Positions 1 to 64,000 of a stretch of 64,000 nucleotides of DNA are shown piece by piece. The stretch covers positions 374,001 through 438,000 of the forward strand of contig NZ_CP082944.1 of the NCBI RefSeq assembly GCF_019933155.2. Reading direction: 5' to 3'. Positions within the stretch are counted from its first letter, which is position 1. Each line of letters starts with the position of its first letter. The stretch is from Metabacillus dongyingensis. Lineage in GTDB: Bacteria > Bacillota > Bacilli > Bacillales > Bacillaceae. The notes under the pieces are model-generated. The model was not told the DNA's origin. It made no database searches and saw nothing but the letters and a program-made list of their open reading frames with translations. A program made the position numbers and the translations under genes.

Positions 1-693
1 ATTTATTGTCATGAACTACGGAGACTAATATAACTGACCTCTTCGCTGCCAGCGTGGAAAGTGAAATTTTCTATAGTTTTCTAGTGTGTCCTAAAATGGC
101 TTTATATCTAGGTTTTAAGGGGTATATAAGATTTGAGATTACGAATAATAAAAAACTTAGGGAAGCCAGAGTATGATCAGCTGCAACAAACCGGAAAAGC
201 GATCTTCTCCAATGCCGCAACGCGGCATGAGTGTCTATCATAAAAACCGAAAGAGGCAAGATAACGGTTCTCTTGCTTTTTTCTGTTTTTGTTGAGATAG
301 GGCCATGAGATGCACGTGCTTCACCTGTGCTTCATGTGCTGAATTCATTTGCTTACTATTTCACAAAAATGTTCACAAACTCTCGATATTTTAGTGACTT
401 AAATCACAAGGGAGTTTCAGCAAAAGTTAAAATAAGAGTTTAATCATTAATTAACAAACACAAATTAGGAGTTTAAGTTGTTAAGAGGTTAATTAATCAT
501 CCGCATGTACAAGAGAAATTCCTTAAGTTTCTAAGAACAATAAAAAAACAAGGAAAATTTTCGACGACTTCAAACTGATTCTATTTAAGTGTCAACTTGG
601 ATTGTTGAAGTATGAATGAAAATACCGAACAGTGGCTGTTGCCGTTCGCTGAACAAATCAAAATTTTATTAATATTTTTCCTAAAAAAAACCA
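1..693. other. Gene-poor left edge
   Basis: No convincing complete gene is seen. A short open stretch on the plus strand (TTG 133 to TAA 241, 36 codons) ends just before a terminator-like hairpin and could be the tail of a decayed gene, but I recognise no family in it. The rest, 285-693, is AT-rich with no clear coding signal; it lies downstream of the minus-strand catalase gene. Confidence 0.4.
256..283 (+). terminator. Rho-independent terminator
   Basis: GCAAGA at 256-261 pairs with TCTTGC at 271-276, followed by a run of six or more T. It reads on the plus strand and so would end transcription of something entering from the left edge or of the short ORF remnant at 133-243. Confidence 0.5.
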
Positions 694-1584
694 TTATAAA
701 TTATCCATTAGACGTTTTTTGATTAATTCATAATCATCCCTAGTAATACCAGGAGCAAATTCTTCAGGTAATTCCTCTAAGTCTGGAATTGGTCCGCCTT
801 CAGGAGTACCAATTTTCACTTCAAGCGGTTGCCCATTTTCCGGATTTGTTCCTTTCCAAATCATTCCGATATCCCTGTATTCTGTTTCGCTCCATGTGAA
901 TAGCACATTGCTTAAGCCTTTTTCTATGAACGGTCTGGCATAATCAAATTTTGAGTTATCAAGATTTGGAACTGGAAGCATTTTCGTCAAGTCTACCCCT
1001 GTAGCAATTTCGATTGCTTTCGCATAGGCGAGAATATGTGTTCCTCCACGAACAAGTAAATACCCAATCATGGTTCTAGCAACTGGGTTATCAGTCATCT
1101 CATAAACTCTCATTTTATGTGTACGTGCACCAATCTCTAGAAAAAAGTTATGTGTTAAATCTAAAACCAGATTTCCGCTATTAAAAACATTATCACCAGT
1201 CCAAGGTCTTCCCATTGAATCACCTGGTATAGCCGTTTGAGCTGTAGAAATAAAATGGTGGGTGTTTCTCGCATCCTTCCCATTTTGAAGTGGAGTGATA
1301 TCCGGATTCCCTGGAAAAGTATTACCTACCGATAACAAATTAATCGTATTAGAAACAAGTTCTACATGACCAAATTCTTCTGCCGTAATGCTTGCCACTA
1401 ACTCATAGAATGGTTTTAGCTTTTTTTTATTTCTGAAGTTAAAAGACTGAAACATATAGTTATTTAAGGTAGACATCTCCCCAAACTTGCCACCCAAGAG
1501 CTCTTGTACTGCTGCTGCAGCATTCATATCGCCGTGTGCGGGTATAGGAAGTTCAATTGCCAATTTATTTATTCTTTTAAACAT
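694..1584 (-). CDS. Manganese catalase (YdbD/CotJC type)
   Basis: Non-haem dimanganese catalase that converts hydrogen peroxide to water and oxygen. The 296-residue length matches the long YdbD-type family. Di-Mn ligand pattern visible: Glu36 in GEMSTL, the EEFGH helix (Glu70/His73), then a second Glu near 154 (FFLEIG) and a His near 187 (GGTH). The start has a strong site (GGAGGGG) just upstream, and the gene lies 24 bases after the small DUF2642-type gene at 1609-1818, so the two probably form one transcript. In Bacillaceae such catalases are often made in the mother cell and sit in or on the spore coat; the neighbours here (YuzF-like, cupin, ferritin-like) fit that, but no sporulation promoter was verified. 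Confidence 0.93.
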   Translation of the reverse strand: MFKRINKLAIELPIPAHGDMNAAAAVQELLGGKFGEMSTLNNYMFQSFNFRNKKKLKPFYELVASITAEEFGHVELVSNTINLLSVGNTFPGNPDITPLQNGKDARNTHHFISTAQTAIPGDSMGRPWTGDNVFNSGNLVLDLTHNFFLEIGARTHKMRVYEMTDNPVARTMIGYLLVRGGTHILAYAKAIEIATGVDLTKMLPVPNLDNSKFDYARPFIEKGLSNVLFTWSETEYRDIGMIWKGTNPENGQPLEVKIGTPEGGPIPDLEELPEEFAPGITRDDYELIKKRLMDNL

Positions 1585-1608
1585 TATTTCCCCTCCACTT
1601 CCTTTTTG

Positions 1609-1818
1609 TTAACCAGGAAAAACCCAAATAATTTGCTGGGTACGAATAAAAAAGGGAGTTCCGTTAGATTCGACAACAATGTGATCTGGCAATACATTTT
1701 TCAAGGAGCCACGAACGCTACCTCTTATGGTTTGAACAGTAACCATTTTACCAACAATGGTTGTTAATGTCTGATAAACATAGGGATCATAAAAGCTTAA
1801 CAGGTTGTTGTTTGTCAT
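1609..1818 (-). CDS. DUF2642 family small protein (YuzF-like)
   Basis: Sixty-nine residues. The segment VTVQTIRGSVRG followed by DHIVVE and FFIRTQQIIWV is the pattern I know from YuzF-like DUF2642 proteins, small Sm-like beta-barrel proteins found in spore formers and often linked to the spore surface. Preceded by AGGAGG with seven bases before ATG. It is the first gene of a probable two-gene operon with the manganese catalase. Molecular role unknown; placement in the spore layer is an inference from context. Confidence 0.75.
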   Translation of the reverse strand: MTNNNLLSFYDPYVYQTLTTIVGKMVTVQTIRGSVRGSLKNVLPDHIVVESNGTPFFIRTQQIIWVFPG

Positions 1819-2105
1819 TTAGATCCTCCTATTCTAAAGTCATTCTTACTGAGTATATGTTTCTCGATATGAAAAAAGACTGAAAAATAACAGTTCAATT
1901 TGACTCTTTTTGTTAAATACTATCCTGAAAATAATAAACGGCAATAGCACATTTTTGGCATACGAAACTAGACCTAGCAATACCCAATTTTAAAAAATGG
2001 ACCTAGGCATGACTAATCTAATCCTTTTATGTACGAATTTACGCTCGATATGGGATTGGACAATCCCCCCAGTGCAAACTCAATCGGTCTTCTGGTTGAT
2101 TTTTA

Positions 2106-2459
2106 TTATTTGCAAGATGAGCCTGGCTTTGAGCATGAATGTTTAAGAAATTGATCACCAATAAATTTTTCTGCCCATATTGCAGCTCTCATGATAAAGG
2201 AAAAGGTATCCTTTCCCTTTTCAAGCCCCATGTTAACCAAACCTATAGGAATATTGTCATCATTCATGATATCCGGATCAAAGCCTGCTCCCGCCAACGC
2301 ATCGCGCATTTGTTTATTTACACTCTGGTCAGCCGTGCTGATAATAATTATAGAACTGTTAAAAGGATTGCCGGCTGTTCCTCCTTGAGTATTTTCAGTC
2401 CAGATATTGAAATTATTTAATTGATCACCGAGGCTTGCAAAAATAGCGTGATAAAACAT
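2106..2459 (-). CDS. Hypothetical protein, 117 aa
   Basis: I do not recognise the family. The protein begins with a hydrophobic stretch (MFYHAIFASLGDQ) but has no clean signal peptide or TM segment, and ends in a Cys-rich, Lys-rich tail (HSCSKPGSSCK). A well-placed GCAGGAGATG site lies upstream of ATG 2459. It stands alone on the minus strand between the catalase pair and the cupin gene. The Cys/Ser-rich C-terminus resembles small spore surface proteins, but that is only a resemblance. Confidence 0.6.
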   Translation of the reverse strand: MFYHAIFASLGDQLNNFNIWTENTQGGTAGNPFNSSIIIISTADQSVNKQMRDALAGAGFDPDIMNDDNIPIGLVNMGLEKGKDTFSFIMRAAIWAEKFIGDQFLKHSCSKPGSSCK

Positions 2460-2813
2460 TTTTCGGCATCTCCTGCCGTTACAGTCCTTTCCAGCTTTAT
2501 TTTCAACAAACCCAAGGTAGCTCCGAAAACCGAAGTAAGCAGCTGGTGGAGGTGTCTGTCCGATTAATACAACAGCCTCAAATAACAGATTCCGTTTTGG
2601 AGTGCAAAACTTAAAACAGGAGTCTATTTAGCATTACAACACAGAAAAACTCGTCAAATTTGACGAGTTTTTTGAATTTGATTTGATTGGCTTATTGTTA
2701 TTTAACTCTTCAACAAAAGCCCACGATTGTTGAATACATCCCTTAAATGTGTTGCTCCAGTTACAAAAAATTATTATAAAAGAATAGCAACCGATTGGTG
2801 AAATCTGAATGCT
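2460..2813. other. Intergenic, terminator only
   Basis: Apart from the hairpin at 2645-2674 I see no gene or RNA signal here. Confidence 0.5.
2645..2674. terminator. Bidirectional terminator
   Basis: A perfect palindrome, AACTCGTCAAATTTGACGAGTT, lies between A and T runs, so it can work in both directions. On the minus strand it would end the cupin gene before the next minus-strand gene at 2459. Confidence 0.75.
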
Positions 2814-3611
2814 CTACATTTTTTTGCTTTGCTGTAGAAGTTTGGATTCTCCTGTACGTTCCCATTCTTCTACTGTTTCATATGCTTTTTCAGGAAAATA
2901 TCCTTTTCCAACAAGAACTCCCATTAGAATAAATTCTTGAAGAATGTGTGTCATATTAATTCCTCTTTTAACGTCTTCCAAGCCTTCTTTTACCAAAAAT
3001 TCCGTATATCTTATCCATTCATCTGGAGTCCTTCCAAAAACTACTGTATTTCCTTTACTATAGCCTTCTTCTGCAGCCATTGCATCTGCTTTAGTCCTAT
3101 GAACAGTACCAAATGGATGGTTTGGTGGGGCATATATCGAGTATAGTTTTAAAGGGACATTTCCTGTATTTGTGACATTGTGCCACATTCCAGCCGGGAT
3201 AATAATGGCAGAGTCATCAAAAATTCTCCTTTGAAAACTTAAATTATCTCTACCTTTGCCCATTTGTACAATTCCCTGACCTTGTTCAACTCTTAAGAAT
3301 TGATCAACGTTAGGATGCATTTCCAAACCAATATCTTCACCAATATTGAGACTCATTAGTGTAACTTGCAAATGATTACCGGTCCATATTGCTGTACGAT
3401 ACGTATTGTTTTGCTTGGTGGCTTCATTGATATTTATAACAAATGGGTTTGCTCCATAATCTTTTACCATAATCCTATTATGACCATAAGATGACCGATA
3501 CGAACCAAATGTCTTATTAGGATCAGCCCAATAATCTGTAGGGTTCCTGTAAGTATGCATTGGTACATTCACATAATAAGGATATGGATACATATAGGCT
3601 GCACAGTACAT
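2814..3611 (-). CDS. Cupin domain protein with Tyr/Pro-rich head
   Basis: The 265-residue protein opens with a Tyr-rich segment (YMYPYPYYVNVP) followed by a central cupin barrel: motif 1 has GLEMHPNVDQFLRVEQGQG and motif 2 has PAGMWHNVTN. One His in each motif plus the Asp/Gln positions make a plausible metal site. A related cupin is common in Bacillus near manganese catalase and spore-surface genes; exact activity unknown. ATG 3611 is preferred to the in-frame GTG at 3629 because GAGG/AAGGG lies upstream only of ATG. The Tyr/Pro-rich head is typical of spore coat and exosporium proteins. Confidence 0.8.
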   Translation of the reverse strand: MYCAAYMYPYPYYVNVPMHTYRNPTDYWADPNKTFGSYRSSYGHNRIMVKDYGANPFVININEATKQNNTYRTAIWTGNHLQVTLMSLNIGEDIGLEMHPNVDQFLRVEQGQGIVQMGKGRDNLSFQRRIFDDSAIIIPAGMWHNVTNTGNVPLKLYSIYAPPNHPFGTVHRTKADAMAAEEGYSKGNTVVFGRTPDEWIRYTEFLVKEGLEDVKRGINMTHILQEFILMGVLVGKGYFPEKAYETVEEWERTGESKLLQQSKKM

Positions 3612-3920
3612 TTTCCTCAATCCCTTCACATTAATTAATTATTATTTACAAATTATCCTATGTACTGTAGGAGAGGAGTGTACTTGACCGAATGTATCTT
3701 TAAATTAAAGAAACATCTTCTTTATCGATTTTAACCTATTTTAAAGTTCTTACATCCATTGTGTTTTTACTTCTGAATGACATCTTTGTGTATCCAAGGT
3801 ACATTTTGATTCCTTTTTTATACACTATTAAGAGAATAATTTGGAGTTTAGAGCTCCACAACCATAACATCTGTTCAGCAGCAGGAAAGGAAAAGAATTT
3901 AGGAGGTGGAAATACAATCA

Positions 3921-4418
3921 ATGTATGTAAAAAATTTTTTCTTCCATAATCAAGCCCCTTATCATAAATCATTGGTAAGACAAAATGCTAATGACTATGG
4001 AGCCAAAGGTGCTTTAAATGCCCCAACATTAACTTTACCTCAGATGTTAAACTATGCTTTACAAGACGAATTTCTTGCTCAAGCTAGATATAATAATATT
4101 CTTTTAAACTTTGGATATATACGTACATTTGCCCAAATCCAAGAAGCTGAATTAAGGCATATTAGTGCTTTACTTCCTCTTTTTGAACGATATCAAGTAC
4201 TTAAGCCTGAAGACATTTCAAGAATGTTTGTTACTACCCCAGAAACAATAAAAAACGCTTTTGCTTCTGGAGTACAAGGTGAGAAAGAGAATATAAGTAT
4301 GTATAATAAATTTCTTTCTTTAAATCTTCCAACGGATGTAAGAACTGTATTTACACAGTTAAGAAATGCATCAATGAATCATTTGAATGCATTCGAAAGA
4401 GGCTTATCCCGAAATTAG
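3921..4418 (+). CDS. Ferritin-like (DUF2202-type) protein
   Basis: A four-helix, ferritin-like fold is suggested by two repeated helix pairs: ALQDEFLAQARY, then EAELRHISAL, then GVQGEKENISMY and a last helix with MNHLNAFERGL. The ExxH motif ELRH and the acidic residues D-E-F in helix 1 would bind metal. ATG 3921 is chosen because AGGAGGTGG sits 11 bases upstream; the in-frame GTG at 3906 lies inside that ribosome site. 165 residues. Together with the catalase and cupin nearby it suggests metal or peroxide handling in the spore. Enzymatic activity not known. Confidence 0.78.
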   Translation: MYVKNFFFHNQAPYHKSLVRQNANDYGAKGALNAPTLTLPQMLNYALQDEFLAQARYNNILLNFGYIRTFAQIQEAELRHISALLPLFERYQVLKPEDISRMFVTTPETIKNAFASGVQGEKENISMYNKFLSLNLPTDVRTVFTQLRNASMNHLNAFERGLSRN

Positions 4419-4468
4419 GTCATTTTTGCAAAAAATATACCCTTTGTGTTTTCGATGGAATTCATATG

Positions 4469-4492
4469 GATAACCTTCCTTTGAAGGTTATC
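4469..4492 (+). terminator. Hairpin after the ferritin-like gene
   Basis: A perfect ten-base stem, GATAACCTTC with GAAGGTTATC, and a four-base loop lie 50 bases after the stop codon. The following tract (TATAATTATTCTT) is only weakly T-rich, so it may end or protect the transcript. Confidence 0.55.
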
Positions 4493-4610
4493 TATAATTA
4501 TTCTTATGATATTTCCAATTGATTACTCATTACCTATTCCATAATATGTCACAATTGTTGAACACAAGTTAAATACTAATCTTCAACTAACTGCCACTAT
4601 AGTTGAATAA

Positions 4611-4642
4611 GAAAAACGCTTTACCTCTTATTGAAGTAAAGC
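4611..4642 (-). terminator. Terminator for the 4733-5155 gene
   Basis: Read on the minus strand, GCTTTAC pairs with GTAAAGC and is followed by GTTTTTCTT. It lies about 90 bases downstream of the minus-strand gene's stop. Confidence 0.65.
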
Positions 4643-4732
4643 TACCCGTTTGTTTAATTGTAATTCTTCACATTCAACCCCTATTGTATTGATGTCATTA
4701 ATAATGCACGATACACATTTCTAATGGGGTAA

Positions 4733-5155
4733 TCATTTGTTCCAATATGCTTTTGCTTCCTTCTCAAGAACTTTTAACCTTTTATAATAATCAGGAAATT
4801 CGTTAAGATGAGCCAATGCAATTTTTCCGGTAATTAGAGGGTCATCCCCAGTAACATTAGTTTGGCTGGATAGTTTACCGTGTTCAAGTTCAGTATTTAC
4901 TCCCATCCAAAACTCATCTAAATCAAACTTACTTTTAGTAAAGTCAATACCTAAAAGTAAAGCTATTGCTGCTGCTTCCTCTTTTGAAAAGCTAGTTCTG
5001 ATCCTATTAAAACTATTCAATGCAATATTATTAGATGTAAACTTTGTTGGATATTTGTTAAGTAAATTTCTATTTGATAAATGAGTGAAATCCATATCAT
5101 AGTTATAATAATTAAGGCAGTGATTCATATACGGAAAATTATTAAAGTAGTACAC
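4733..5155 (-). CDS. DUF5661-like protein, about 140 aa
   Basis: The C-terminal half (residues about 60-140) has the pattern I associate with DUF5661: SKEEAAAIALLLGIDF, then FDLDEFWMGVNTELEHG, then ITGKIALAHLNEFPDYY. This conserved module is small, mostly helical and of unknown function. The Tyr/Asn-rich head is variable. The best start is GTG 5155, seven to eight bases after AGGAG. The gene is monocistronic with its own terminator. Confidence 0.6.
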   Translation of the reverse strand: MYYFNNFPYMNHCLNYYNYDMDFTHLSNRNLLNKYPTKFTSNNIALNSFNRIRTSFSKEEAAAIALLLGIDFTKSKFDLDEFWMGVNTELEHGKLSSQTNVTGDDPLITGKIALAHLNEFPDYYKRLKVLEKEAKAYWNK

Positions 5156-5440
5156 ATAATTCACTCCTAAAACAGTAGTTATCAATACCATATGTAAATT
5201 ACTGATTTATGAGCTTGTATTTAACTTTTATAAAATGATTATGGAGCAATATGAACGATATGTTACTCTTTACCTTATCCTAAAATTCTGAGGGGCATCT
5301 GCCTTAACTTTTAAATTATATAGCTTAAAAATCTAAGTTTTAAATTCAGGAATCAATCCGATGTAGATGTAGAAACTATTTCAAATGATAAAAAGATAAA
5401 TTAGTAATAGATCATGAAGTATTTGGTTATATAAATAAAT
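5156..5440. other. Intergenic between DUF5661-like gene and cstR
   Basis: AT-rich with no coding signal. It carries the upstream parts of two divergent promoters only. Confidence 0.4.
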
Positions 5441-5485
5441 TTGACATAATGGACAAGGTTAAGTAATATACCCATATAGGTATTA
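5441..5485 (+). promoter_or_regulatory. cstR promoter with CstR operator 1
   Basis: TTGACA at 5441-5446, a spacer of exactly 17 bases and TAATAT at 5464-5469 form a near-consensus sigma-A promoter. The operator ATACCC-ATAT-AGGTAT (5468-5483) overlaps the -10 box, so bound repressor would block polymerase. The same operator occurs at 5817 and 6090, which supports autoregulation. Confidence 0.85.
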
Positions 5486-5503
5486 TTGCAAGGAGGTGCT
5501 GGT

Positions 5504-5767
5504 TTGGAATATACACAAGAAATGAAAAATCGTTTAAGAAGAATTGAAGGCCAAATTCGTGGTGTCTTGCGCATGTTAGAAGAGGATCAAGACTGTAAAG
5601 CCGTTATCACCCAGCTTTCTGCCTCACGAACCGCTATTGATCGTACGATTGGATTAATTGTCGGCACGAACCTTGAACAATGCTTGCGTGATCAAATGGA
5701 AAACGGAGAAAAAATGAACTCCGATCTTGTAAAAGAAGCCGTTCAGCTTCTTGTAAAAAGCCGCTAA
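5504..5767 (+). CDS. cstR: CstR persulfide-sensing repressor (CsoR/DUF156 family)
   Basis: Small all-helical DUF156 repressor of 87 residues. TTG 5504 is chosen as start because AGGAGGTG lies five bases upstream; this start also places the two cysteines at positions 31 and 60, the numbers known for CstR. Copper-sensing CsoR proteins have a His four residues before the second Cys; here that position is Asn (TNLEQC), so copper binding is unlikely and persulfide/tetrasulfide bridging between Cys31 and Cys60 is the expected switch. It heads a sulfur-relay operon and has three matching operators in the next 650 bases, so it likely represses itself and the downstream genes until sulfane sulfur accumulates. 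Confidence 0.92.
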   Translation: MEYTQEMKNRLRRIEGQIRGVLRMLEEDQDCKAVITQLSASRTAIDRTIGLIVGTNLEQCLRDQMENGEKMNSDLVKEAVQLLVKSR

Positions 5768-5768
5768 T

Positions 5769-5805
5769 ATCTGTCATAAGCATCGTCTGTTGACAGATTT
5801 TCTTT
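5769..5805 (+). terminator. cstR terminator overlapping the next promoter
   Basis: ATCTGTCA (5769-5776) pairs with TGACAGAT (5791-5798) and is followed by TTTCTTTT. The 3' arm contains the -35 box TTGACA (5790-5795) of the next promoter, an unusually compact arrangement. Confidence 0.65.
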
Positions 5806-5832
5806 TATCATTTAATATACCCCTATGGGTAT
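5790..5832 (+). promoter_or_regulatory. Second promoter with CstR operator 2
   Basis: TTGACA at 5790, 17-base spacer and TAATAT at 5813-5818 repeat the cstR promoter design. The operator is the most perfect copy: ATACCC-CTAT-GGGTAT at 5817-5832, again over the -10 box. It drives the broken hesB-like gene and probably reads on into the rhodanese operon. Confidence 0.85.
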
Positions 5833-5854
5833 AACGGGGGTGGAGGTGACAGTT

Positions 5855-5995
5855 TTGGATATTACGGAAAAAGCGATCAAGTACATTCAAGAAAAATCTG
5901 TTGCTCCATATAATGTGAGAATTTTCATTGCTGGTTTTGGCTGGGTGTTGCCCTGGATGGGGGCACTTAAGCAAGTCATTCATAGAACCATATGA
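5855..5995 (+). pseudogene. HesB/IscA-like gene remnant
   Basis: TTG 5855 with GGAGGTGA upstream opens a 46-codon frame. Its first half, DITEKAIKYIQEK and then VRIFIAGFG, matches the start of small HesB-like (IscA-type) proteins, whose next residues are normally a Cys or selenocysteine followed by GGP and LGLALDE. Here the frame continues with unrelated residues, while another frame encodes LGVALDGG at the expected place. So the gene has at least one small deletion and a frame change, and the C-terminal part is gone. It keeps a full promoter, operator and ribosome site. Confidence 0.6.
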
Positions 5996-6085
5996 AAGAT
6001 GCCATTATAGATTTAAATAAATATTTTTTATGAAGGAACTTAGAGTAAGAAGTAAAATTGCAGTGTGCTAAATTTTTTTAGATTT

Positions 6086-6105
6086 TAATATACCTATACG
6101 GGTAT
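6086..6105 (+). promoter_or_regulatory. CstR operator 3 upstream of the rhodanese operon
   Basis: ATACCT-ATAC-GGGTAT at 6090-6105, overlapping a TAATAT -10-like box at 6086-6091. No good -35 is found at 17 bases, so this may be a weaker promoter or an extra operator controlling read-through from the promoter at 5790. Confidence 0.75.
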
Positions 6106-6150
6106 AAGTATTTCGTATCATGAGTTTTGTAAGAGAGGGGGTAATAAACT

Positions 6151-6453
6151 GTGTCTTTTAAAACTATTGAACCACAAGAAGTTGAACGTTTAATTAAAGA
6201 CGGAATTCAATTAAACCTAATTGATGTTCGTGAAAACGATGAAGTAGCTCAAGGTATGACACCTACTGCGAAACATATCCCGCTAGGGGAAGTTCCTTAC
6301 CATATGAATGAATTAGATCAATCAACAGAATATATCATGGTTTGCCGCTCTGGTAAACGTAGTGAAAAAGCGTGCAGCGTTTTAGCTGCCAACAACTTCA
6401 AGGTCATTAACATGACCGGTGGCATGCATAACTGGAATGGTGAAATTAAATAA
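6151..6453 (+). CDS. Single-domain rhodanese sulfurtransferase
   Basis: A 100-residue rhodanese fold. The active-site loop is CRSGKRS (Cys near residue 65), and the fold signature LIDVRENDE and GGMHNWNG are intact. It moves sulfane sulfur from a persulfide donor to an acceptor such as cyanide, thiol or the TusA and DsrE carriers made next door. Starts at GTG 6151 after AGAGGGGG. First intact enzyme gene of the CstR-controlled operon; 23 bases separate it from the following TusA-rhodanese gene. Confidence 0.92.
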   Translation: MSFKTIEPQEVERLIKDGIQLNLIDVRENDEVAQGMTPTAKHIPLGEVPYHMNELDQSTEYIMVCRSGKRSEKACSVLAANNFKVINMTGGMHNWNGEIK

Positions 6454-6476
6454 AGACAATACGGAGGTTTTAACAA

Positions 6477-7055
6477 ATGAGTATTAAAGTAGATCAAGTT
6501 TTAGACTGTAAAGGACTTTCTTGTCCAATGCCGATTGTACGCACGAAAAAAGCAATGGATCAGCTTGAAGCGGGTCAAGTCATTGAAGTTCAGGCAACAG
6601 ATAAAGGTTCATTGGCTGATATTCAAGGATGGGCTAGAAACACAGGAAACCAATATCTAGGTACAAAGGAAGAGGGAGATGTTCTTAAACACTATTTAAG
6701 AAAAGCAAACCCTGGTGAAGGAAAAGAAGCAGCAAAGTTTGAGCATACGATTCAAAACGATGAATTAGAAAAAGCTTTGGCTGAGAATAAAGACGATATG
6801 ATTCTGCTTGATGTGAGAGAACCCGCAGAATATGAGTTCAAACATATACCTGGGGCAGTATCTATTCCTTTGGGAGAACTTGAAAGCAAATTAGACACAC
6901 TTGATAAAAACAAAGTAATCCATGTGATTTGCCGTACTGGCTCAAGAAGTGATATGGCTGCACAAATCTTATCTGAAAAAGGTTTTGAGCGTGTAAAAAA
7001 TGTATTGCCTGGAATGTCAGAATGGATTGGAACAACTGAAGCAGGAAACCAATAA
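6477..7055 (+). CDS. TusA-rhodanese fusion protein
   Basis: Two domains in 192 residues. Residues about 5-75 are TusA-like, with the sulfur-carrying Cys in CKGLSCPMPIV. Residues about 90-188 are a rhodanese with active loop CRTGSRSD and LLDVREPAEYEF. The fusion lets a persulfide formed on the rhodanese Cys pass directly to the TusA Cys. Its TAA stop overlaps the ATG of the following (frameshifted) dsrE gene as TAATG, a sign of translational coupling. Counterparts occur in the B. subtilis yrk cluster. Confidence 0.93.
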   Translation: MSIKVDQVLDCKGLSCPMPIVRTKKAMDQLEAGQVIEVQATDKGSLADIQGWARNTGNQYLGTKEEGDVLKHYLRKANPGEGKEAAKFEHTIQNDELEKALAENKDDMILLDVREPAEYEFKHIPGAVSIPLGELESKLDTLDKNKVIHVICRTGSRSDMAAQILSEKGFERVKNVLPGMSEWIGTTEAGNQ

Positions 7056-7451
7056 TGGCTAACAAAACTGCAAATTATCGCAAGTAACGGAAGTGCTTTT
7101 GACGCATACAAGGTATTCAACATCGCAACAGCTGCAACATCTGCAGATTACGAAGTAACGATTTTCTTCACATTTGAGGGCTTGAACTTAATTCATAAAG
7201 AAGGCTATAAAAACTTGCCGCTTCCAGCAGGAAAAGAAAATATTGCTGAAGGATTTAAAGCAGCAAATGTTCCTTCAATTCCGGAACTGGTTGAAATGGC
7301 TGTAGAAATGGGCGTTAAAATCATCGCATGTCAAATGACGATGGACGTTATGAACATGAAAAAAGAAGACTTTATCGATGGAATTGACGTTGGCGGAGCG
7401 ATGATGTTCTTAGATTTCGCAAAAGATGCAAACATGACATTAACTTTTTAA
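7055..7451 (+). pseudogene. DsrE-family sulfur carrier gene with a one-base frameshift
   Basis: The DsrE-like product is complete from KLQIIASNG to the end (IIACQMTMDVMNMKKEDF contains the conserved Cys), but the only well-placed ATG (7055, coupled to the previous stop) reads MANK and then TAA at 7085. Removing one A from the AAAA run at 7064-7067 restores MANKLQIIASNG in a single frame. No other ATG, GTG or TTG exists in the correct frame before 7182, where a TTG would give a truncated protein. The rest of the frame is undamaged, so this is either a sequencing error, a very recent mutation, or rescued by slippage. A second, intact dsrE follows at 8973. Confidence 0.8.
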
Positions 7452-7497
7452 TAATAATTTTTTAGAATAAATTATACCTGGGGAGGTATTTAGTAAA

Positions 7498-8622
7498 ATG
7501 GTTAAAGGATTAACAGCTAAAGAAGTAGCAAAACGTGTTGTTGAAGGCAAAATGTTTATTCTAGATGTTCGTAATGAAAGTGATTTTCAAGACTGGAAAA
7601 TCGAAGGTAAAGGTATTGAGTCGATCAACCGTCCGTATTTCGATCTAATTGATGGTGTAGAGGACGTTTTAGAACAACTTCCAAAAGAAGAAGTGTTGGT
7701 TGTTTGTGCTAAAGAAGGTTCTTCTGTAATGGTAGCGGAGATGCTTGATGAAGCAGGAATTAAAGATGTTTATTACCTTGAAGGCGGTATGAAAGCTTGG
7801 AGCGAATACTTGATGCCTGTGAAGATCGGCGACTTAAAGGATGGCGGCTCTATCTATCAATTCAACCGTATCGGTAAAGGATGCCTTTCTTACCTTGTTG
7901 AATCAAACGGAGAAGCAGCAATCATCGATTCTGCTCGTACAATTGAAGCTTATGAAGATTTTGCTAAAGAAAACAATATTGAAATTAAGCACATGATTGA
8001 TACTCACCTTCATGCTGACCACATTTCGGGCGGACGCCGTCTTGCGGAAAAAACTAACGCAACGTACTGGCTGCCTTCAAAAGATGCTGAAGAAGTAACG
8101 TTCTCTTATGAAGCATTAGAAGAAGGCAAAGACATTACAATCGGTAATACAAAGATTGAAATTCAGCCGCTTTATACTCCAGGTCATACGATCGGAAGTA
8201 CTTCTATGATCGTAGACGGACAATATTTGCTTTCTGGAGATATTCTGTTTGTTGATTCAATCGGACGTCCAGACCTTGCTGGTAAAGCTGAGGACTGGGT
8301 AAGCGATCTGCGTGATTCTTTATACAACAAATACAACAATCTTTCAAAAGATCTATTAGTATTGCCAGCTCACTTTGGTAAAATCAGCGAACTTGATGAA
8401 AAAGGTGCTGTTCAAGCTCTACTAGGCGAGCTGTTTGAAATGAACGAAGGGTTAAAAATCGAAAGCGATGATGAATTCCGCAGAGCTGTAACGGAAAACT
8501 TACCGCCGCAGCCTAATGCATATCAAGAAATCCGTCAGACAAACATGGGGAAAATTGATCCAACATCTGACGAACAGCGCGAGATGGAAATTGGTCCAAA
8601 CCGCTGTGCAATCACTGAGTAA
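7498..8622 (+). CDS. Rhodanese-MBL fold persulfide dioxygenase (YrkH/CstB type)
   Basis: 374 residues. The N-terminal rhodanese domain (about 5-105) has the active loop CAKEGSS. The C-terminal metallo-beta-lactamase domain (about 115-345) has the mononuclear iron motif [11 protein letters not shown] and later TPGHT and SGDILF, the ETHE1 pattern. It is expected to oxidise thiol persulfides to sulfite or thiosulfate using oxygen. The domain order (rhodanese first) matches B. subtilis YrkH rather than staphylococcal CstB. Good ribosome site GGGGAGG before ATG. Central oxidising enzyme of the operon. Confidence 0.92.
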
Positions 8623-8664
8623 ATAAAACAAAACTTAAACTAAAATTACCAGGAGGTTTTTCAA

Positions 8665-8892
8665 ATGAACGTAAAACAAACTTTAGACACAAAAGGGTTA
8701 TCTTGCCCAATGCCAATCGTAAAAACAAAAAAAGCAATGGATGCTCTTGCCAGCGGAGACATCTTAGAAGTACTTGCAACTGATAAAGGTGCAGTAAATG
8801 ACTTATCAGCATGGTCAAAATCATCTGGTCATGAACTGTTAGACCATAAAGAAGAAGACGGCGTATTCAAGTTCTGGATTCAAAAAGGTTAA
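8665..8892 (+). CDS. TusA-like sulfur carrier
   Basis: A stand-alone TusA domain, 75 residues, with the sulfur-carrying Cys in TKGLSCPMPIV. It closely resembles the TusA half of the fusion at 6477 (TKKAMDALASG versus TKKAMDQLEAG), suggesting duplication within the operon. AGGAGG lies eight bases before ATG. It would shuttle persulfide between rhodanese, DsrE and dioxygenase. Similar in size and place to YrkI of B. subtilis. Confidence 0.93.
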   Translation: MNVKQTLDTKGLSCPMPIVKTKKAMDALASGDILEVLATDKGAVNDLSAWSKSSGHELLDHKEEDGVFKFWIQKG

Positions 8893-8972
8893 TAAAACAT
8901 GAGGGGGGTATGTTCACATGCCTCCTTATGACATGTAAATCTAGGGGCTAATTATGAGGAGGAGATTTAATA

Positions 8973-9458
8973 ATGGAACAACAAACACAAGATAAATCAA
9001 CTATGGTCGTATTCAGCGGTGACCTTGATAAAGCGATGGCAAGTTTTATTATCGCAACAGGTGCAGCTGCTATGGGGAAACAAGTCACGATGTTCTTTAC
9101 ATTCTGGGGATTAAACATCTTAAGAAAAGAAGAGTACGTAAATGTGAAGAAAACATTCATGGATAAAATGTTTGCAAAAATGATGCCAAGAGGACCAGAG
9201 AAGCTTGGTATTTCTAAAATGAACTATGGCGGTCTAGGCGGAAAGATGATGAAGTATACGATGAAAAAGAAAAACATCGTAACACTTAAAGAATTAATTG
9301 AAATGGCTCAAGACCTAGATGTTAAGATGGTTGCTTGTACAATGTCAATGGATGTTATGGGTATTACGAAAGATGAACTTATTGATGGTTTAGACTATGC
9401 AGGTGTAGCTTCATATCTTGCCGATGCAGATGAGTCTAAGATCAACTTATTTATCTAA
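8973..9458 (+). CDS. DsrE/DsrF-like sulfur carrier protein
   Basis: 161 residues with the family features VVFSGDLDKAMASFIIATGAAAMG near the start, TMFFTFWGLNILR, and the conserved Cys in MVACTMSMDVMG near the C-terminus. Such proteins accept sulfane sulfur from TusA or rhodanese. Compared with the broken dsrE at 7055 it has an extra middle segment rich in Lys and Met (about 60-100). AGGAGG upstream of ATG. An 80-base gap separates it from tusA; otherwise same operon. Confidence 0.92.
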   Translation: MEQQTQDKSTMVVFSGDLDKAMASFIIATGAAAMGKQVTMFFTFWGLNILRKEEYVNVKKTFMDKMFAKMMPRGPEKLGISKMNYGGLGGKMMKYTMKKKNIVTLKELIEMAQDLDVKMVACTMSMDVMGITKDELIDGLDYAGVASYLADADESKINLFI

Positions 9459-9486
9459 TTAAAAACAGTCATGGGGAGGTGAAGTC

Positions 9487-10266
9487 ATGGAAATAGGATT
9501 CATTATAACGATTTTTCTTATTGGCTTTATAGGTTCTTTTATATCGGGAATGGTAGGAATCGGCGGATCGATCATCAAGTATCCAATGCTTCTATATATT
9601 CCAGCGATGCTAGGCTTCACAGCATACACAGCTCATGAGGTTTCAGGTATAAGTGCTGTTCAAGTATTCTTTGCTACAATAGGCGGAGTATGGGCTTATC
9701 GTAAAGGTGGTTATTTGAACAAGACGCTAATCATCTATATGGGTACTGCCATTCTTTTAGGAAGTTTTATCGGCGGATACGGGTCACAGGGTATGACAGA
9801 GGGCCAAATCAATATTGTGTACGCAGTATTGGCTACTTTAGCTGCTGTGATGATGCTTATTCCTAAGAAGGGCATTGATGACATTCCGTTAGATCAAGTT
9901 AAGTTTAATAAATGGCTTGCAGCGGCACTAGCATTTATTGTAGGTGTAGCAGCAGGTATCGTAGGTGCAGCTGGAGCGTTTATTCTTGTACCGATCATGC
10001 TGGTTGTTCTTAAGATACCAACACGAATGACGATTGCAACATCCCTTGCTATTACTTTTATTTCTTCTATCGGTGCGACCGTTGGTAAGATTACGACTGG
10101 GCAAGTATTATTATGGCCAGCTGTAATAATGGTAGTAGCAAGCTTGATCGCGTCTCCGCTTGGAGCTCAATTCGGTAAAAAAATAAATACAAAAATCCTT
10201 CAATTTATCTTAGCAGCACTTATTATTGCAACGTCAATAAAGATTTGGCTAGATATTTTAGGATAA
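9487..10266 (+). CDS. TauE/SafE family sulfite/organosulfur exporter
   Basis: 259-residue membrane protein with about eight TM segments in two related halves; the repeated motif [15 protein letters not shown] in the first half and [10 protein letters not shown] in the second is the TauE/SafE signature. It probably exports sulfite or another product of persulfide oxidation. Last gene of the CstR-controlled operon, ended by a strong terminator. Position and size match YrkJ of B. subtilis. Substrate is inferred from context, not from sequence. Confidence 0.9.
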
Positions 10267-10274
10267 AAAAAGAG

Positions 10275-10306
10275 AAAATCCGCCTTCATTTTAGGCGGAT
10301 TTTTTT
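10275..10306 (+). terminator. Terminator of the sulfur operon
   Basis: AAAATCCGCC pairs with GGCGGATTTT around a nine-base loop and is followed by a T tract, nine bases after the exporter's stop codon. Confidence 0.9.
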
Positions 10307-10383
10307 AACAGGTAATAATAAATCTGCTGTCTTTATCAATTCTTAATCTTTATTGTGTGTAATGGATACAGAGGTGAGACAAT

Positions 10384-10518
10384 ATGGAGATTATTCAAAT
10401 TGGGAGCATGCCTGTATCTATACAGACGCTTTCTATCTTTCTAAGCTTGGGAACTGCTTTTATAGGTTTGCTGCTGATTTACCATTATTTGATTGCCGGA
10501 AATGTTGATATAGGATAA
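10384..10518 (+). CDS. Small membrane protein or truncated membrane gene, 44 aa
   Basis: ATG 10384 has a good GAGGTGAG site at 10371. The product is one long hydrophobic helix (LSIFLSLGTAFIGLLLIYHYL) after a short head MEIIQIGSMPVS. That head resembles the first residues of prolipoprotein diacylglyceryl transferase-like membrane proteins, so this could be the N-terminal stump of one. It may equally be a true small membrane protein. Low certainty on function. Confidence 0.45.
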   Translation: MEIIQIGSMPVSIQTLSIFLSLGTAFIGLLLIYHYLIAGNVDIG

Positions 10519-10916
10519 TGTGAATAAATATTTATTTTAAAGTGATAACAAATTGACCACATGATCACACGATGACCACACAGTGTAATAACTAGGGTTT
10601 CATAAATACCTAATACGACGCATTGTGAAGCGGTCGCGTGTTTGGAGTTGGTATAATAGAAAAGCAGTTGATATAGAAAAAATCTATACCATCTGCTTTT
10701 TTGTTTATAAAAATACCATTCAGGACCGATTTTCGTTAAAATAAACATTGCCGATTTTCACAATAGTTTTTCACAAATTATAAATGTCCAAATGTACTTG
10801 TGTTTGATAATAAGTTATTAAGCATGATATAAGTGTAAAAGAAGTGGAACATTTGGCTTTATATTTTTTGACCGAGAGTTTGAAGTTGTATCTATAGTGA
10901 GAGGATTGAGTTTGAA
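10519..10916. other. Intergenic with one terminator
   Basis: No gene seen apart from the hairpin at 10661-10702. A TATAAT-like box lies near 10652 and the region upstream of dus (10800-10910) is AT-rich. Confidence 0.4.
10661..10702 (+). terminator. Rho-independent terminator
   Basis: AAAGCAG (10661-10667) pairs with CTGCTTT (10693-10699), with an inner TATAGA/TCTATA pairing and a following T run. Confidence 0.75.
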
Positions 10917-11879
10917 ATGATAGATAATTTTTGGCGTGATTTGCCACGGCCATTTTTTGTACTTGCACCAATGGAAGATGTGACAGATGTTGTTTTTCGT
11001 CACGTAGTAAGTGAAGCCGGTCGACCGGATGTATTTTTCACAGAGTTTACAAACTCGGATAGCTATTGTCATCCAGAGGGCATGAAAAGTGTGCGTGGCC
11101 GTTTGATGTTTACAGAAGATGAACAGCCAATGGTGGCACATATTTGGGGGGATAATCCCGAATATTTCCGTCAAATGAGTATTGGTATGGCAGAGCTAGG
11201 ATTTAAAGGCATCGATATTAATATGGGCTGCCCTGTACCGAATGTGGCATCGAGAGGGAAAGGTAGTGGCCTTATTCTGCGTCCAGACGTTGCGGCAGAA
11301 CTTATTCAAGCAGCAAAAGCGGGCGGACTGCCTGTCAGCGTGAAAACACGGCTTGGCAATAATGATGTAAATGAGTGGGAGGAGTGGCTAACGCATATTT
11401 TAAAACAGGATATTGCGAACCTTTCTATTCATTTACGTACAAGAAAGGAAATGAGCCAAGTAGATGCGCATTGGGAGCTAATTCCGGAAATCAAAAAATT
11501 ACGTGACCGTATTGCGCCAAATACGCTGCTAACAATCAATGGAGACATTCCTGACCGTCAAACCGGGCTGCAGCTTGCTGAACAATATGGTATTGATGGC
11601 GTTATGATCGGTCGAGGGATTTTTAAAAATCCTTTTGCTTTTGAAAAAGAGCCAAAAGAGCATAGCAGTAAAGAATACCTTGATCTTTTAAGACTGCAGC
11701 TTGATCTGCAAGATCAATATGCGGAAGCAGTGCCGCGTTCAATCACAGGTCTTCATCGCTTTTTCAAAATTTATGTCAAAGGATTCCCTGGAGCTGCTGA
11801 ATTACGAAATCAATTGATGAACACGAAATCAACAGATGAAGTGCGTGCATTGCTTGATAACTTTGAAAAAGAATATTGA
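10917..11879 (+). CDS. tRNA-dihydrouridine synthase family protein
   Basis: FMN-dependent enzyme reducing uridine in tRNA D-loops. A TIM barrel of 320 residues begins with the Dus motif [11 protein letters not shown], continues with [21 protein letters not shown] (its GCP Cys is the presumed catalytic one) and has SVKTRLG and the FMN-phosphate motif [14 protein letters not shown]. Bacillus strains usually also have one or more other Dus proteins; this one is closer to the DusC/COG0042 side group than to YacF/DusB. Stands alone. TTG/ATG choice: ATG 10917 with a weak upstream site. Confidence 0.9.
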
Positions 11880-11969
11880 TGGGACGGGGACAGTGAAATG
11901 ATGTTATTCTCAAAAAGTTAGAGTGAATTTATGAATTACATCAACTCATGTGTACTTATTTTATTCAGC

Positions 11970-12040
11970 ATCACATGTGTTGTCACATACACACCACACA
12001 TGTGGAGTGTGTGGCACAGTTAGTTTTAAACGAATAAATA
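11970..12040 (+). repeat. Diverged intergenic repeat, copy A
   Basis: Segment with GTGTTG, a CA-rich run, then ATGTGGAGTGTGTGGCAC and AGTTTTAAA. It aligns by eye with 14262-14330 (copy B), which has GTGTTG, then ATGTGGAATGTGTGACAA and CGTTTTAAA. The two copies flank the WYL regulator module. Confidence 0.4.
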
Positions 12041-12167
12041 GGTTCCTAATAAGAAACCTGCTCCTGTTCAAATGCGTGGACGGCAAATCGGTAATGAATA
12101 ACCGGGGTGCCGTCCTCTTTTACATTGATCTGATGTCTGTGACAACACCCTTAGCCTGAAGCACTTC

Positions 12168-13130
12168 CTATGAGCGGTACAAGAGTAATCTTTCTTGTAA
12201 ACCTTCCAAGACTTCTTCTGGCATCTCCATGACCTTAACATCTGGACCTAGAAAAAGCAGCCAACTGGTTATTTCGATCAGTTCTTCGGTCTTGTTCACA
12301 TTGATAAAAGTCTTTAGAATAGCTGTGGTTTGGTATGGATTTGTATAGGAAATTGAAATATTTAAAGGATGATATTTTTTGAACTGGGCGATCGCTTCTG
12401 GGCCTAGCTCAAGGACAAGGTTGTGTGCTTGTTCCTGTTTTCTTAATTTTTCTAAGATCTTTGTCTTGCTGACTCTTTTTCTTGCCGGGTAGGGTTTGAC
12501 ATCGGTGAGATGGTCGACAGGAATGATCTTCTTTTTTTCTTCTTTTAAGTCAAAGCCTTCAATCAACCATGCGCTTTTTTCACGATAAAGGTGCAGGAGA
12601 TAAATTGGATATGACATTGTTTCCTTCTCTTCTTTAATGGTAATGAATAGATAGCTGTCTGTAAGAAGGGTTTGGATGAGTGTTTCTAACATGGGGTGTG
12701 GGAGGTCAGAAAGATCAAGCAGGTCGGGGTTATGGGGATTGGTCCCTTCAAAAAGCAGGATTTGATTTAGAAGAACAAGGTCATCCTGCTGGTTTTCGGA
12801 AATGAGGCCAAGTAATTTTTCAGCTAAAGACTGACGGCTCTTCAGGTAGGGAAGCTGCTGGTTTCTTGTGGCCATAAAGGCAATAAACAGTGCTTTGACC
12901 TCATTGTTGGTAAAACGAACATCCGGAAGGACGGAGTTGTGCATGACAAAATAACCCCCATCCCTTCCAACCTCTGCCACAAGCGGCATCCCCATGGCCT
13001 CAATTTCTCTAATATCTCTAATGGCTGTCGAACGGGAGATGTTAAACTCCCGCATAATTTCAGAAATGGTAAAGCTTGCGCGGTTATTGATATACCGCAT
13101 GATGATATTAATCCGTTCAACTTTTTTCAT
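12168..13130 (-). CDS. HTH-WYL transcriptional regulator (YafY family)
   Basis: 320 residues. An N-terminal winged helix-turn-helix of the DeoR/HTH_11 type (about 4-58; FTISEIMREFNISRSTAIRDI) is followed by a linker, a WYL-like domain (about 140-210; SAWLIEGFDLKEEKKKIIPVDHL) and a C-terminal WCX-like extension. WYL regulators sense small ligands or nucleotides. It is divergent from the 13237 gene with a 106-base shared upstream region, the usual arrangement for a local regulator of its neighbour. GGAGCT site before ATG. Confidence 0.88.
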   Translation of the reverse strand: MKKVERINIIMRYINNRASFTISEIMREFNISRSTAIRDIREIEAMGMPLVAEVGRDGGYFVMHNSVLPDVRFTNNEVKALFIAFMATRNQQLPYLKSRQSLAEKLLGLISENQQDDLVLLNQILLFEGTNPHNPDLLDLSDLPHPMLETLIQTLLTDSYLFITIKEEKETMSYPIYLLHLYREKSAWLIEGFDLKEEKKKIIPVDHLTDVKPYPARKRVSKTKILEKLRKQEQAHNLVLELGPEAIAQFKKYHPLNISISYTNPYQTTAILKTFINVNKTEELIEITSWLLFLGPDVKVMEMPEEVLEGLQERLLLYRS

Positions 13131-13236
13131 GAGAGCTCCTAAACAGTATCATTATTTGACATGATTTAAGACTATGATATACCTAGAAAGAGAATAATAC
13201 AAATCATTGAAAAAATGTAGAAAAGAGGTATTGTTA

Positions 13237-13716
13237 ATGGCAATTTATACGCTGGAAGAAAAAGAAGGCTTTACCGTGATCGGTCTTGGAACTGAGCTTA
13301 AGAGCGATTACACAGACTATGCAGGCATAAACAAAGAAAAGTCCGATTTCTGGCAAGCTGTCAGCCAAGATGGAAGACTGGATGCTTTAAAATCCATGGC
13401 TTCCAATGACTTCGTTTTTGCTGTGAACGAAGCGGTAAATAACAAGATGATGCATTATGCTGGTGTCATGACAGAGGAACCGGCACCAGAAGAAGCGAGA
13501 GTAATCCAATTTCCTAAAGGGGAATACGTAGTGGTTAAAGGGGAAGGAAAGACAGCTGATGATTTGAATAACAAGCTTGCTGCTGTTGCCTTTGGTCAAG
13601 TCTTTCCAGAAGCAAAGGATGTTGCCTATGTTGGCGGACCAAATGCAAGTGTTGAGATTGAGCATCGAAACGGCATGATTTATGGTGAAATGTGGATTCC
13701 TGTAGTCAGAAAATAA
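13237..13716 (+). CDS. GyrI-like/effector-binding domain protein
   Basis: 159 residues resembling the stand-alone AraC-type effector-binding (GyrI-like) domain: EEKEGFTVIGLGTEL at the start, and the core VIQFPKGEYVVVKGEGK. ATG 13237 (MAIYTLEEKEG) is preferred to the in-frame upstream ATG 13207 because AGAGG precedes it. Such domains bind small hydrophobic or cationic drugs. It is divergently transcribed from the WYL regulator and followed 17 bases later by the next gene, so the pair likely forms a regulated operon. Confidence 0.75.
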   Translation: MAIYTLEEKEGFTVIGLGTELKSDYTDYAGINKEKSDFWQAVSQDGRLDALKSMASNDFVFAVNEAVNNKMMHYAGVMTEEPAPEEARVIQFPKGEYVVVKGEGKTADDLNNKLAAVAFGQVFPEAKDVAYVGGPNASVEIEHRNGMIYGEMWIPVVRK

Positions 13717-13733
13717 GAAAAGGAGGAAATGCA

Positions 13734-14198
13734 ATGTCCTGTATAGTTGATTATAAAAACGTGTCAGCAGCTGGTTTAGAATCTTCATCTGCAGCTGAAG
13801 CTCTTGCTGGTTTACGTGCAAATGAATCCCGTTACTTTATGAACAAATACAAACACGAATTTGCGGTTGTACCAGCGAGAGAAAGCCAGGAGACGCTCGA
13901 TTATGTGAACCGGATTTTAAAGGAGGAACGTGATATCGAATTTGCGGCCAAACCATTGGAAACGTCCAGGTTTCAAGTGGCAAATATTAAATTTGCCTAC
14001 GTCTTTTATGAGGATGGTCTCGCGGTCAACGTCATGTATACGGTTGATGATCAGAAGAAGCGGGCAGTGGGTTTTAAGCTTTCTGAGGGAATGGAGATAC
14101 CAAAGGAGTTAGAAGGCAAGTTTAAGTTTGCTAGACAGAAGTCTAAACTCGCTGGAACCATCCGGGGCTCGTTTTTTGTCATCAAAGGAGAATATTAA
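13734..14198 (+). CDS. Hypothetical protein, 154 aa
   Basis: Family not recognised. Start ATG 13734 has AGGAGG eight bases upstream. The chain is soluble and mixed alpha/beta: a helical head (SSAAEALAGLRANESRYF), a central region and a beta-rich tail (FKFARQKSKLAGTIRG then FFVIKGEY). Co-transcribed with the GyrI-like gene. A phage-tail or stress-binding role cannot be told from sequence. Confidence 0.6.
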   Translation: MSCIVDYKNVSAAGLESSSAAEALAGLRANESRYFMNKYKHEFAVVPARESQETLDYVNRILKEERDIEFAAKPLETSRFQVANIKFAYVFYEDGLAVNVMYTVDDQKKRAVGFKLSEGMEIPKELEGKFKFARQKSKLAGTIRGSFFVIKGEY

Positions 14199-14261
14199 GG
14201 TAGCGCAGTAAAGTGAAACGGAAAACAATTTTATTGAACAGGAAGATAAATAAACTCACCA

Positions 14262-14330
14262 GCAAATCGCCAGTGTTGCTACAAACACTCAAGGAATGTG
14301 GAATGTGTGACAAAGCTCGTTTTAAATTAT
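14262..14330 (+). repeat. Diverged intergenic repeat, copy B
   Basis: Partner of 11970-12040 (see that entry). Like copy A it is followed by a sequence containing AGGTTCCT. Confidence 0.4.
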
Positions 14331-14332
14331 GA

Positions 14333-14365
14333 AGCAGAAACCATTAAAAGGTTCCTGCTTTTTTT
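14333..14365 (+). terminator. Terminator of the 13237-14198 pair
   Basis: AGCAGAAACC pairs with GGTTCCTGCT with one mismatch, followed by seven T. It ends the two-gene unit started at 13237. Confidence 0.8.
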
Positions 14366-14678
14366 CATTGAGATTAAATGTAGGATTCAAAGGTTGATTT
14401 CATGATAAAATAATATTGGGAAATTACGGAAAGAGAAAATTGTGAAAAAAAAGGCAACAATATTAAGCACTTGATTGCCCTTTAGACAACAGGTGTTTTT
14501 GTCTTTTTGACGATATGAACGACACTTATGTGTTACGAATCACAGGAGCCATAAATAAAAAACGCAAGACTTCTGTAAGAAAATGGGATAAATCATTGAA
14601 CTTGGGTAAGAGATTGATTTTCTATAAAGAAGTATTATGAAAATTATCATAAATTATTGCGGGATATGGGAGGTACTC

Positions 14679-15032
14679 ATGGGAAGATTAGTTCATTTTG
14701 AAATTCATGTAAGTGACATGAAACGGGCAAAGAAGTTTTATGGAGAGGTATTCGGATGGTCATTTCATGATTGGAGTGAGTATGCAGGAATGCCTTACTT
14801 TGGAGCAGTGACTGGCAATGAGAATGAACCTGGAATCGATGGTGCACTGATGCAGAGGCATAGTAGTGCAGCGCCGGAAACAAACCAGCCTTTAAATGGA
14901 TTTGCTTGTACGATGGGAGTGGAAAATTACGATGTAACAGAAGCTAAAATTATTGAGAATGGCGGCATATTGATACCGAAGGCAATACATTCGGAATTCA
15001 TCAGCCCGATGCGAATGCAAAATAGAATTTAG
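14679..15032 (+). pseudogene. VOC (glyoxalase-fold) protein, C-terminus lost
   Basis: ATG 14679 (MGRLVHFEIHV) with GGGAGG upstream opens a typical vicinal-oxygen-chelate protein: FEIHVSDMKRAKKFYGEVFGW then GIDGALMQR. A full member is about 125-135 residues and ends with a strand carrying DPEGN(I/V)FG. Here the frame changes near 15003 and ends at 117 residues with an unrelated tail (FISPMRMQNRI), so the last metal-ligand strand is missing. In an alternate frame SPDANAK-like residues appear at the right place, showing a frameshift and deletion. Probably non-functional. Confidence 0.65.
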
Positions 15033-15044
15033 GTGAATAAAAAC

Positions 15045-15416
15045 ATGAAATCACAAGACACGGCAGGCATGCTTGAAAATTTGCGCAATATCTGTCTTGC
15101 ACTGCCCGAAGCTGTTGAAATAATCGACGGTTTCGGCCACAATACGTTTAAAATTAATGGAAAATCATTCGTGATATCAGGTGAAAGCGAAAAAGGATTC
15201 AGCATGTCGTTCAAGTCAGATCGGGAAACTCAAGAGTTATTGCTGCAGAAAGAGCATTTTTTCAAAACCCCATATATAGGACATCACGGCTGGGTATCTA
15301 TTCTAAATCCGGATGGGGAAGACTGGGATGAATTGACCGATCTAATTCAAGAAGCCTATTTACGTGCGGCACCGAAACGTTTGGTTAAGAAATGGATTGA
15401 GCTGCATAAAAAATGA
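15045..15416 (+). CDS. MmcQ/YjbR family protein
   Basis: A 123-residue MmcQ/YjbR (CyaY-like fold) protein: NICLALPEAVE, TFKINGKSFV, and HHGWVSILNP then LIQEAYLRAAPKRL are its usual landmarks. These double-wing proteins are often called DNA-binding, but function is unknown. ATG 15045 is nine bases after AGGTG; the in-frame GTG 15033 lies within that ribosome site. It begins 12 bases after the broken VOC gene and shares its transcript. Confidence 0.85.
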   Translation: MKSQDTAGMLENLRNICLALPEAVEIIDGFGHNTFKINGKSFVISGESEKGFSMSFKSDRETQELLLQKEHFFKTPYIGHHGWVSILNPDGEDWDELTDLIQEAYLRAAPKRLVKKWIELHKK

Positions 15417-15418
15417 AG

Positions 15419-15447
15419 AAAGGCAGAATGTCTGCCTTTCTTTTTTT
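15419..15447 (+). terminator. Terminator after the MmcQ gene
   Basis: AAAGGCAGA and TCTGCCTTT form a nine-base stem with a four-base loop and a long T run. Confidence 0.9.
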
Positions 15448-15595
15448 CGTTCTTTTATCAGCTTTTAAAGATACTAGTAGACAAAAGTAACAATTGAATT
15501 CACCTGCCCGCATACGATCATGAAAGCCCTGAAATCTGTTTTTTATATTCATATCAGTTTGGGGTCCATTAAAGTGAAGATCCCCTGCCAGTCCT

Positions 15596-17938
15596 TTAAG
15601 TCAATCTCAGAATGAAACTCTCCGGCGGAACATTTTGCAAAAAGGGACTTGGTTCGCCTGCACTGTATAGCTGCAAGTGATGCAAAGCCCGGGTGCAGGC
15701 GGTGTAGAACAATCTGCGCAGGCTCTCATCGCCGTATACTTGCGCAGATGCGTCATAAATGATGACGGCGTCGAATTCGATGCCTTTGGCTAAATACGCC
15801 GGTATGACAACAACGCCTTGCTCATACTCAACCGAGCTGTTCTTCACCAGCTTGATTTCTTCGACACTGCCCAAGGCCTCGTACGCATAAGTGCTTTCCG
15901 CAGCGGATTTGCATATAATCGCGATCGTATTATACCTGCGATGCCGAAAGTCCGCGACTGTAGACGCGATGCGGCGGTGCAGTTCGGCACGATCGGACAA
16001 TTGTGTCAGCACAGGCTTCTCGCCGTCACGTTCAAAAGCGGTAATCCGTTCTCCGTCAGGCACGAGTCCGCGTGTAAATTCGGTAATCGGTTTTGTGGAT
16101 CTGTAGCTGCGGCTCAGGATTATCGCATCTGTTTCATCCGGTCCGTATAAGCCGGTAAGGGTGTGAAAATCGGCCATTTCGCTGGCATGGACGAATATAG
16201 CCTGGTTAAAATCTCCGAGTACGGTCATCTTTGCGGAAGGAAATAAACGTTTCAAAAACTCAAATTGAAACGGAGAATAATCTTGTGCTTCATCTATAAG
16301 CACGTGCTTAATTGAGGTGTTTGTCTGAAACCCTTGAATCTGCTCTTTCAAAAGTAAAAACGGAGTAGCATCTTCGTAAAACAGCTTGCCTTCGTCCATC
16401 ATATTCATTGTCAACAGGCAAATATCCTCCCACTCCTCAGGTGTTTTCCCGGCCATCCACAATTTGATCCGCGCTGGATTGGAAAAAAGCTGCTTGTAGA
16501 TTTCCGTAAAGTTGACGAAACGAAGCGTTCGAACCCATTTCCGGAGCGGCTTCAACTTCTTGCGGACGATCATTCTCCCTAGCACTTGGATTTCTTTCTC
16601 GTAATCGTCAAGCATGTCTACCTTATAGCCTTGTTTTTTCTGTAAGTAGTTATAAGCCTTTTGATACTCATCTTTGCTGAGCAATTCGATTTCTTCCTGT
16701 ACCCACGACTTGGTCAGCTCGGATTTTTCCATTTCATCGATTCGCTTGTTTAGCCATTCTGTCAACTTCTCAATCCTGTTGTAAAAACGGAGAGAGGTAT
16801 CGCCGCTATAAAACCTTTCCGAGATTTGTTTGGCGGAGACTAGTGGTTTTCCTCTGAATTTAATTCCTTTGAAGATCATACCGGATAATTCCAGAGACTG
16901 ACTGTATGTTTTGATTGTCTCGAAAAAAAGGGCCGATGCCTTGAATCGGATGCTCGCAGTCCTGGTCCGGCGGTACGGGTCATCCGTGGCAGTCAGCACA
17001 TATTCCAATTGCTCATAAGGATCCTCGACTTGAAATGCGCTGCTCAGCCGATGGTACAAGTATTCTTGGAAGGTAACCTGCTGCATATTCTCTTCGCCGA
17101 GTTCAGGCAGGACATTGGATACGTAGCTGTTAAACATCGAGTTAGGCGAAAATAGAATGATTTGATCGGCCTTCAGCCTATCTCGATATTTGTAGAGCAA
17201 GTAAGCGATCCGCTGCATGGCAGCCGATGTCTTTCCGCTGCCGGCGGCGCCTTGCACTATGAGCAGCCGGCCGCTGACATGCCGAATGATCCGGTTTTGC
17301 TCCTGTTGAATGGTGGCCACTATGCTGTGCATATGTTTATCTGTTCCTTTGCCCAGAACCTGCTGTAAAATCTCGTCTCCAATGGTGAGACTGGTATCGA
17401 ACATTGATTCAACTACGCCCGCGCGGATGATATATTGCCACTTTATCTCAAGCTTGCCTTGAATGACTCCTCCGGGTGTAGTGTATTCAGCCGGACCGGG
17501 CGGATAATCGTAGTAGACACTCGAGACCGGCGCCCGCCAGTCATAAATCAGGAAGTTCTCTCCGCTTGTATCCGTTAGCGTTGAAATGCCGATATAGATT
17601 TTTTCTGCTGTCTGAGTTCCTTCTTCAGTGAAATCGATACGTCCAAAATAAGGCGCTTTATGCATACGCTGCAGGACAGATTGCCGGTTGGAGGCATGCC
17701 TGTGGGTGCTTTGGCTTACGGTCAGGGCTTGAGCCTGCTGTCTTAAGCCGATGATCGTTTCGAGATAATCGTCAAAAGTATCTGTGTTAACCTTGACTTC
17801 ATCCCAAAAGTGTTTTTGAATATGGACTACTTCTTTTCGACGCCGGCCAGTTTCGTCTTCCAGCTTGCCGATTTGCTCCGTGATCGTCTCGACCACGTTA
17901 TCCAATCGTTCTTGCTCCTGCCGAAGTTCATTATTCAT
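15596..17938 (-). CDS. helD: RNA polymerase recycling motor HelD
   Basis: UvrD/Rep-like SF1 ATPase that binds RNA polymerase and frees it from DNA. The 780-residue length is close to the B. subtilis HelD (774). Order: N-terminal coiled-coil arm (about 1-80, EQERLDNVVETITEQIGKLED) that enters the secondary channel, a first RecA-like domain with Walker A QGAAGSGKT near 230, the HelD-specific insertion (about 320-520), Walker B VLIDEAQDYSPFQF near 555, and the second RecA domain with SRSYRSTKPITEFTRGL and RRLFYTACTRAL. Strong ribosome site GGAG before ATG. Monocistronic. The gene is more GC-rich than its neighbours. Confidence 0.95.
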   Translation of the reverse strand: MNNELRQEQERLDNVVETITEQIGKLEDETGRRRKEVVHIQKHFWDEVKVNTDTFDDYLETIIGLRQQAQALTVSQSTHRHASNRQSVLQRMHKAPYFGRIDFTEEGTQTAEKIYIGISTLTDTSGENFLIYDWRAPVSSVYYDYPPGPAEYTTPGGVIQGKLEIKWQYIIRAGVVESMFDTSLTIGDEILQQVLGKGTDKHMHSIVATIQQEQNRIIRHVSGRLLIVQGAAGSGKTSAAMQRIAYLLYKYRDRLKADQIILFSPNSMFNSYVSNVLPELGEENMQQVTFQEYLYHRLSSAFQVEDPYEQLEYVLTATDDPYRRTRTASIRFKASALFFETIKTYSQSLELSGMIFKGIKFRGKPLVSAKQISERFYSGDTSLRFYNRIEKLTEWLNKRIDEMEKSELTKSWVQEEIELLSKDEYQKAYNYLQKKQGYKVDMLDDYEKEIQVLGRMIVRKKLKPLRKWVRTLRFVNFTEIYKQLFSNPARIKLWMAGKTPEEWEDICLLTMNMMDEGKLFYEDATPFLLLKEQIQGFQTNTSIKHVLIDEAQDYSPFQFEFLKRLFPSAKMTVLGDFNQAIFVHASEMADFHTLTGLYGPDETDAIILSRSYRSTKPITEFTRGLVPDGERITAFERDGEKPVLTQLSDRAELHRRIASTVADFRHRRYNTIAIICKSAAESTYAYEALGSVEEIKLVKNSSVEYEQGVVVIPAYLAKGIEFDAVIIYDASAQVYGDESLRRLFYTACTRALHHLQLYSAGEPSPFLQNVPPESFILRLT

Positions 17939-18194
17939 ACAAGCACTCCTTCAAAAAATGAAAATAGGGATTGACTGAAGACAATTTTTAGTGTAAGATT
18001 AAAATAAGGATAATTATATATTATAATCTACAAAAAAGTGTTTCTATCATAATTTAACACAGTTTCTCGTTTTTATCAATGTATACTTGAATATGAAACC
18101 GCGGCTTTTTATTAGCTGCTAAATAAATAGTTAAACAAGGCGAGCATAGGATTAACTACGCTCGCCTTGTTTATTACACCAATGGTCTCTTTGA

Positions 18195-18627
18195 TTAAGC
18201 CGTAAAATTGCCGTCATAACTTAACATAATCGCCGATTTAACGCCTTCCATGCTTGAAATATTATTAATGAAGCTCATGTCATTCTCTTTGACGCGGATT
18301 TCGTAGGTCACTTCAAAATCATTACCGGGCATAACCGATTTTGATTTAAGGGAATGTTTTTTTTGCATGTCCGGAAATAACATGTTCAAGAGAGTTTTCA
18401 ATGGATGTTTCATTGTAGCGGACGACTAATAAATAAGGATTTCCAACGGTAATGCGATTAATAAATATGATCAAGACTAACCCGATTAAAATAGAACCGA
18501 TAATGGCGAGCGGAATGAAGCCTGCACCGCATAAAATACCGGCAACAATCGCCCAGAAAATATAAACAATATCCATAGGGTCTTTGATGGGTGTTCTAAA
18601 ACGAACGATTGATAATGCGCCGACCAT
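18195..18627 (-). pseudogene. DUF4956 membrane protein, truncated and frameshifted
   Basis: The sequence MVGALSIVRFRTPIKDPMDIVYIFWAI and the following TM segments match the second half of DUF4956 membrane proteins; the C-terminal cytosolic part, ISSMEGVKSAIMLSYDGNF, is read in another frame. Deleting one A from the A8 run (18357-18364) joins both halves. The first about 100 residues (N-terminal TM helices) are missing, and a stop codon precedes the ATG directly, so truncation is real even if the homopolymer shift is a read error. Confidence 0.78.
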
Positions 18628-19253
18628 GACTCATATCTATAAAAGAAAAAGGCCATTCATTTTGAACGGCCCTTTTCTTTGTGTCTAAGTATCGTTTAAA
18701 ATGGGCCCACCCCTGGTTGTTTGGCCAGGGAATAAAAAATCCAAAGATCATAAGGGTGAACATTTTGAAAACTTTTGTGAACAATGTTTAATTAATCAGC
18801 GTTTAAAATTCATATTTATTGCTCTTGATCCTTGAACAAAAAATGTTATATTTTCTTCCATTTTATATTTTTTGTGTTAGATAATGTTCCTTTTTTTAAC
18901 CGGAATTCCATTTGAGGTGATACTATATAATAAATTCATGTAATGGTGAGTCAATTTGACAATCAAGAAGGAACAAAATTCCTTGTCAACAGCTGCCCGT
19001 GAAACAATTGTAATCTTAGTAAGAAAACGACCGAATTTGAAGACAATGTATTAGTAAGGATACATCAAAACGTCAAATACAAAAAGTATAGTAAGCATGT
19101 TCATGTCAGGCGCACAAGCTGTACGATGACTTTTCATGCTTCTGGAAAAGACAGCAAAGATGCTGTTAGGCCATTAAATACGATTTATTACAAAGTGATA
19201 ATGGAATAATCGTGCAGGATTGTGTCTGCGAAGATAAAGGGGGTTATCAATGA
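18628..19253. other. Intergenic, possible degraded coding traces
   Basis: Holds an imperfect hairpin (18645-18680) and an inverted repeat TTGACAA...TTGTCAA around 18956-18989. A plus-strand frame from about 19003 to 19209 is open for over 60 codons but has no start codon or ribosome site and no family I know; an upstream ATG in the same frame (18938) runs into a TGA after 20 codons. It may be gene debris. Confidence 0.35.
18645..18680. terminator. Terminator-like hairpin beside DUF4956 remnant
   Basis: AAAAAGGCCATTC faces GAACGGCCCTTTT with two mismatches and T runs at both ends. It sits immediately upstream of the truncated DUF4956 gene, so it probably belonged to a gene that was lost. Confidence 0.5.
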
Positions 19254-19718
19254 ATGAGGGAGACATGGAGGATTACCTCGCAAAAAGCGATTTTTGAGTT
19301 CAGTAAACTTCCGGCTTTTCGTATCGCTATCCCATCAATATTACAATTTATCTTAAATGCATCATTAATCATACTTGCGACGGTTTTATGTATTTTAATG
19401 GCTAAAGAAATCATTCATTTTTTAGAATTCATTGTCACATCTGATAAACCCAATTTTCAACATTTCCTCGAACAGATCCTTGTCTTTTTTCTCTATTTTG
19501 AATTTATCTCAATGATCTTAAAATATTTCCGCGAAAACTACCATTTTCCGATGCGATACTTTCTCTACATTGGCATTACAGCAATGATCCGTTTAATTAT
19601 TGTTGATCATGATGACCCATTCAATACATTATTACATGCTTTCGTTATCCTCATTTTAATTTTAAGCTACTATATTATTAACAATACACCTGCCAGGAAA
19701 TCCTCCAATGCTAAATAA
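19254..19718 (+). CDS. Phosphate-starvation-inducible PsiE family protein
   Basis: 154 residues with four hydrophobic segments in the PsiE pattern: LNASLIILATVLCILMAKEI, LEQILVFFLYFEFISMI, the conserved HFPMRYFLYIGITAMIRLIIVD loop, and a last TM helix. It is an inner-membrane protein of unknown role; in enteric bacteria psiE is induced by phosphate starvation. An overlapping ATG at 19250 is in another frame and ends quickly. No PhoP box was found upstream here. Confidence 0.85.
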   Translation: MRETWRITSQKAIFEFSKLPAFRIAIPSILQFILNASLIILATVLCILMAKEIIHFLEFIVTSDKPNFQHFLEQILVFFLYFEFISMILKYFRENYHFPMRYFLYIGITAMIRLIIVDHDDPFNTLLHAFVILILILSYYIINNTPARKSSNAK

Positions 19719-19869
19719 TAGGTTAGAATTCGATGATGCCAGGCTTGCTGTCAATACGATTACGTTGTTTACATGTCTTCAATGTAAAATTTTTTTTGAA
19801 TTAAAGACTTTTTACTCCTAAGGATAGATAATCGTGTATTTACAACGTTAAGGGTATTAGAGCATTAAA

Positions 19870-19909
19870 AATCCCAATTTCTCATTGTTATAAATGAGAA
19901 ATTGGGATT
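19870..19909. terminator. Sixteen-base perfect stem-loop
   Basis: AATCCCAATTTCTCAT and ATGAGAAATTGGGATT pair perfectly around an eight-base loop. On the minus strand a short T run follows. It lies 150 bases after psiE and could end its transcript or be a relic inverted repeat. Confidence 0.55.
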
Positions 19910-20072
19910 AAATTATTCAACATTTTTTAAGAACTTTTTTAGCATTATTGTATTATTTTTCTTTTCCAATTTTCAGAAAGAAACGAAGCTATGTCGCAGT
20001 AGGAGGAGGGTTTACAGCCGTGAACTTTAGTAAGTTATAAACATTACCTATTAAAATCTAAAAGTCCGATAT

Positions 20073-20108
20073 AAAAACACCCCTCCGGCTACTCATAACC
20101 AGAGGGGT
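20073..20108 (-). terminator. Terminator of the MFS gene
   Basis: On the minus strand ACCCCTCTGG pairs with CCGGAGGGGT with one mismatch and is followed by GTTTTTATA. Confidence 0.75.
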
Positions 20109-20217
20109 AAAACATCGTACCTTTTTATTAACATCGCAACTTTGATTCAAATCTGCACTGAAAGATCAATCATTCTTATTGTGGTTATGTGCCAGTCTGA
20201 AATGAGTTACCTCTTTG

Positions 20218-21705
20218 TCAGTTCACAGCACCTTGCTTCATTTTCAAACTCTGTTCTTCAGGCACAGCCCGTTTGATAAATAATGAAACGATCCATGCGA
20301 TGGCAACTAGTCCGAATGCAAACAGGAACGCGCTTTTCATTCCAGAAATCATCCCTAGAATTTGTAAGGTAGCCGCGTCTTCCTTAATCAGTGTATTTTC
20401 CATAAAACGAGCAGAACCATTGGTCATGATAGAGACAAGCAATGCTGTCCCGACGGCGCCGGCAACCTGCTGAAGCGTACTGATAATAGCCGTACCGTGC
20501 GGATATAACGGAGGCGGCAGTTGATTCAAAGCGTTGGTCATGATCGGCATCATAACCATTGAAATCCCCAGCATTAACAGCGTATTGAAAATCATAATCG
20601 TGCTGTAGGAGGTTGACACTGTGATAAAGGCAAATTGCCACAGTGTATTCGCGATCAGCCCCAACCCGATAAGTGCAAGCCACTTGGCACCAAATTTATC
20701 AAATAACCGGCCTGTAATGGGTGACATGATCCCCATGACAATCCCACCCGGAAGCATGACCAAACCTGCCTTCAACGGACTGTAACCTAACGCATTCTGG
20801 AGAAAAATCGGCAGCAGCATCATCGCTGAAAACATCGCCATCATGATAATCATCATAATCAGCGTTGACATCCTGAAAATGTTGTATTTAAAAGTTCGTA
20901 AATTCAGCAGGGGCTGTGAAATCGTCAATTGCCTCCAAGTAAACAAGGCTAAAGAAACAACGCCGATTGCAAGTGGGATGAGAACTTCATAGCTCGACCA
21001 ACCACCCTGTCCTTCTCCGGAACTGCTGAATCCGTACACAATCCCCCCGAATCCTAAGGTTGAAAGGAGAAGCGAAAGCGGATCAATCTTCGGATTACTT
21101 GTCTCCGTCACGTTTTTAAGCTTCATAAATGCAAAGATAATAACAATCAGTGCGATCGGCAGAACGCCGTAAAAGAGAACCCGCCAGCTGAAATGCTCTA
21201 CAATGATCCCTGATAGAGTAGGCCCAATCGCGGGAGCAAACGTAATGACAATTCCAATGGTCCCCATTGCCGAACCCCTTTTTTCAATAGGAACGATTGA
21301 GAATACCACATTGGTCAGTAAAGGAAAGAGCAGCCCTGTACCCGCTGCCTGAAGCAGCCTTCCGATTAAAAGCATTTCTATCCCTGGTGCGATAGCCGCT
21401 ACAAATGTCCCCGCCGTAAACAATCCCATAGCTCCAAGAAATAAGCTTCTTGTCGTGAAACGCTGAATTAAATAAGCGGTGACCGGTATAAGTACACCTA
21501 TAACAAGGAGATAACCAGTAGTCAGCCATTGCGCGGTACTCGGCTCAATTCCGAAGTCATCCATAATTTTTGTTAAGGCTACGTTAAGCAGCGTTTCATT
21601 TAAAATGGCTACAAACACACCCAGAATCATAATCATGACCAGCAAAAAATTTTCTCTGCTCCCGAATGTTCCTCCGTTTTGAGCCGATTCGTTTTGATTT
21701 TTCAA
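20218..21705 (-). CDS. DHA2 family multidrug efflux transporter (EmrB/QacA type)
   Basis: 495-residue MFS protein with 14 predicted TM segments. Drug:H+ antiporter marks include LNVALTKIMDDFGIEPSTAQWLTTGYLL at the start of TM1-2 (motif D1 region), GRLLQAAGTGLLFPL and motif C GPTLSGIIVEHFSWR, all typical of DHA2 exporters. Starts at TTG 21705 with AAAGGAG eight bases upstream. No adjacent TetR/MarR regulator is present, so its control is unknown. Substrates cannot be told from sequence. Confidence 0.92.
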   Translation of the reverse strand: MKNQNESAQNGGTFGSRENFLLVMIMILGVFVAILNETLLNVALTKIMDDFGIEPSTAQWLTTGYLLVIGVLIPVTAYLIQRFTTRSLFLGAMGLFTAGTFVAAIAPGIEMLLIGRLLQAAGTGLLFPLLTNVVFSIVPIEKRGSAMGTIGIVITFAPAIGPTLSGIIVEHFSWRVLFYGVLPIALIVIIFAFMKLKNVTETSNPKIDPLSLLLSTLGFGGIVYGFSSSGEGQGGWSSYEVLIPLAIGVVSLALFTWRQLTISQPLLNLRTFKYNIFRMSTLIMMIIMMAMFSAMMLLPIFLQNALGYSPLKAGLVMLPGGIVMGIMSPITGRLFDKFGAKWLALIGLGLIANTLWQFAFITVSTSYSTIMIFNTLLMLGISMVMMPIMTNALNQLPPPLYPHGTAIISTLQQVAGAVGTALLVSIMTNGSARFMENTLIKEDAATLQILGMISGMKSAFLFAFGLVAIAWIVSLFIKRAVPEEQSLKMKQGAVN

Positions 21706-22111
21706 ATTCTTTCTCCTTTCATTTGCAAAATGCCTAATTAAAATATTGTTGCATCAACGTCAGAAAAGTAACAATGATAGGATCGTAAGTTCAGAACATT
21801 TGAAGTTGCTGTGCATTACTTTCTCGTTTCATTTCTTGTTGTGTTCAGGCGTGATGAAATCATCTGCTACAGAAAAATACTCAGTCGCTATCCTGCACCT
21901 GCTTTCTGTCCATATTCTTTTATTCTTGCCAAATACAGAACAAATATTCGCATTAATATTACCACATAAATGGAACTTTTGCCAAACGATGAAACCTAAA
22001 ACACGTGAGTCTTCACCAAGGATATGCTTCCTATTGTTGGGGATTTAGAATAGAAGAATTATTTTAGTGAGCTGTAATGACAAAAATAGACGGGTTGCCC
22101 CGCCTATCTTT
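21706..22111. other. Intergenic
   Basis: Upstream region of the MFS gene and downstream region of tatA. A 100-codon frame on the plus strand here has no ribosome site and no protein-like composition. Nothing convincing seen. Confidence 0.4.
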
Positions 22112-22324
22112 TCAAACGACTGATTTATTTTGTTTTTTTTCAACAGATATTAATTCCTCTTTTTCTTTCTTTTCCTCTGACAATAATCCTTTTGTCGCAC
22201 TCTTGAATTCTGTTAAGGTGCGTCCAAAAGCTCGTCCAATTTCCGGAAGCTTTGAAGGGCCAAAAATAATCAAAGCGATAACTAGAACCAGAATTAACCC
22301 TGGAATTCCAATGTTTGATAACAT
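22112..22324 (-). CDS. tatA: Twin-arginine translocase subunit TatA
   Basis: Seventy residues: an N-terminal TM helix ([17 protein letters not shown]), the conserved hinge [16 protein letters not shown], an amphipathic helix and a charged tail (EEKKEKEEL). ATG 22324 has AGGAG seven bases upstream, better than the in-frame GTG at 22330. It lies 44 bases downstream of phoD, mirroring the B. subtilis phoD-tatAd linkage in which this TatA, with its TatC, exports PhoD. No tatC follows in this window, so TatC must be encoded elsewhere. Confidence 0.95.
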
Positions 22325-22368
22325 ATACACACTCCTAATAAATTAATGATTTTATAAGGTGAAGTGAA

Positions 22369-24123
22369 TTAATTCATCACTTTGTCGTGTTTTTTGTCCG
22401 TTTGTTTTTCATGTGCACGGCCATGGGCACGGTTGCGGTCTTCCTCCACTTCATTGGAAACTTTAACTCCTTGTGGAACTTGATTTGTCTCTACTTTATT
22501 CAAGCCCAGGCCATCTTTTTTATAAACAAATGAAGCTCTTGTTGAAATGGCGGCACCCGGTTCTGTCACAAATGGAATTACTCTGTAATCAGCTTGCCAT
22601 CTATCCGGTGTGACTGTACAGCGGACATATCCGCGATAATTATTAAAGAATTTAATATGGGGGTTTTCCCCTAAAATATGATCTGTATCTGCTCTTTCAT
22701 CGGACCCGTTCCCACCTGAGGTGATGGAGGTGCCTACAAATTCTGCACCAATTTTCTTGGCGTTTGGATTGTTGAAATCTTCCAATAGGTTGGATGCCCA
22801 GCTTGCATGAACATCACCCGTAATTACTATTAGATTGTTCATATTCTTGCTGCTGACGTAATCTATGATGCGCTGGCGTGCAGCCGGATAGCCGTCCCAG
22901 GAATCCATACTGTATATTGGTGCAGAACTAGTCCCGAAATTCCATTTGGCAAAGAAAATCTGTTGTGCAAGCACATTCCAGTGAGACTTCGAATTGCCAA
23001 GATTTCGCAGCAGCCAATCTTCCTGGTCTTTTCCAAGGAGCGTGCGAGCAGGATTCATAGATTCTGGCGATGGTGCTTTGTTTCCGTCATCATTTGCCTG
23101 ATCATCACGATATTGACGTGTATCCAGTACATTAAAAGATGCTAAATTACCGAACGTAAAATCACGATAGAGCTGCATATCGGCACCGTTTGGCAACGAT
23201 GATATACGAAGAGGCATGTGCTCGTAATAGGCTTGATATGCAGCTGCGCGGCGTTTAATAAATGCTTCAACAGATTGGCCCTTCTCAGGAATAATATTTG
23301 CGTAGTTATTTTCGACTTCATGGTCATCCCATGTAACAACCCAAGGAAAAGCAGCATGAGCAGCTTTAAGATTCGCATCTGAACGGTACTGGGCATGACG
23401 ATTTCGGTAATCTTCAAGCGTGATAATCTCCGGACCGCTGTGAGTACGAACATTTCCTGTTCCTGATACATATTCATTTGGACCGTACTCATAAATATAA
23501 TCTCCTAAATGGAATACAAGGTCTAAATCTTCTTTAGCCATATGTTCATATGCTGTATAGTAGCCATGCTCATATTGCTGGCAGGAAGCAAAAGCAAATG
23601 TCATGCGGGCAACATCGGCACCAGCTGCTGGAAGTGTCTTCGTTTTTCCAACAGGGCTTAGTTCATGACCAGATATAAAACGGTAATAGTAAATTTTGTC
23701 CGGTTTAAGTCCATCCACTTCTACATGAACAGAATGAGCTAATTCTGGTCTAGCAATGACTCTTCCTTGTTTTACAATTTTATGAAAATCCTCATCTTTT
23801 GCCATTTCCCATTTGACTGGAACAGACTGATTTGGCATCCCACCCCCATTAAGCGGATCAGGAGCTAATCGTGTCCATAAAACAACACTATCGGAAAGAG
23901 GGTCACCAGAAGCAACACCGAGTGTAAAGGGATAGCTTTGAAACTTTGGTGCGGCACTAACTTTTGATTCTCCTAAACCCATTGAACCGGCGATGGTTAA
24001 TCCTAAAGATAGACCAGCAATTTTACCTGCTCCCTGTAGAAAATTGCGACGATTAAACTCTTTCTTCTCTAAACTATCCAAATTCAACTTCTTAATCAAT
24101 TCATCAATTTGTCTTTCCGGCAT
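22369..24123 (-). CDS. phoD: Secreted alkaline phosphatase/phosphodiesterase PhoD
   Basis: 584 residues. The Tat signal is at about 25-57 (RRNFLQGAGKIAG, cleaved after VSA), then the PhoD N-terminal domain (YPFTLGVASGDPLSDSVVLWTRLAPDP) and the calcium/iron-binding phosphatase core: FASCQQYEHGYYTAY, HLGDYIYEYGP, VTWDDHEVENNYAN and VITGDVHASW. It hydrolyses phosphodiesters such as teichoic acid during phosphate starvation. Co-transcribed with tatA. Upstream there is a PhoP box and -10 box. Ends in a basic tail (EKQTDKKHDK). Confidence 0.96.
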   Translation of the reverse strand: MPERQIDELIKKLNLDSLEKKEFNRRNFLQGAGKIAGLSLGLTIAGSMGLGESKVSAAPKFQSYPFTLGVASGDPLSDSVVLWTRLAPDPLNGGGMPNQSVPVKWEMAKDEDFHKIVKQGRVIARPELAHSVHVEVDGLKPDKIYYYRFISGHELSPVGKTKTLPAAGADVARMTFAFASCQQYEHGYYTAYEHMAKEDLDLVFHLGDYIYEYGPNEYVSGTGNVRTHSGPEIITLEDYRNRHAQYRSDANLKAAHAAFPWVVTWDDHEVENNYANIIPEKGQSVEAFIKRRAAAYQAYYEHMPLRISSLPNGADMQLYRDFTFGNLASFNVLDTRQYRDDQANDDGNKAPSPESMNPARTLLGKDQEDWLLRNLGNSKSHWNVLAQQIFFAKWNFGTSSAPIYSMDSWDGYPAARQRIIDYVSSKNMNNLIVITGDVHASWASNLLEDFNNPNAKKIGAEFVGTSITSGGNGSDERADTDHILGENPHIKFFNNYRGYVRCTVTPDRWQADYRVIPFVTEPGAAISTRASFVYKKDGLGLNKVETNQVPQGVKVSNEVEEDRNRAHGRAHEKQTDKKHDKVMN

Positions 24124-24166
24124 CCTTATTTTCCCCTCTCTTAAAAAAACTATAAATTCGACATTT

Positions 24167-24208
24167 ATTATAGATAGCTTTTATTAATGATTTATAAAGA
24201 ATTGTTAA
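24167..24208 (-). promoter_or_regulatory. PhoP box and -10 of the phoD-tatA operon
   Basis: On the minus strand three TT(A/T)A(C/T)A-like hexamers, TTAACA, TTATAA and TAATAA, start exactly 11 bases apart (plus-strand 24203-24208, 24192-24197, 24181-24186), followed by TATAAT at 24172-24167. Direct repeats with 11-base spacing are the known Bacillus PhoP binding pattern. Confidence 0.75.
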
Positions 24209-24551
24209 GAGACCAATATGTATCTTTCAAAAAATAAGCTAAATGTAATGAGACTTTTATATTGGAAAAATTCAATATCTCCAAAATTACAATGAAAAAA
24301 TGTTTTTGTTTTATAAATAGTGACAAATTCTTCATTGTTCACGGTCTTTCGCTCCTGTATTTCTTTACTTTATTTTTAAAGAAATATAACAAAAAATAGT
24401 AAAATATTTCGGATTAAGCTCTTTGATATGATTTTGATTTTCTATATCTAGATTCACCCTATAGATCAGCTAAAATATACAACCTTAACGTCAAGTTCCG
24501 GGTCATCAACTAATTTTACTTTGTTAATTTATATAGTTTTTCAGGAGGAGA
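24209..24551. other. Intergenic, AT-rich
   Basis: Nothing recognised beyond the flanking phoD control region. Confidence 0.35.
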
Positions 24552-24554
24552 ATG

Positions 24555-24721
24555 ATGGCTGCTGTATCAAAGAATTGATAAAGCAATACGAAACCAGCTT
24601 CCGTGATGAAAAGGGAGTAAAAGCAACCTATGATTGTTTGTTCTTAACCATTTTGAAAAAGGGGCATCAATATCAGTTCAATAAAAAGGATAAAGTAATA
24701 ATGGACCGTTTAATTGAATAA
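24555..24721 (+). pseudogene. Small hypothetical gene with a frameshift
   Basis: AGGAGG (24543-24548) precedes ATG 24555 (MAAVSK), which stops after eight codons at AATTGA. One base back, the reading continues as ELIKQYETSFRDEKGVK and on to TAA 24719 with good protein-like composition. Restoring one A (AAAG to AAAAG) makes one frame of about 56 residues. Family not recognised; charged and soluble. May be a real break or a read error. Confidence 0.5.
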
Positions 24722-25212
24722 GAAATTAATTGCTCAGCAAAGAATCGGGGATACTAATCAAACAAATTATAAGAGTGCTTTATGAATATTCTTAATTTCA
24801 ATTATTGTTTTGTATCCTACTCAAACAAATGCCATTACGTTGCTTGCAGTATTGTATTAGAGCCATTATATAAAAATTTAAAACTTCTAAATCATTATAT
24901 AATCGGAACATTAACGATAATCCTATTAACTAGAATTCTGCGATATAACAACGATTCATAAAGGGGTTTTTTTGGGGAATTTCAACGTGTTTTGTATTTT
25001 TCCGTATGATTTTGTAGTTCATATTATAAATTAAAGCTAAATCTAATTCGGAGAAAGTAGGTGAAAAGAAAAGGGGTCATACTACATCTTTACTATCCTG
25101 CTACTTTAATTTTAGGATTCTATGAGGGAAGGTATTTTCGGCTTTAAAATGCAAAATTCTCAATCAATCTATGGAAAAGGCTAAAGAATGCTTAATTGGA
25201 GGAATTTTTCTC
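24722..25212. other. Intergenic, AT-rich
   Basis: No gene, RNA or hairpin that I can support. Confidence 0.35.
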
Positions 25213-25365
25213 GTGTGGATAATCACTGCCCATTTAAAGAACAATATCAAAATGTATGAATTTGACAATAAAAAAGAAGCCAAAGAAGCTTTTGAAAGAA
25301 TTCAAGGTTATAAAATACTTACCGAAATAATTTACTTTAATGATTATTGTTTAGTTAACTCATAA
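25213..25365 (+). CDS. Small hypothetical protein, 50 aa
   Basis: GTG 25213 is ten bases after GGAGG and starts WIITAHLKNNIKMYEFDNKKEAKEAFERI. The pattern of a beta strand, a charged helix KKEAKEAFERIQG and another strand ILTEIIYFND looks like a genuine small soluble protein. I do not know its family. An ATG at 25171 in the same frame lacks a ribosome site. Confidence 0.5.
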   Translation: MWIITAHLKNNIKMYEFDNKKEAKEAFERIQGYKILTEIIYFNDYCLVNS

Positions 25366-25456
25366 AAATCTGGAAGCATCTACAGTCGATTTAACAGATC
25401 TTCCTTTTCAAATTTTAGTGTTAATTTAGATGGCGAGCTTGTAACAGAAACAAGCT

Positions 25457-25492
25457 AAAGATGTCCAGACCATAATGTGTCTGGACATCTTT
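25457..25492. terminator. Bidirectional terminator
   Basis: A perfect 14-base stem, AAAGATGTCCAGAC with GTCTGGACATCTTT, and an eight-base loop. On the minus strand it lies just after the symporter gene; on the plus strand it is followed by ATTGTT. Confidence 0.85.
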
Positions 25493-25496
25493 ATTG

Positions 25497-26930
25497 TTAG
25501 ATGACATTTTCCTTCTTTAAGGCTGAATCAGATTGAGCGTGTTCCCAACATTCAATGTTTTCATGATTCTTAATAGTATCTTTATAAAATACAGGATCTT
25601 TACCATCCTTTTTCTGGTTTATGTAATCGTTTAATGCAGCAAAGGCCACTTTTGATAATAAAAGAATGGCAATCAAGTTTACGATAACCATGAAGCCCAT
25701 AAATAAATCGGCCAAATCCCATACAAGTTGAATCTTTGCAACTGAACCGAATATAATCATGGCGAATACGCTTATTCGGTATAGCATCAACCATGCTTTA
25801 CTTGTGTGTAAAAAGCGAATGTTTGTTTCCCCATAATAATAGTTACCAATTAACGCACCGAATCCAAATAGGAAAATAAAGATGGCAAGACAGCCTGATG
25901 CCCATGAACCGATGTGTTCACTTAATGCTGCTTGTGTAAGTGCAATACCATTTAGCCCTGGTTGTTTGTAAGCATCAGAAAGTAAAATAATAAATGCTGT
26001 GCTTGTACAGATGATCAGTGTATCCGTTAGTACGCCAAATGCTTGAATAAGTCCTTGTTTCACCGGATGACTTGTTGTTGCTGTTGCGGCAACGTTTGGC
26101 GCACTCCCCATACCAGCTTCATTCGAGAATAAGCCACGTTTAACTCCATTCATGAGCGCAGCGCCGAGTGAACCGCCTGCTACTTGTTCAAAGCCAAACG
26201 CGTTTTTAACAATAAGAGAAAGAATTTCCGGCATTTTTGTTATGTTCGTAGCTATAACAAATAATGCAATACCAATGTATAACACAGCTAAAAGCATAAC
26301 CTTGTACTCAGCAATTTTTGCAATACTCTTCACACCACCAAAGATAATCGCCGCGAAAACAAGTGCCATGATAATCCCTAAAGTTAAACGATCTGTACCA
26401 AATGCGTTCTCAAAAGCAATTGTAACGGTATTTGATTGTACAGAATTGAATACAAGACCGAAAGAAATCGTAATTAAAATGGAGAATAATACTCCCATCC
26501 AACGTTTGTTTAATCCTTTTTCCATATAATAGGATGGACCGCCGCGGAAACCGTCTTTATCTTTTACTTTATATACTTGTGCTAACGTACTTTCAATAAA
26601 GCTGGATGCTGAGCTAATAATAGAAATAATCCACATCCAGAATACCGCTCCAGGACCGCCTAATGCAATCGCAATCGCAATTCCTGTGATATTACCTGTT
26701 CCAACGCGTGCCGCCATACCAATACAGAACGCTTGAAATGGGGAAATGCTGTCTTTAGAACCAGTTCTCCCCTCCATTAAAACACGGACCATTTCCTTCA
26801 ACATTCGAAACTGTACAAATTTCGATTTAAATGTGAAATAAAGACTGAATAAAACTAGCATAATAATCAATAACTTTGACCATAGAAAATCATTTGTTAA
26901 GCTAATAATATCTTGAAGTAATTGTTGCAT
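25497..26930 (-). CDS. glnT: Sodium:amino acid symporter, AGCS family (GlnT/AlsT)
   Basis: A 477-residue membrane protein with about ten TM helices. AGCS marks: GTGNITGIAIAIALGGPGAVFWMW near residue 80, VYKVKDKDGFRGGPSYYMEKGL and LFSNEAGMGSAPNVAATA. ATG 26930 (MQQLLQD) is preferred because AGGAG lies eight bases upstream. The gene follows glutaminase with a 111-base gap and sits across from GlnK/GlnL, the same set as B. subtilis glsA-glnT, so glutamine is the likely substrate rather than alanine. Confidence 0.9.
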   Translation of the reverse strand: MQQLLQDIISLTNDFLWSKLLIIMLVLFSLYFTFKSKFVQFRMLKEMVRVLMEGRTGSKDSISPFQAFCIGMAARVGTGNITGIAIAIALGGPGAVFWMWIISIISSASSFIESTLAQVYKVKDKDGFRGGPSYYMEKGLNKRWMGVLFSILITISFGLVFNSVQSNTVTIAFENAFGTDRLTLGIIMALVFAAIIFGGVKSIAKIAEYKVMLLAVLYIGIALFVIATNITKMPEILSLIVKNAFGFEQVAGGSLGAALMNGVKRGLFSNEAGMGSAPNVAATATTSHPVKQGLIQAFGVLTDTLIICTSTAFIILLSDAYKQPGLNGIALTQAALSEHIGSWASGCLAIFIFLFGFGALIGNYYYGETNIRFLHTSKAWLMLYRISVFAMIIFGSVAKIQLVWDLADLFMGFMVIVNLIAILLLSKVAFAALNDYINQKKDGKDPVFYKDTIKNHENIECWEHAQSDSALKKENVI

Positions 26931-27041
26931 GTTCATCACTCCTGTAAAAGTTTAGTAGTTTGATAGCAAAATCTAATGATATAGCGACTTATTGTCTTCC
27001 TTTATTATTTTCACCAGAAGCAAAGTTTCTACATTATGCTT

Positions 27042-28034
27042 TTAGAAAATACTCAGATCCCATTCTTGTGCTATATGTTTCAATAACAAAACACCTGTCA
27101 GGCTATTCCCATAATCATCTATAGCTGGTCCATATATACCAATACCACATCCAGTTTGAAATGGCAGATCTTTTCTAACGCTTGAAGGTACTAGTGCCAT
27201 AATGCCTCCAGATACACCACTTTTGGCTGGCAAACCGACAAATGCTGCAAATTTACCAGAAGCATTGTACATACCACAAGTAAGCATTAATGCTTTGGCT
27301 AATTTAGCCACATTTTTAGGCAGGACTTGCTCTTTACGAATTGGATGATATCCATCATGTGCAAGAATCAGTCCAATCAACGCTATGTCTTCTGTGTTAA
27401 CTTCTATTGAACATAGCTTTAGGTAAACCTCTAAAGATTCTTCCACCTCCGATTCTAAAAAACCGGTCTCTTTTAAATAATAAGCTAAGGCTCTATTTCG
27501 ATGAGCTGTCTGCCACTCTGATCGAAACACTTCCTCATTGATGGTCGGGCGTTTCCCTATCATTTTTTCTATGAATACATAAAGAAATTCTAATTTATTT
27601 TGTGATGATTCCCCTGGGAGTAATGAAGCTATGGTAATCGCTCCAGCATTGATCATGGGATTAAACGGCTTTCCTGGTTTATGCATCTCTAAACGAATAA
27701 TGGAGTTGAAGGCATCTCCAGTTGGTTCCACATCCACCCGTTCTAACACATAAGGAATACCGCGACTCAAGCATGCAGCTATAAAGCTGATCACTTTTGA
27801 GATACTTTGCAGCGTGAAAGAGACTTCACAATCCCCTGACTTTATCATTGTTCCATCTGGTACAATGATGCAAATGCCTAAATGGGATGAGTTTATCGTT
27901 CTTAAAGCAGGAATATAATTTGGGGTTTGTCCATTAGGAGAATATGATTGATAGTGTGCTACCCATTCATCTAAGTAAGCTTTACTTTGACTATACATCT
28001 GAACGTTATTCTCTTTTATTCTATCTTCAACCAT
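27042..28034 (-). CDS. glsA: Glutaminase A
   Basis: Serine-type glutaminase, a beta-lactamase-like fold, that hydrolyses glutamine to glutamate and ammonia. 330 residues (typical 305-330). The active-site Ser-x-x-Lys motif is in FTLQSISKVISF, and the signature N(P)MINAGAI and GLPAKSGVSGGI are intact. GAGGAGTG before ATG. First gene of the glsA-glnT operon; upstream lies a GlnL-type direct repeat and a cre-like site. Confidence 0.96.
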   Translation of the reverse strand: MVEDRIKENNVQMYSQSKAYLDEWVAHYQSYSPNGQTPNYIPALRTINSSHLGICIIVPDGTMIKSGDCEVSFTLQSISKVISFIAACLSRGIPYVLERVDVEPTGDAFNSIIRLEMHKPGKPFNPMINAGAITIASLLPGESSQNKLEFLYVFIEKMIGKRPTINEEVFRSEWQTAHRNRALAYYLKETGFLESEVEESLEVYLKLCSIEVNTEDIALIGLILAHDGYHPIRKEQVLPKNVAKLAKALMLTCGMYNASGKFAAFVGLPAKSGVSGGIMALVPSSVRKDLPFQTGCGIGIYGPAIDDYGNSLTGVLLLKHIAQEWDLSIF

Positions 28035-28148
28035 ATTCTTTCACTCCTCTAATTTGTACGCTTTCACAATTTTTCAATAAGGATGCCTGTAATAGTTTTT
28101 GCTGAAATAATCACATAGTCTGTTTGAAAATATTGTAAAAACAGTATC

Positions 28149-28162
28149 GTTAAGCGCTTTCA
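28149..28162 (-). promoter_or_regulatory. cre-like catabolite site upstream of glsA
   Basis: On the minus strand TGAAAGCGCTTAAC; 12 of 14 positions fit the CcpA cre consensus TGWAANCGNTNWCA, including the AAGCGCTT core. Located 115 bases upstream of glsA, so it could mediate carbon repression of glutamine use. Confidence 0.5.
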
Positions 28163-28215
28163 ATTATGGTCTGCAAAAACTTAAATTAAATTTATAACTG
28201 GAACTACATGATCAT

Positions 28216-28231
28216 ACAAAAAACTACAAAT
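28216..28231 (-). promoter_or_regulatory. GlnL box (direct repeat) upstream of glsA
   Basis: On the minus strand ATTTGT-AGTT-TTTTGT, matching the B. subtilis GlnL (YcbB) site TTTTGT-N4-TTTTGT at all but one base. It sits between the divergent glsA and glnK genes, about 180 bases from the glsA start. Confidence 0.7.
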
Positions 28232-28427
28232 TTTCAAAAAAAAAATAAAGGTTGAACTATATGACAAGTATGGTGCTAATATTATCAATAGATAAATAGA
28301 GTATTGTTGAAGATTAGCCGTTTCAGAATGGTCAAGTTTTAATAGCTTATTTTTATAATAAAGTAAGCGTTGTTTTGATGCAGATAAAGCTATATACTGA
28401 TTTTCAGACAAAATTGGGAGGATCATC

Positions 28428-29729
28428 ATGAACTTTAGTACTTTAGCGAAAAAAGACGTTTATATTCTTGTTCTGATGTTGCTTACAGTGCCACTGGCAG
28501 GTGAAATAAAGTTTTATCCATTAAATGAAACGTTTCGAGTAAGTTTTGGGGCACCGGCATTTTTCTTTTTTTTATTATTACTGCAGAAAATACCAGCAGT
28601 TTTATCGGGTATTTTGACAGGAACGATTGTTGTTAAATTGCGAATTCTATTAGACTTTATTCAGCAGGAGAATTTTGACTGGACATCCTCTTTCCTAGTC
28701 CAATATCCCAGTTTTTTCTTTTACTTCACATATTCTTGCCTCTTTTATTTAATGAAAACCAACCGTTTTCATAACAGACCTTTGATAATCGGATTTTTCG
28801 GCCTCATAATCGAAATATTGTCTGACTGTGTAGAAATAATCATTCAATATTTCGTGTTGAAAACAACAATTACGTTTGCGGATCTAAATGAAATGATCAT
28901 GGTTGCTTTTGCTCACAGTTTTATTGTTCTAAGCTTTTTTAATATGATGAAACTGTATGAAGCACAGACGAGGGAACGACAAATAAGAGAACAAAATGAA
29001 CACATGTTAATGCTTATTTCCAATTTATATGAGGAAACAGTTCATTTAAAAAAAACATTAAAAAATGCAGAGAATATTACAAAAGAATCGTATCATTTAT
29101 ATCGGAATTTAAAAGAACAGGAAAAAGAACAGAATGTATTTAAACAGCAGTTTAGTCAAAAAGCGTTGCGTATTGCTGGTGAAATACATGAAGTTAAAAA
29201 AGATAACCAACGAATTTTTGCAGGTCTCTCTAAATTGATTACTAATGAAAGTTTAAAGGACTATATGAGTGCTGCTGAAATCATTCAATTAATTATACAA
29301 ATCAATAAAAAATATGCCTTTTCATTAGGAAAAGATATTAAATTTTTATACTCGGTAGAAGGGAACCATCCAAATTATCATGTATATACTTTGTTATCTC
29401 TCATCAATAATTTAGTAGCAAATGCAGTAGAAGCAATTAAAGAGAAGGGAACAGTCAGTTTAAGTTTGGGTAAACTTAACGATACTGCAGAAATTCAAAT
29501 TGCTGATAGCGGACCTGGCATCCTGCCAAAATATGAGGATGCTATCTTTAAACCTGGATTTACCTCGAAGTATGACCATTTAGGAACACCTTCAACAGGG
29601 ATTGGGCTCTCATATGTAAAAGAAGTAGTGAAAGACCTTGGTGGAGAGATCATATTTCAGAATAAACATAACATCGGTGTCGTTTTTTTGATAAAGTTAC
29701 CGATTCATAATTTGATTCAGAAAGGGTAG
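28428..29729 (+). CDS. glnK: Glutamine-sensing histidine kinase GlnK
   Basis: 433 residues: five or six N-terminal TM helices (about 10-185), a coiled coil (about 190-245), a short phospho-acceptor region with the His in AGEIHEVKKDNQRI, and a C-terminal HATPase domain with N box NNLVANAVEAI, G1 ADSGPGI and G2 STGIGLSYVKEV. Layout matches B. subtilis GlnK (YcbA), which detects glutamine and phosphorylates GlnL. GGGAGG before ATG; the response regulator starts nine bases after its stop. Confidence 0.9.
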   Translation: MNFSTLAKKDVYILVLMLLTVPLAGEIKFYPLNETFRVSFGAPAFFFFLLLLQKIPAVLSGILTGTIVVKLRILLDFIQQENFDWTSSFLVQYPSFFFYFTYSCLFYLMKTNRFHNRPLIIGFFGLIIEILSDCVEIIIQYFVLKTTITFADLNEMIMVAFAHSFIVLSFFNMMKLYEAQTRERQIREQNEHMLMLISNLYEETVHLKKTLKNAENITKESYHLYRNLKEQEKEQNVFKQQFSQKALRIAGEIHEVKKDNQRIFAGLSKLITNESLKDYMSAAEIIQLIIQINKKYAFSLGKDIKFLYSVEGNHPNYHVYTLLSLINNLVANAVEAIKEKGTVSLSLGKLNDTAEIQIADSGPGILPKYEDAIFKPGFTSKYDHLGTPSTGIGLSYVKEVVKDLGGEIIFQNKHNIGVVFLIKLPIHNLIQKG

Positions 29730-29738
29730 GGTGTTTCC

Positions 29739-30665
29739 ATGCGTTTTTTTATAACAGATGACGATTACGCTATACGTTCAATCTTAAACCAAATTATAGA
29801 AGACGAAGATTTAGGAGAAGTTGTGGAAGAAGCAGAAGATGGCTATCTATTAGAGGGACACATTTTGAATTTAAAACAGATCGATATATTATTTATTGAT
29901 TTATTGATGCCAATCCGTGATGGTATTGAAACAATTCGCCATTTAAAAGGCATTTTTTCTGGAAAAGTTATCATGATTTCACAAGTTGAATCAAAAGATC
30001 TAATTGGTGAAGCTTACTCTCTTGGGATCGATTATTATATTCATAAACCAATAAATCGTATGGAAGTGTTAACAGTTATTCGAAAAGTAATGGAACGTAT
30101 TTATTTAGAAAGGTCGATTAATAATATCCAAGCTTCTTTAAATAGCTTAGTAAATTTAGCTCAGCCAAAAGTTGATACTTTTAATGAAAAAAGTATTCTA
30201 AAGGTCGGTGAATTTCTTTTGTCTGAATTAGGAATCGTGGGAGAGAATGGACATAAAGATTTAATAGAAATACTTCAATATTTATTTAAGAATGAACACG
30301 CTTACGCTTTTGAACAACAATTTCCAACTCTTAAAGATATTTTTAAAGAAATAGCGAAAAAAAAACTCGGACCATCAGCTGCACAAGCTGATATTAATCG
30401 TGAGATAAAAGCTTCTGCACAACGAATACGCAGAGCGATTAATCATTCATTAAATTATTTTGCGTCACTTGGTTTAACAGATTTTTCAAATCAAAAGTTT
30501 GAAAATTACGCTTCAAAATATTTTGAATTCACAGTCATCAGCCAAAAGATGAAAGAATTGAAAAATGCAAAAAGACGTCTTACTCCTACTCAAGTAAATA
30601 CAAAAAAATTTATTCAAGTATTCTATTTTGAAGCGAAGCGTTTGATTTCAGGGGAATATTTATAA
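29739..30665 (+). CDS. glnL: Response regulator GlnL (YcbB family)
   Basis: 308 residues. An N-terminal receiver (about 1-120) has the acidic pair DDD, phospho-Asp in FIDLLMP and Lys in YIHKP. The C-terminal half is the YcbB-type DNA-binding domain (HTH region with SAAQADINREIKASAQRIRRAINHSL), found only in GlnL-like proteins. In B. subtilis GlnL activates glsA-glnT in response to glutamine; that operon and a matching box lie next door here. Confidence 0.93.
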   Translation: MRFFITDDDYAIRSILNQIIEDEDLGEVVEEAEDGYLLEGHILNLKQIDILFIDLLMPIRDGIETIRHLKGIFSGKVIMISQVESKDLIGEAYSLGIDYYIHKPINRMEVLTVIRKVMERIYLERSINNIQASLNSLVNLAQPKVDTFNEKSILKVGEFLLSELGIVGENGHKDLIEILQYLFKNEHAYAFEQQFPTLKDIFKEIAKKKLGPSAAQADINREIKASAQRIRRAINHSLNYFASLGLTDFSNQKFENYASKYFEFTVISQKMKELKNAKRRLTPTQVNTKKFIQVFYFEAKRLISGEYL

Positions 30666-30749
30666 GAAGATAAGACGTCTTCTTTTTGGAAATTGGAACA
30701 TTGGACGTTAACTTGTGTTGAATAGTAGGAAGCAAGCGAGACATAGTAT

Positions 30750-31118
30750 TTATGGTGCCTTTCCTTCCAATTCTCGCTTAGCTCTAATAAAAGCAATAAA
30801 TTGGTGCATTTCTTCTACAGAAAGAAAGATTCCATCGACTGCCAGCTCTAAATTTGGTAGATCAGTTAATTCCATAAATTGAACTGACTTTATTGTATCC
30901 TCTTCAAGCTGAAAAGTTGGATGATCAACTCTACCTAAAAGGTAATCGGTTGATACGTCAAATAAATCAGCCATTGATTTAAGGGCTTCTAATGAAGGGC
31001 GGCGGTGCCCCGATTCGTAACCGGCATAAGTACTCTTTGCGATTCCGAGTCGATCAGCCGTATATTGCAATGACCACCTTTTGCCCTTCCTTAATGTAGT
31101 TAATCTATTTAAAATCAT
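30750..31118 (-). CDS. ansR: XRE-family repressor AnsR
   Basis: 122 residues. An N-terminal HTH_3 domain (LRKGKRWSLQYTADRLGIAKSTYAGYESGHRRPSLEALKSMADLF) is followed by a short helical tail. It is divergent from ansAB, exactly as in B. subtilis where AnsR (116 residues) represses the operon until aspartate builds up. GGAG site before ATG. Confidence 0.9.
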   Translation of the reverse strand: MILNRLTTLRKGKRWSLQYTADRLGIAKSTYAGYESGHRRPSLEALKSMADLFDVSTDYLLGRVDHPTFQLEEDTIKSVQFMELTDLPNLELAVDGIFLSVEEMHQFIAFIRAKRELEGKAP

Positions 31119-31335
31119 CTTATTACTCTCCTTTTATTTCAATTTATTATATCATCATATGAATACAAAATGTACGCGCTATGAATATCATTTGCTTGAT
31201 TTCACCCTGAAACATCACTATAATTACAAATAAAGTACGCGTAACGCGTATTTTACTAAAAATACATTTTTTTCTGTCAATATGCTTATAGTAATTTTAA
31301 TGCTGAAACAAGGGAGTTTTTAGGGAGGAATTATA

Positions 31336-32325
31336 TTGAAGAAGTTGATGTTACTTACTACCGGTGGGACAATTGCTTCGTTAGAAGGGGAAAATGGGCT
31401 AGTTCCTGAGATGAAAGCCGAAGAAATTTTAAGTCATCTACCGGGATTAAATAGTCTCTGTCAGATTGATAGTAAGCCTTTGATGAATATTGATAGTACA
31501 AATATGCAACCGGAATATTGGGCTGACATGGCAAAATCTATTTATGAAAAATACAATGATTACGACGGCTTTGTTATCACCCATGGGACGGATACAATGG
31601 CTTACACTTCAGCTGCGCTCTCATATATGTTACAAGATGTAGATAAACCAATAGTGATTACAGGTTCTCAAATCCCAATTGCCTTTAAGAAAACAGATGC
31701 CAAAAGAAATATCTCTGACGCGGTTCGATTTGCTTGTGAAGATATTGGCGGGGTATATGTGGTTTTTGACGGTAGAGTTATCCAGGGAACAAGGGCCATT
31801 AAACTGAGAACGAAAAGCTATGACTCGTTTGAAAGTATTAATTATCCTTATATTGCCTCTATACATGAAGATGATATTAAGTATAATAAGTCTTTTCATT
31901 CACCAAAGAATAAGGAAATTAAGTTAGATACTTCCCTTTGTACGGATGTTTCTTTGGTTAAGTTACATCCCGGGATTAAGCCAGAATTCTTTGATTTTCT
32001 GAAAAATCAATGTAAGGGAATTGTAATTGAAAGCTATGGAAGCGGTGGCATTCCATTTCAAGGAAGAAACATTTTGCAGAAATTGAATGAGTTGACCGAG
32101 TGTGGAATATCAGTTGTCATTACTACTCAATGTTTAGAGGAAGGGGAGGATATAGATATATATGAAGTGGGGCGAAAAGTAAATCAAAATATCATCATTC
32201 GTTCCAGAAATATGAATACAGAAGCTATCGTTCCTAAATTGATGTGGGTATTAGGAAAGACACAGGACCCACACAAGGTGAAGGAAATGATGGAAACACC
32301 AATTGCAGATGACATTACAGTCTAA
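31336..32325 (+). CDS. ansA: Type I L-asparaginase AnsA
   Basis: Cytosolic enzyme converting asparagine to aspartate and ammonia. 329 residues, starting at TTG 31336 with GGGAGGA upstream. Both catalytic Thr motifs are intact: [10 protein letters not shown] near residue 10 and [15 protein letters not shown] near 85. First gene of ansAB; the aspartase gene starts 25 bases later. Confidence 0.95.
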
Positions 32326-32349
32326 AACATACAAGAGGAGCAGGGGAAA

Positions 32350-33780
32350 ATGGTCAGAGTTGAGAGAGCATACCGAATTGAGAAAGATTTTCTCGGTGAA
32401 AAGGAAATTCCTGCAGATGTTTATTATGGAATACAAACGTTACGCGCTGTAGAAAATTTTCCAATCACTGGCTACAAAATTCATAATGAAATGATAAAAG
32501 CGCTAGCAATGGTAAAAAAAGCAGCCGCACTAGCCAATATGGATGTCAAGCGTCTATATGAAGGAATTGGTGAAGTAATCATTCGATCCTCAGATGAAAT
32601 ACTGGAAGGAAAATGGCACGAGTATTTTATAGTCGATCCAATCCAGGGCGGAGCCGGCACTTCAATGAATATGAATGCAAATGAAGTCATTGCAAACCGT
32701 GCGCTTGAACTGCTCGGTCATAATAAAGGTGAATATGGAAAATTAAGTCCGAACAGTCATGTAAATATGTCGCAATCAACGAATGATGTGTTTCCGACAG
32801 CCATTCACATCTCAACCCTTAATTTGCTGGAAAAGTTACTGGATACCATGAATGACATGTTGGATGTCTTCAAGAAGAAAGCTCAGCAATTCGATCATGT
32901 CATAAAAATGGGACGCACCCATCTTCAAGATGCCGTACCAATTCGCCTTGGTCAAGAATTTGAAGCTTATAGCCGCGTATTGGAACGGGATATTAAACGA
33001 ATTGGGCAAACACGCCAGCATCTTTACGAAGTGAATATGGGCGCGACAGCGGTAGGGACAGGTTTAAATGCGGACCCTCGCTATATCAAAAATGTCGTCA
33101 AGCACCTTGCAGACATAAGCGGATTGCCGCTTGTCGGCACTGAGCACCTTGTCGATGCAACACAAAACACGGATGCCTACACAGAAGTGTCAGCTGCATT
33201 GAAGGTTTGTATGATGAATATGTCCAAAATCGCGAACGACTTACGATTGATGGCTTCCGGCCCGCGTGCTGGACTTGGTGAAATTACCTTACCTGCACGT
33301 CAGCCTGGTTCCTCCATTATGCCTGGAAAAGTCAACCCAGTAATGGCGGAGCTCATTAACCAAGTCGCCTTTCAGGTCATCGGAAACGATCATACAATTT
33401 GCTTGGCCTCTGAAGCGGGACAGCTTGAATTAAACGTGATGGAACCCGTGCTAGTCTTTAACTTGCTTCAATCCATCAGTATTATGAATAATGCGTTTAA
33501 AAGCTTTACAGACTATTGTCTAACCGGTATCGAGGCAAACGAAGACCGGATGAAAGAATATGTTGAAAAAAGTGTGGGAATAGTTACAGCCGTGAATCCG
33601 CACTTAGGATATGAAGTTGTATCCCGAATTGCACGGGAAGCCATTTTAAAAGGCAAATCGGTGCGAGAGCTTTGCCTGCAATATGACGTGCTGACAGAGG
33701 AAGAACTCGATTTGATTTTAAACCCCTACGAAATGACAAATCCTGGTATATCAGGTGGTGCTTTATTCGATCGAGAGTAA
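32350..33780 (+). CDS. ansB: Aspartate ammonia-lyase AnsB
   Basis: 476 residues; turns aspartate into fumarate and ammonia. Fumarase/aspartase superfamily marks are TSMNMNANEVIANRALE, SQSTNDVFPTAIHI and the catalytic loop signature GSSIMPGKVNP near residue 325. Completes the asparagine to fumarate route with AnsA. RBS GAGGAGCAGGGG before ATG. Confidence 0.96.
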   Translation: MVRVERAYRIEKDFLGEKEIPADVYYGIQTLRAVENFPITGYKIHNEMIKALAMVKKAAALANMDVKRLYEGIGEVIIRSSDEILEGKWHEYFIVDPIQGGAGTSMNMNANEVIANRALELLGHNKGEYGKLSPNSHVNMSQSTNDVFPTAIHISTLNLLEKLLDTMNDMLDVFKKKAQQFDHVIKMGRTHLQDAVPIRLGQEFEAYSRVLERDIKRIGQTRQHLYEVNMGATAVGTGLNADPRYIKNVVKHLADISGLPLVGTEHLVDATQNTDAYTEVSAALKVCMMNMSKIANDLRLMASGPRAGLGEITLPARQPGSSIMPGKVNPVMAELINQVAFQVIGNDHTICLASEAGQLELNVMEPVLVFNLLQSISIMNNAFKSFTDYCLTGIEANEDRMKEYVEKSVGIVTAVNPHLGYEVVSRIAREAILKGKSVRELCLQYDVLTEEELDLILNPYEMTNPGISGGALFDRE

Positions 33781-33963
33781 CCATTAAATCTCCAGATGAA
33801 ATAAATGTATTTTGAATTTCTATAGGAAGAACCTGCCTATTAGGTGCCATAGCTTGATAGGCAAAGTCATTGATCGTTTATTTATTCTAATTCGATTTTG
33901 GTTATGAGTCACTTAACTGGCGAATGATTGTAAAACAAGGATGAATTTTTAAAAACAAGATTT

Positions 33964-33977
33964 TGAAAACGTTTTAT
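33964..33977 (+). promoter_or_regulatory. cre-like site just upstream of mleN
   Basis: TGAAAACGTTTTAT fits the CcpA cre consensus except at the last two bases. It ends 17 bases before the GTG start of mleN, overlapping its leader, a place where bound CcpA would block transcription. Confidence 0.55.
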
Positions 33978-33994
33978 TTAAAGGGGGCGTAAGA

Positions 33995-35404
33995 GTGAAG
34001 CATGTACGATTACCATCTATGTTAGAAATTATTTTTACATTGGGGTTGTTTTTAGCCATTGTTTTTTCATTTACCGCGATGTTTGATTTACCGATACAAC
34101 TAGCACTATTTATATCGTGGTTCATTGTTATTTTACTTGGATTACGATTAGGACACCGATACCAGCAACTGCAAGGCGCTATTACAAACGGGATTTCGAA
34201 TGGTCTTGAGGCTATATTAATTCTGATTGCAGTCGGTGCCCTTATCGGGACGTGGATTGCAGGAGGAGTCGTACCGACACTTATTTATTACGGATTGGAA
34301 TTTATCCACCCTAGCATTTTCTTATTAGCCACTCTCGTCATTTGCTCGATCACATCTTTGGCAACAGGTACGTCTTGGGGAACAGTCGGGACTGCTGGAA
34401 TCGCAATGATGGCAATTGGAGAGGGAATGGGTATCCCTCTGCCGCTTGTAGCTGGTGCCGTTCTTTCCGGTGCATACTTCGGAGATAAACTTTCTCCATT
34501 ATCTGACAGTACCGTACTCGCAGCATCAATGTCGAAAGTGGATGTTATTGCACACGTACGTGCCATGTTATATTTAGATGTCCCTGCATACATCATTACT
34601 GCTATTCTTTTTACCATAGCAGGGTTTATGTATGGCGGGAAAAATACAGATTTAGAAAAAGTAGAATTTCTGAAGACTGCATTACTAGAAAACTTCGATA
34701 TTCAAATTTGGATGCTAATTCCTGCGATATTTGTCATTCTAATGCTCGCACTAAAACAACCTTCTATGCCAACGATTGCTGCAGGGGCTCTCTTAGGGAT
34801 CATTTGGGCTACCGTATTCCAAGGGATGGATTTTTCTGCGGCCCTCGGTACGGCTTACAGTGGTTTTTCAATTGATACAGGCATTGAATTCATGGATGAT
34901 CTTCTAAACCGTGGGGGGATCGAGGGAATGCTTGGCTCAATTGTTGTTATTATTTTCGGATTGGGATTTGGTGGTCTATTGGAGCATTTAGGAGTACTAA
35001 AAGTAATTGTTTCCAAATTCCAGAACCAGCTAACTTCAGCAGGTAATGTAACCCTGTCAACATTAATTGTTGCCTTTTTAGCAAATGTATTTGGTTGTGC
35101 TATGTACGTTTCATTAATTTTAACACCAAAGATCATGGAAGAAAACTATGATAAATTACACATTGATCGGAGAGTTTTAGCTCGAAATTCTGAGGTCGGC
35201 GGTACGCTAACATCTGGGATGATTCCTTGGTCCGACAACGGAATTTTCATGGCAGGGATTCTAGGTATATCTACCTTTTCCTATGTTCCATTCATGTGGT
35301 TAAGTTTTGTTTCCATTGCACTTGCGATCATTTATGGTTATACAGGGAAATATATTTGGTACACTAACAATAACGTACAGGCGCTGCAGCAGAAGGCTAA
35401 TTAA
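33995..35404 (+). CDS. mleN: NhaC-family antiporter MleN (malate-H+/lactate-Na+)
   Basis: 469 residues with about 12 TM helices. NhaC-family marks include GTSWGTVGTAGIAMMAIGEG and GAVLSGAYFGDKLSPLSDSTVLA. B. subtilis carries ansR-ansA-ansB-mleN-mleA in the same order, so this is best read as MleN rather than a generic NhaC. GTG start with AAAGGGGG upstream. The expected next gene, mleA (malic enzyme), is missing; cutC debris follows. Confidence 0.85.
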   Translation: MKHVRLPSMLEIIFTLGLFLAIVFSFTAMFDLPIQLALFISWFIVILLGLRLGHRYQQLQGAITNGISNGLEAILILIAVGALIGTWIAGGVVPTLIYYGLEFIHPSIFLLATLVICSITSLATGTSWGTVGTAGIAMMAIGEGMGIPLPLVAGAVLSGAYFGDKLSPLSDSTVLAASMSKVDVIAHVRAMLYLDVPAYIITAILFTIAGFMYGGKNTDLEKVEFLKTALLENFDIQIWMLIPAIFVILMLALKQPSMPTIAAGALLGIIWATVFQGMDFSAALGTAYSGFSIDTGIEFMDDLLNRGGIEGMLGSIVVIIFGLGFGGLLEHLGVLKVIVSKFQNQLTSAGNVTLSTLIVAFLANVFGCAMYVSLILTPKIMEENYDKLHIDRRVLARNSEVGGTLTSGMIPWSDNGIFMAGILGISTFSYVPFMWLSFVSIALAIIYGYTGKYIWYTNNNVQALQQKAN

Positions 35405-35468
35405 TCTCGTCTGCACAATGGTTTATAGTTGAGTCTCAAGAAAGCTAGCAAATACTTACGCCTAGCTA

Positions 35469-36036
35469 TGGTTTAATTAGAAGTGTTTGCAACGAATTGA
35501 CGATTCCAGTAAATGTAATGATTTGGCCGCATACCCGGAGCTTTGTTATTCCGATGCAGAGTTGAATATTATGTTAGAAGATATTGAAACCTGCAGGAAA
35601 TTAGGTGCAGCTGGAGTTGTTATTGGTGCTCTTACGAACGAGAAGGAAATACATGAAGAAATGCATACTAAATTAATCAGAGCAGCAAGGGTTAGATATT
35701 ACCTTTCACCGCCCATTTGACGAGGTCGATCATCAGGTCACTGCTTTAGGAGTTCTTCAAAAGTACTCTGACATATCTAGAGTACTCACATCTGGCAGCA
35801 AGGATAAAGCTACAGAAGCTATAGAAGAGCTAAGTCAGCTGACAGATCTTTCAGCAAGTACTGGTCTTTCAATTATGGCAGGATCAGGGTTAACACCTTT
35901 AAATTTGCCTGCATTCTTAGAAAAAGTTAACGTGAGAGAAGTTCATTTTGATTCGGGAATCCGTTATGAATCAACTTATAGTGACCCTATCGATTCCATT
36001 CAAATAAGAGCGATCAGAAAAATTGTATCAGAATAG
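35469..36036 (+). pseudogene. cutC (copper homeostasis family) remnant
   Basis: Three frames together spell a CutC TIM barrel. LEVFATN (start of CutC) is followed after a deletion by LTIPVNVMIWPHTRSF, then YSDAELNIMLEDIETCRKLGAAGVVIGAL in a second frame, and GLDITFHRPFDE through TSGSKDKATEAIEEL to HFDSGIRYEST in a third. About 60 residues between the first and second blocks are gone, and there are at least two frame changes, so it cannot be a simple sequencing error. Confidence 0.85.
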
Positions 36037-36111
36037 AACTGCAAAAAAAAAGCTGCATGCATAAATGTCAGAGGTGCAAAACACTAAAATCGTATACAAA
36101 ATAACACATCA

Positions 36112-36354
36112 TTTAGCACACCAATAGCACTTCCTATAATGGTTGGAGCTACAGGATTAGATCTTTTCAAAAGCTGGAATCATCTAAGCATAAGTGAGTT
36201 ACCTATGTTTGTTGTTGATTTTATTACTTCTTTTGTGGTAGCTCTTATGGCAGTTGTCACTTTTGTGAAGTGGATTAGTAAAATCGGTTTAATTCCCTTT
36301 GCTTTATATCGTTTTGTTTTAGCCATCGCGTTTTATATTTTCGTGTTGTACTAA
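36112..36354 (+). pseudogene. uppP/bacA 3' remnant (undecaprenyl-diphosphatase)
   Basis: The frame from about FSTPIALPIMVGATGLDLFKSW to the end (FVKWISKIGLIPFALYRFVLAIAFY) matches the last third of UppP membrane phosphatases. About 180 N-terminal residues, including the active-site motifs, are absent; no ribosome site precedes the fragment. Left over from a deletion that also damaged the cutC copy. Confidence 0.85.
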
Positions 36355-36373
36355 AACCCTTATTCAACAATCG

Positions 36374-36403
36374 GGGGCTTATCAGGAATAACTGGTAAGC
36401 CTC
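36374..36403. terminator. Hairpin after the uppP remnant
   Basis: GGCTTATCAG pairs with CTGGTAAGCC (one G-T); no proper T run, so termination is uncertain. Confidence 0.4.
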
Positions 36404-36520
36404 TTAAGTATTAATTGATCTTCCGCAATCGGGCCATTATATTGAATAAGAGGTTGCATAAAACCCCACTTTTTTATGCAGCCGCCAGGCTTCTTCAGAA
36501 GTAAAAATGTGAATTTAGGT

Positions 36521-36894
36521 TTAATTATGATCACAATAAATTTGTGAATCTTTATCTATACCTTTTATAATTGCATACTTATAACCCCATTCACACATTG
36601 TGTTTAATACTGGTACAAATGATCTTCCTAGATCAGTTAAGCTGTATTCTACTTTTGGTGGTACCTCTTTAAATATTTCTCTTCGTACAAGTCTTCTCTT
36701 TCTAATTGTTTCAATTGATCTGTTAAGACTTTTTGTGTAATTCCAGGTATTAATTCGTAAAACTCTTTTGTCCTTACTGATTTTTGGCTTAAGAAAAAGA
36801 GTATTAAACATTTCCATTTTCCACCCGCAATGTTCATAAAAATGTTGATTCCAGTATTATAGTTAACCATGTGCTGTCCCTCCTGAATAGGCAC
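36521..36894 (-). pseudogene. HxlR/DUF24-type regulator with a frameshift
   Basis: The N-terminal part (NIAGGKWKCLILFFLSQKSVRTKEFYELIPGITQKVLTDQLKQLERE) and C-terminal part (VRREIFKEVPPKVEYSLTDLGRSFVPVLNTMCEWG) form one complete winged-helix HxlR protein but lie in different frames. One missing base near 36693 (GGA to GA in the codon before LVRREIF) explains it. Divergent from a nitroreductase, the usual target of this redox-sensing family (HypR, YodB). Start most likely ATG 36870 (MVNYNTG). Confidence 0.85.
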
Positions 36895-36993
36895 TTAAAA
36901 GTGGCTATACCACATTTTTGTGCGTTATTTTCTCATTTATTATTGCTTACTATAATTAAAGGAGCAATAAATAAAAATTTCGGAGTTGATAAA

Positions 36994-37620
36994 ATGAGTG
37001 TAAAAAATATCTTGGAAAAAAGACGATCAGTTAGACATTATGATTCAAGTTATAAAATAAGTTCAGAAATTCTAACCTCATTAATTGAAAGTGCGAGTAA
37101 GTCACCTAACGGAAATAATATTCAAGCAACTCGATACTTGATTATTGATGAACCAGACTTGAAAAATTTATTGCTACCTATAGCTTTTAATCAACATCAA
37201 GTGGTAGAAGCTTCAACTTTAATTGTTATGTTGGGTGATTATCAAGCATTTGATAAAGATAATATTATTAAGATACATGAAGAAGGCTTTCAAGCAGGTT
37301 TTTTTGATGAATCGCTAAGAGATTATCTAGCAAATGCTGCAATAAAATATTATGAAAATAAATCGAATGAAGATCTAAAGCTAGAATTAACTAGAGATGT
37401 AAGTCTTGCGTCAATGTCATTAATTTTGTTAGCAAATGAAGCAGGTTTTGAAACAATTACTATGTCAGGCTATGATTCTAAGAAATTAAAAGCAATCTTA
37501 AATATTTCTGATAGGTATTTAGATGTTATGCTTATAGCTATTGGTAAAGGTACTAAGGCCGGTCATAATACCGTAAGGCATAATGTAAATAAGGTAATGT
37601 ATAGAAACAAAATAATTTAG
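36994..37620 (+). CDS. Nitroreductase family protein
   Basis: 208-residue FMN-dependent NAD(P)H oxidoreductase of the YodC/HypO type. Marks: ILEKRRSVRHYD near the start, SPNGNNIQATRYLI (FMN loop), then DVSLASMSLILLANEAGFETITMSGYD and MLIAIGKGTKAGHN. ATG 36994 (MSVKNILE) has CGGAG upstream; the longer in-frame ATG at 36871 overlaps the HxlR gene. Reduces quinones or nitro compounds, probably induced by electrophile stress through the adjacent HxlR regulator. Confidence 0.9.
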   Translation: MSVKNILEKRRSVRHYDSSYKISSEILTSLIESASKSPNGNNIQATRYLIIDEPDLKNLLLPIAFNQHQVVEASTLIVMLGDYQAFDKDNIIKIHEEGFQAGFFDESLRDYLANAAIKYYENKSNEDLKLELTRDVSLASMSLILLANEAGFETITMSGYDSKKLKAILNISDRYLDVMLIAIGKGTKAGHNTVRHNVNKVMYRNKII

Positions 37621-37985
37621 GGTTCTTATCTGATTATGTGAAATAGGTATACAAATAACTTTTCATATTTCTCAACACTTGGTTGTTAATTTTGATATTT
37701 AAAAATAAAAGGAAGAAAAGGAGTGACAGCTCCTTACACATGCGGGGTGCTGTTCACTACTTGTAAAAAAAAGAATAATAGATGTAACGAGGAAAAGATC
37801 TTATCGAATAAATGGATAAGATCTTTTTTAATATTATTGGTGAATTGTATAACTTGAAGTTAATTGTTAGATTTCACTTTATTTTAATCTAGCATATTAG
37901 TATTCTTTACCTTTGTGTTATAGGAAATTAATAATCTACTGCTAATCTTAAAAAGTAGTTTATTAAGAGATGGGAGATGGAAAGA
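37621..37985. other. Intergenic with terminator
   Basis: Apart from the hairpin at 37793-37829 nothing is seen. The region upstream of glpQ shows no clear PhoP repeats. Confidence 0.4.
37793..37829 (+). terminator. Rho-independent terminator
   Basis: AAAAGATCTTATC and GATAAGATCTTTT form a perfect 13-base stem with a nine-base loop and T run. Ends the nitroreductase unit. Confidence 0.9.
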
Positions 37986-38840
37986 TTGAAAAGAAAATGG
38001 GTGTCGGTGATAGGTGCTCTGGTCATTGGAATCGGTTTTACAGCAGGCGGAGGAACAGCTATGGCAAAGGAAAAACATAAGGACATCGTAAATGTGTCAC
38101 ACCGAGGTGCATCTGGATATGCTCCAGAACATACCATTACATCCTATCAAATGGGCGATAAAATGCACGGGGAATATATTGAAGTAGATTTGCAGATGAC
38201 AAAGGACGGCAAGTTAATTGCCATGCATGATGAGACCGTAGATCGAACGACAGACGGGACAGGTCTTGTTAAAGATTACACACTAGAACAAATCAAGCAG
38301 CTGGATGCAGGCAGCTGGTTTAATGAAAAATACCCGCAATATGCAAACCTGGATTATGCTGGATTAAAAGTGCCAACTCTTGAAGAGGTTTTTCAAAAGT
38401 TCGGAAAAAATGCAAAATATTATATCGAAACGAAATCACCTGAAGTTTATCCTGGTATGGAAAAAGAACTTTTGCGTCTGGTAAATGATTATAATATCAA
38501 CAAAAATACGCTTCTAGTACAGTCTTTTAGTTCTCTCAGCCTGAAAACAATGAATGAACTCGATCCATCGGTCAAGCTCGTTCAATTGCTTTCCTATAAA
38601 ACCAATGCTGTTATAACTGACGCTGAAATTGCAGCCATCAAACAATACGCAATGGGCGTTGGTCCAAACTATACTTATTTAAATCAAGATTATGTTCAAA
38701 AAGTGGCAGGCAGCGGACTAGCAATACACCCATATACCGTAAATGACAAGGAAACGATGAAGAAGCTGATTGACTGGGGTGTAACAGGAATGTTTACTAA
38801 CTTTCCAGACAGACTGCATGAAGTAATGAAAGGAAAGTAG
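37986..38840 (+). CDS. glpQ: Secreted glycerophosphodiester phosphodiesterase GlpQ
   Basis: Hydrolyses glycerophosphodiesters (also wall teichoic acid ends) to glycerol-3-phosphate. Start TTG 37986 gives MKRKWVSVIGALVIGIGFTAGG, a proper signal peptide ending near AMAKE; GGGAG lies nine bases upstream. The ATG at 37977 touches that site and is less likely. TIM barrel with catalytic VSHRGASGYAPEHT, EVDLQMTKDGKLIAMHD, YYIETKSP and VTGMFTNFP. Close in layout to B. subtilis GlpQ, 284 residues. Confidence 0.94.
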   Translation: MKRKWVSVIGALVIGIGFTAGGGTAMAKEKHKDIVNVSHRGASGYAPEHTITSYQMGDKMHGEYIEVDLQMTKDGKLIAMHDETVDRTTDGTGLVKDYTLEQIKQLDAGSWFNEKYPQYANLDYAGLKVPTLEEVFQKFGKNAKYYIETKSPEVYPGMEKELLRLVNDYNINKNTLLVQSFSSLSLKTMNELDPSVKLVQLLSYKTNAVITDAEIAAIKQYAMGVGPNYTYLNQDYVQKVAGSGLAIHPYTVNDKETMKKLIDWGVTGMFTNFPDRLHEVMKGK

Positions 38841-38962
38841 GCCAAGCAGATTTGGTAAGGCCGGAAAGTAAAAGATAATAAGGACCAAAGATATAATTGA
38901 GGTAAATGAATATCAAAAAGTTAAAACTTTATATATAAATTTATCAGAGGTGCTAAAAGAAG

Positions 38963-38996
38963 AAGCAGGAACCATTTAAATGATTCCTGCTTTTTT
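38963..38996 (+). terminator. Terminator after glpQ
   Basis: AGCAGGAACCATT and AATGATTCCTGCT pair with one mismatch and a T run, 120 bases after glpQ. Its stem resembles the terminator at 14333. Confidence 0.85.
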
Positions 38997-39008
38997 CGTT
39001 TAGAGTAA

Positions 39009-39311
39009 ATGCCTGTAAATAATCAACATAAAAACTTTATCGATACAGAATTGGATCTAGTTCAAGTAGGTAAAACCAAAATCACTAACGACTGGACTTT
39101 TTACGTTTTAAGCGATTTTGGTTTTTTGTTTGAGGATACCTTAATTGAACTGCAAAAACCACTTAAGGTAGCCGATAGAAAGATCTATTCCAAACGACGA
39201 ATAGTAAAAACAGCGAGCAATGGGTCACTTTTAAAAGATATAATAATAGATTCCAGTTTAGCAGGGATAAGGGCATTTATGAGTTTACCTTTTGGTCATA
39301 TTGGGCCCTGA
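39009..39311 (+). CDS. Possible hypothetical protein, 100 aa
   Basis: Open frame with protein-like composition (DTELDLVQVGKTKI, then WTFYVLSDFGFLFEDTLIEL) but no ribosome site before ATG 39009, directly after a terminator, and it overlaps the 3' end of the AraC gene by 35 bases. May be a fragment of a lost gene. No family recognised. Confidence 0.3.
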   Translation: MPVNNQHKNFIDTELDLVQVGKTKITNDWTFYVLSDFGFLFEDTLIELQKPLKVADRKIYSKRRIVKTASNGSLLKDIIIDSSLAGIRAFMSLPFGHIGP

Positions 39312-40194
39312 GACTCTTTACATCTTCTCTAGGCGGAGAACCAAACATACGGGAATATTCACGGCTGAATTGTGATGGACTTTCATAGCCAACCCGGAAT
39401 GCAACTTCAGCGGCATCCGCAGACTCGGACAATAACAGGCGCCGGGCTTCCTGAAGTCTCAGTTGTTTTTGGAACTGAATTGGGCTCATAGCGGTTACCT
39501 CTTTAAAGTGCCTATGAAGGGAAGCAACACTCATATTCGCTATTTCAGCAAGCTCCTCAATTCGATAAGACCTATCATAGTTATTCGTGATTTGTTCGAT
39601 AACTTCTCTGATACCATAGGCAGAGCTTCCTTCTATTGCAATTTGTTCAAGCGTGCTCCCATGCTGCCCTTGCAGAACCCTATAGATAATTTCCTTCGTA
39701 ATTAAAGGAGCAAGTACCGGTATATCCTTCGGATTGTCCAGCAAACGGGCCAACCTCAATACAGCATCCAACATAGATAACTCGATGGTGCTGACAAACA
39801 TGCCTCGCTTCTCACTGTCTTTCTTTCTGCCTCGTATTTCAGTATCATTTAAAACTTCTAAGATTTGGATTGGAGTAAATACAAGATTGAGAGCTAAATA
39901 CGGAACGTCGTAAGAGGCTTCCACAACTTGACTGGTAACCGGCAGGTCAACCGATGAAACCAGGTAATTGACAGGATCGTACCTAAAACGCTCCTGTGCT
40001 AGCAATACCTCCTTCGCACCTTGAACAATAAAGCATAAGGAAGGCTTGTAAACACCGTTCTTTGGCCCGGTAACATTAGAGTGGCGAATAAAAAATACAG
40101 ATGGAATCAAAGTCGAGTGAACACCATCCTGTCCTGAATAACGCTCTATGAGTTTGGCAATCTCATCCTGCAGTTGATAGATTCGGTCAGACAT
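39277..40194 (-). CDS. AraC-family regulator with AraC_N (YqhC-type) domain
   Basis: 305 residues. The N-terminal sensor (about 20-180; SVFFIRHSNVTGPKNGVYKPSLCFIVQGAKEVLL) is the AraC_N type seen in aldehyde-responsive regulators such as YqhC; the C-terminal part has two HTH motifs (YRIEELAEIANMSVASLHRHFKEVTAMSPIQFQKQLRLQEARRLL and AEVAFRVGYESPSQFSREYSRMFG). GGAGG before ATG. Neighbour genes do not reveal its target. Confidence 0.92.
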   Translation of the reverse strand: MSDRIYQLQDEIAKLIERYSGQDGVHSTLIPSVFFIRHSNVTGPKNGVYKPSLCFIVQGAKEVLLAQERFRYDPVNYLVSSVDLPVTSQVVEASYDVPYLALNLVFTPIQILEVLNDTEIRGRKKDSEKRGMFVSTIELSMLDAVLRLARLLDNPKDIPVLAPLITKEIIYRVLQGQHGSTLEQIAIEGSSAYGIREVIEQITNNYDRSYRIEELAEIANMSVASLHRHFKEVTAMSPIQFQKQLRLQEARRLLLSESADAAEVAFRVGYESPSQFSREYSRMFGSPPREDVKSLRAQYDQKVNS

Positions 40195-40498
40195 AAGATC
40201 CTCCTTATTCCTTCATCCTTAATAGTTCCATTATAATGCATTTTCGTGAGTGAAAAATGGGTGTGAGAAGATTAGGCAATCATTTGCGACAAATAGGATA
40301 ACGGTCTTTTTTTTCTTGCTGCATAATTAAATAGAACGCAACTCTGACATTACTCTTTTATTTGCTTTAGGGTCAGTTTAATAATTAGTCAATAAACAGC
40401 CAGGTTCTTTTATCTGGCTGTTTTTATAAATATTGGTGGAAGTAAAGAATGATCTGTTGTTTATTAGAAGCATTTTTGAACTCTAAGGAGGGGGAATT
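40195..40498. other. Intergenic between AraC gene and sugar exporter
   Basis: Contains only the stem-loop at 40396-40425. Confidence 0.4.
40396..40425 (+). terminator. Stem-loop in the exporter leader
   Basis: ACAGCCAG pairs with CTGGCTGT, then TTTTTATA, about 75 bases upstream of the exporter start. No plus-strand gene lies before it, so it may be an attenuator or a relic. Confidence 0.55.
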
Positions 40499-41701
40499 TT
40501 GTATAAACGGTTTAAAAAACTGTTTGCGATAAAAGGATATCGTTTATTTGTCATTTGTATATTGCTGGTTGGTATCGGTATTTCTATTACTCAGCCGTAT
40601 TTATCCTTGTATGCTACAGAAGATTTGGGAATGAGTGCAGGAGCTTTTGGAGTTTTCATGGCAGTGAGTTCATTAAGTGGAGTGGTGGTCAACTCGCTAA
40701 TTGCTAAACGATCCGATAGCGGGATGGACCGAAAACAGTTGATTATTTTAGCGATGCTTTCATCTGCTTTGGGATATGCTTCGTATTTAGTCTTTCATAA
40801 CTACTTTATTCTGTTGATCGTCATCACTTTTTTTAATGGATTAGGGGCTCCTGCCATGCCGCAAATCTACGCTTACGCACAGGAATCGGCAAAGGCAAGT
40901 CAAACCAATGATATGACTTTTGCGATGTCTGCATTACGTTCTCTAGTATCTCTCGGATTCCTGATAGGACCATTAGTCGGTACATTCATTTTGGGGGTAC
41001 TTGGATATAAAGGACTTTTCCTGGGGACATCCGCCATCTATCTTACAATTGCATCTCTAGTATTCTTTTTTCTGCAAAAACGGAAATCTGTTCAACCTGA
41101 TGACAGGAAACGAAAAAGTACAGGCAGTTCATCTCTTGAAAATAGGAAAATCATGCAGCCGCTTATCGCCTTAGTCTTTCTGTTTGCGGTCAATGCGATT
41201 AATGGAATCAACACTCCGTTGTTTATTGTAAATGAGCTCAATGGTACGCTTACGGATGTCGGTTTAGTTGTTAGTATTTCTGCTGGTATGGAAATTCCCA
41301 TAATGCTTCTTTTAGGTGCCCTGGGCAGAAAAATATCGAACCATTCCTTAATGATGATCGGCTGCTATGTGGCTCTGGCCTATTACATCATCTTAAGTAT
41401 ATCAACCGATTCTTGGCACCTTATCGCAGCACAGCTCCTTCAGGCAACGTATGTAGCTATAGTCATGGGTAATGGACTAAGCTATTTCACAGATTTATTA
41501 CCTAATTCTCCGGGGCTGTCCACAACACTTTATTACAATGGGTCAATCATTGGAAGGCTAGTGGGAAATATGGGGGGAGGTATCATTGCCCAGTTTGTAG
41601 GGTTTCGCCATGTATATTGGGCGTGTCTCGCAATTGTGATTTTCTCGTTGTTTATCTTATGGAGAACAAAACCTCATAAGGAAATCGAAGCAGGATATTA
41701 A
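40499..41701 (+). CDS. MFS sugar efflux transporter (SET family-like)
   Basis: 400-residue protein with 12 TM helices. The opening LVGIGISITQPYLSLYATEDLGMSAGAFGVFMA and the later GLSYFTDLLPNSPGLSTTLYYNG match SetA/SetB-type sugar efflux proteins. TTG 40499 has GGAGGGGG upstream. Exports sugars or analogues; substrate unknown. Confidence 0.85.
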   Translation: MYKRFKKLFAIKGYRLFVICILLVGIGISITQPYLSLYATEDLGMSAGAFGVFMAVSSLSGVVVNSLIAKRSDSGMDRKQLIILAMLSSALGYASYLVFHNYFILLIVITFFNGLGAPAMPQIYAYAQESAKASQTNDMTFAMSALRSLVSLGFLIGPLVGTFILGVLGYKGLFLGTSAIYLTIASLVFFFLQKRKSVQPDDRKRKSTGSSSLENRKIMQPLIALVFLFAVNAINGINTPLFIVNELNGTLTDVGLVVSISAGMEIPIMLLLGALGRKISNHSLMMIGCYVALAYYIILSISTDSWHLIAAQLLQATYVAIVMGNGLSYFTDLLPNSPGLSTTLYYNGSIIGRLVGNMGGGIIAQFVGFRHVYWACLAIVIFSLFILWRTKPHKEIEAGY

Positions 41702-41873
41702 AATTGACACAAAAGTATAAAGGTTCCATGGTAAATGTTGATTTAACGGTATTTAGATACTTACACTTGCAGGTCACTCTTCAGGTTGAGCAGAGAAGGG
41801 GCAGTATACATGAAGTTACTCACCTCTGCAAAACATCTTACAGTGTGCACATTAAAGCCCGTTATATCAACAA

Positions 41874-41913
41874 AAAAAGGGTACAAATCGCCGTGCAATT
41901 TAGTACCCTTTTT
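41874..41913. terminator. Bidirectional terminator
   Basis: AAAAAGGGTAC and GTACCCTTTTT with an 18-base loop. Lies between the convergent exporter and the 41956 gene, so it can serve both. Confidence 0.8.
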
Positions 41914-41955
41914 CATCTGAATGATGATTCCTGCTTTTTAACACTGTTAGTCATA

Positions 41956-42327
41956 CTACTTAATAATAGAAGCGCCTACCAATGATTCAGGTGTCATGCC
42001 AAGTATTAATTGACTGATTTTTGAGTAACCGGTACTTCTGTATTCAGAAAAAGTTTGTTTCAGTACTGGGAAATCAAGGTCATCTTTTAATTTTTGCAAT
42101 TCTTTTTTATACAATTTCAGAACCGATCCATATGCAAATTTCGGGGTATATGCACCAGGATCTTCATTCATAATTAAACATCCCAGGTAATGGTATTTAA
42201 ATTGAAAGGCACGAGTAAGAAAAACCATATCCAACAATTTTTCAAAAAGGTCTGGATAGTCTTTTTTTAACTTCTCAAGGGCATCTTTAGTATCTTTCAA
42301 TTCATCAATACTAGATAAAGTTATCAT
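41956..42327 (-). CDS. Hypothetical protein, 123 aa
   Basis: Mostly helical and charged (SIDELKDTKDALEKLKKDYPDLFEKLLDMVF), ending SKISQLILGMTPESLVGASI. No recognised domain. ATG 42327 is seven bases after AGGAGG; the preceding ATG is closer. It starts 15 bases after the thioesterase stop and likely shares its transcript. Confidence 0.7.
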   Translation of the reverse strand: MITLSSIDELKDTKDALEKLKKDYPDLFEKLLDMVFLTRAFQFKYHYLGCLIMNEDPGAYTPKFAYGSVLKLYKKELQKLKDDLDFPVLKQTFSEYRSTGYSKISQLILGMTPESLVGASIIK

Positions 42328-42341
42328 CATACTTCCTCCTC

Positions 42342-42860
42342 TTAATTGTCCCAAGGTTTATCCAATGAAATATACGCAGCTAATTCTTTACTTTTCTGTC
42401 TTCTTAATTTGCGCATTTCTGCTCTTTCTTTCCCTGTTTCGTAAAGAAATGCTTCTTCTTCTGTTTCAGGAATGATACTCGGAACTTCAACCGGCCGTTT
42501 ATTTTCATCTAAGGCTACAAAAGTCAGAAATGCTGTAGCAGCAATTCTGCGATTGCCATTCATCATATCTTCGGCAATCACTTTACAAAAAATCTCCATA
42601 GAACTTTTTCCTGTATAAGTTACAAACGATTCGACACAGACTGAATCAGTCTGATGAATAGGGCATAAGAAATCGATATGGTCAGTAGATGCCGTTACGC
42701 ATTCTTTCACTCGAGAATGTCTGCGGGCTGATAAAGTTGCGGCGTCATCGAGCTTTTTCATCAAAACTCCGCCAAACAGTGTATTATAGTTATTTAAATC
42801 GCATGATAATACTTGAGCTGTATTAATAATGCGGCTTTCTTTTGCTTTTTTTGCTTCCAT
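42342..42860 (-). CDS. Acyl-CoA thioesterase, hotdog fold (YkhA type)
   Basis: 172 residues. Hotdog marks: LSCDLNNYNTLFGGVLMKKLDDAATLSARRH (helix with the catalytic Asp), CVTASTDHIDFLCPIH and SSMEIFCKVIAEDMMNGNRRIAATAFLTFVALDE. It hydrolyses acyl-CoAs. ATG 42860 is chosen; AAAGGAAG precedes it and the upstream ATG lies inside that site. Confidence 0.9.
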   Translation of the reverse strand: MEAKKAKESRIINTAQVLSCDLNNYNTLFGGVLMKKLDDAATLSARRHSRVKECVTASTDHIDFLCPIHQTDSVCVESFVTYTGKSSMEIFCKVIAEDMMNGNRRIAATAFLTFVALDENKRPVEVPSIIPETEEEAFLYETGKERAEMRKLRRQKSKELAAYISLDKPWDN

Positions 42861-43050
42861 TAAAATGCTTCCTTTCATGAATGGATGCTAGATAGTTAAT
42901 ACTATATCCACGTGATTAAAGGTTTTTTTTACCTAAAACAAGTGTACGCCGCGCTCGATTGTAAGTAAAATGGTTATATTTTATCCAAAGCATAGCTTTT
43001 ATCTATGTAAATGCTTTCAATTATTCCGTTTATAAATAGGAGATTATTAG

Positions 43051-43084
43051 AAAAAAAGACGGTTCAATTAAAATGAACCGTCTT
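43051..43084 (-). terminator. Terminator of the LysR gene
   Basis: On the minus strand GACGGTTCA pairs with TGAACCGTC and is followed by TTTTTTT, 24 bases after the LysR stop. Confidence 0.9.
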
Positions 43085-43107
43085 CCGGGAATATGGATCA
43101 TATTAAA

Positions 43108-44004
43108 TTAATCATCTTTAAATCCCTTTGTGAGCTGTTCTTTCGTGAACTGCAGCCATTCTTTTGCAGCATAAGAGAAGTATTGATTTTTGCCCCAAAT
43201 AATCGCTAAGTTCCAGCTGATTGACGGGTTTACTACTCTTACCGACTTTACATTTGTATTTAGATTATCACAGATACTCTCAGGCAAAAGAGAAATTCCA
43301 AGTTTGTAAGCAACCATTTCCTCAATGAAAGACTGCTGTGAACTTTCAGAGATAATATGCGGATTAAAGCCTACACTGTTGCAAGAAAGAATAATTCGAT
43401 CGTTTAAGACAAAGTCCTTATTAAACAAAATAAAAGATTCATCAGCCAATTCAGCTAATTGGACTTCCTCTTTTTCTGCCAATGGGTGTGAAGGGTGAAG
43501 GATGAGCTTAAGGTCTTCTTCCATAAAAGAGAAATGGTCGAAGATGTCGTTCTTAGTCGGAAGAACAATGATCCCAACATCAAGAAAATTGTTGGCCACA
43601 TCTTCTTCTATTTTTTTTGAACCGTCTTCTACTAATTGAAAGGTAATCCCGGGATATTTTTCGTGAAAGCTGCTGATAATTTTCAAGAAAAAATGCGCAT
43701 CAAATATTGGCGGCAACCCAATACGAATATGCCCTTTTTTTAGCCCTGTCAGGTTGTCCAATTCCGTTTCTAAATTATTAAAGGCTTTGTCAATTAATTT
43801 TGCCTGCTCCAAAATGATCTGTCCTGCATCGGTCAAGGCTAATTTCTTGCGGGAGCGGTCAAAAAGTTCAACTCCGAGCTCCGTCTCAAGATTTTTAATC
43901 ATTTTACTAATAGTTGGCTGGGTGATAAATAAATGTTCTGCCGCACGGGAAAAACTATTAAAATTCGACACCTCAATAAAATATTGTAAATGTTTGATAT
44001 CCAA
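43108..44004 (-). CDS. LysR-family regulator (CidR/YwbI-like)
   Basis: 298 residues. The HTH (about 1-60; YFIEVSNFNSFSRAAEHLFITQPTISKMIKNLETELGVELFDRS) and effector-binding domain (about 90-290) are complete. Sequence style, including KKIEEDVANNFLDVGIIVLP, resembles CidR, which in B. subtilis adjoins the cidAB holin genes. No cid genes are here; the divergent neighbour is yehS. TTG 44004 with AGGTG eight bases upstream. Confidence 0.88.
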   Translation of the reverse strand: MDIKHLQYFIEVSNFNSFSRAAEHLFITQPTISKMIKNLETELGVELFDRSRKKLALTDAGQIILEQAKLIDKAFNNLETELDNLTGLKKGHIRIGLPPIFDAHFFLKIISSFHEKYPGITFQLVEDGSKKIEEDVANNFLDVGIIVLPTKNDIFDHFSFMEEDLKLILHPSHPLAEKEEVQLAELADESFILFNKDFVLNDRIILSCNSVGFNPHIISESSQQSFIEEMVAYKLGISLLPESICDNLNTNVKSVRVVNPSISWNLAIIWGKNQYFSYAAKEWLQFTKEQLTKGFKDD

Positions 44005-44230
44005 AATCGTACACCTGCTTGTGGTTTTTAGGTTATGTTTCCACTTTGATTGGAAATAACAGAAATTCTATATAGCTTAGCGATCCTATCCTTTGCTATA
44101 GTATATCCTTTTTCTTAGTAATAAAAGAAGCAGTGAAGTGAAAGTAGAAAGTGAAGTAGCCATTCACTATAAGTGTGGTTTAAAATGTAGTGACAGGTTT
44201 TGATGAAACTGCACGCTAATAGGAGGTTTT

Positions 44231-44746
44231 ATGATGGATAATAACGATATTTTAATTCGATTAAGATACGCACTGGATCTGAAAAATACAGAAATGGTTG
44301 AGATTTTTAAGCTTGGCGGGATTGAAGTGAGCAGGCAGGATTTGCCTAAAATCCTCACGAAATCAAAAGACAGCTACGACGATGAGATCGCTGAGGATGA
44401 AGAGAACATTAAATGTGACAACGTGATGTTTGAGTCCTTTTTAAATGGCTTCGTTACGTTTAAAAGAGGCAAACAGGAGCAAAAGCCGGGCCAGCCTGAA
44501 ACACCGGAATTAACTTTGGGGAGAAGCGCAAATGTGAACAATCTTCTTTTGAAGAAAGTGAAAATCGCCCTCGCCATGACTAGTGAGGACATGCTTGATG
44601 TCTTTGAAAAAGCGGGCATCCATGTGACAAAAGGGGAATTAGGCGCTTTATTAAGAAAAGAAGGCCATAAGAATTATAAAGAGTGCGGGGATAAATTCGC
44701 AAGAAACTTCCTAAAGGGATTGGCTGTCAAATACAGAGGAGAATAA
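44231..44746 (+). CDS. DUF1456 (YehS) family protein
   Basis: 171 residues made of two copies of the YehS module: MDNNDILIRLRYALDLKNTEMVEIFKLGGIEVSRQDLPKIL and then NVNNLLLKKVKIALAMTSEDMLDVFEKAGIHVTKGELGALL, each followed by a conserved FL(N/K)G tail segment. The fold is helical; function unknown. AGGAGG before the ATG pair at 44231/44234. Six bases separate it from the YgjP-like gene. Confidence 0.9.
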   Translation: MMDNNDILIRLRYALDLKNTEMVEIFKLGGIEVSRQDLPKILTKSKDSYDDEIAEDEENIKCDNVMFESFLNGFVTFKRGKQEQKPGQPETPELTLGRSANVNNLLLKKVKIALAMTSEDMLDVFEKAGIHVTKGELGALLRKEGHKNYKECGDKFARNFLKGLAVKYRGE

Positions 44747-44752
44747 GCAAGT

Positions 44753-45460
44753 ATGATTCATACTTACTCAGGGGAGACCATTCGGTTTGAGGTTACGTAT
44801 AAAAAGCTTACGTCCATTGGCCTTTCGATGGACCAATATGGGAATGTAGAGGTCCTGGCTCCGAAAGGAACATCTGATGAACGTGTGCTTCATATATTAG
44901 AGGAAAACTGGGACCTGATTCAGGAAAAAGCAAAAGAAATGAAGGATCGGATGCTTGGGTCGAAGGAGAGAGTCTATGAACACGGTGAAACTTTTCTTTT
45001 TTGGGGAAGGGACTATCCGATTCAGATTGTTCATGATGAAAACATCCAGCAGGATCATGCTGTATTTGATGGAGAAAGACTGCATATCTATGTGAAGCAG
45101 CTTGATGATGAGAAAATCAAACAGGCGCTGAAACGATTTTATTATCAGCAATGTAAAACGATCGTTGAGAAGAGCATCAAGTCCTATCAAAGCAACTTTA
45201 AAACTAAGCCGCGTTCGGTCCGTATTGTAGATAGCAAAAAGAACTGGGGAACCTGTGATGCAAACCTGCAGCTGACCTTTAACTGGAAGCTGGCTATGGC
45301 ACCGCAGAAGGTGATCGACTATGTAGTCGTTCACGAAATGTGCCATATGGTTCATCTGAATCATGACCGGTCTTTCTGGCGACTGGTGGGGAAGATTATG
45401 CCGGGTTATAAGGAACAGGAAAACTGGTTGGCTGTATCAAGTTGGAAAATGACTGTTTAA
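44753..45460 (+). CDS. YgjP-like metallopeptidase domain protein
   Basis: 235 residues of the DUF45/YgjP family. The zinc motif HEMCHMVHLNHDRSFW (HExxH plus downstream His) near residue 200 is intact, and SKKNWGTCDANLQLTFNWKL is the family's conserved loop. Related to the metallopeptidase partners of type I restriction systems and SprT proteins, but most act alone. Joined with yehS in one operon. Confidence 0.92.
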   Translation: MIHTYSGETIRFEVTYKKLTSIGLSMDQYGNVEVLAPKGTSDERVLHILEENWDLIQEKAKEMKDRMLGSKERVYEHGETFLFWGRDYPIQIVHDENIQQDHAVFDGERLHIYVKQLDDEKIKQALKRFYYQQCKTIVEKSIKSYQSNFKTKPRSVRIVDSKKNWGTCDANLQLTFNWKLAMAPQKVIDYVVVHEMCHMVHLNHDRSFWRLVGKIMPGYKEQENWLAVSSWKMTV

Positions 45461-45538
45461 GGAAATATAGGTGCCTGACCCTCAGTATGATAATGGGTGA
45501 CAAATGCCTAGCTTGTTATGACCAAAACCATATAAAAG

Positions 45539-45568
45539 GCCTGACCTTAACTTAAGGGTCAGGCTTTC
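45539..45568 (+). terminator. Terminator of the yehS-ygjP unit
   Basis: GCCTGACC pairs with GGTCAGGC; the tail TTTCTCTC is only partly T-rich. Confidence 0.65.
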
Positions 45569-45691
45569 TCTCATTTTGACTTGCTATTCACCTTTTTGTA
45601 TTAAAATTCAATTATATAAATTATAAAATATGAATCATGGATTGATAATCTTTTTTAAGCTAGAAAAGCATACTAATTTGGAGAGGGAAAA

Positions 45692-45727
45692 CAAAAAGAG
45701 CCGCAAGACCTCGAAGGACCTTGCAGC
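45692..45727 (-). terminator. Terminator of the aminopeptidase gene
   Basis: On the minus strand GGCTGCAAGGTCC pairs with GGTCTTGCGGC and is followed by TCTTTTTG, 14 bases after the stop. Confidence 0.8.
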
Positions 45728-45740
45728 CATTTCCTATCTT

Positions 45741-47138
45741 TTACTGAACCGGTCGATCCTCGAAATCATAGTCGACTGGACCAGGTGCAACTCTGGCATG
45801 TTCCAAAGCCGGAGTATCCGGTCTTGCAATCTGGTAAACAGATGCTCCAACAATTTCTGCCGCTTCCTGCAGTTTGTTTTTATCAATTTTATCAATCGTG
45901 TCAGCTGGAGAGTGGTACCATGGTTCAACCGGTGAGTGGATGAACAAGGCTGCCGGAATACCAAGCTCATGGAAAGGCTGGTGGTCACTTCGACCCAGCT
46001 GGCCGTAAGGAATGACTTCCGCTGCTGCTGTTCTCGCGCCTGCTGCCGCGGCTAAATCTGTTACAAGGTTTTTCTTTCCGTCAATCGTATACATAATTAA
46101 GCCGCCTGCAGGATTATCCCCTCCGGCATCCTTGCTTCCGATCATATCCATTTGAAAATGGGCGACAATTCGATCCGCCTCTTTATCACTTATAGTACTT
46201 GCATAATGATAGGAGCCCAACAGCCCTTTTTCTTCTGCCCCGAATGTAACAAAGCGGAGCTCTGTATCCGTTGGCATGTTGGCCATTACTCGGGCAAGCT
46301 CAAGGACTGCCGATACACCGGATGCATCATCATTAGCCCCCGGTCCGCCGTGGACAGAATCGTGATGTGCGCCAACCATGACGACTTGGCCATTATCTTT
46401 GTTTTTATGTGGTTTCAATTTGGCGATGACGTTGTAAGATGTTTTTTCAACATAGCCTGAACCAGTTACTTTAATCGTGGAAGTAAGCGGCTCTGTCTTT
46501 AATTTATCCACTAAAGCAAGTCCTTCAGCTCTAGTAATGGCCACTGCAGGGATATTTTGTCCATAGGCAGCCTGTCCAAAAGCATTTGAACTTCCGCTGC
46601 TATTGTACATGATGACCCCGATGGCACCTTTGTCCTGAACATGTTGGATTTTTTCCACGAAGGTGATGTCTCCGCGCTCAATAAGAGCGATTTTTCCTTT
46701 CACCTCATCAGAAACTGTACCGGCAAGAGCTTTGCCGACGTGAATCACCTGTCCTGATACCTCAGCACTGTAAGAACCGCTGAATACATAAGGAGTGAAT
46801 ACTTGGCCGTTCACTTGAAGGGCGCCGGATGCATTATTTCTAACTGTCTCATAAAAAGGAAACGGCTGCAATTCAGTCTCGTAGCCATACTTCTCAAATT
46901 GACTTTTTATGTACTGAGCTCCCACCAGTTCTCCGTCGGTACCAGCCTCACGCGGTTGCTGCGACAGTTTTGCAACTGTGTTATACATATTATCAGAGCT
47001 GATCTTCTTGATAATCTTGTTGTCAAAAGCAGAACTGAATTGAGCGTTAGGTGCCTGAACCGGGCCTTCAGCCATAACTCCATTAAAACTAAACGCTACT
47101 CCGGCGGCTAATAATCCCGCCATGGTTTTTCTATACAT
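45741..47138 (-). CDS. Secreted M28 aminopeptidase with PA domain (YwaD-like)
   Basis: 465 residues. Signal peptide MYRKTMAGLLAAGVAFSFNGVMAEG; a protease-associated (PA) insert near 135-230 (LIERGDITFVEKIQHVQDKGAIGVIMYN); and the M28 zinc core with HHDSVHGGPGANDDASG, TFGAEEKGLLGS, FQMDMIGS and a final His in EPWYHSPADTID. It cleaves N-terminal residues from extracellular peptides. ATG 47138 has GGGGGAG upstream, better than the upstream start in frame. Confidence 0.94.
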   Translation of the reverse strand: MYRKTMAGLLAAGVAFSFNGVMAEGPVQAPNAQFSSAFDNKIIKKISSDNMYNTVAKLSQQPREAGTDGELVGAQYIKSQFEKYGYETELQPFPFYETVRNNASGALQVNGQVFTPYVFSGSYSAEVSGQVIHVGKALAGTVSDEVKGKIALIERGDITFVEKIQHVQDKGAIGVIMYNSSGSSNAFGQAAYGQNIPAVAITRAEGLALVDKLKTEPLTSTIKVTGSGYVEKTSYNVIAKLKPHKNKDNGQVVMVGAHHDSVHGGPGANDDASGVSAVLELARVMANMPTDTELRFVTFGAEEKGLLGSYHYASTISDKEADRIVAHFQMDMIGSKDAGGDNPAGGLIMYTIDGKKNLVTDLAAAAGARTAAAEVIPYGQLGRSDHQPFHELGIPAALFIHSPVEPWYHSPADTIDKIDKNKLQEAAEIVGASVYQIARPDTPALEHARVAPGPVDYDFEDRPVQ

Positions 47139-47432
47139 GTAACTCCCCCTCACTAGATAAATAGGATACTAATAAATTATCAACTATTAGAAAAAATTGT
47201 TAAATAGAAAGAAAATGACAAAACATGACAAAGAGTTAAAATTTCAATGATTATTTTCTAATACCATCGTAATATATTTGTAATTTCCTGTTGGTATTAG
47301 AAGAATTTTAGAAGAAAAACAGGAGGATTCACACATAAATCTTGTTCTATCTTGCAGGAACATGGCGGTTTTTTAGGGAATAGGTAATAGTTTGACATCG
47401 GCTGTTGAGGCACGAAAGCAGAGGAGAGAAAC

Positions 47433-47759
47433 ATGAACGAGATTTTCGCAAAATATAACTTCAAACCAACAAAAGAAACAACCAAAGCAATAGAATACGA
47501 ACATATTATAAGTAAAGACGTTATCTACGCATTGGCGACTAAGGGAATTGGGATTGTTCTTCATCCGGATACGGCAGAGTCGCTTAAACTGACCGGCAGG
47601 AGCGATGGGTTTGTACATAATACTGCGCTGAGCAGGTTTCCCAGAAGGAAGAATGATGGGAAGACGTATATTCATTATGGTAGTTCATTTAAGTTTCAGT
47701 CTGAGGAGCAGTTGGACGAATTCATAAATGGTTTAGGTGAGTTATTTAAAAATCGATAA
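47433..47759 (+). CDS. Hypothetical protein, 108 aa
   Basis: Soluble, with conserved-looking core LATKGIGIVLHPDTAESL and a basic loop LSRFPRRKNDGKTYIHYG. AGGAGAG seven bases before ATG. Family not recognised. It stands alone and has a terminator right after the stop. Confidence 0.7.
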   Translation: MNEIFAKYNFKPTKETTKAIEYEHIISKDVIYALATKGIGIVLHPDTAESLKLTGRSDGFVHNTALSRFPRRKNDGKTYIHYGSSFKFQSEEQLDEFINGLGELFKNR

Positions 47760-47768
47760 AAAATAAGA

Positions 47769-47798
47769 AAAACGATCAGTCACTGATCGTTTTTCTTT
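47769..47798. terminator. Bidirectional terminator
   Basis: AAAACGATCAGT and ACTGATCGTTTT with a T run; lies between the convergent 47433 gene and the EEP gene. Confidence 0.88.
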
Positions 47799-47810
47799 TA
47801 GTCATTTTGT

Positions 47811-48722
47811 TTATTTATAATTCATAGTTAAATCCGTCATAACAGGATAATGATCGCTTGGGAATTGACCATTCTTTTGGTAGTTAATAATTTCAATCGT
47901 TTTTGCTAAGATGTTTCCTTTTGCAAGAATCCAATCAATACGGCTTTCAGGTCCCTTGCCAGTAGGATCATTAAAACCATTAAACGTTCCTAAATCTTCG
48001 TTCACGCGAGTTTGAGCTGTATCCCAAAGATCACTGAACTCCCCGTCTTTTGTCAGGGTCTGATGTGGAAGACTGGCAGGACCAGCATTGAAATCACCTG
48101 TTAAGATGACAGGTAAATCCGGATTGAACGATTTTGTTTTTTCTAAGATTAATGCGGCGCTTTTTTCTCTGGCTTCTGGTGATTGGTGATCAAAATGAGT
48201 ATTTACTACGTAGAATTGCTGGTTGCTCCTTTTATCAAGAAACTTTGCCCACGTTACCATACGTGGAATTTTGTTCCCCCAAGATTTAGACCCAATAACA
48301 TTTGGAGTATCTGAAAGCCAGTAGTGATCATATTCAATTGGGGTATACTTGTTTTCGTTATAGAAAATAGCTGAGTATTCACCTTTGCTTCCGCCTTCAC
48401 GACCTAAGCCAATCCAATTGTATTCAGGTAGTGTGTCTTTTAAATCTTGAATTTGCTGGTAGACAGCTTCCTGAGTTCCAATGATATCTGGCTGTTCCCT
48501 CTGAATAAGCTTCTTAATAGTAGGAATCCGCTCCGCCCAAGTATGCGGGGAAGGATCAGTGCTGTTTAAGTATCTTAAATTATAAGTCATAACCCTTAAA
48601 TCTACCTCTGATGCTTGTTTGGATTTTTCTGTAGCTGAAACATTTTGCATTCCTGAAAACAAACTGCTTACCATGGCGAGTACCATTGCCGCGAATAAAA
48701 TAGGTTTTAATCCTTTTTTCAA
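47811..48722 (-). CDS. Secreted endonuclease/exonuclease/phosphatase family hydrolase
   Basis: 303 residues with a signal peptide (LKPILFAAMVLAMVSSLFSGMQNVSA). EEP core: LRVMTYNLRYLN, IIGTQEAVYQQIQDL, YVVNTHFDHQS, ILTGDFNAGP, SRIDWILAKG and FPSDHYPVM are all intact, so a metal-dependent phosphodiesterase is likely. Similar secreted members act on nucleic acids or sphingomyelin; the substrate is unknown here. TTG 48722 with GGAGG seven bases upstream. Confidence 0.92.
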   Translation of the reverse strand: MKKGLKPILFAAMVLAMVSSLFSGMQNVSATEKSKQASEVDLRVMTYNLRYLNSTDPSPHTWAERIPTIKKLIQREQPDIIGTQEAVYQQIQDLKDTLPEYNWIGLGREGGSKGEYSAIFYNENKYTPIEYDHYWLSDTPNVIGSKSWGNKIPRMVTWAKFLDKRSNQQFYVVNTHFDHQSPEAREKSAALILEKTKSFNPDLPVILTGDFNAGPASLPHQTLTKDGEFSDLWDTAQTRVNEDLGTFNGFNDPTGKGPESRIDWILAKGNILAKTIEIINYQKNGQFPSDHYPVMTDLTMNYK

Positions 48723-48992
48723 CTGTTTTCCCTCCTAGTATGTATGCTTACCTACCAAGCATAACGTCTGTTTGTAAAAAGTATGTTTTAGAGGGAATAA
48801 TGTTTGTAAAGTAGAATACGAGTTAGGAATACTCTTGAAAAAACAAGGGTTTGACTGTTAAATTTAGGAGATTAGTTTTATAGAGGTGAGAGATTTATTT
48901 CCTAGAAAAATTTACAGAGGTTTTATTATGTTACGTCAATTTAACCAAGTGGACGAAGTTTTGCAAAGCAGTTGCTGATATTTACTAGATTA
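48723..48992. other. Intergenic
   Basis: No feature beyond the flanking terminator at 48993-49026. Confidence 0.4.
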
Positions 48993-49026
48993 AAAAGCCT
49001 GCCTTCAAATAGAAAGCAGGCTTTTA
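48993..49026. terminator. Terminator of the yesL-like gene
   Basis: AAAAGCCTGC and GCAGGCTTTT pair perfectly; T runs occur on both sides. It touches the stop of the minus-strand YesL-like gene. Confidence 0.88.
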
Positions 49027-49695
49027 TTAACGTTCAACAGCTTTATTAAAAACAAAAAACGCCACCAAAGTCCCCAAACTCCCCAATCCAAGCAGAATCA
49101 GAAGAGGAAAGATGCTGGTACTTATGTAAAACAGGATCCCAATCCCCACCGTAATCCCAACTGTATGCAACGGCTTCCCAATCGACAGCAGCATTGCGTT
49201 CTTAAGCGATTGAAACAGTTTCAGATGAAAGTGCACCGTGTTGGAGAAGAAGTGCAGCGTGAAAACGAACATGAATACGCCTGCGGCCAGGAAGAGATAG
49301 TAGAGCGGCGAGCTGGTTTTGGCAAAGTAAACGTAGTCGATGACCAGGATGAACCAAAGCGGAACAATAAGCAGGCCGCCTATCATGCTTCGGATATAAT
49401 TTTCTTTGTAGAAACGCCAGTAGGAACGGATCAGAGGAACTTGGCTGTCCGTAGTCACCCATTTGCGTATAATACCAAAGAGAGCGGTTGTGGCCGGAAA
49501 CAGGATGAACGGAGCGAAGAACGCAATGGTCAGTCCGTTGACAATTAAGCCCGCCGGGTCCTTGATTGCAAATAGATTGAAGGTTAAGTAGACGATCGGC
49601 AGGTTGAAGAATAGCCATAGAATGTTGGCTGTGAAGATTTTGGTGATCCATTCGGTTACGGTGTTGAGCTGCTGCAGCAATCCTCCGGTTTTCAT
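49027..49695 (-). CDS. DUF624 (YesL) family membrane protein
   Basis: 222 residues with five or six TM helices. ANILWLFFNLPIVYLTFNLFAIKDPAGL and FPATTALFGIIRKW are characteristic of YesL-like proteins often found next to sugar ABC importers. Here no such importer is adjacent. ATG 49695 (MKTGGLLQQ) has AGGGGG upstream. Role unknown, thought to help sugar use. Confidence 0.88.
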   Translation of the reverse strand: MKTGGLLQQLNTVTEWITKIFTANILWLFFNLPIVYLTFNLFAIKDPAGLIVNGLTIAFFAPFILFPATTALFGIIRKWVTTDSQVPLIRSYWRFYKENYIRSMIGGLLIVPLWFILVIDYVYFAKTSSPLYYLFLAAGVFMFVFTLHFFSNTVHFHLKLFQSLKNAMLLSIGKPLHTVGITVGIGILFYISTSIFPLLILLGLGSLGTLVAFFVFNKAVER

Positions 49696-50038
49696 TGATA
49701 TCCCCCTGATTAATTGAAAACGTTTTTCTCGTTTTTCTCTTATCATAGCATATTCATTTTGAGCTTTGGACGGTATCCAACAATGAAGAAGTAGAAGAGT
49801 TTTTAAAGTTTAACAAGTTAATAGAATCACAGGTAGTGCATTAGCCTATGGAAGTTGTAGGCAATGCTTTTTATTTTGACAGATTAAATGTCAGGTGAAA
49901 AAGATAACAACTTTTTAGAACCTTTAGTTGAAATTTATATCAATTAATGAACAACAAAAGTCCCTCTAAGAGAGCAACGGTTTAACGAGTTTTCTTATTT
50001 TCTCACGCCCATTACATTCCTAAGCAGAAATAAAATAA
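49696..50038. other. Intergenic upstream of the galactonate operon
   Basis: Contains the plus-strand terminator at 49838-49876 and no gene that I can see. Confidence 0.4.
49838..49876 (+). terminator. Orphan terminator
   Basis: GCATTAGCCTA faces TAGGCAATGC followed by TTTTTATTTT. No plus-strand gene ends here, so it probably marks a lost gene or an untranslated RNA. Confidence 0.6.
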
Positions 50039-50067
50039 TTGTATAGGGTATTATGATATGGTATTAT
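50039..50067 (+). promoter_or_regulatory. Promoter of the galactonate operon
   Basis: TTGTAT (50039-50044), 17-base spacer and TATTAT (50062-50067), directly before two palindromic operators. Confidence 0.65.
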
Positions 50068-50076
50068 AAAAACATC

Positions 50077-50114
50077 AAATCACATATATGATTTAGAATC
50101 ACATATGTGATTTC
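50077..50114 (+). promoter_or_regulatory. Two IclR-type operators
   Basis: AAATCACATATATGATTT at 50077-50094 and AATCACATATGTGATT at 50097-50112 are near-identical palindromes spaced 20 bases apart, about two helical turns, between the -10 box and the regulator start at 50126. They are probably bound by the IclR protein as a pair of dimers, giving autoregulation of the whole operon. Confidence 0.8.
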
Positions 50115-50125
50115 GGAGGTATGAC

Positions 50126-50872
50126 ATGTCAGTAAAATCTGCAGAACGAGTATTAAGAGTATTTGAATTAGTAGCTCATCACCCAGAAGGTCTAACTATT
50201 AAAGAAATCAGTGAAAATCTTTCGTTCCCACAGAGCAGTACATCTAATTTAGTTGGTACTCTTTTTGAGGAAGGATATCTAAACCAAGATTCCCTTAAGC
50301 GTTATAAATTAGGGCCAAAACTGGTTCAGCTTGGAACACTTGCAATGGAATCTCTGGACATTTCTTCTCAAGGAACACCACATCTTAAAAAACTGATGGA
50401 AGATGTGCAAGAAACAGTATTCATGGCTGTATTGTCAGAAAGAGAGTTAGTTTACGTGGCTAAGATAGACAATAATCGGTCTATTCGAACAACCGCTCAA
50501 CCGGGTTATCGGAAACCTTTATATTGCACGGGACTGGGCAAAGCATTTCTGGCTTTCCTGCCCCAGAATGAGAAAAATGCTATTTTGGACTATGCTGAAC
50601 TTTCCCCTATCACAAAAAATACAATCACGGATCGCCAAGAATTAGAGAAGGAATTGAAAAGGTTTGCAGGTATGGGATATTCCATTGATGATGAGGAAAA
50701 TGAAGAGGGTTTATATTGTTTAGCAGCACCCATTTTCGGTGCCGATCATACCATTCAAGCAGCCATTAGCGTAGCCGGGCCAAAAGAAAGAATGATCAGC
50801 CGCAAGGAGTTCATAGCGGACAAACTTCTTCAAACATCAAAGGAAATCTCCAAAAGCATAGGGCATTCATAA
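50126..50872 (+). CDS. IclR-family regulator of galactonate use
   Basis: 248 residues. N-terminal winged HTH (GLTIKEISENLSFPQSSTSNLVGTLFEEGYL) and IclR effector-binding domain (about 75-245; LYCTGLGKAFLAFLP and GLYCLAAPIFGADHTIQAAISVAGP). First gene of the operon with its own operators upstream. The ligand is probably galactonate or 2-keto-3-deoxygalactonate, inferred from the enzymes next door. Confidence 0.93.
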   Translation: MSVKSAERVLRVFELVAHHPEGLTIKEISENLSFPQSSTSNLVGTLFEEGYLNQDSLKRYKLGPKLVQLGTLAMESLDISSQGTPHLKKLMEDVQETVFMAVLSERELVYVAKIDNNRSIRTTAQPGYRKPLYCTGLGKAFLAFLPQNEKNAILDYAELSPITKNTITDRQELEKELKRFAGMGYSIDDEENEEGLYCLAAPIFGADHTIQAAISVAGPKERMISRKEFIADKLLQTSKEISKSIGHS

Positions 50873-50903
50873 GAGCTGCAAGAGAGAGAAAAGGAGGCGC
50901 AGT

Positions 50904-51857
50904 ATGGATGTAGTGAGTATGGGAGAAACGATGGTTTTGTTTACTCCGGATACACAAGGGCAGATGAGGTACGCCAGGAATTTCTCGTCAAAAATGGCTG
51001 GTGCCGAAACCAACACATTAATCGGGCTGGCAAAGCTCGGCCACAAGACAGGATGGATCAGTCGTGTAGGGAAGGATGAATTTGGATCGTTCGTCCTTTC
51101 GGCTGTCAGGGCTGAAGGAGTCGATACAAGTCAAGTCACAACTGACAAAAATGCACCAACAGGTATCTTTTTTAAAGAGATGCTGAATGAAAAAAATGTT
51201 CGAATATACTATCATCGAAAATATTCTGCGGCCAGTTTTCTGGATCCTAGTTATATCAAAGAAGAGTATATCGCGAACACGAAATACCTTTACATAACAG
51301 GTATTACTCCAGCACTAAGCCAATCTTGCCGAGACAGCATCTTTTATGCTATTGAGATAGCAAAGAAACATGGCAAAAAAGTTGTCTTTGATCCTAATAT
51401 TCGACGTAAATTATGGAGCGATGAAGAAGCTCGAAAAACGCTTCTTGCAATCGCTGAAATGGCTGACATTGTGCTGCCGGGCATTAATGAAGGGGAATTT
51501 TTGTTTGGAACAGAAGATTGTGAAGAATTAGCAGAGCTATTTCATAATCATGGAGTTGCAACCGTTATCATCAAACGCGGAGAAAAAGGAGCTTATTATT
51601 CGGCTTCTTCTGAAAAAGGATATGTACAAGGCTTTAAAGTGGAAAAAGTAGTGGATCCGGTCGGTGCAGGTGACGGTTTTGCCTCTGGTGTGCTTTCAGG
51701 TTTATTGGATGGGCTTACTCTTGAGAAGTGTGTGCAGAGAGGCTGTGCCATTGGTGCTTTAGTAACGACTGTTAGCGGAGATATTGAAGGGCTGCCTGAC
51801 CGAGAAATATTGGAAGCGTATACTGAGTTGCCGGGTTCAGATGATGTTACACGTTAA
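50904..51857 (+). CDS. PfkB-type 2-keto-3-deoxy-galactonate/gluconate kinase
   Basis: 317 residues of the ribokinase/PfkB family. Marks: MGETMVLFTP, GAETNTLIGLAKLGHKTGWISRVGKDEFG, FDPNIRRKLW and the catalytic DPVGAGDGFASG. Such kinases phosphorylate the keto-deoxy sugar acid made by the dehydratase encoded two genes downstream. AGGAGG before ATG. A KdgK-type kinase takes the place of the DgoK family found in enteric bacteria. Confidence 0.92.
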   Translation: MDVVSMGETMVLFTPDTQGQMRYARNFSSKMAGAETNTLIGLAKLGHKTGWISRVGKDEFGSFVLSAVRAEGVDTSQVTTDKNAPTGIFFKEMLNEKNVRIYYHRKYSAASFLDPSYIKEEYIANTKYLYITGITPALSQSCRDSIFYAIEIAKKHGKKVVFDPNIRRKLWSDEEARKTLLAIAEMADIVLPGINEGEFLFGTEDCEELAELFHNHGVATVIIKRGEKGAYYSASSEKGYVQGFKVEKVVDPVGAGDGFASGVLSGLLDGLTLEKCVQRGCAIGALVTTVSGDIEGLPDREILEAYTELPGSDDVTR

Positions 51858-51883
51858 ATAGAAAGAGGAGGACCATAATCTCT

Positions 51884-52516
51884 ATGGATATATTGTCAAG
51901 AATTCTAGAAACCAAAATTGTAGCTATTATCCGCGGTGCAAATCCAAATGATGTTTTAAAGATTGCAAAAGCACTTCATGAAGGCGGAGTAGGCGCTTTG
52001 GAAATTACAATGAATTCTCCAAAACCTTTATCTGTGATCGAAAAGGTATCAGATGAATTGGGAGATCAAGTGATAATAGGGGCGGGAACAGTTTTGGATC
52101 CTGAAACGGCCCGTGCCGCTATCTTAGCGGGTGCTAGTTTTATTTTGTCTCCTACTGTCAATATTGAAACGATTAAAATGACGAAGAGATATGGGGCGGT
52201 AAGCATTCCGGGTGCGTTTACTCCGACTGAGATTCTATCAGCCTATGAAAATGGCGGAGATATTATTAAAGTTTTCCCTGCTGCTTTAGGACCTGGCTTC
52301 ATAAAAGATATACGGGGACCTCTTCCGCAAATTCCATTACTTCCAACAGGGGGCGTAGATCTAAGCAATATTCAGGCATTTATGAAAGCGGGTGCTGTTG
52401 GCTGTGGCCTTGGAAGCGCTCTTGTGGATACGAAGCTTGAGGTAACAGATGAATATTTAGTGCAATTAACAGAAAAAGCGAAACAATTTGTTTCAGCTGT
52501 AAAATCAAACGACTAA
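51884..52516 (+). CDS. KDPGal/KDPG aldolase (Eda family)
   Basis: 210-residue TIM-barrel class I aldolase. Catalytic Glu in ALEITMNSP and Schiff-base Lys in [12 protein letters not shown]; phosphate-binding [10 protein letters not shown]. It splits the phosphorylated keto-deoxy acid into pyruvate and glyceraldehyde-3-phosphate. In this context the galacto epimer is the likely substrate. Confidence 0.94.
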
Positions 52517-52533
52517 AAAGGGGAGTATCTATT

Positions 52534-53682
52534 ATGAAAATTACTAGTTATGAATTATTTCAAGTACCGCCGAGATGGTTGTTTTTAAAAATTGAAACAG
52601 ATGAAGGAATTATCGGATGGGGCGAACCTGTTATTGAAGGAAGAGCTGAGACGGTAGGAACAGCCGTAAAAGAATTAATGGAGTATTTGATTGGAAAAGA
52701 TCCGTTAAGAATTGAAGATCATTGGAATTATATGTATCGATCAGGTTTTTATAGAGGCGGCCCTATTTTTATGAGTGCAATTGCTGGAATCGATCAAGCG
52801 CTTTGGGATATAAAAGGGAAATTTTATAATGCGCCAGTCTATCAGCTATTAGGCGGAGCATGCAGGGATTCCATTCGCGTATATTCATGGATAGGCGGAG
52901 ATCGCCCTGCTGAAGTGGGATCTTCAGCGAAGGCAGCTGTTGAAGCTGGATTTACTGCAATAAAAATGAATGGAACCGAGGAACTGCAGATCATTGATTC
53001 CTATGAAAAAATTGATCAGGCAGTCGAACGTATTGCTGCTGTTCGTGAAGCTGCCGGACCTTATGTCGGTATAGGCATTGATTTTCACGGGCGAGTACAT
53101 AAGCCGATGGCAAAAATATTAGCGAAAGAACTTGAAGCCTACCGGCCAATGTTCATCGAAGAGCCGGTGCTTCCGGAAAATAATGAGGCGTTAAGGGAGA
53201 TTGCGCGGGCAACCAATATACCGATTGCAACGGGGGAAAGAATGTTTTCAAGATGGGAATATAAGAACCTTTTAATGGATGGTTATGTAGATATTATTCA
53301 GCCGGATTTATCCCATGCAGGCGGTATTACAGAATGCAAAAAAATAATCTCGATGGCTGAAGCATTTGATGTTGCTGCAGCTCCGCACTGTCCTTTAGGA
53401 CCAATTGCATTAGCTTCATGTCTTCAAGTTGATGCTACGTGTCACAATGCGTTTATTCAAGAACAGAGTCTTGGAATTCATTATAATCAGGGAAGCGATT
53501 TACTGGATTACATTGTCGATAATCGTGTATTCAAATATGAAAACGGTTACGTGAAAATACCGGATGGTCCTGGTTTGGGAATTGAAATCAACGAAGAACA
53601 TGTGAGGAAAATGGCAGAAATCGGTCACAATTGGAGAAATCCAGTTTGGAGACATACTGATGGAAGCATCGCTGAGTGGTAA
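52534..53682 (+). CDS. dgoD: D-galactonate dehydratase DgoD
   Basis: Enolase-superfamily dehydratase, 382 residues, the length of E. coli DgoD. Metal and catalytic residues seen: Asp in [11 protein letters not shown], Glu in [10 protein letters not shown], Glu in [12 protein letters not shown], and His in AAPHCPLGP. It converts D-galactonate to 2-keto-3-deoxygalactonate. GGGGAG before ATG. It identifies the pathway of the operon. Confidence 0.95.
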
Positions 53683-53712
53683 TAATAAATACGGATGAAG
53701 CGGGTGGTTAAA

Positions 53713-55029
53713 GTGAGCAAGAGAATGACAAAAGTGCGGTATGGTGTTGTTTTTATGTTGTTTATCACCGTCATTATAAATTACATGGATCGAAGCAATA
53801 TTGCAGTAGCTGCCCCATTTATTTCAAAGGAACTAGAGTTAGACCCTGTGCAGATGGGCCTTATATTTTCGGCGTTTGGATGGACCTATTGTGCTCTTCA
53901 AATACCTGGCGGATGGATACTGGACAAGCTGGGAAACAGAAAAACCCATGCAATAGGCATAGCTGGATTCTCTATAGCAACTTTACTGCAGGGGTTTGTA
54001 CACGGTTTCTCGGGATTTATCTTACTTCGCGTTGGATTGGGAGCGTTTGAGGCACCAGCTTTCCCGACAAATAGTAAAGTAGCGGCCAGCTGGTTTCCGG
54101 AAAAAGAAAGAGCTAGAGCCGTTGCGATTTATACCTCAGGACAGTTTATAGGATTGGCCTTTTTAACTCCAGCCTTAATTTTTTTACAGCAATGGTTTGG
54201 CTGGAGGGGCCTGTTTATCATTACAGGTATTATTGGAATATCTTGGGCGATTCTCTGGTTTTTACTTTATCGTGATCCTCAGCACAGTAAAAAGGTTAAT
54301 AAACAAGAACTCGATTATATTCGTGAAGGCGGGGCAATCTTTGATGCTATTGCAGATGATAAGTCTGTAAAATCTACAGTAGGCATAAAAGACTTTGCAA
54401 TCGTATTAAAAAGCAGGAAGTTATGGGGTATATACATTGGACAATTTGCAGTGGCATCCACGCTATGGTTTTTCTTAACCTGGTTTCCCACGTACCTTGT
54501 TGAATATAGAGGATTAACGTTTGTAAAAACCGGTTTATTGGCTTCATTACCATTTTTAGCAGCATTTGTAGGTGTATTATCTTCTGGATTCTTGTCTGAT
54601 TTCCTTGTGAAAAAAGGGGTTTCTGACAACGTTGCTAGAAAAGTGCCTGTTATTACTGGGTTATTGCTGGCAACCTCTATAATTGGGGCAAACTATGTGG
54701 AAAATACAAATTTAGTCATCATGTTTATGTGTATAGCTTTTTTCGGGAACGGTTTCGCTTCGATTACCTGGGTGTTTGTTTCACTGTTGGCACCAAAACG
54801 GCTTGTTGGGATAGCTGGAGGGGTATTTAACTTTATTGGCGGTACAGCATCTATCATTATTCCTATTGTAATTGGTTTTTTAGCAAAAGGAGGAAATTTT
54901 GCTCCTGCACTTACTTTTATCGCCTGTGTAACTCTGATAGGAGCTTTATCATACATTTTCTTAGTTGGAAAAGTTGAGCGGATTCAGGTAAAAGAAGAAG
55001 AATCTTTAAAAGGTTATGAATCTGCATAA
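53713..55029 (+). CDS. MFS galactonate/anion:cation symporter (DgoT-like)
   Basis: A 438-residue ACS-family transporter, 12 TM. TM1 is IINYMDRSNIAVAAPFI, followed by WTYCALQIPGGWILDKLG and GAFEAPAFPTNSKVAASWFPEKERARAVAIYTSGQFIG, standard for this family. GTG 53713 (MSKRMTKVRYG) has GGGTGG upstream; ATG 53695 has none. Imports galactonate for the preceding enzymes. Last gene of the operon. Confidence 0.9.
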   Translation: MSKRMTKVRYGVVFMLFITVIINYMDRSNIAVAAPFISKELELDPVQMGLIFSAFGWTYCALQIPGGWILDKLGNRKTHAIGIAGFSIATLLQGFVHGFSGFILLRVGLGAFEAPAFPTNSKVAASWFPEKERARAVAIYTSGQFIGLAFLTPALIFLQQWFGWRGLFIITGIIGISWAILWFLLYRDPQHSKKVNKQELDYIREGGAIFDAIADDKSVKSTVGIKDFAIVLKSRKLWGIYIGQFAVASTLWFFLTWFPTYLVEYRGLTFVKTGLLASLPFLAAFVGVLSSGFLSDFLVKKGVSDNVARKVPVITGLLLATSIIGANYVENTNLVIMFMCIAFFGNGFASITWVFVSLLAPKRLVGIAGGVFNFIGGTASIIIPIVIGFLAKGGNFAPALTFIACVTLIGALSYIFLVGKVERIQVKEEESLKGYESA

Positions 55030-55063
55030 CTTAATAAATAGGTATATGGGAATTGTGGTGTTT

Positions 55064-55097
55064 AAAGACTAATCCTAAAGGGATTAGTCTTTTTTAT
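55064..55097 (+). terminator. Terminator of the galactonate operon
   Basis: AAAGACTAATCC and GGATTAGTCTTT pair perfectly with a short loop and T run, 35 bases after dgoT. The tandem array begins two bases later. Confidence 0.92.
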
Positions 55098-55098
55098 T

Positions 55099-55958
55099 TA
55101 TAGGGGAATCAAACGCTCTCTATGAGTATCCAAGTCTAGGATTGTGCCAGTATAGGGGAATCAAACGCTCTCTATGAGTATCCAAATCTAGGATTAAGCC
55201 TGTAAAGAGGAATCATACGCTCTCTATGAGTATCCAAATCCAGGATTAAGCCTGTAAAGAGGAATCATACGCTCTATGAGTATCCAAATCCAGGTTTGAG
55301 CCTGTAAAGAGGAATCAAACGCTCTCTATGAGTATCCAAATCTAGGATTGAGCCAGTATAGGGGAATCAAACGCTCTCTATGAGTATCCAAATTTAAGAT
55401 TGAGCCAGTATAGAGGAATCAAACGCTCTCTATGAGTATCCAAAACCAGGATTGACCCAGTATAGGGGAATCATACGCTCTCTATGAGTATCCAAAACCA
55501 GAATTATGCCTGTAAAGAGGAATCAAACGCTCTCTATGAGTATCCAAATCCAGGTTTAAGCCTGTAAAGAGGAATCATCCGCTCTCTATGAGTATCCATA
55601 TCCAGGATTAAGCCTGTAAAGAGGAATCATCCGCTCTCTATGAGTATCCAAATCCAGGATTAAGCCTGTAAAGAGGAATCAAACGCTCTCTATGAGTATC
55701 CAAATCCAGAATTAAGCCTGTAAAGAGGAATCAAACGCTTTCTATGAGTATCCAAATCCAGGATTGAGCCAAAATAGGGGAATCATACGCTCTCTATGAG
55801 TATCCAAAACCAGGATTAAGACTGTAAAGAGGAATCAAACGCTCTCTATGAGTATCCAAATCCAGGATTAAGCCTGTAAAGAGGAATCAAACGCTCTCTA
55901 TGAGTATCCAAAACCAGGATTGTGCCTGTTTAGGGGAATCAAACGCTCTCTATGAGTA
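55099..55958. repeat. 52-bp tandem-repeat array, 16 full units plus a partial
   Basis: Head-to-tail units begin at 55099, 55151, 55203, 55255, 55305, 55357, 55409, 55461, 55513, 55565, 55617, 55669, 55721, 55773, 55825 and 55877, with a truncated 30-base unit from 55929. All full units are 52 bp except the fourth, which is 50 (a lost CT in the CTCTCT run). The core GAATCAAACGCTCTCTATGA and the next GTATCC are nearly invariant. The end of each unit and the start of the next occur in two linked forms, GCCTGTAAAGAGG or GCCAGTATAGGGG. No frame is open across the array, there are no spacers, and each unit holds a GGA(A)TCA/TGA(GTA)TCC dyad. It lies between two converging operons. Confidence 0.95.
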
Positions 55959-56065
55959 ATTGAGACTGTTCCTCTGCAAACGGAGATTGCAACAACAGCT
56001 AGTGTCCGGCAAGGGAAGAGATGTTGATGATGTGGCCTTGTTTTCTTCCTCTCATCCTTCTTAAA
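55959..56065. other. Unique sequence after the array
   Basis: No repeat or gene signal; leads to the terminator of the minus-strand PTS operon. Confidence 0.4.
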
Positions 56066-56095
56066 AGGAAAAAGCCAAAGTTTCCTCTGGCTTTA
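56066..56095 (-). terminator. Terminator of the PTS operon
   Basis: On the minus strand AAAGCCA pairs with TGGCTTT and is followed by TTCCTTTT, about 40 bases after the IIC stop. Confidence 0.8.
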
Positions 56096-56132
56096 CTTTT
56101 TCATGGATTGGATAAAAGGTGTTTTATTCTTT

Positions 56133-57395
56133 TTACGTAAACAGTTGAATTATGAATGAAATCAATATTCCAACGACCCCAAAGTCCGAATCTCCAAATG
56201 TTGTCCCTTCAAATCCTAATGATCCAAGGACAGGCAATAACAGTGCCGGTAAAAACGAGATTAATAGCCCGTTGGCAAATGCTCCAATAATAGCGCCGCG
56301 TCTGCCGCCAGTGGCGTTTCCGAATACTCCTGCAGCCGCACCTGTGAAGAAATGGGGGATGAGACCTGGTACGATTATTTTTAAGCCCAGTATAGGCAAG
56401 ATAAACATTGATAATGCCCCAGCCAAAAAGCTTGATAGAAAGCCAATGATTACAGCATTTGGTGCGAAAGGGAAGACGGCAGGTGCATCAAGAGCGGGCT
56501 TCGCATCCTTTACAACTTTATCCGCGATTCCTTTAAATGCAGGAACGATTTCAGCAATTAACATCCGAACCCCTGCTAAGACAATGTACACCCCAGCAGC
56601 GAAAGTGATTGCCTGCATAAATGAGAAGACAAGGAAGTTTGTGCCGCTGCTTAGTTCTGCTTCGACAAAGCTTTTTCCTGCTATCGGGGCGACAATCAAA
56701 AAGAGGATTGTCATCGTTAAGCTCATTGCCACTGATGTATCGCGCAAAAATCCAAGGGATTTGGGCACTTTGATATCCTCAGTTGATTTCGATTTGTCTC
56801 CTAATCTTTTTGCCAGAAAGGCAGAAGTGAAATATCCAATGGAACCAAAGTGGCCAAGAGCGATGCTGTCATTGCCTGTAATTTGCCGTACATATGGCTG
56901 GAGCAGTGCAGGCATGAGCACCATCAAACTCCCTAATATAAGTGACCCGATAATAATTAACGGAATGCCCGTTATTCCGCCTGTTGCGAATACAGCAGAC
57001 AGCAAGCAAGCCATAAATAAGGTATGATGCCCAGTTAAGAAAATGTATTTGAACGGAGTGAACCGTGCAATCAGGATGTTAACGAGCATCCCGAAAAGCA
57101 TGATCATGGCTGTTTCCGTTCCAAGCGTTTCTTGTGCAATCGCAACGATTGCTTCATTATTAGGAATAATCCCCTGAATATTGAACGCTTTTTCAAACAT
57201 GCTGCCAAAAATGTCAAGAGCACCAATTAATATCGTGGCTCCGGCACCGAGAATAACAAATCCCATAATGGTTTTCAGTGTTCCTGAAACCGTATCTGCC
57301 ATTCCTTTTTTCTGAAGAAGCAGTCCAATAAATGCAAACAATCCAACAAGAATGGCTGGTGTACCCAGCACATCCTTCATAATAAAATCAATCAT
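56133..57395 (-). CDS. Ascorbate-type PTS EIIC (UlaA family)
   Basis: 420-residue EIIC with ten or eleven TM helices. UlaA-like marks: VLGTPAILVGLFAFIGLLLQKK at the start, FTPFKYIFLTGHHTLFMA, and HFFTGAAAGVFGNATGGRRGAIIGAFANG near the end. It transports a sugar or sugar acid while IIB phosphorylates it. The UlaA family includes ascorbate porters, but no ulaG-type lactonase or other catabolic enzyme is adjacent, so the substrate is open. Last gene of a regulator-IIB-IIC operon. Confidence 0.9.
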   Translation of the reverse strand: MIDFIMKDVLGTPAILVGLFAFIGLLLQKKGMADTVSGTLKTIMGFVILGAGATILIGALDIFGSMFEKAFNIQGIIPNNEAIVAIAQETLGTETAMIMLFGMLVNILIARFTPFKYIFLTGHHTLFMACLLSAVFATGGITGIPLIIIGSLILGSLMVLMPALLQPYVRQITGNDSIALGHFGSIGYFTSAFLAKRLGDKSKSTEDIKVPKSLGFLRDTSVAMSLTMTILFLIVAPIAGKSFVEAELSSGTNFLVFSFMQAITFAAGVYIVLAGVRMLIAEIVPAFKGIADKVVKDAKPALDAPAVFPFAPNAVIIGFLSSFLAGALSMFILPILGLKIIVPGLIPHFFTGAAAGVFGNATGGRRGAIIGAFANGLLISFLPALLLPVLGSLGFEGTTFGDSDFGVVGILISFIIQLFT

Positions 57396-57428
57396 TCGAG
57401 ACCCTCCTCTTTACTTGAGCAGTTCTTT

Positions 57429-57701
57429 CTATTTAAGGTGTTTTTCTAAGACTCTTTTAAGCTCATTTGTGTCTAAAATATTCGTTAAACCTTCCACTGT
57501 TCTTGTTCCATCATCAAGTGATTCTACTAAATCCTTTGATCCTAAATACAGGTCCGCCTGCTCAGATTTACTTGTTGTTAAATCTGTATGAGATACTTCA
57601 GCTTGAACGCCAAGCTCATTTAAAATCGTTTTTACATTCATTTCAACAATAAAGCTGCTTCCTAATCCATTCCCGCAAACTACTAAAATCTTTTTCATCA
57701 T
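57429..57701 (-). CDS. PTS EIIB, ascorbate/lactose-like (UlaB family)
   Basis: Ninety residues. The phosphocysteine loop is VVCGNGLGSSFIVEMNV at the start, as in UlaB/SgaB proteins. It takes phosphate from IIA and passes it to the incoming sugar. IIA is the C-terminal domain of the upstream regulator or a separate protein. GGAGG before the ATG pair; 33 bases before EIIC. Confidence 0.92.
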   Translation of the reverse strand: MMKKILVVCGNGLGSSFIVEMNVKTILNELGVQAEVSHTDLTTSKSEQADLYLGSKDLVESLDDGTRTVEGLTNILDTNELKRVLEKHLK

Positions 57702-57709
57702 TTTTCCTC

Positions 57710-59827
57710 CTAATTGGTTGAATATTTTTCGATAACGGCTAAAACCTCATCTGTTGTTTCGGCTTGTACCAGTTTATTGATATTTTCTGGATTTGAGAGC
57801 ATCATTGAAAATTGAGATAATGCTTTTAAGTGCGTTTCATTGTCGATTGCTGCCAGAACGAATAAAAGGTTTACCCGGTGCTCAGGTTTTTCTGTAAATG
57901 AACAGCCCTCTTTTATTCTGAGAAAACTCATTCCCACTTTGTTTACTCCATCTTCCGGTCGTGCGTGCGGCAGAGCGATTTTTGGAGCAATGACGATATA
58001 AGGTCCGAGTTTTTCTACATTGCTGATCATTGCCTCGATATAGCTTTCCTTAATCGACTTATTTGCTAAAAGAGGCTTTGCACCGAGCTTTATCGCTTCC
58101 TTCCAGCTGTCAATCTGATCTGCAAACTGAATGGTGTCTTTGGTTAAGATGTCATTTAACATTGGTTTCTTCCTCCCCTGATTATCTGATGGTCGATTTG
58201 CTATAAAGTATTGGGAGAGTTCTTGCTGCAGTCCTTTTTCATCCGTGATCACACCATGTTTTTTCATTATGGTCATTAATGCTTCAATTTCCCCCGGCAG
58301 TGAAGTATTAGGAGAAGCTTCTATTTGTGACAGCAGATTGGCCTTTTCAGTATGGGTTAAAATGGGATGAACAATGAAAACAGGAACATCCCGTTTCTGA
58401 ATAGGAGTTGTCGAGATGACATAATCAATCTGTCCGAGCTCGCTTTCATGATATTCTCGTTTAGTCATTACCTTAACTACATCTAATGTTGGAATTAAAT
58501 CCTCCAGCTGTTTTTGCACAATTCGAGAGGTTCCAATCCCGCTTCCGCATACAACTGCTGCTTTCTTCCGGGCTTTTACTGAAACACCTTCTTTTTCGAT
58601 CCAGCCCCCAAAATGCAGGGCTACATAGGCAATTTCATCTTTAGAAACCTTTTTTCCAAGCACATCTTCAAAGTGATAAATCACTTTTTCTGTTAATAAG
58701 TAAATATCCTGATATTTATCTTTTACAGAGGAAGTCAGTGGATTTTCAAGGTCAATTCCATATTTAATTCGATAGTATGCAGGCCTTAAATGCAAAAATA
58801 GGTTTTTCTCCAGAGCCTTTCTTTCTGTAAATACTACGCATGCATATGTTTGAAAGGAATCCACCATCCTGGAGATGATTTTCTTCATGTTTAAAGCATC
58901 TTGATCATCAATCGGTTCCCGTTTATACTCGCTGATTTTGGCTCCCAGAAGATAGGTTGTTAGATAATAAACTTCATCTTCCGGAACGGAAATACGGTAA
59001 ACGTTTTCAATTTTTAAGGAAATAGATTTAGCTGCCTGAAATTCTTTTGTTTGTTTAATAACCTGTTTTTCTACATCATTTATTGTTACAAATTTTGATT
59101 GTGCAAAACGTTTAATAAATGAAGCAAGGTGGACGCTCATTTGATTGATAATATCATCAGTAAACCTGACACCTATTACCTGCTCCGCCTCATTTAATAG
59201 AGTATGAATCTCATGAATGGTGAGTCTGTTAAAGTCTTGCAGAGGAGTTGGTCCGCATGCTGTTAAGCTGTGCTGGACTTCCGTTAAAAGCTGATCTAAT
59301 CCATGTCCGTCAATCAGCTCTGTGATATATGAAACCAATGCACTTCGTTTGTCTTGCTCAGATCCTGATAGATAGTACCCTTTTTCTTTTTTGAATAGAA
59401 GTATTAGGTTGTAGCTGCTTAGCTCCTGTTTTATCTGTTTAATATCCGTAAGCATGGTGCTTCGGCTAACAAGAAAACGGTCAAGAAACGTTTTAAGAAA
59501 AACAGGATTTTCCCTTGTAAGAATCATCACCACAGCCCAGGCTTTTCTTTCTCTGGGAGAATCTTCATACACATGAGCCTGCCGGGTTTGTGCGATTTTT
59601 TGTTTGATTTGTTCACGTGTCACATCGGTTACATAAAAACCGGCTGAGCGGATATAATTTAAAGCTTCAAGCTCTTGATTCTTCAGCCAATCATTAATCT
59701 TATCGACATCATAATAGACAGTCCGCTTTGAAATGTTCATCTCTTCCATAATCTCTGAAGTCGGCACATAGCGGGGAGTTTGCACAATTTTGTTTAATAT
59801 CCCCACACTCCGCTGATCTAATGTCAC
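57710..59827 (-). CDS. PRD-containing PTS regulator (BglG/MtlR type) with IIB and IIA domains
   Basis: 705 residues. Two N-terminal HTH modules (about 5-65 and 85-140), PRD1 and PRD2 (about 170-400), an EIIB-like domain with CGSGIGTSR near 430, and an EIIA domain at the C-terminus with active His in LPHARPEDGV near 620. Such regulators activate their PTS operon when dephosphorylated by sugar transport. The IIA may also serve as the phosphate donor of the system. First gene of the operon; eight bases before the IIB start. Confidence 0.92.
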   Translation of the reverse strand: MTLDQRSVGILNKIVQTPRYVPTSEIMEEMNISKRTVYYDVDKINDWLKNQELEALNYIRSAGFYVTDVTREQIKQKIAQTRQAHVYEDSPRERKAWAVVMILTRENPVFLKTFLDRFLVSRSTMLTDIKQIKQELSSYNLILLFKKEKGYYLSGSEQDKRSALVSYITELIDGHGLDQLLTEVQHSLTACGPTPLQDFNRLTIHEIHTLLNEAEQVIGVRFTDDIINQMSVHLASFIKRFAQSKFVTINDVEKQVIKQTKEFQAAKSISLKIENVYRISVPEDEVYYLTTYLLGAKISEYKREPIDDQDALNMKKIISRMVDSFQTYACVVFTERKALEKNLFLHLRPAYYRIKYGIDLENPLTSSVKDKYQDIYLLTEKVIYHFEDVLGKKVSKDEIAYVALHFGGWIEKEGVSVKARKKAAVVCGSGIGTSRIVQKQLEDLIPTLDVVKVMTKREYHESELGQIDYVISTTPIQKRDVPVFIVHPILTHTEKANLLSQIEASPNTSLPGEIEALMTIMKKHGVITDEKGLQQELSQYFIANRPSDNQGRKKPMLNDILTKDTIQFADQIDSWKEAIKLGAKPLLANKSIKESYIEAMISNVEKLGPYIVIAPKIALPHARPEDGVNKVGMSFLRIKEGCSFTEKPEHRVNLLFVLAAIDNETHLKALSQFSMMLSNPENINKLVQAETTDEVLAVIEKYSTN

Positions 59828-60142
59828 AGGAATCCTCCTTCCTTAATAGTGAAAAGAGATTTTTTTTCATTCTATGTGGAGTTTGCAAATATCAAACTTC
59901 AATAAGTATTTCTTACTTTCATTATACTGCGCAGATACTAGATGATAAGTCCAAATGTTTACTGAGGAAGTTTGCAAAGATTGAACTTTTATTTAGCATC
60001 ATGTCAAATTATAGGCTTCCAGATAAAGAGTATGATGGATTGTAGATTGAAACAAAGGGATAAAGGCCTCCCGCAAAGAATACATTCCAATAGAAACAAA
60101 TCTGAGGCAGCAGCAAACTGTCTCATTTTGGAGTGTGAAAAA
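59828..60142. other. Intergenic between divergent PTS and ABC operons
   Basis: Holds both promoters. No clear cre site or palindrome was found; AT-rich throughout. Confidence 0.4.
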
Positions 60143-61072
60143 ATGAGTGCTCAGGAACAGATTATCAGTGTGAATGGCTTGGTCAAAACATATGGGGATT
60201 TTACAGCGGTTAATGGCATCGCTTTTGATGTATTTAAAGGCGAAGTGTTTGGAGTGCTGGGTCCGAATGGAGCGGGGAAGACGACCACTTTGGAGATGCT
60301 GGTGGGACTGCGGAAGCCGGATGGCGGTTCGGCTGATATTGGCGGGTTTGATGTGGTGAGGGATTTAAAGAAGGTGAAGGAAGTCATTGGTGTCCAGCTG
60401 CAGTCGACAACTCTTTTTGAGCTTTTGACGGTGGAGGAGATCCTCCATTTGTATGCGAGTTTTTACAAGAAACAGATTCCGATTCATCCGCTGATTGAGG
60501 ATATGCTGCTCACGGATAAAACGAAGAGCCGGATCAAAAGCCTGTCAGGCGGACAGAAGCAGAGACTTGCGATTGCGCTCGCTCTTGTTCATGATCCGCT
60601 GATTATTTTTCTGGATGAGCCGACAACAGGACTAGATCCCCAGGCCAGAAGAACACTGTGGGATATTATTTTTAACCTGAAGGAAAAGGGAGTTACGGTT
60701 GTTTTGACTACTCATTACATGGATGAAGCCCATGTGCTTTGCGACAGAATTGCCATTATGGATCAGGGAAACCTGATTGCACTCGATACCCCTGCCGAGC
60801 TTGTGCGCAGTCTTCACTCTGAAAATGCGGTGGAATTCCGGTTTGAGGAAGAAGCAGCTGAGATGGATCTCACTCAAATTGAAGGCGTCAAGCAGGTTGG
60901 AAGGCAGAAGGATGCAACCATTCTGTATACGGATAATCTTCAGGCAACCTTAACGAGCCTCATTCAAACGGCCGCAGACCTGGGCTTGAAATTGGCAGAT
61001 TTACAGATTCGGACGGCAACGCTTGAAGACGTCTTTATCCATATGACGGGAAGGAGGCTGCGGGAAGCATGA
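60143..61072 (+). CDS. ABC transporter ATP-binding protein (ABC-2 exporter)
   Basis: 309 residues. Walker A GPNGAGKTT, Q loop, signature LSGGQKQRL, Walker B IIFLDEPTTGLDP and His switch TTHYMDEA are intact; C-terminal DUF4162-like extension to 305. ATG 60143 has GGAG upstream; the longer frame before it has no start signals. Its TGA overlaps the permease ATG, showing translational coupling. DrrA/NatA-type exporters move drugs, peptides or lipids; substrate unknown. Confidence 0.94.
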   Translation: MSAQEQIISVNGLVKTYGDFTAVNGIAFDVFKGEVFGVLGPNGAGKTTTLEMLVGLRKPDGGSADIGGFDVVRDLKKVKEVIGVQLQSTTLFELLTVEEILHLYASFYKKQIPIHPLIEDMLLTDKTKSRIKSLSGGQKQRLAIALALVHDPLIIFLDEPTTGLDPQARRTLWDIIFNLKEKGVTVVLTTHYMDEAHVLCDRIAIMDQGNLIALDTPAELVRSLHSENAVEFRFEEEAAEMDLTQIEGVKQVGRQKDATILYTDNLQATLTSLIQTAADLGLKLADLQIRTATLEDVFIHMTGRRLREA

Positions 61073-62157
61073 AGGCATATTGGCAATTAACGTTAACCCA
61101 GCTGCGTATTTTCCTCCGCAATCGCCAGGTATTATTTTGGACGCTTGCGTTTCCGATTTTTCTTATGATCATGCTAGGGTCGTTTCTCGGGAATGGCAGC
61201 AGCATGTCGGTTACGGTTGGAGTCGTAGATCAGGATCAATCCGGTGAATCGAAGGCATTTGTTGCGGCATTAAAGAAAAATAAGGCGATGGAGCTTGAAA
61301 TGGAGCTGAAGGAGGACAAAGCCTTCAATGAGGTAAAAAAGGGAAATCTGCAAATCTTGATTGTGATTCCAAAAGGTTATAGTGAAGAGCTTGGTCAAGA
61401 GTCTCCTTTTAAACTCCCAGTCTATTATGATGAAACAAATACGGCGGCCTCCCAGGTAGGCCTGCAGCTTGTAAACGGAGCGGTTGATCAGATCAGCAAA
61501 GAAAAAGCAGATTACAAGCCTGTGGTCGTCACTGAGGCAAAAGGAATCGAAACGCTGAACCTGCAGTATATTGACTTTTTGGTACCCGGAATTGTGGCGA
61601 TGATGATTATGAGCAACAACATGAACGGGGTAGCCGGGCAAATTGCTGCGTGGAGAGAGCGGGGCATTTTGAGAAGAATGCAGGGAACGACGCTTAAGGC
61701 ATCTACCTTCATTGCGGCGCAGATAACGGCTCGTCTTATGCTGAATGGCTTGCAGGCTTTGCTTGTACTTGTAATAGCACAGCTTATTTTCGGAGTCGAT
61801 GTGCGCGGATCCTGGCTGACACTTATCACCTTCGTGATTTTAGGTACTCTTGCCTTTATGGCGATTGGATTTATCATTGCCGGAATTGCAAAAACACCGG
61901 AAAGCGCCGCGCCGATCGCAGGATTTCTTTCCTTCCCAATGCTCTTTTTAGGAGGCGTCTTTTTCCCGATTAAAAATATGCCCGAATTTTTGCAGCCGAT
62001 TGTCGGTGTGCTCCCGATTTCCCACTTAAGCCATGCATTAAGGGAAGTCATGAACGTCGGAGCATCCTTTTTGACGCTTGGAACCGAAACCTTGATACTG
62101 GGATGCTGGGTCTTGGGTGCGTTTATTGTGGCGAGCTATACGTTTAAGTGGGAATAA
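61069..62157 (+). CDS. ABC-2 type permease
   Basis: 362 residues with one N-terminal TM helix (VLFWTLAFPIFLMIMLGSFLG), a long extracytoplasmic loop (about 45-165) and five C-terminal helices, the layout of ABC2_membrane_3 permeases. Overlaps the ATPase gene by four bases (ATGA). Works with it as an exporter. Confidence 0.93.
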   Translation: MKAYWQLTLTQLRIFLRNRQVLFWTLAFPIFLMIMLGSFLGNGSSMSVTVGVVDQDQSGESKAFVAALKKNKAMELEMELKEDKAFNEVKKGNLQILIVIPKGYSEELGQESPFKLPVYYDETNTAASQVGLQLVNGAVDQISKEKADYKPVVVTEAKGIETLNLQYIDFLVPGIVAMMIMSNNMNGVAGQIAAWRERGILRRMQGTTLKASTFIAAQITARLMLNGLQALLVLVIAQLIFGVDVRGSWLTLITFVILGTLAFMAIGFIIAGIAKTPESAAPIAGFLSFPMLFLGGVFFPIKNMPEFLQPIVGVLPISHLSHALREVMNVGASFLTLGTETLILGCWVLGAFIVASYTFKWE

Positions 62158-62182
62158 GGAAGTGGAATAGAGAGAAAAAGAT

Positions 62183-62323
62183 ATGGGAAGCTGCAATGTC
62201 GATCATTCTAGTGAGGACGCTCTTCAAAAGTTTAAAAATAAGCAGGGCAACTTATCTAAAAAGTTCGCCATCTATACCACAGCAGCCTGTCAAGAAAGTC
62301 CCGAACATCATGATAGCAAGTAA
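62183..62323 (+). CDS. Possible small protein, 46 aa, perhaps truncated
   Basis: ATG 62183 opens MGSCNVDHSSEDALQKFKNKQG, ending SPEHHDSK. The head resembles small Bacillus proteins that continue for about 30 more residues (HLLKKYDL-type ends), which are missing here, so this may be a remnant. Ribosome site weak (AGAGAG). Low confidence. Confidence 0.3.
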   Translation: MGSCNVDHSSEDALQKFKNKQGNLSKKFAIYTTAACQESPEHHDSK

Positions 62324-62353
62324 TAAATATTCAAAAAAACCTTAAAATAAGAA

Positions 62354-62404
62354 GCTGACTCAAAATAGTCGTTATTCAACAACCTTTTGAGTCAGCCTCT
62401 TTTA
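62354..62404 (+). terminator. Terminator of the ABC exporter operon
   Basis: GCTGACTCAAAA and TTTTGAGTCAGC form a perfect 12-base stem with a 19-base loop, then CTCTTTTATT. Confidence 0.85.
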
Positions 62405-62649
62405 TTGTAAGATAAAAAAACAAGTTTATTCTCTCGGTAATTTTTATAATAAAGGTTTCAATAGTATACTCTAATTACCAATACCATCACTTAAAAGAGG
62501 GGGGATAAAGCAATTATTGTTATTCAACAAGAATAATTTTTTTCCAATAATTCATACTATTATATTACTTTATACTTATGCTATATTATAGAAAAGTAAT
62601 ATTGTTATATCCTACATAGTAATAATAATCTAAGATTGGAGTGTTTTGA

Positions 62650-63420
62650 ATGAAGAAACTGGGTTTGCTTAGTATGTTTTTGATTCTTACTATCTTTATC
62701 GCAGCATGTGGAAACAATGATACTGCAGGCGAGAAAGAAAAAAGTGATAAGGTATATAAAGTGGGTGTAGATACAACGTATCCTCCATTTGAATTTAAAG
62801 AGGGAAACGAGTATAAAGGAATTGATATTGAATTAATCAATGCAATAGCGAAAGACCAGGATTTTAAAATCGAACTTTCTCCGATGGACTTTGGCGGAAT
62901 CATTCCAGCGATGCAAGCCAATCAGCTTGATGTGGCTATTGCAGGGATGAGCATTACAGATGAGAGAAAAAAGGTAGTGGATTTCTCAACTCCGTATTTT
63001 AATGCAGGATTAACAGTAGTAGTTAAAAAGGATAATACAACTACTAAATCAGTTGATGACCTTAAAGGAAAAACGGTAGCAGTTAAAAAAGGAACAACAG
63101 GTGCTAAATATGCACAGGATAATTCCGCAAAACTGGGAATCAAAGTTGTTCAATTCAATGATAGTCCCGCTATGTTCCAGGAAGTGGCAAACGGCAATGC
63201 CGATGCTCTTATAGAAGATTATCCTGTTATCTCCTATGCCATTGCTCAAAAAGACCTTGGTTTAAAGACCGTAGGTGATCGTTTGAATGGAGATAAGTAT
63301 GGTATTGCTGTATTGAAAGGACAAGACAAGGACTTATTGGAAAAGATAAATAAAGGTCTTGCTAATCTTAAAAAAGATGGAACATACGATAAAATTATAA
63401 AAACCTATCTTGGTGAATAA
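62650..63420 (+). CDS. Polar amino acid ABC transporter, solute-binding lipoprotein
   Basis: 256 residues with a lipoprotein signal (MKKLGLLSMFLILTIFIAACG; lipid Cys near 20) and the SBP_bac_3 fold: VGVDTTYPPFEF, GIDIELINAIAK, LDVAIAGMSITDERKKVVDFSTPY and GTTGAKYAQD. Very like B. subtilis ArtP/YqiX and GlnH. Delivers arginine or another polar amino acid to the permease. A hairpin separates it from the permease gene. Confidence 0.93.
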   Translation: MKKLGLLSMFLILTIFIAACGNNDTAGEKEKSDKVYKVGVDTTYPPFEFKEGNEYKGIDIELINAIAKDQDFKIELSPMDFGGIIPAMQANQLDVAIAGMSITDERKKVVDFSTPYFNAGLTVVVKKDNTTTKSVDDLKGKTVAVKKGTTGAKYAQDNSAKLGIKVVQFNDSPAMFQEVANGNADALIEDYPVISYAIAQKDLGLKTVGDRLNGDKYGIAVLKGQDKDLLEKINKGLANLKKDGTYDKIIKTYLGE

Positions 63421-63436
63421 AAATTTTATGCTCATT

Positions 63437-63465
63437 AAGCGCGCTTAAGGCGCGCTTTCTTTTTG
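63437..63465 (+). terminator. Intra-operon stem-loop (attenuator or processing)
   Basis: AAGCGCGC pairs with GCGCGCTT around a five-base loop, followed by TCTTTTT, between the binding protein and permease genes. Such hairpins raise binding protein levels over permease. Confidence 0.75.
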
Positions 63466-63481
63466 AAGGGAGATGAATAGA

Positions 63482-64000
63482 ATGGATATCATTATTGCGG
63501 CTTTGCCGATTTTATTAAAAGGACTTCAGGTAACCCTTTATGTCTTTATCATTGCCATTCTTCTAGGTTTTTTAATTGGTTTAGTTGTGGCCTTGATGCG
63601 GTTAGCACCTGTCAAAATCTTGACCTGGATTGCAAAAGTTTATATTGATGCTATACGAGGAACGCCGTTTATTGTTCAATTGTTCTTTATCTATTTCGGC
63701 ATCAATTCACTGAATTTAATTTCATTAAACAGTACAACAGCTGGTATCATTACCGTTGCAATTAATGCAGGGGCCTATTTTGCTGAAATCATAAGAGCAG
63801 GCATTCAGTCCATTGATAAAGGCCAAACAGAAGCAGCAAGATCAATCGGATTTACTGGTGGACAAACAATGCGCTATGTCGTGCTGCCCCAGGCTTTCAG
63901 AAGAATGCTCCCTACGATCACGAATCAATCGATCATTAGCTTAAAAGATACTTCTCTTTTGTCTGTCATTGGTATTGCAGATTTAACACAGCAGGGACAA
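63482..64000 (+). CDS. Polar amino acid ABC transporter permease (partial)
   Basis: Open to the window edge, 173 codons seen. HisM/GlnP-type permease: [20 protein letters not shown] in TM1, the [17 protein letters not shown] segment, and the EAA loop [38 protein letters not shown] before ATG. Partner of the lipoprotein; the ATPase gene should follow beyond 64000. Confidence 0.93.

Follow-up and report, generated by a model that had tools for sequence, protein, structure and literature searches.

The 52-bp tandem array of the window (the whole 64-kb stretch of DNA analysed here, bases 374001–438000 of the 5.05-Mb chromosome C1 of Metabacillus dongyingensis) is probably, at roughly 55%, a solo, non-coding member of a repeat family with its own dedicated gene elsewhere on the chromosome, for a predicted NERD nuclease, whose product would bind the dyads of the repeats and expand and spread the arrays. 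Arrays of this kind belong to the gene of one NERD subfamily, and an array lies directly 3′ of that gene wherever we examined it. The pairing of gene and array is an observation; binding, cutting and spreading are what we infer from it.

The window array (55099..55965, + strand, family A, solo) consists of 16 full units and a partial one. GGAATCA starts 17 times within it, with 15 spacings of 52 bp and one of 50 bp (the fourth unit), and the last unit is partial, just as the first-pass annotation had counted: sixteen full units and a remainder, all but one of 52 bp. Its orientation is set by the 27-bp dyad GGAATCA-N11-TGAGTATCC, which first occurs at 55105..55131 (+) and recurs each 52 bp, and it carries 1.32 family-A half-sites per unit and 0 of family B. 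TRF gives 55105–55958, period 52, 16.5 copies, 90% matches and a score of 1302, and reports just one other row in the whole 64 kb. The array was also described as filling almost all of the space between two converging operons with no reading frame across it, and this holds: stops interrupt all six frames, which makes it non-coding, and it lies between convergent genes, an MFS-type transporter on the left (53695..55029, +) and a PTS IIC-like transporter on the right (56133..57395, −), both named from their sequence and given as context only. An intrinsic terminator stands between each gene and the array, at 55064..55095 (+, −15.3 kcal/mol, with a T-run) for the MFS gene and at 56071..56094 (−, −13.1 kcal/mol) for the PTS IIC-like gene. 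The 25-bp linkers are common to the units within an array, in agreement with the earlier remark that CRISPR-like spacers are missing. Between window positions 54000 and 57000, Rfam gave nothing over its gathering score (best rli42, 17.7 bits against 80, in the flank at 55027–55095); that the array is of no known class was likewise borne out, our searches having found none.

The same chromosome holds many such arrays. A 156-bp query gave 138 matches in the genome, which we sorted into 22 arrays; C1 carries every listed match, the second contig none of them. The consensus units of the 22 have GRGGAATCA-N11-TGAGTAYCC in common, with variations, and their linkers vary from array to array at a constant step of 52, with the exception of L011, where steps of 41, 52 and 53 are mixed. 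The GGA..TCA/TGA..TCC dyad pointed out in the window at first reading is real and recurs in further arrays of this genome. All 22 arrays are located between larger ORFs, and two are overlapped by short array-internal ORFs (82–90 aa). In 2.044 Mb of the chromosome, none of it chosen for repeats apart from the 64 kb of the window, we counted 33 tandem arrays with a score of 100 or more; the period is 52 in 16 of them (the window's included) and 51 in one, and 21 comes next in frequency, with 5 arrays. These period statistics of unselected DNA exclude a chance origin of the window array.

Altogether, 39 arrays with a period of 51–53 have been located in the roughly 48% of the chromosome that was read, one of them adjoining the gene NERD#2. 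Family-A half-sites (TGAKTNYC type) occur in 27 of the 39, among them L011, which also has B matches that we read as linker-located; family-B half-sites (TGGAGCAC/GCAGCAC type, a pattern defined after inspecting the arrays) occur in 8, and the other 4 match neither strict pattern; judged by eye, three of these resemble family A and the 51-bp array resembles family B. Both families have solo arrays at scattered chromosomal sites, frequently beyond the terminator of a gene, and the presence and copy number of these arrays differ between species. A terminator-like palindrome of about 42 nt (GGGTAC..AATTGCAC.GCAATT..GTATCC..TTTT) is seen between genes and arrays at L011, L018, L020 and L023.

The link to NERD comes from the flanking genes. 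Among 109 of 132 array-flanking proteins scanned against Pfam (23, mostly from loci outside Bacillales, were dropped beforehand), NERD is the sole excess (4/109), and no other gene family is enriched. A NERD#1-type gene adjoins an array in 9 of 120 repeat-selected loci, as well as in M. dongyingensis itself and in its sister species G005, and in all 11 of these cases the array is 3′ of the gene, 63–146 bp past the aligned end. Loci chosen by the gene alone gave the same picture: a first set has a 52- or 53-bp array 12–57 bp past the aligned end in 8 of 8, two of them from genomes without family-A arrays by model R1 (G003 and G004), and a set from further genera has a 52-bp array in 7 of 7, 36–115 bp past the gene by coordinates. 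The total is 15 of 15, at 12–115 bp downstream, most of the genomes behind these loci having been known previously to hold arrays. No such array was found in the roughly 0.9 kb examined at six Pfam-NERD genes outside the subfamily (0/6; 24–25% identity for the two listed), one of which has short, low-scoring repeats located in the next gene. At the first eight loci, where the upstream DNA was covered as well, the array is only 3′ of the gene; arrays on both sides were seen only at L022 and L258.

NERD#1 (C1 3162569–3163480), which encodes a NERD-domain protein of about 304 aa, adjoins a family-A array, and NERD#2 (C1 4564759–4565670), the second subfamily gene of this genome, adjoins a family-B array. 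In a tree of 15 NERD proteins, the A-linked and B-linked members of the genus fall into separate clades (support 0.99 and 0.94); within the genus, array family agrees with NERD clade. G002 has a third array type, and its NERD-linked array resembles arrays elsewhere in G002. TGAKTMYC/52 arrays were detected in 20 of 299 Bacillales genomes (five by a single match each), and 19 of these 20, with handles matched by hand, carry the subfamily gene, against 106 of 298 overall (E ≤ 1e-60); an arbitrary reversed-pattern box at step 52 hit 9 genomes, 9/9 with the gene. A conserved operon partner of NERD was considered and rejected because no upstream gene is common across genera at the 15 loci, as judged by eye, synteny being at genus level only.

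NERD#1 matches the Pfam NERD domain (PF08378, E = 1.9e-18) and is predicted to be a PD-(D/E)XK nuclease with a four-cysteine ribbon and a C-terminal winged helix. E40, Q70, D72, K87 and N88 are invariant, and E85 is at least 90% conserved, across 66 sequences; the conserved E, D and (D/E)xK site of the PD-(D/E)XK superfamily is present, and the neighbours in a fold search agree with it. A sequence search for solved relatives returned one chance-level match (E = 0.22). The PF08378 domain is common to NERD#1 and staphylococcal SmdA, which the part of PMC9040797 that concerns it presents as a membrane protein of cell morphology without several conserved NERD residues. Some genomes (G348, G361, G171, G294 and G360, from Neobacillus and others) have 10–13 NERD matches each (E ≤ 0.001), several with in-frame stops, and there the family seems to be expanding and decaying.

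The same design was found in other genera. An exact-core scan of named genomes gave 0 matches; a scan for three TGAKTMYC boxes spaced 52, with one genome per species, did find loci, at least 120 stretches, most of them Bacillales by record title. In the first 80 of 120, the period is 52 in 93 of 104 arrays, a query-biased figure, and at least 5 of these 80 loci hold a second 52-bp array of different sequence. Spacings of consecutive dyads, up to 130 bp, in our own and other-genus loci (n = 867, from loci found with 52-bp queries, a few records being counted twice) are exactly 52 in 774 cases, 51 in 34 and 53 in 25. The symmetric motif, approximately GGKAWTCAWW-N7-WWTGAWTMCC, spans 27 bp; it is matched by 120 of 159 arrays with a 52-bp consensus, unmatched by 33 and intermediate in 6. 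A 10-N7-10 dyad exceeds shuffles in both motif-matching and non-matching arrays (7.47 and 6.94 against 5.7 of 10 positions). Where both flanks are available (64 of 87 other-genus arrays), flanking genes are tandem in 34, convergent in 24 and divergent in 6, and 18 of the 87 arrays are overlapped by a mechanical ORF of 79–237 aa. Four loci from Bacteroidia/Bacteroidales MAGs (L087, L097, L136 and L147) also have 52-bp arrays, with GGTACTCA-like boxes; the NERD#1 query had no match within these short loci.

That the step stays at 52 bp in unrelated sequences is best explained by same-helix-face phasing (5 × 10.4 bp) or by a ruler in whatever makes the arrays. The first-pass annotation had likewise remarked that 52 bp is about five helical turns and that the array could be one that binds protein; the five turns are borne out, and the dyad would suit protein binding. 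We hypothesize that the 27-bp dyads are binding sites of the NERD protein, probably in dimeric form; with one dyad per five helical turns, all bound dimers would sit on the same side. Cutting or nicking by NERD, together with repair or replication, could then give array expansion, homogenisation and occasional spread, and a solo array would be a non-autonomous passenger, as REP/BIME is for RAYT, although the enzyme here is unrelated and the ruler is fixed.

For REP/RAYT, PMC2817692 describes multicopy extragenic repeats that are short and palindromic, a gene for the cognate enzyme located next to its repeats, co-evolution of repeats and enzyme, and repeat abundance tied to gene presence. The RAYT enzymes are tyrosine transposases related to IS200/IS605, and two inverted REPs flank them. 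Linkage, co-evolution and abundance tied to the gene all recur in kind with NERD and its arrays. Our best reading is a nuclease plus phased tandem-repeat element, REP/RAYT-like in its working but not a REP/RAYT member, because the enzyme class (a predicted PD-(D/E)XK nuclease, not an IS200/IS605-type Y1/HUH transposase), the layout (an array on the 3′ side, not two inverted flanking repeats) and the step (head-to-tail, fixed at 52 bp, up to about 30 copies) differ. Only tentatively do we go further and propose a new genetic element, in which a non-transposase nuclease would write and spread its own arrays with a five-turn ruler, several pairs of differing specificity coexisting in a cell.

Comparison with the sister species bears on whether the arrays serve the host. 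We compared 31 arrays of M. dongyingensis with 20 stretches of G005, of which 12 had been chosen for arrays: both flanks were matched for 9 of the 31, one side for 3 and neither for 19. In 8 of the 9 comparable places G005 holds an array with fewer TRF copies (12.6 against 16.5 for the window array); in the ninth, an array of 30 copies is absent, the flanks lying 10 bp apart, at a site that is not collinear with its neighbours, which indicates a nearby rearrangement. The rather unlikely alternative is that NERD is a dedicated binding protein, the phased arrays being docking sites for chromosome organisation, or self-marks or sinks that spare the host from a defence nuclease. Such a role would account for the constant five-turn step and for the sister-species places that keep an array (8/9, with 12/20 stretches array-chosen). 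It would also suit the scarcity of arrays around ter, which is suggestive only: with dnaA at base 334 and the GC skew turning at 2.48–2.50 Mb, the ter-side block C1 2001001–2821000 accounts for 40% of the unselected DNA and for 2 of its 17 arrays of period 51 or 52 (p = 0.012). The NERD domain also has sub-cut-off similarity to the defence proteins MADS6, PglW and MkoA, with 27–36 bits for defence models (the MADS6 NCBIfam cut-off is 460) and a best PADLOC score of 19.5 bits for a model given without a cut-off. Against a host function, the gene is patchy (106/298), a whole array can be missing in the sister species, several NERD copies have in-frame stops, and arrays are kept without an intact subfamily gene in G286 and G362 (2 of 40 searched genomes, a set in which G146 and G365 look like one and the same genome), none of which resembles a core organiser. 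The idea of a partition or replication array, raised at first reading, is a misfit with 39 arrays that come and go from one species to another. SlmA, RacA, Noc and CIRCE-like sites did not match and were dropped. A phage or plasmid passenger was also rejected: there were 0 hits for the spaced pattern in viral contigs, 0 for the array among phage and plasmid records, and 0 for NERD among plasmid records.

A more doubtful alternative acts through RNA: the array after the nuclease gene would be transcribed as tandem hairpins (10 bp, 7-nt loop) that restrain the nuclease, in the manner of a type III antitoxin, with solo arrays as sponges or relics. Arrays starting 12–146 bp past the NERD end, the negative outcome of a terminator search after NERD#1, and the 10-N7-10 excess over shuffles in unrelated arrays are all in line with it. 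Across genera, in 108 distinct array dyads, positions 2, 7, 11 and 12 agree between arms above shuffles, but positions 5 and 6 vary independently; such covariation is compatible with a homodimer whose half-sites are specific to the species and also with a hairpin, and because it is mixed we keep the RNA reading as a rival. Nevertheless, RNAalifold found 0 pairs in 66 aligned two-unit rows, and pair covariation in M. dongyingensis itself is not above shuffles. A terminator lies between gene and array at 23 of 28 gene-3′-facing flanks of the 22 arrays (called by a simple rule with no control set, one hit being weak), the 12 arrays between co-directional genes are split 6 with and 6 against by hand count, and the winged helix suggests DNA. 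On the same evidence, the structured repeat RNA proposed at first reading is not supported. In type III toxin–antitoxin systems (ToxIN), a nuclease gene also neighbours tandem repeats that are tens of bases long, but those repeats are upstream of the toxin gene and act as the RNA antitoxin, whereas NERD arrays are downstream of their gene, and mostly elsewhere, behind terminators.

Neutral minisatellites made by slippage, with NERD proximity incidental, are strongly disfavoured and very improbable: copy number does vary freely and the window array is non-coding, but the 52 step is kept across unrelated sequences, an array adjoins the gene at 15/15 loci of one NERD subfamily against 0/6 for others, and the family follows the NERD clade within the genus. 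The first-pass annotation would have taken a repeat confined to one strain and lacking a conserved core for a neutral minisatellite, but arrays of changed copy number lie at matching places in the sister species, and the core recurs in other genera. Its suggestion of a selfish minisatellite came close to the preferred nuclease-and-array reading, but it missed the cognate NERD gene, which is outside the window.

The arrays share with CRISPR regular, partly palindromic repeats that adjoin a nuclease gene, but their linkers repeat within an array, with no unique spacers, and dozens of arrays are solo. A figure legend in PMC10910872 places NERD among "putative CRISPR auxiliary genes"; our guess is that this listing may have come from arrays of the 52-bp sort. 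Searches of the open-licence PMC literature listed no paper that deals with arrays like these or links NERD to tandem repeats. The array that follows each examined gene of the subfamily points to a so far undescribed nuclease–repeat partnership. If our reading is right, a widespread, unnamed nuclease subfamily gains a visible DNA partner and NERD function becomes directly testable, a second, unrelated enzyme type joins the few dedicated repeat-making systems, the dominance of one minisatellite period in this genome is explained, and DNA-binding nucleases become available together with their matching sites. It is also a caution for CRISPR finders, since regular arrays can adjoin a nuclease gene without being CRISPR.

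Two further kinds of repeat were seen. Arrays with units of 227–228 bp, a different repeat class, are located at C1 1811705–1812688 and, in G005, at C1 759898–761141 (L262). A third NERD protein of M. dongyingensis, 23% identical to NERD#1, has 21-mer repeats of the AAAGTCTCGGAATTA type after its gene, within a 247-bp repeat (L207:8091–9697, C1 ~1509091–1510697). As 21 bp corresponds to two helical turns, this one case may represent a second ruler, and similar 21-mers form dispersed arrays at C1 1303421, 1456548, 1569820, 1618285 and 1945382.
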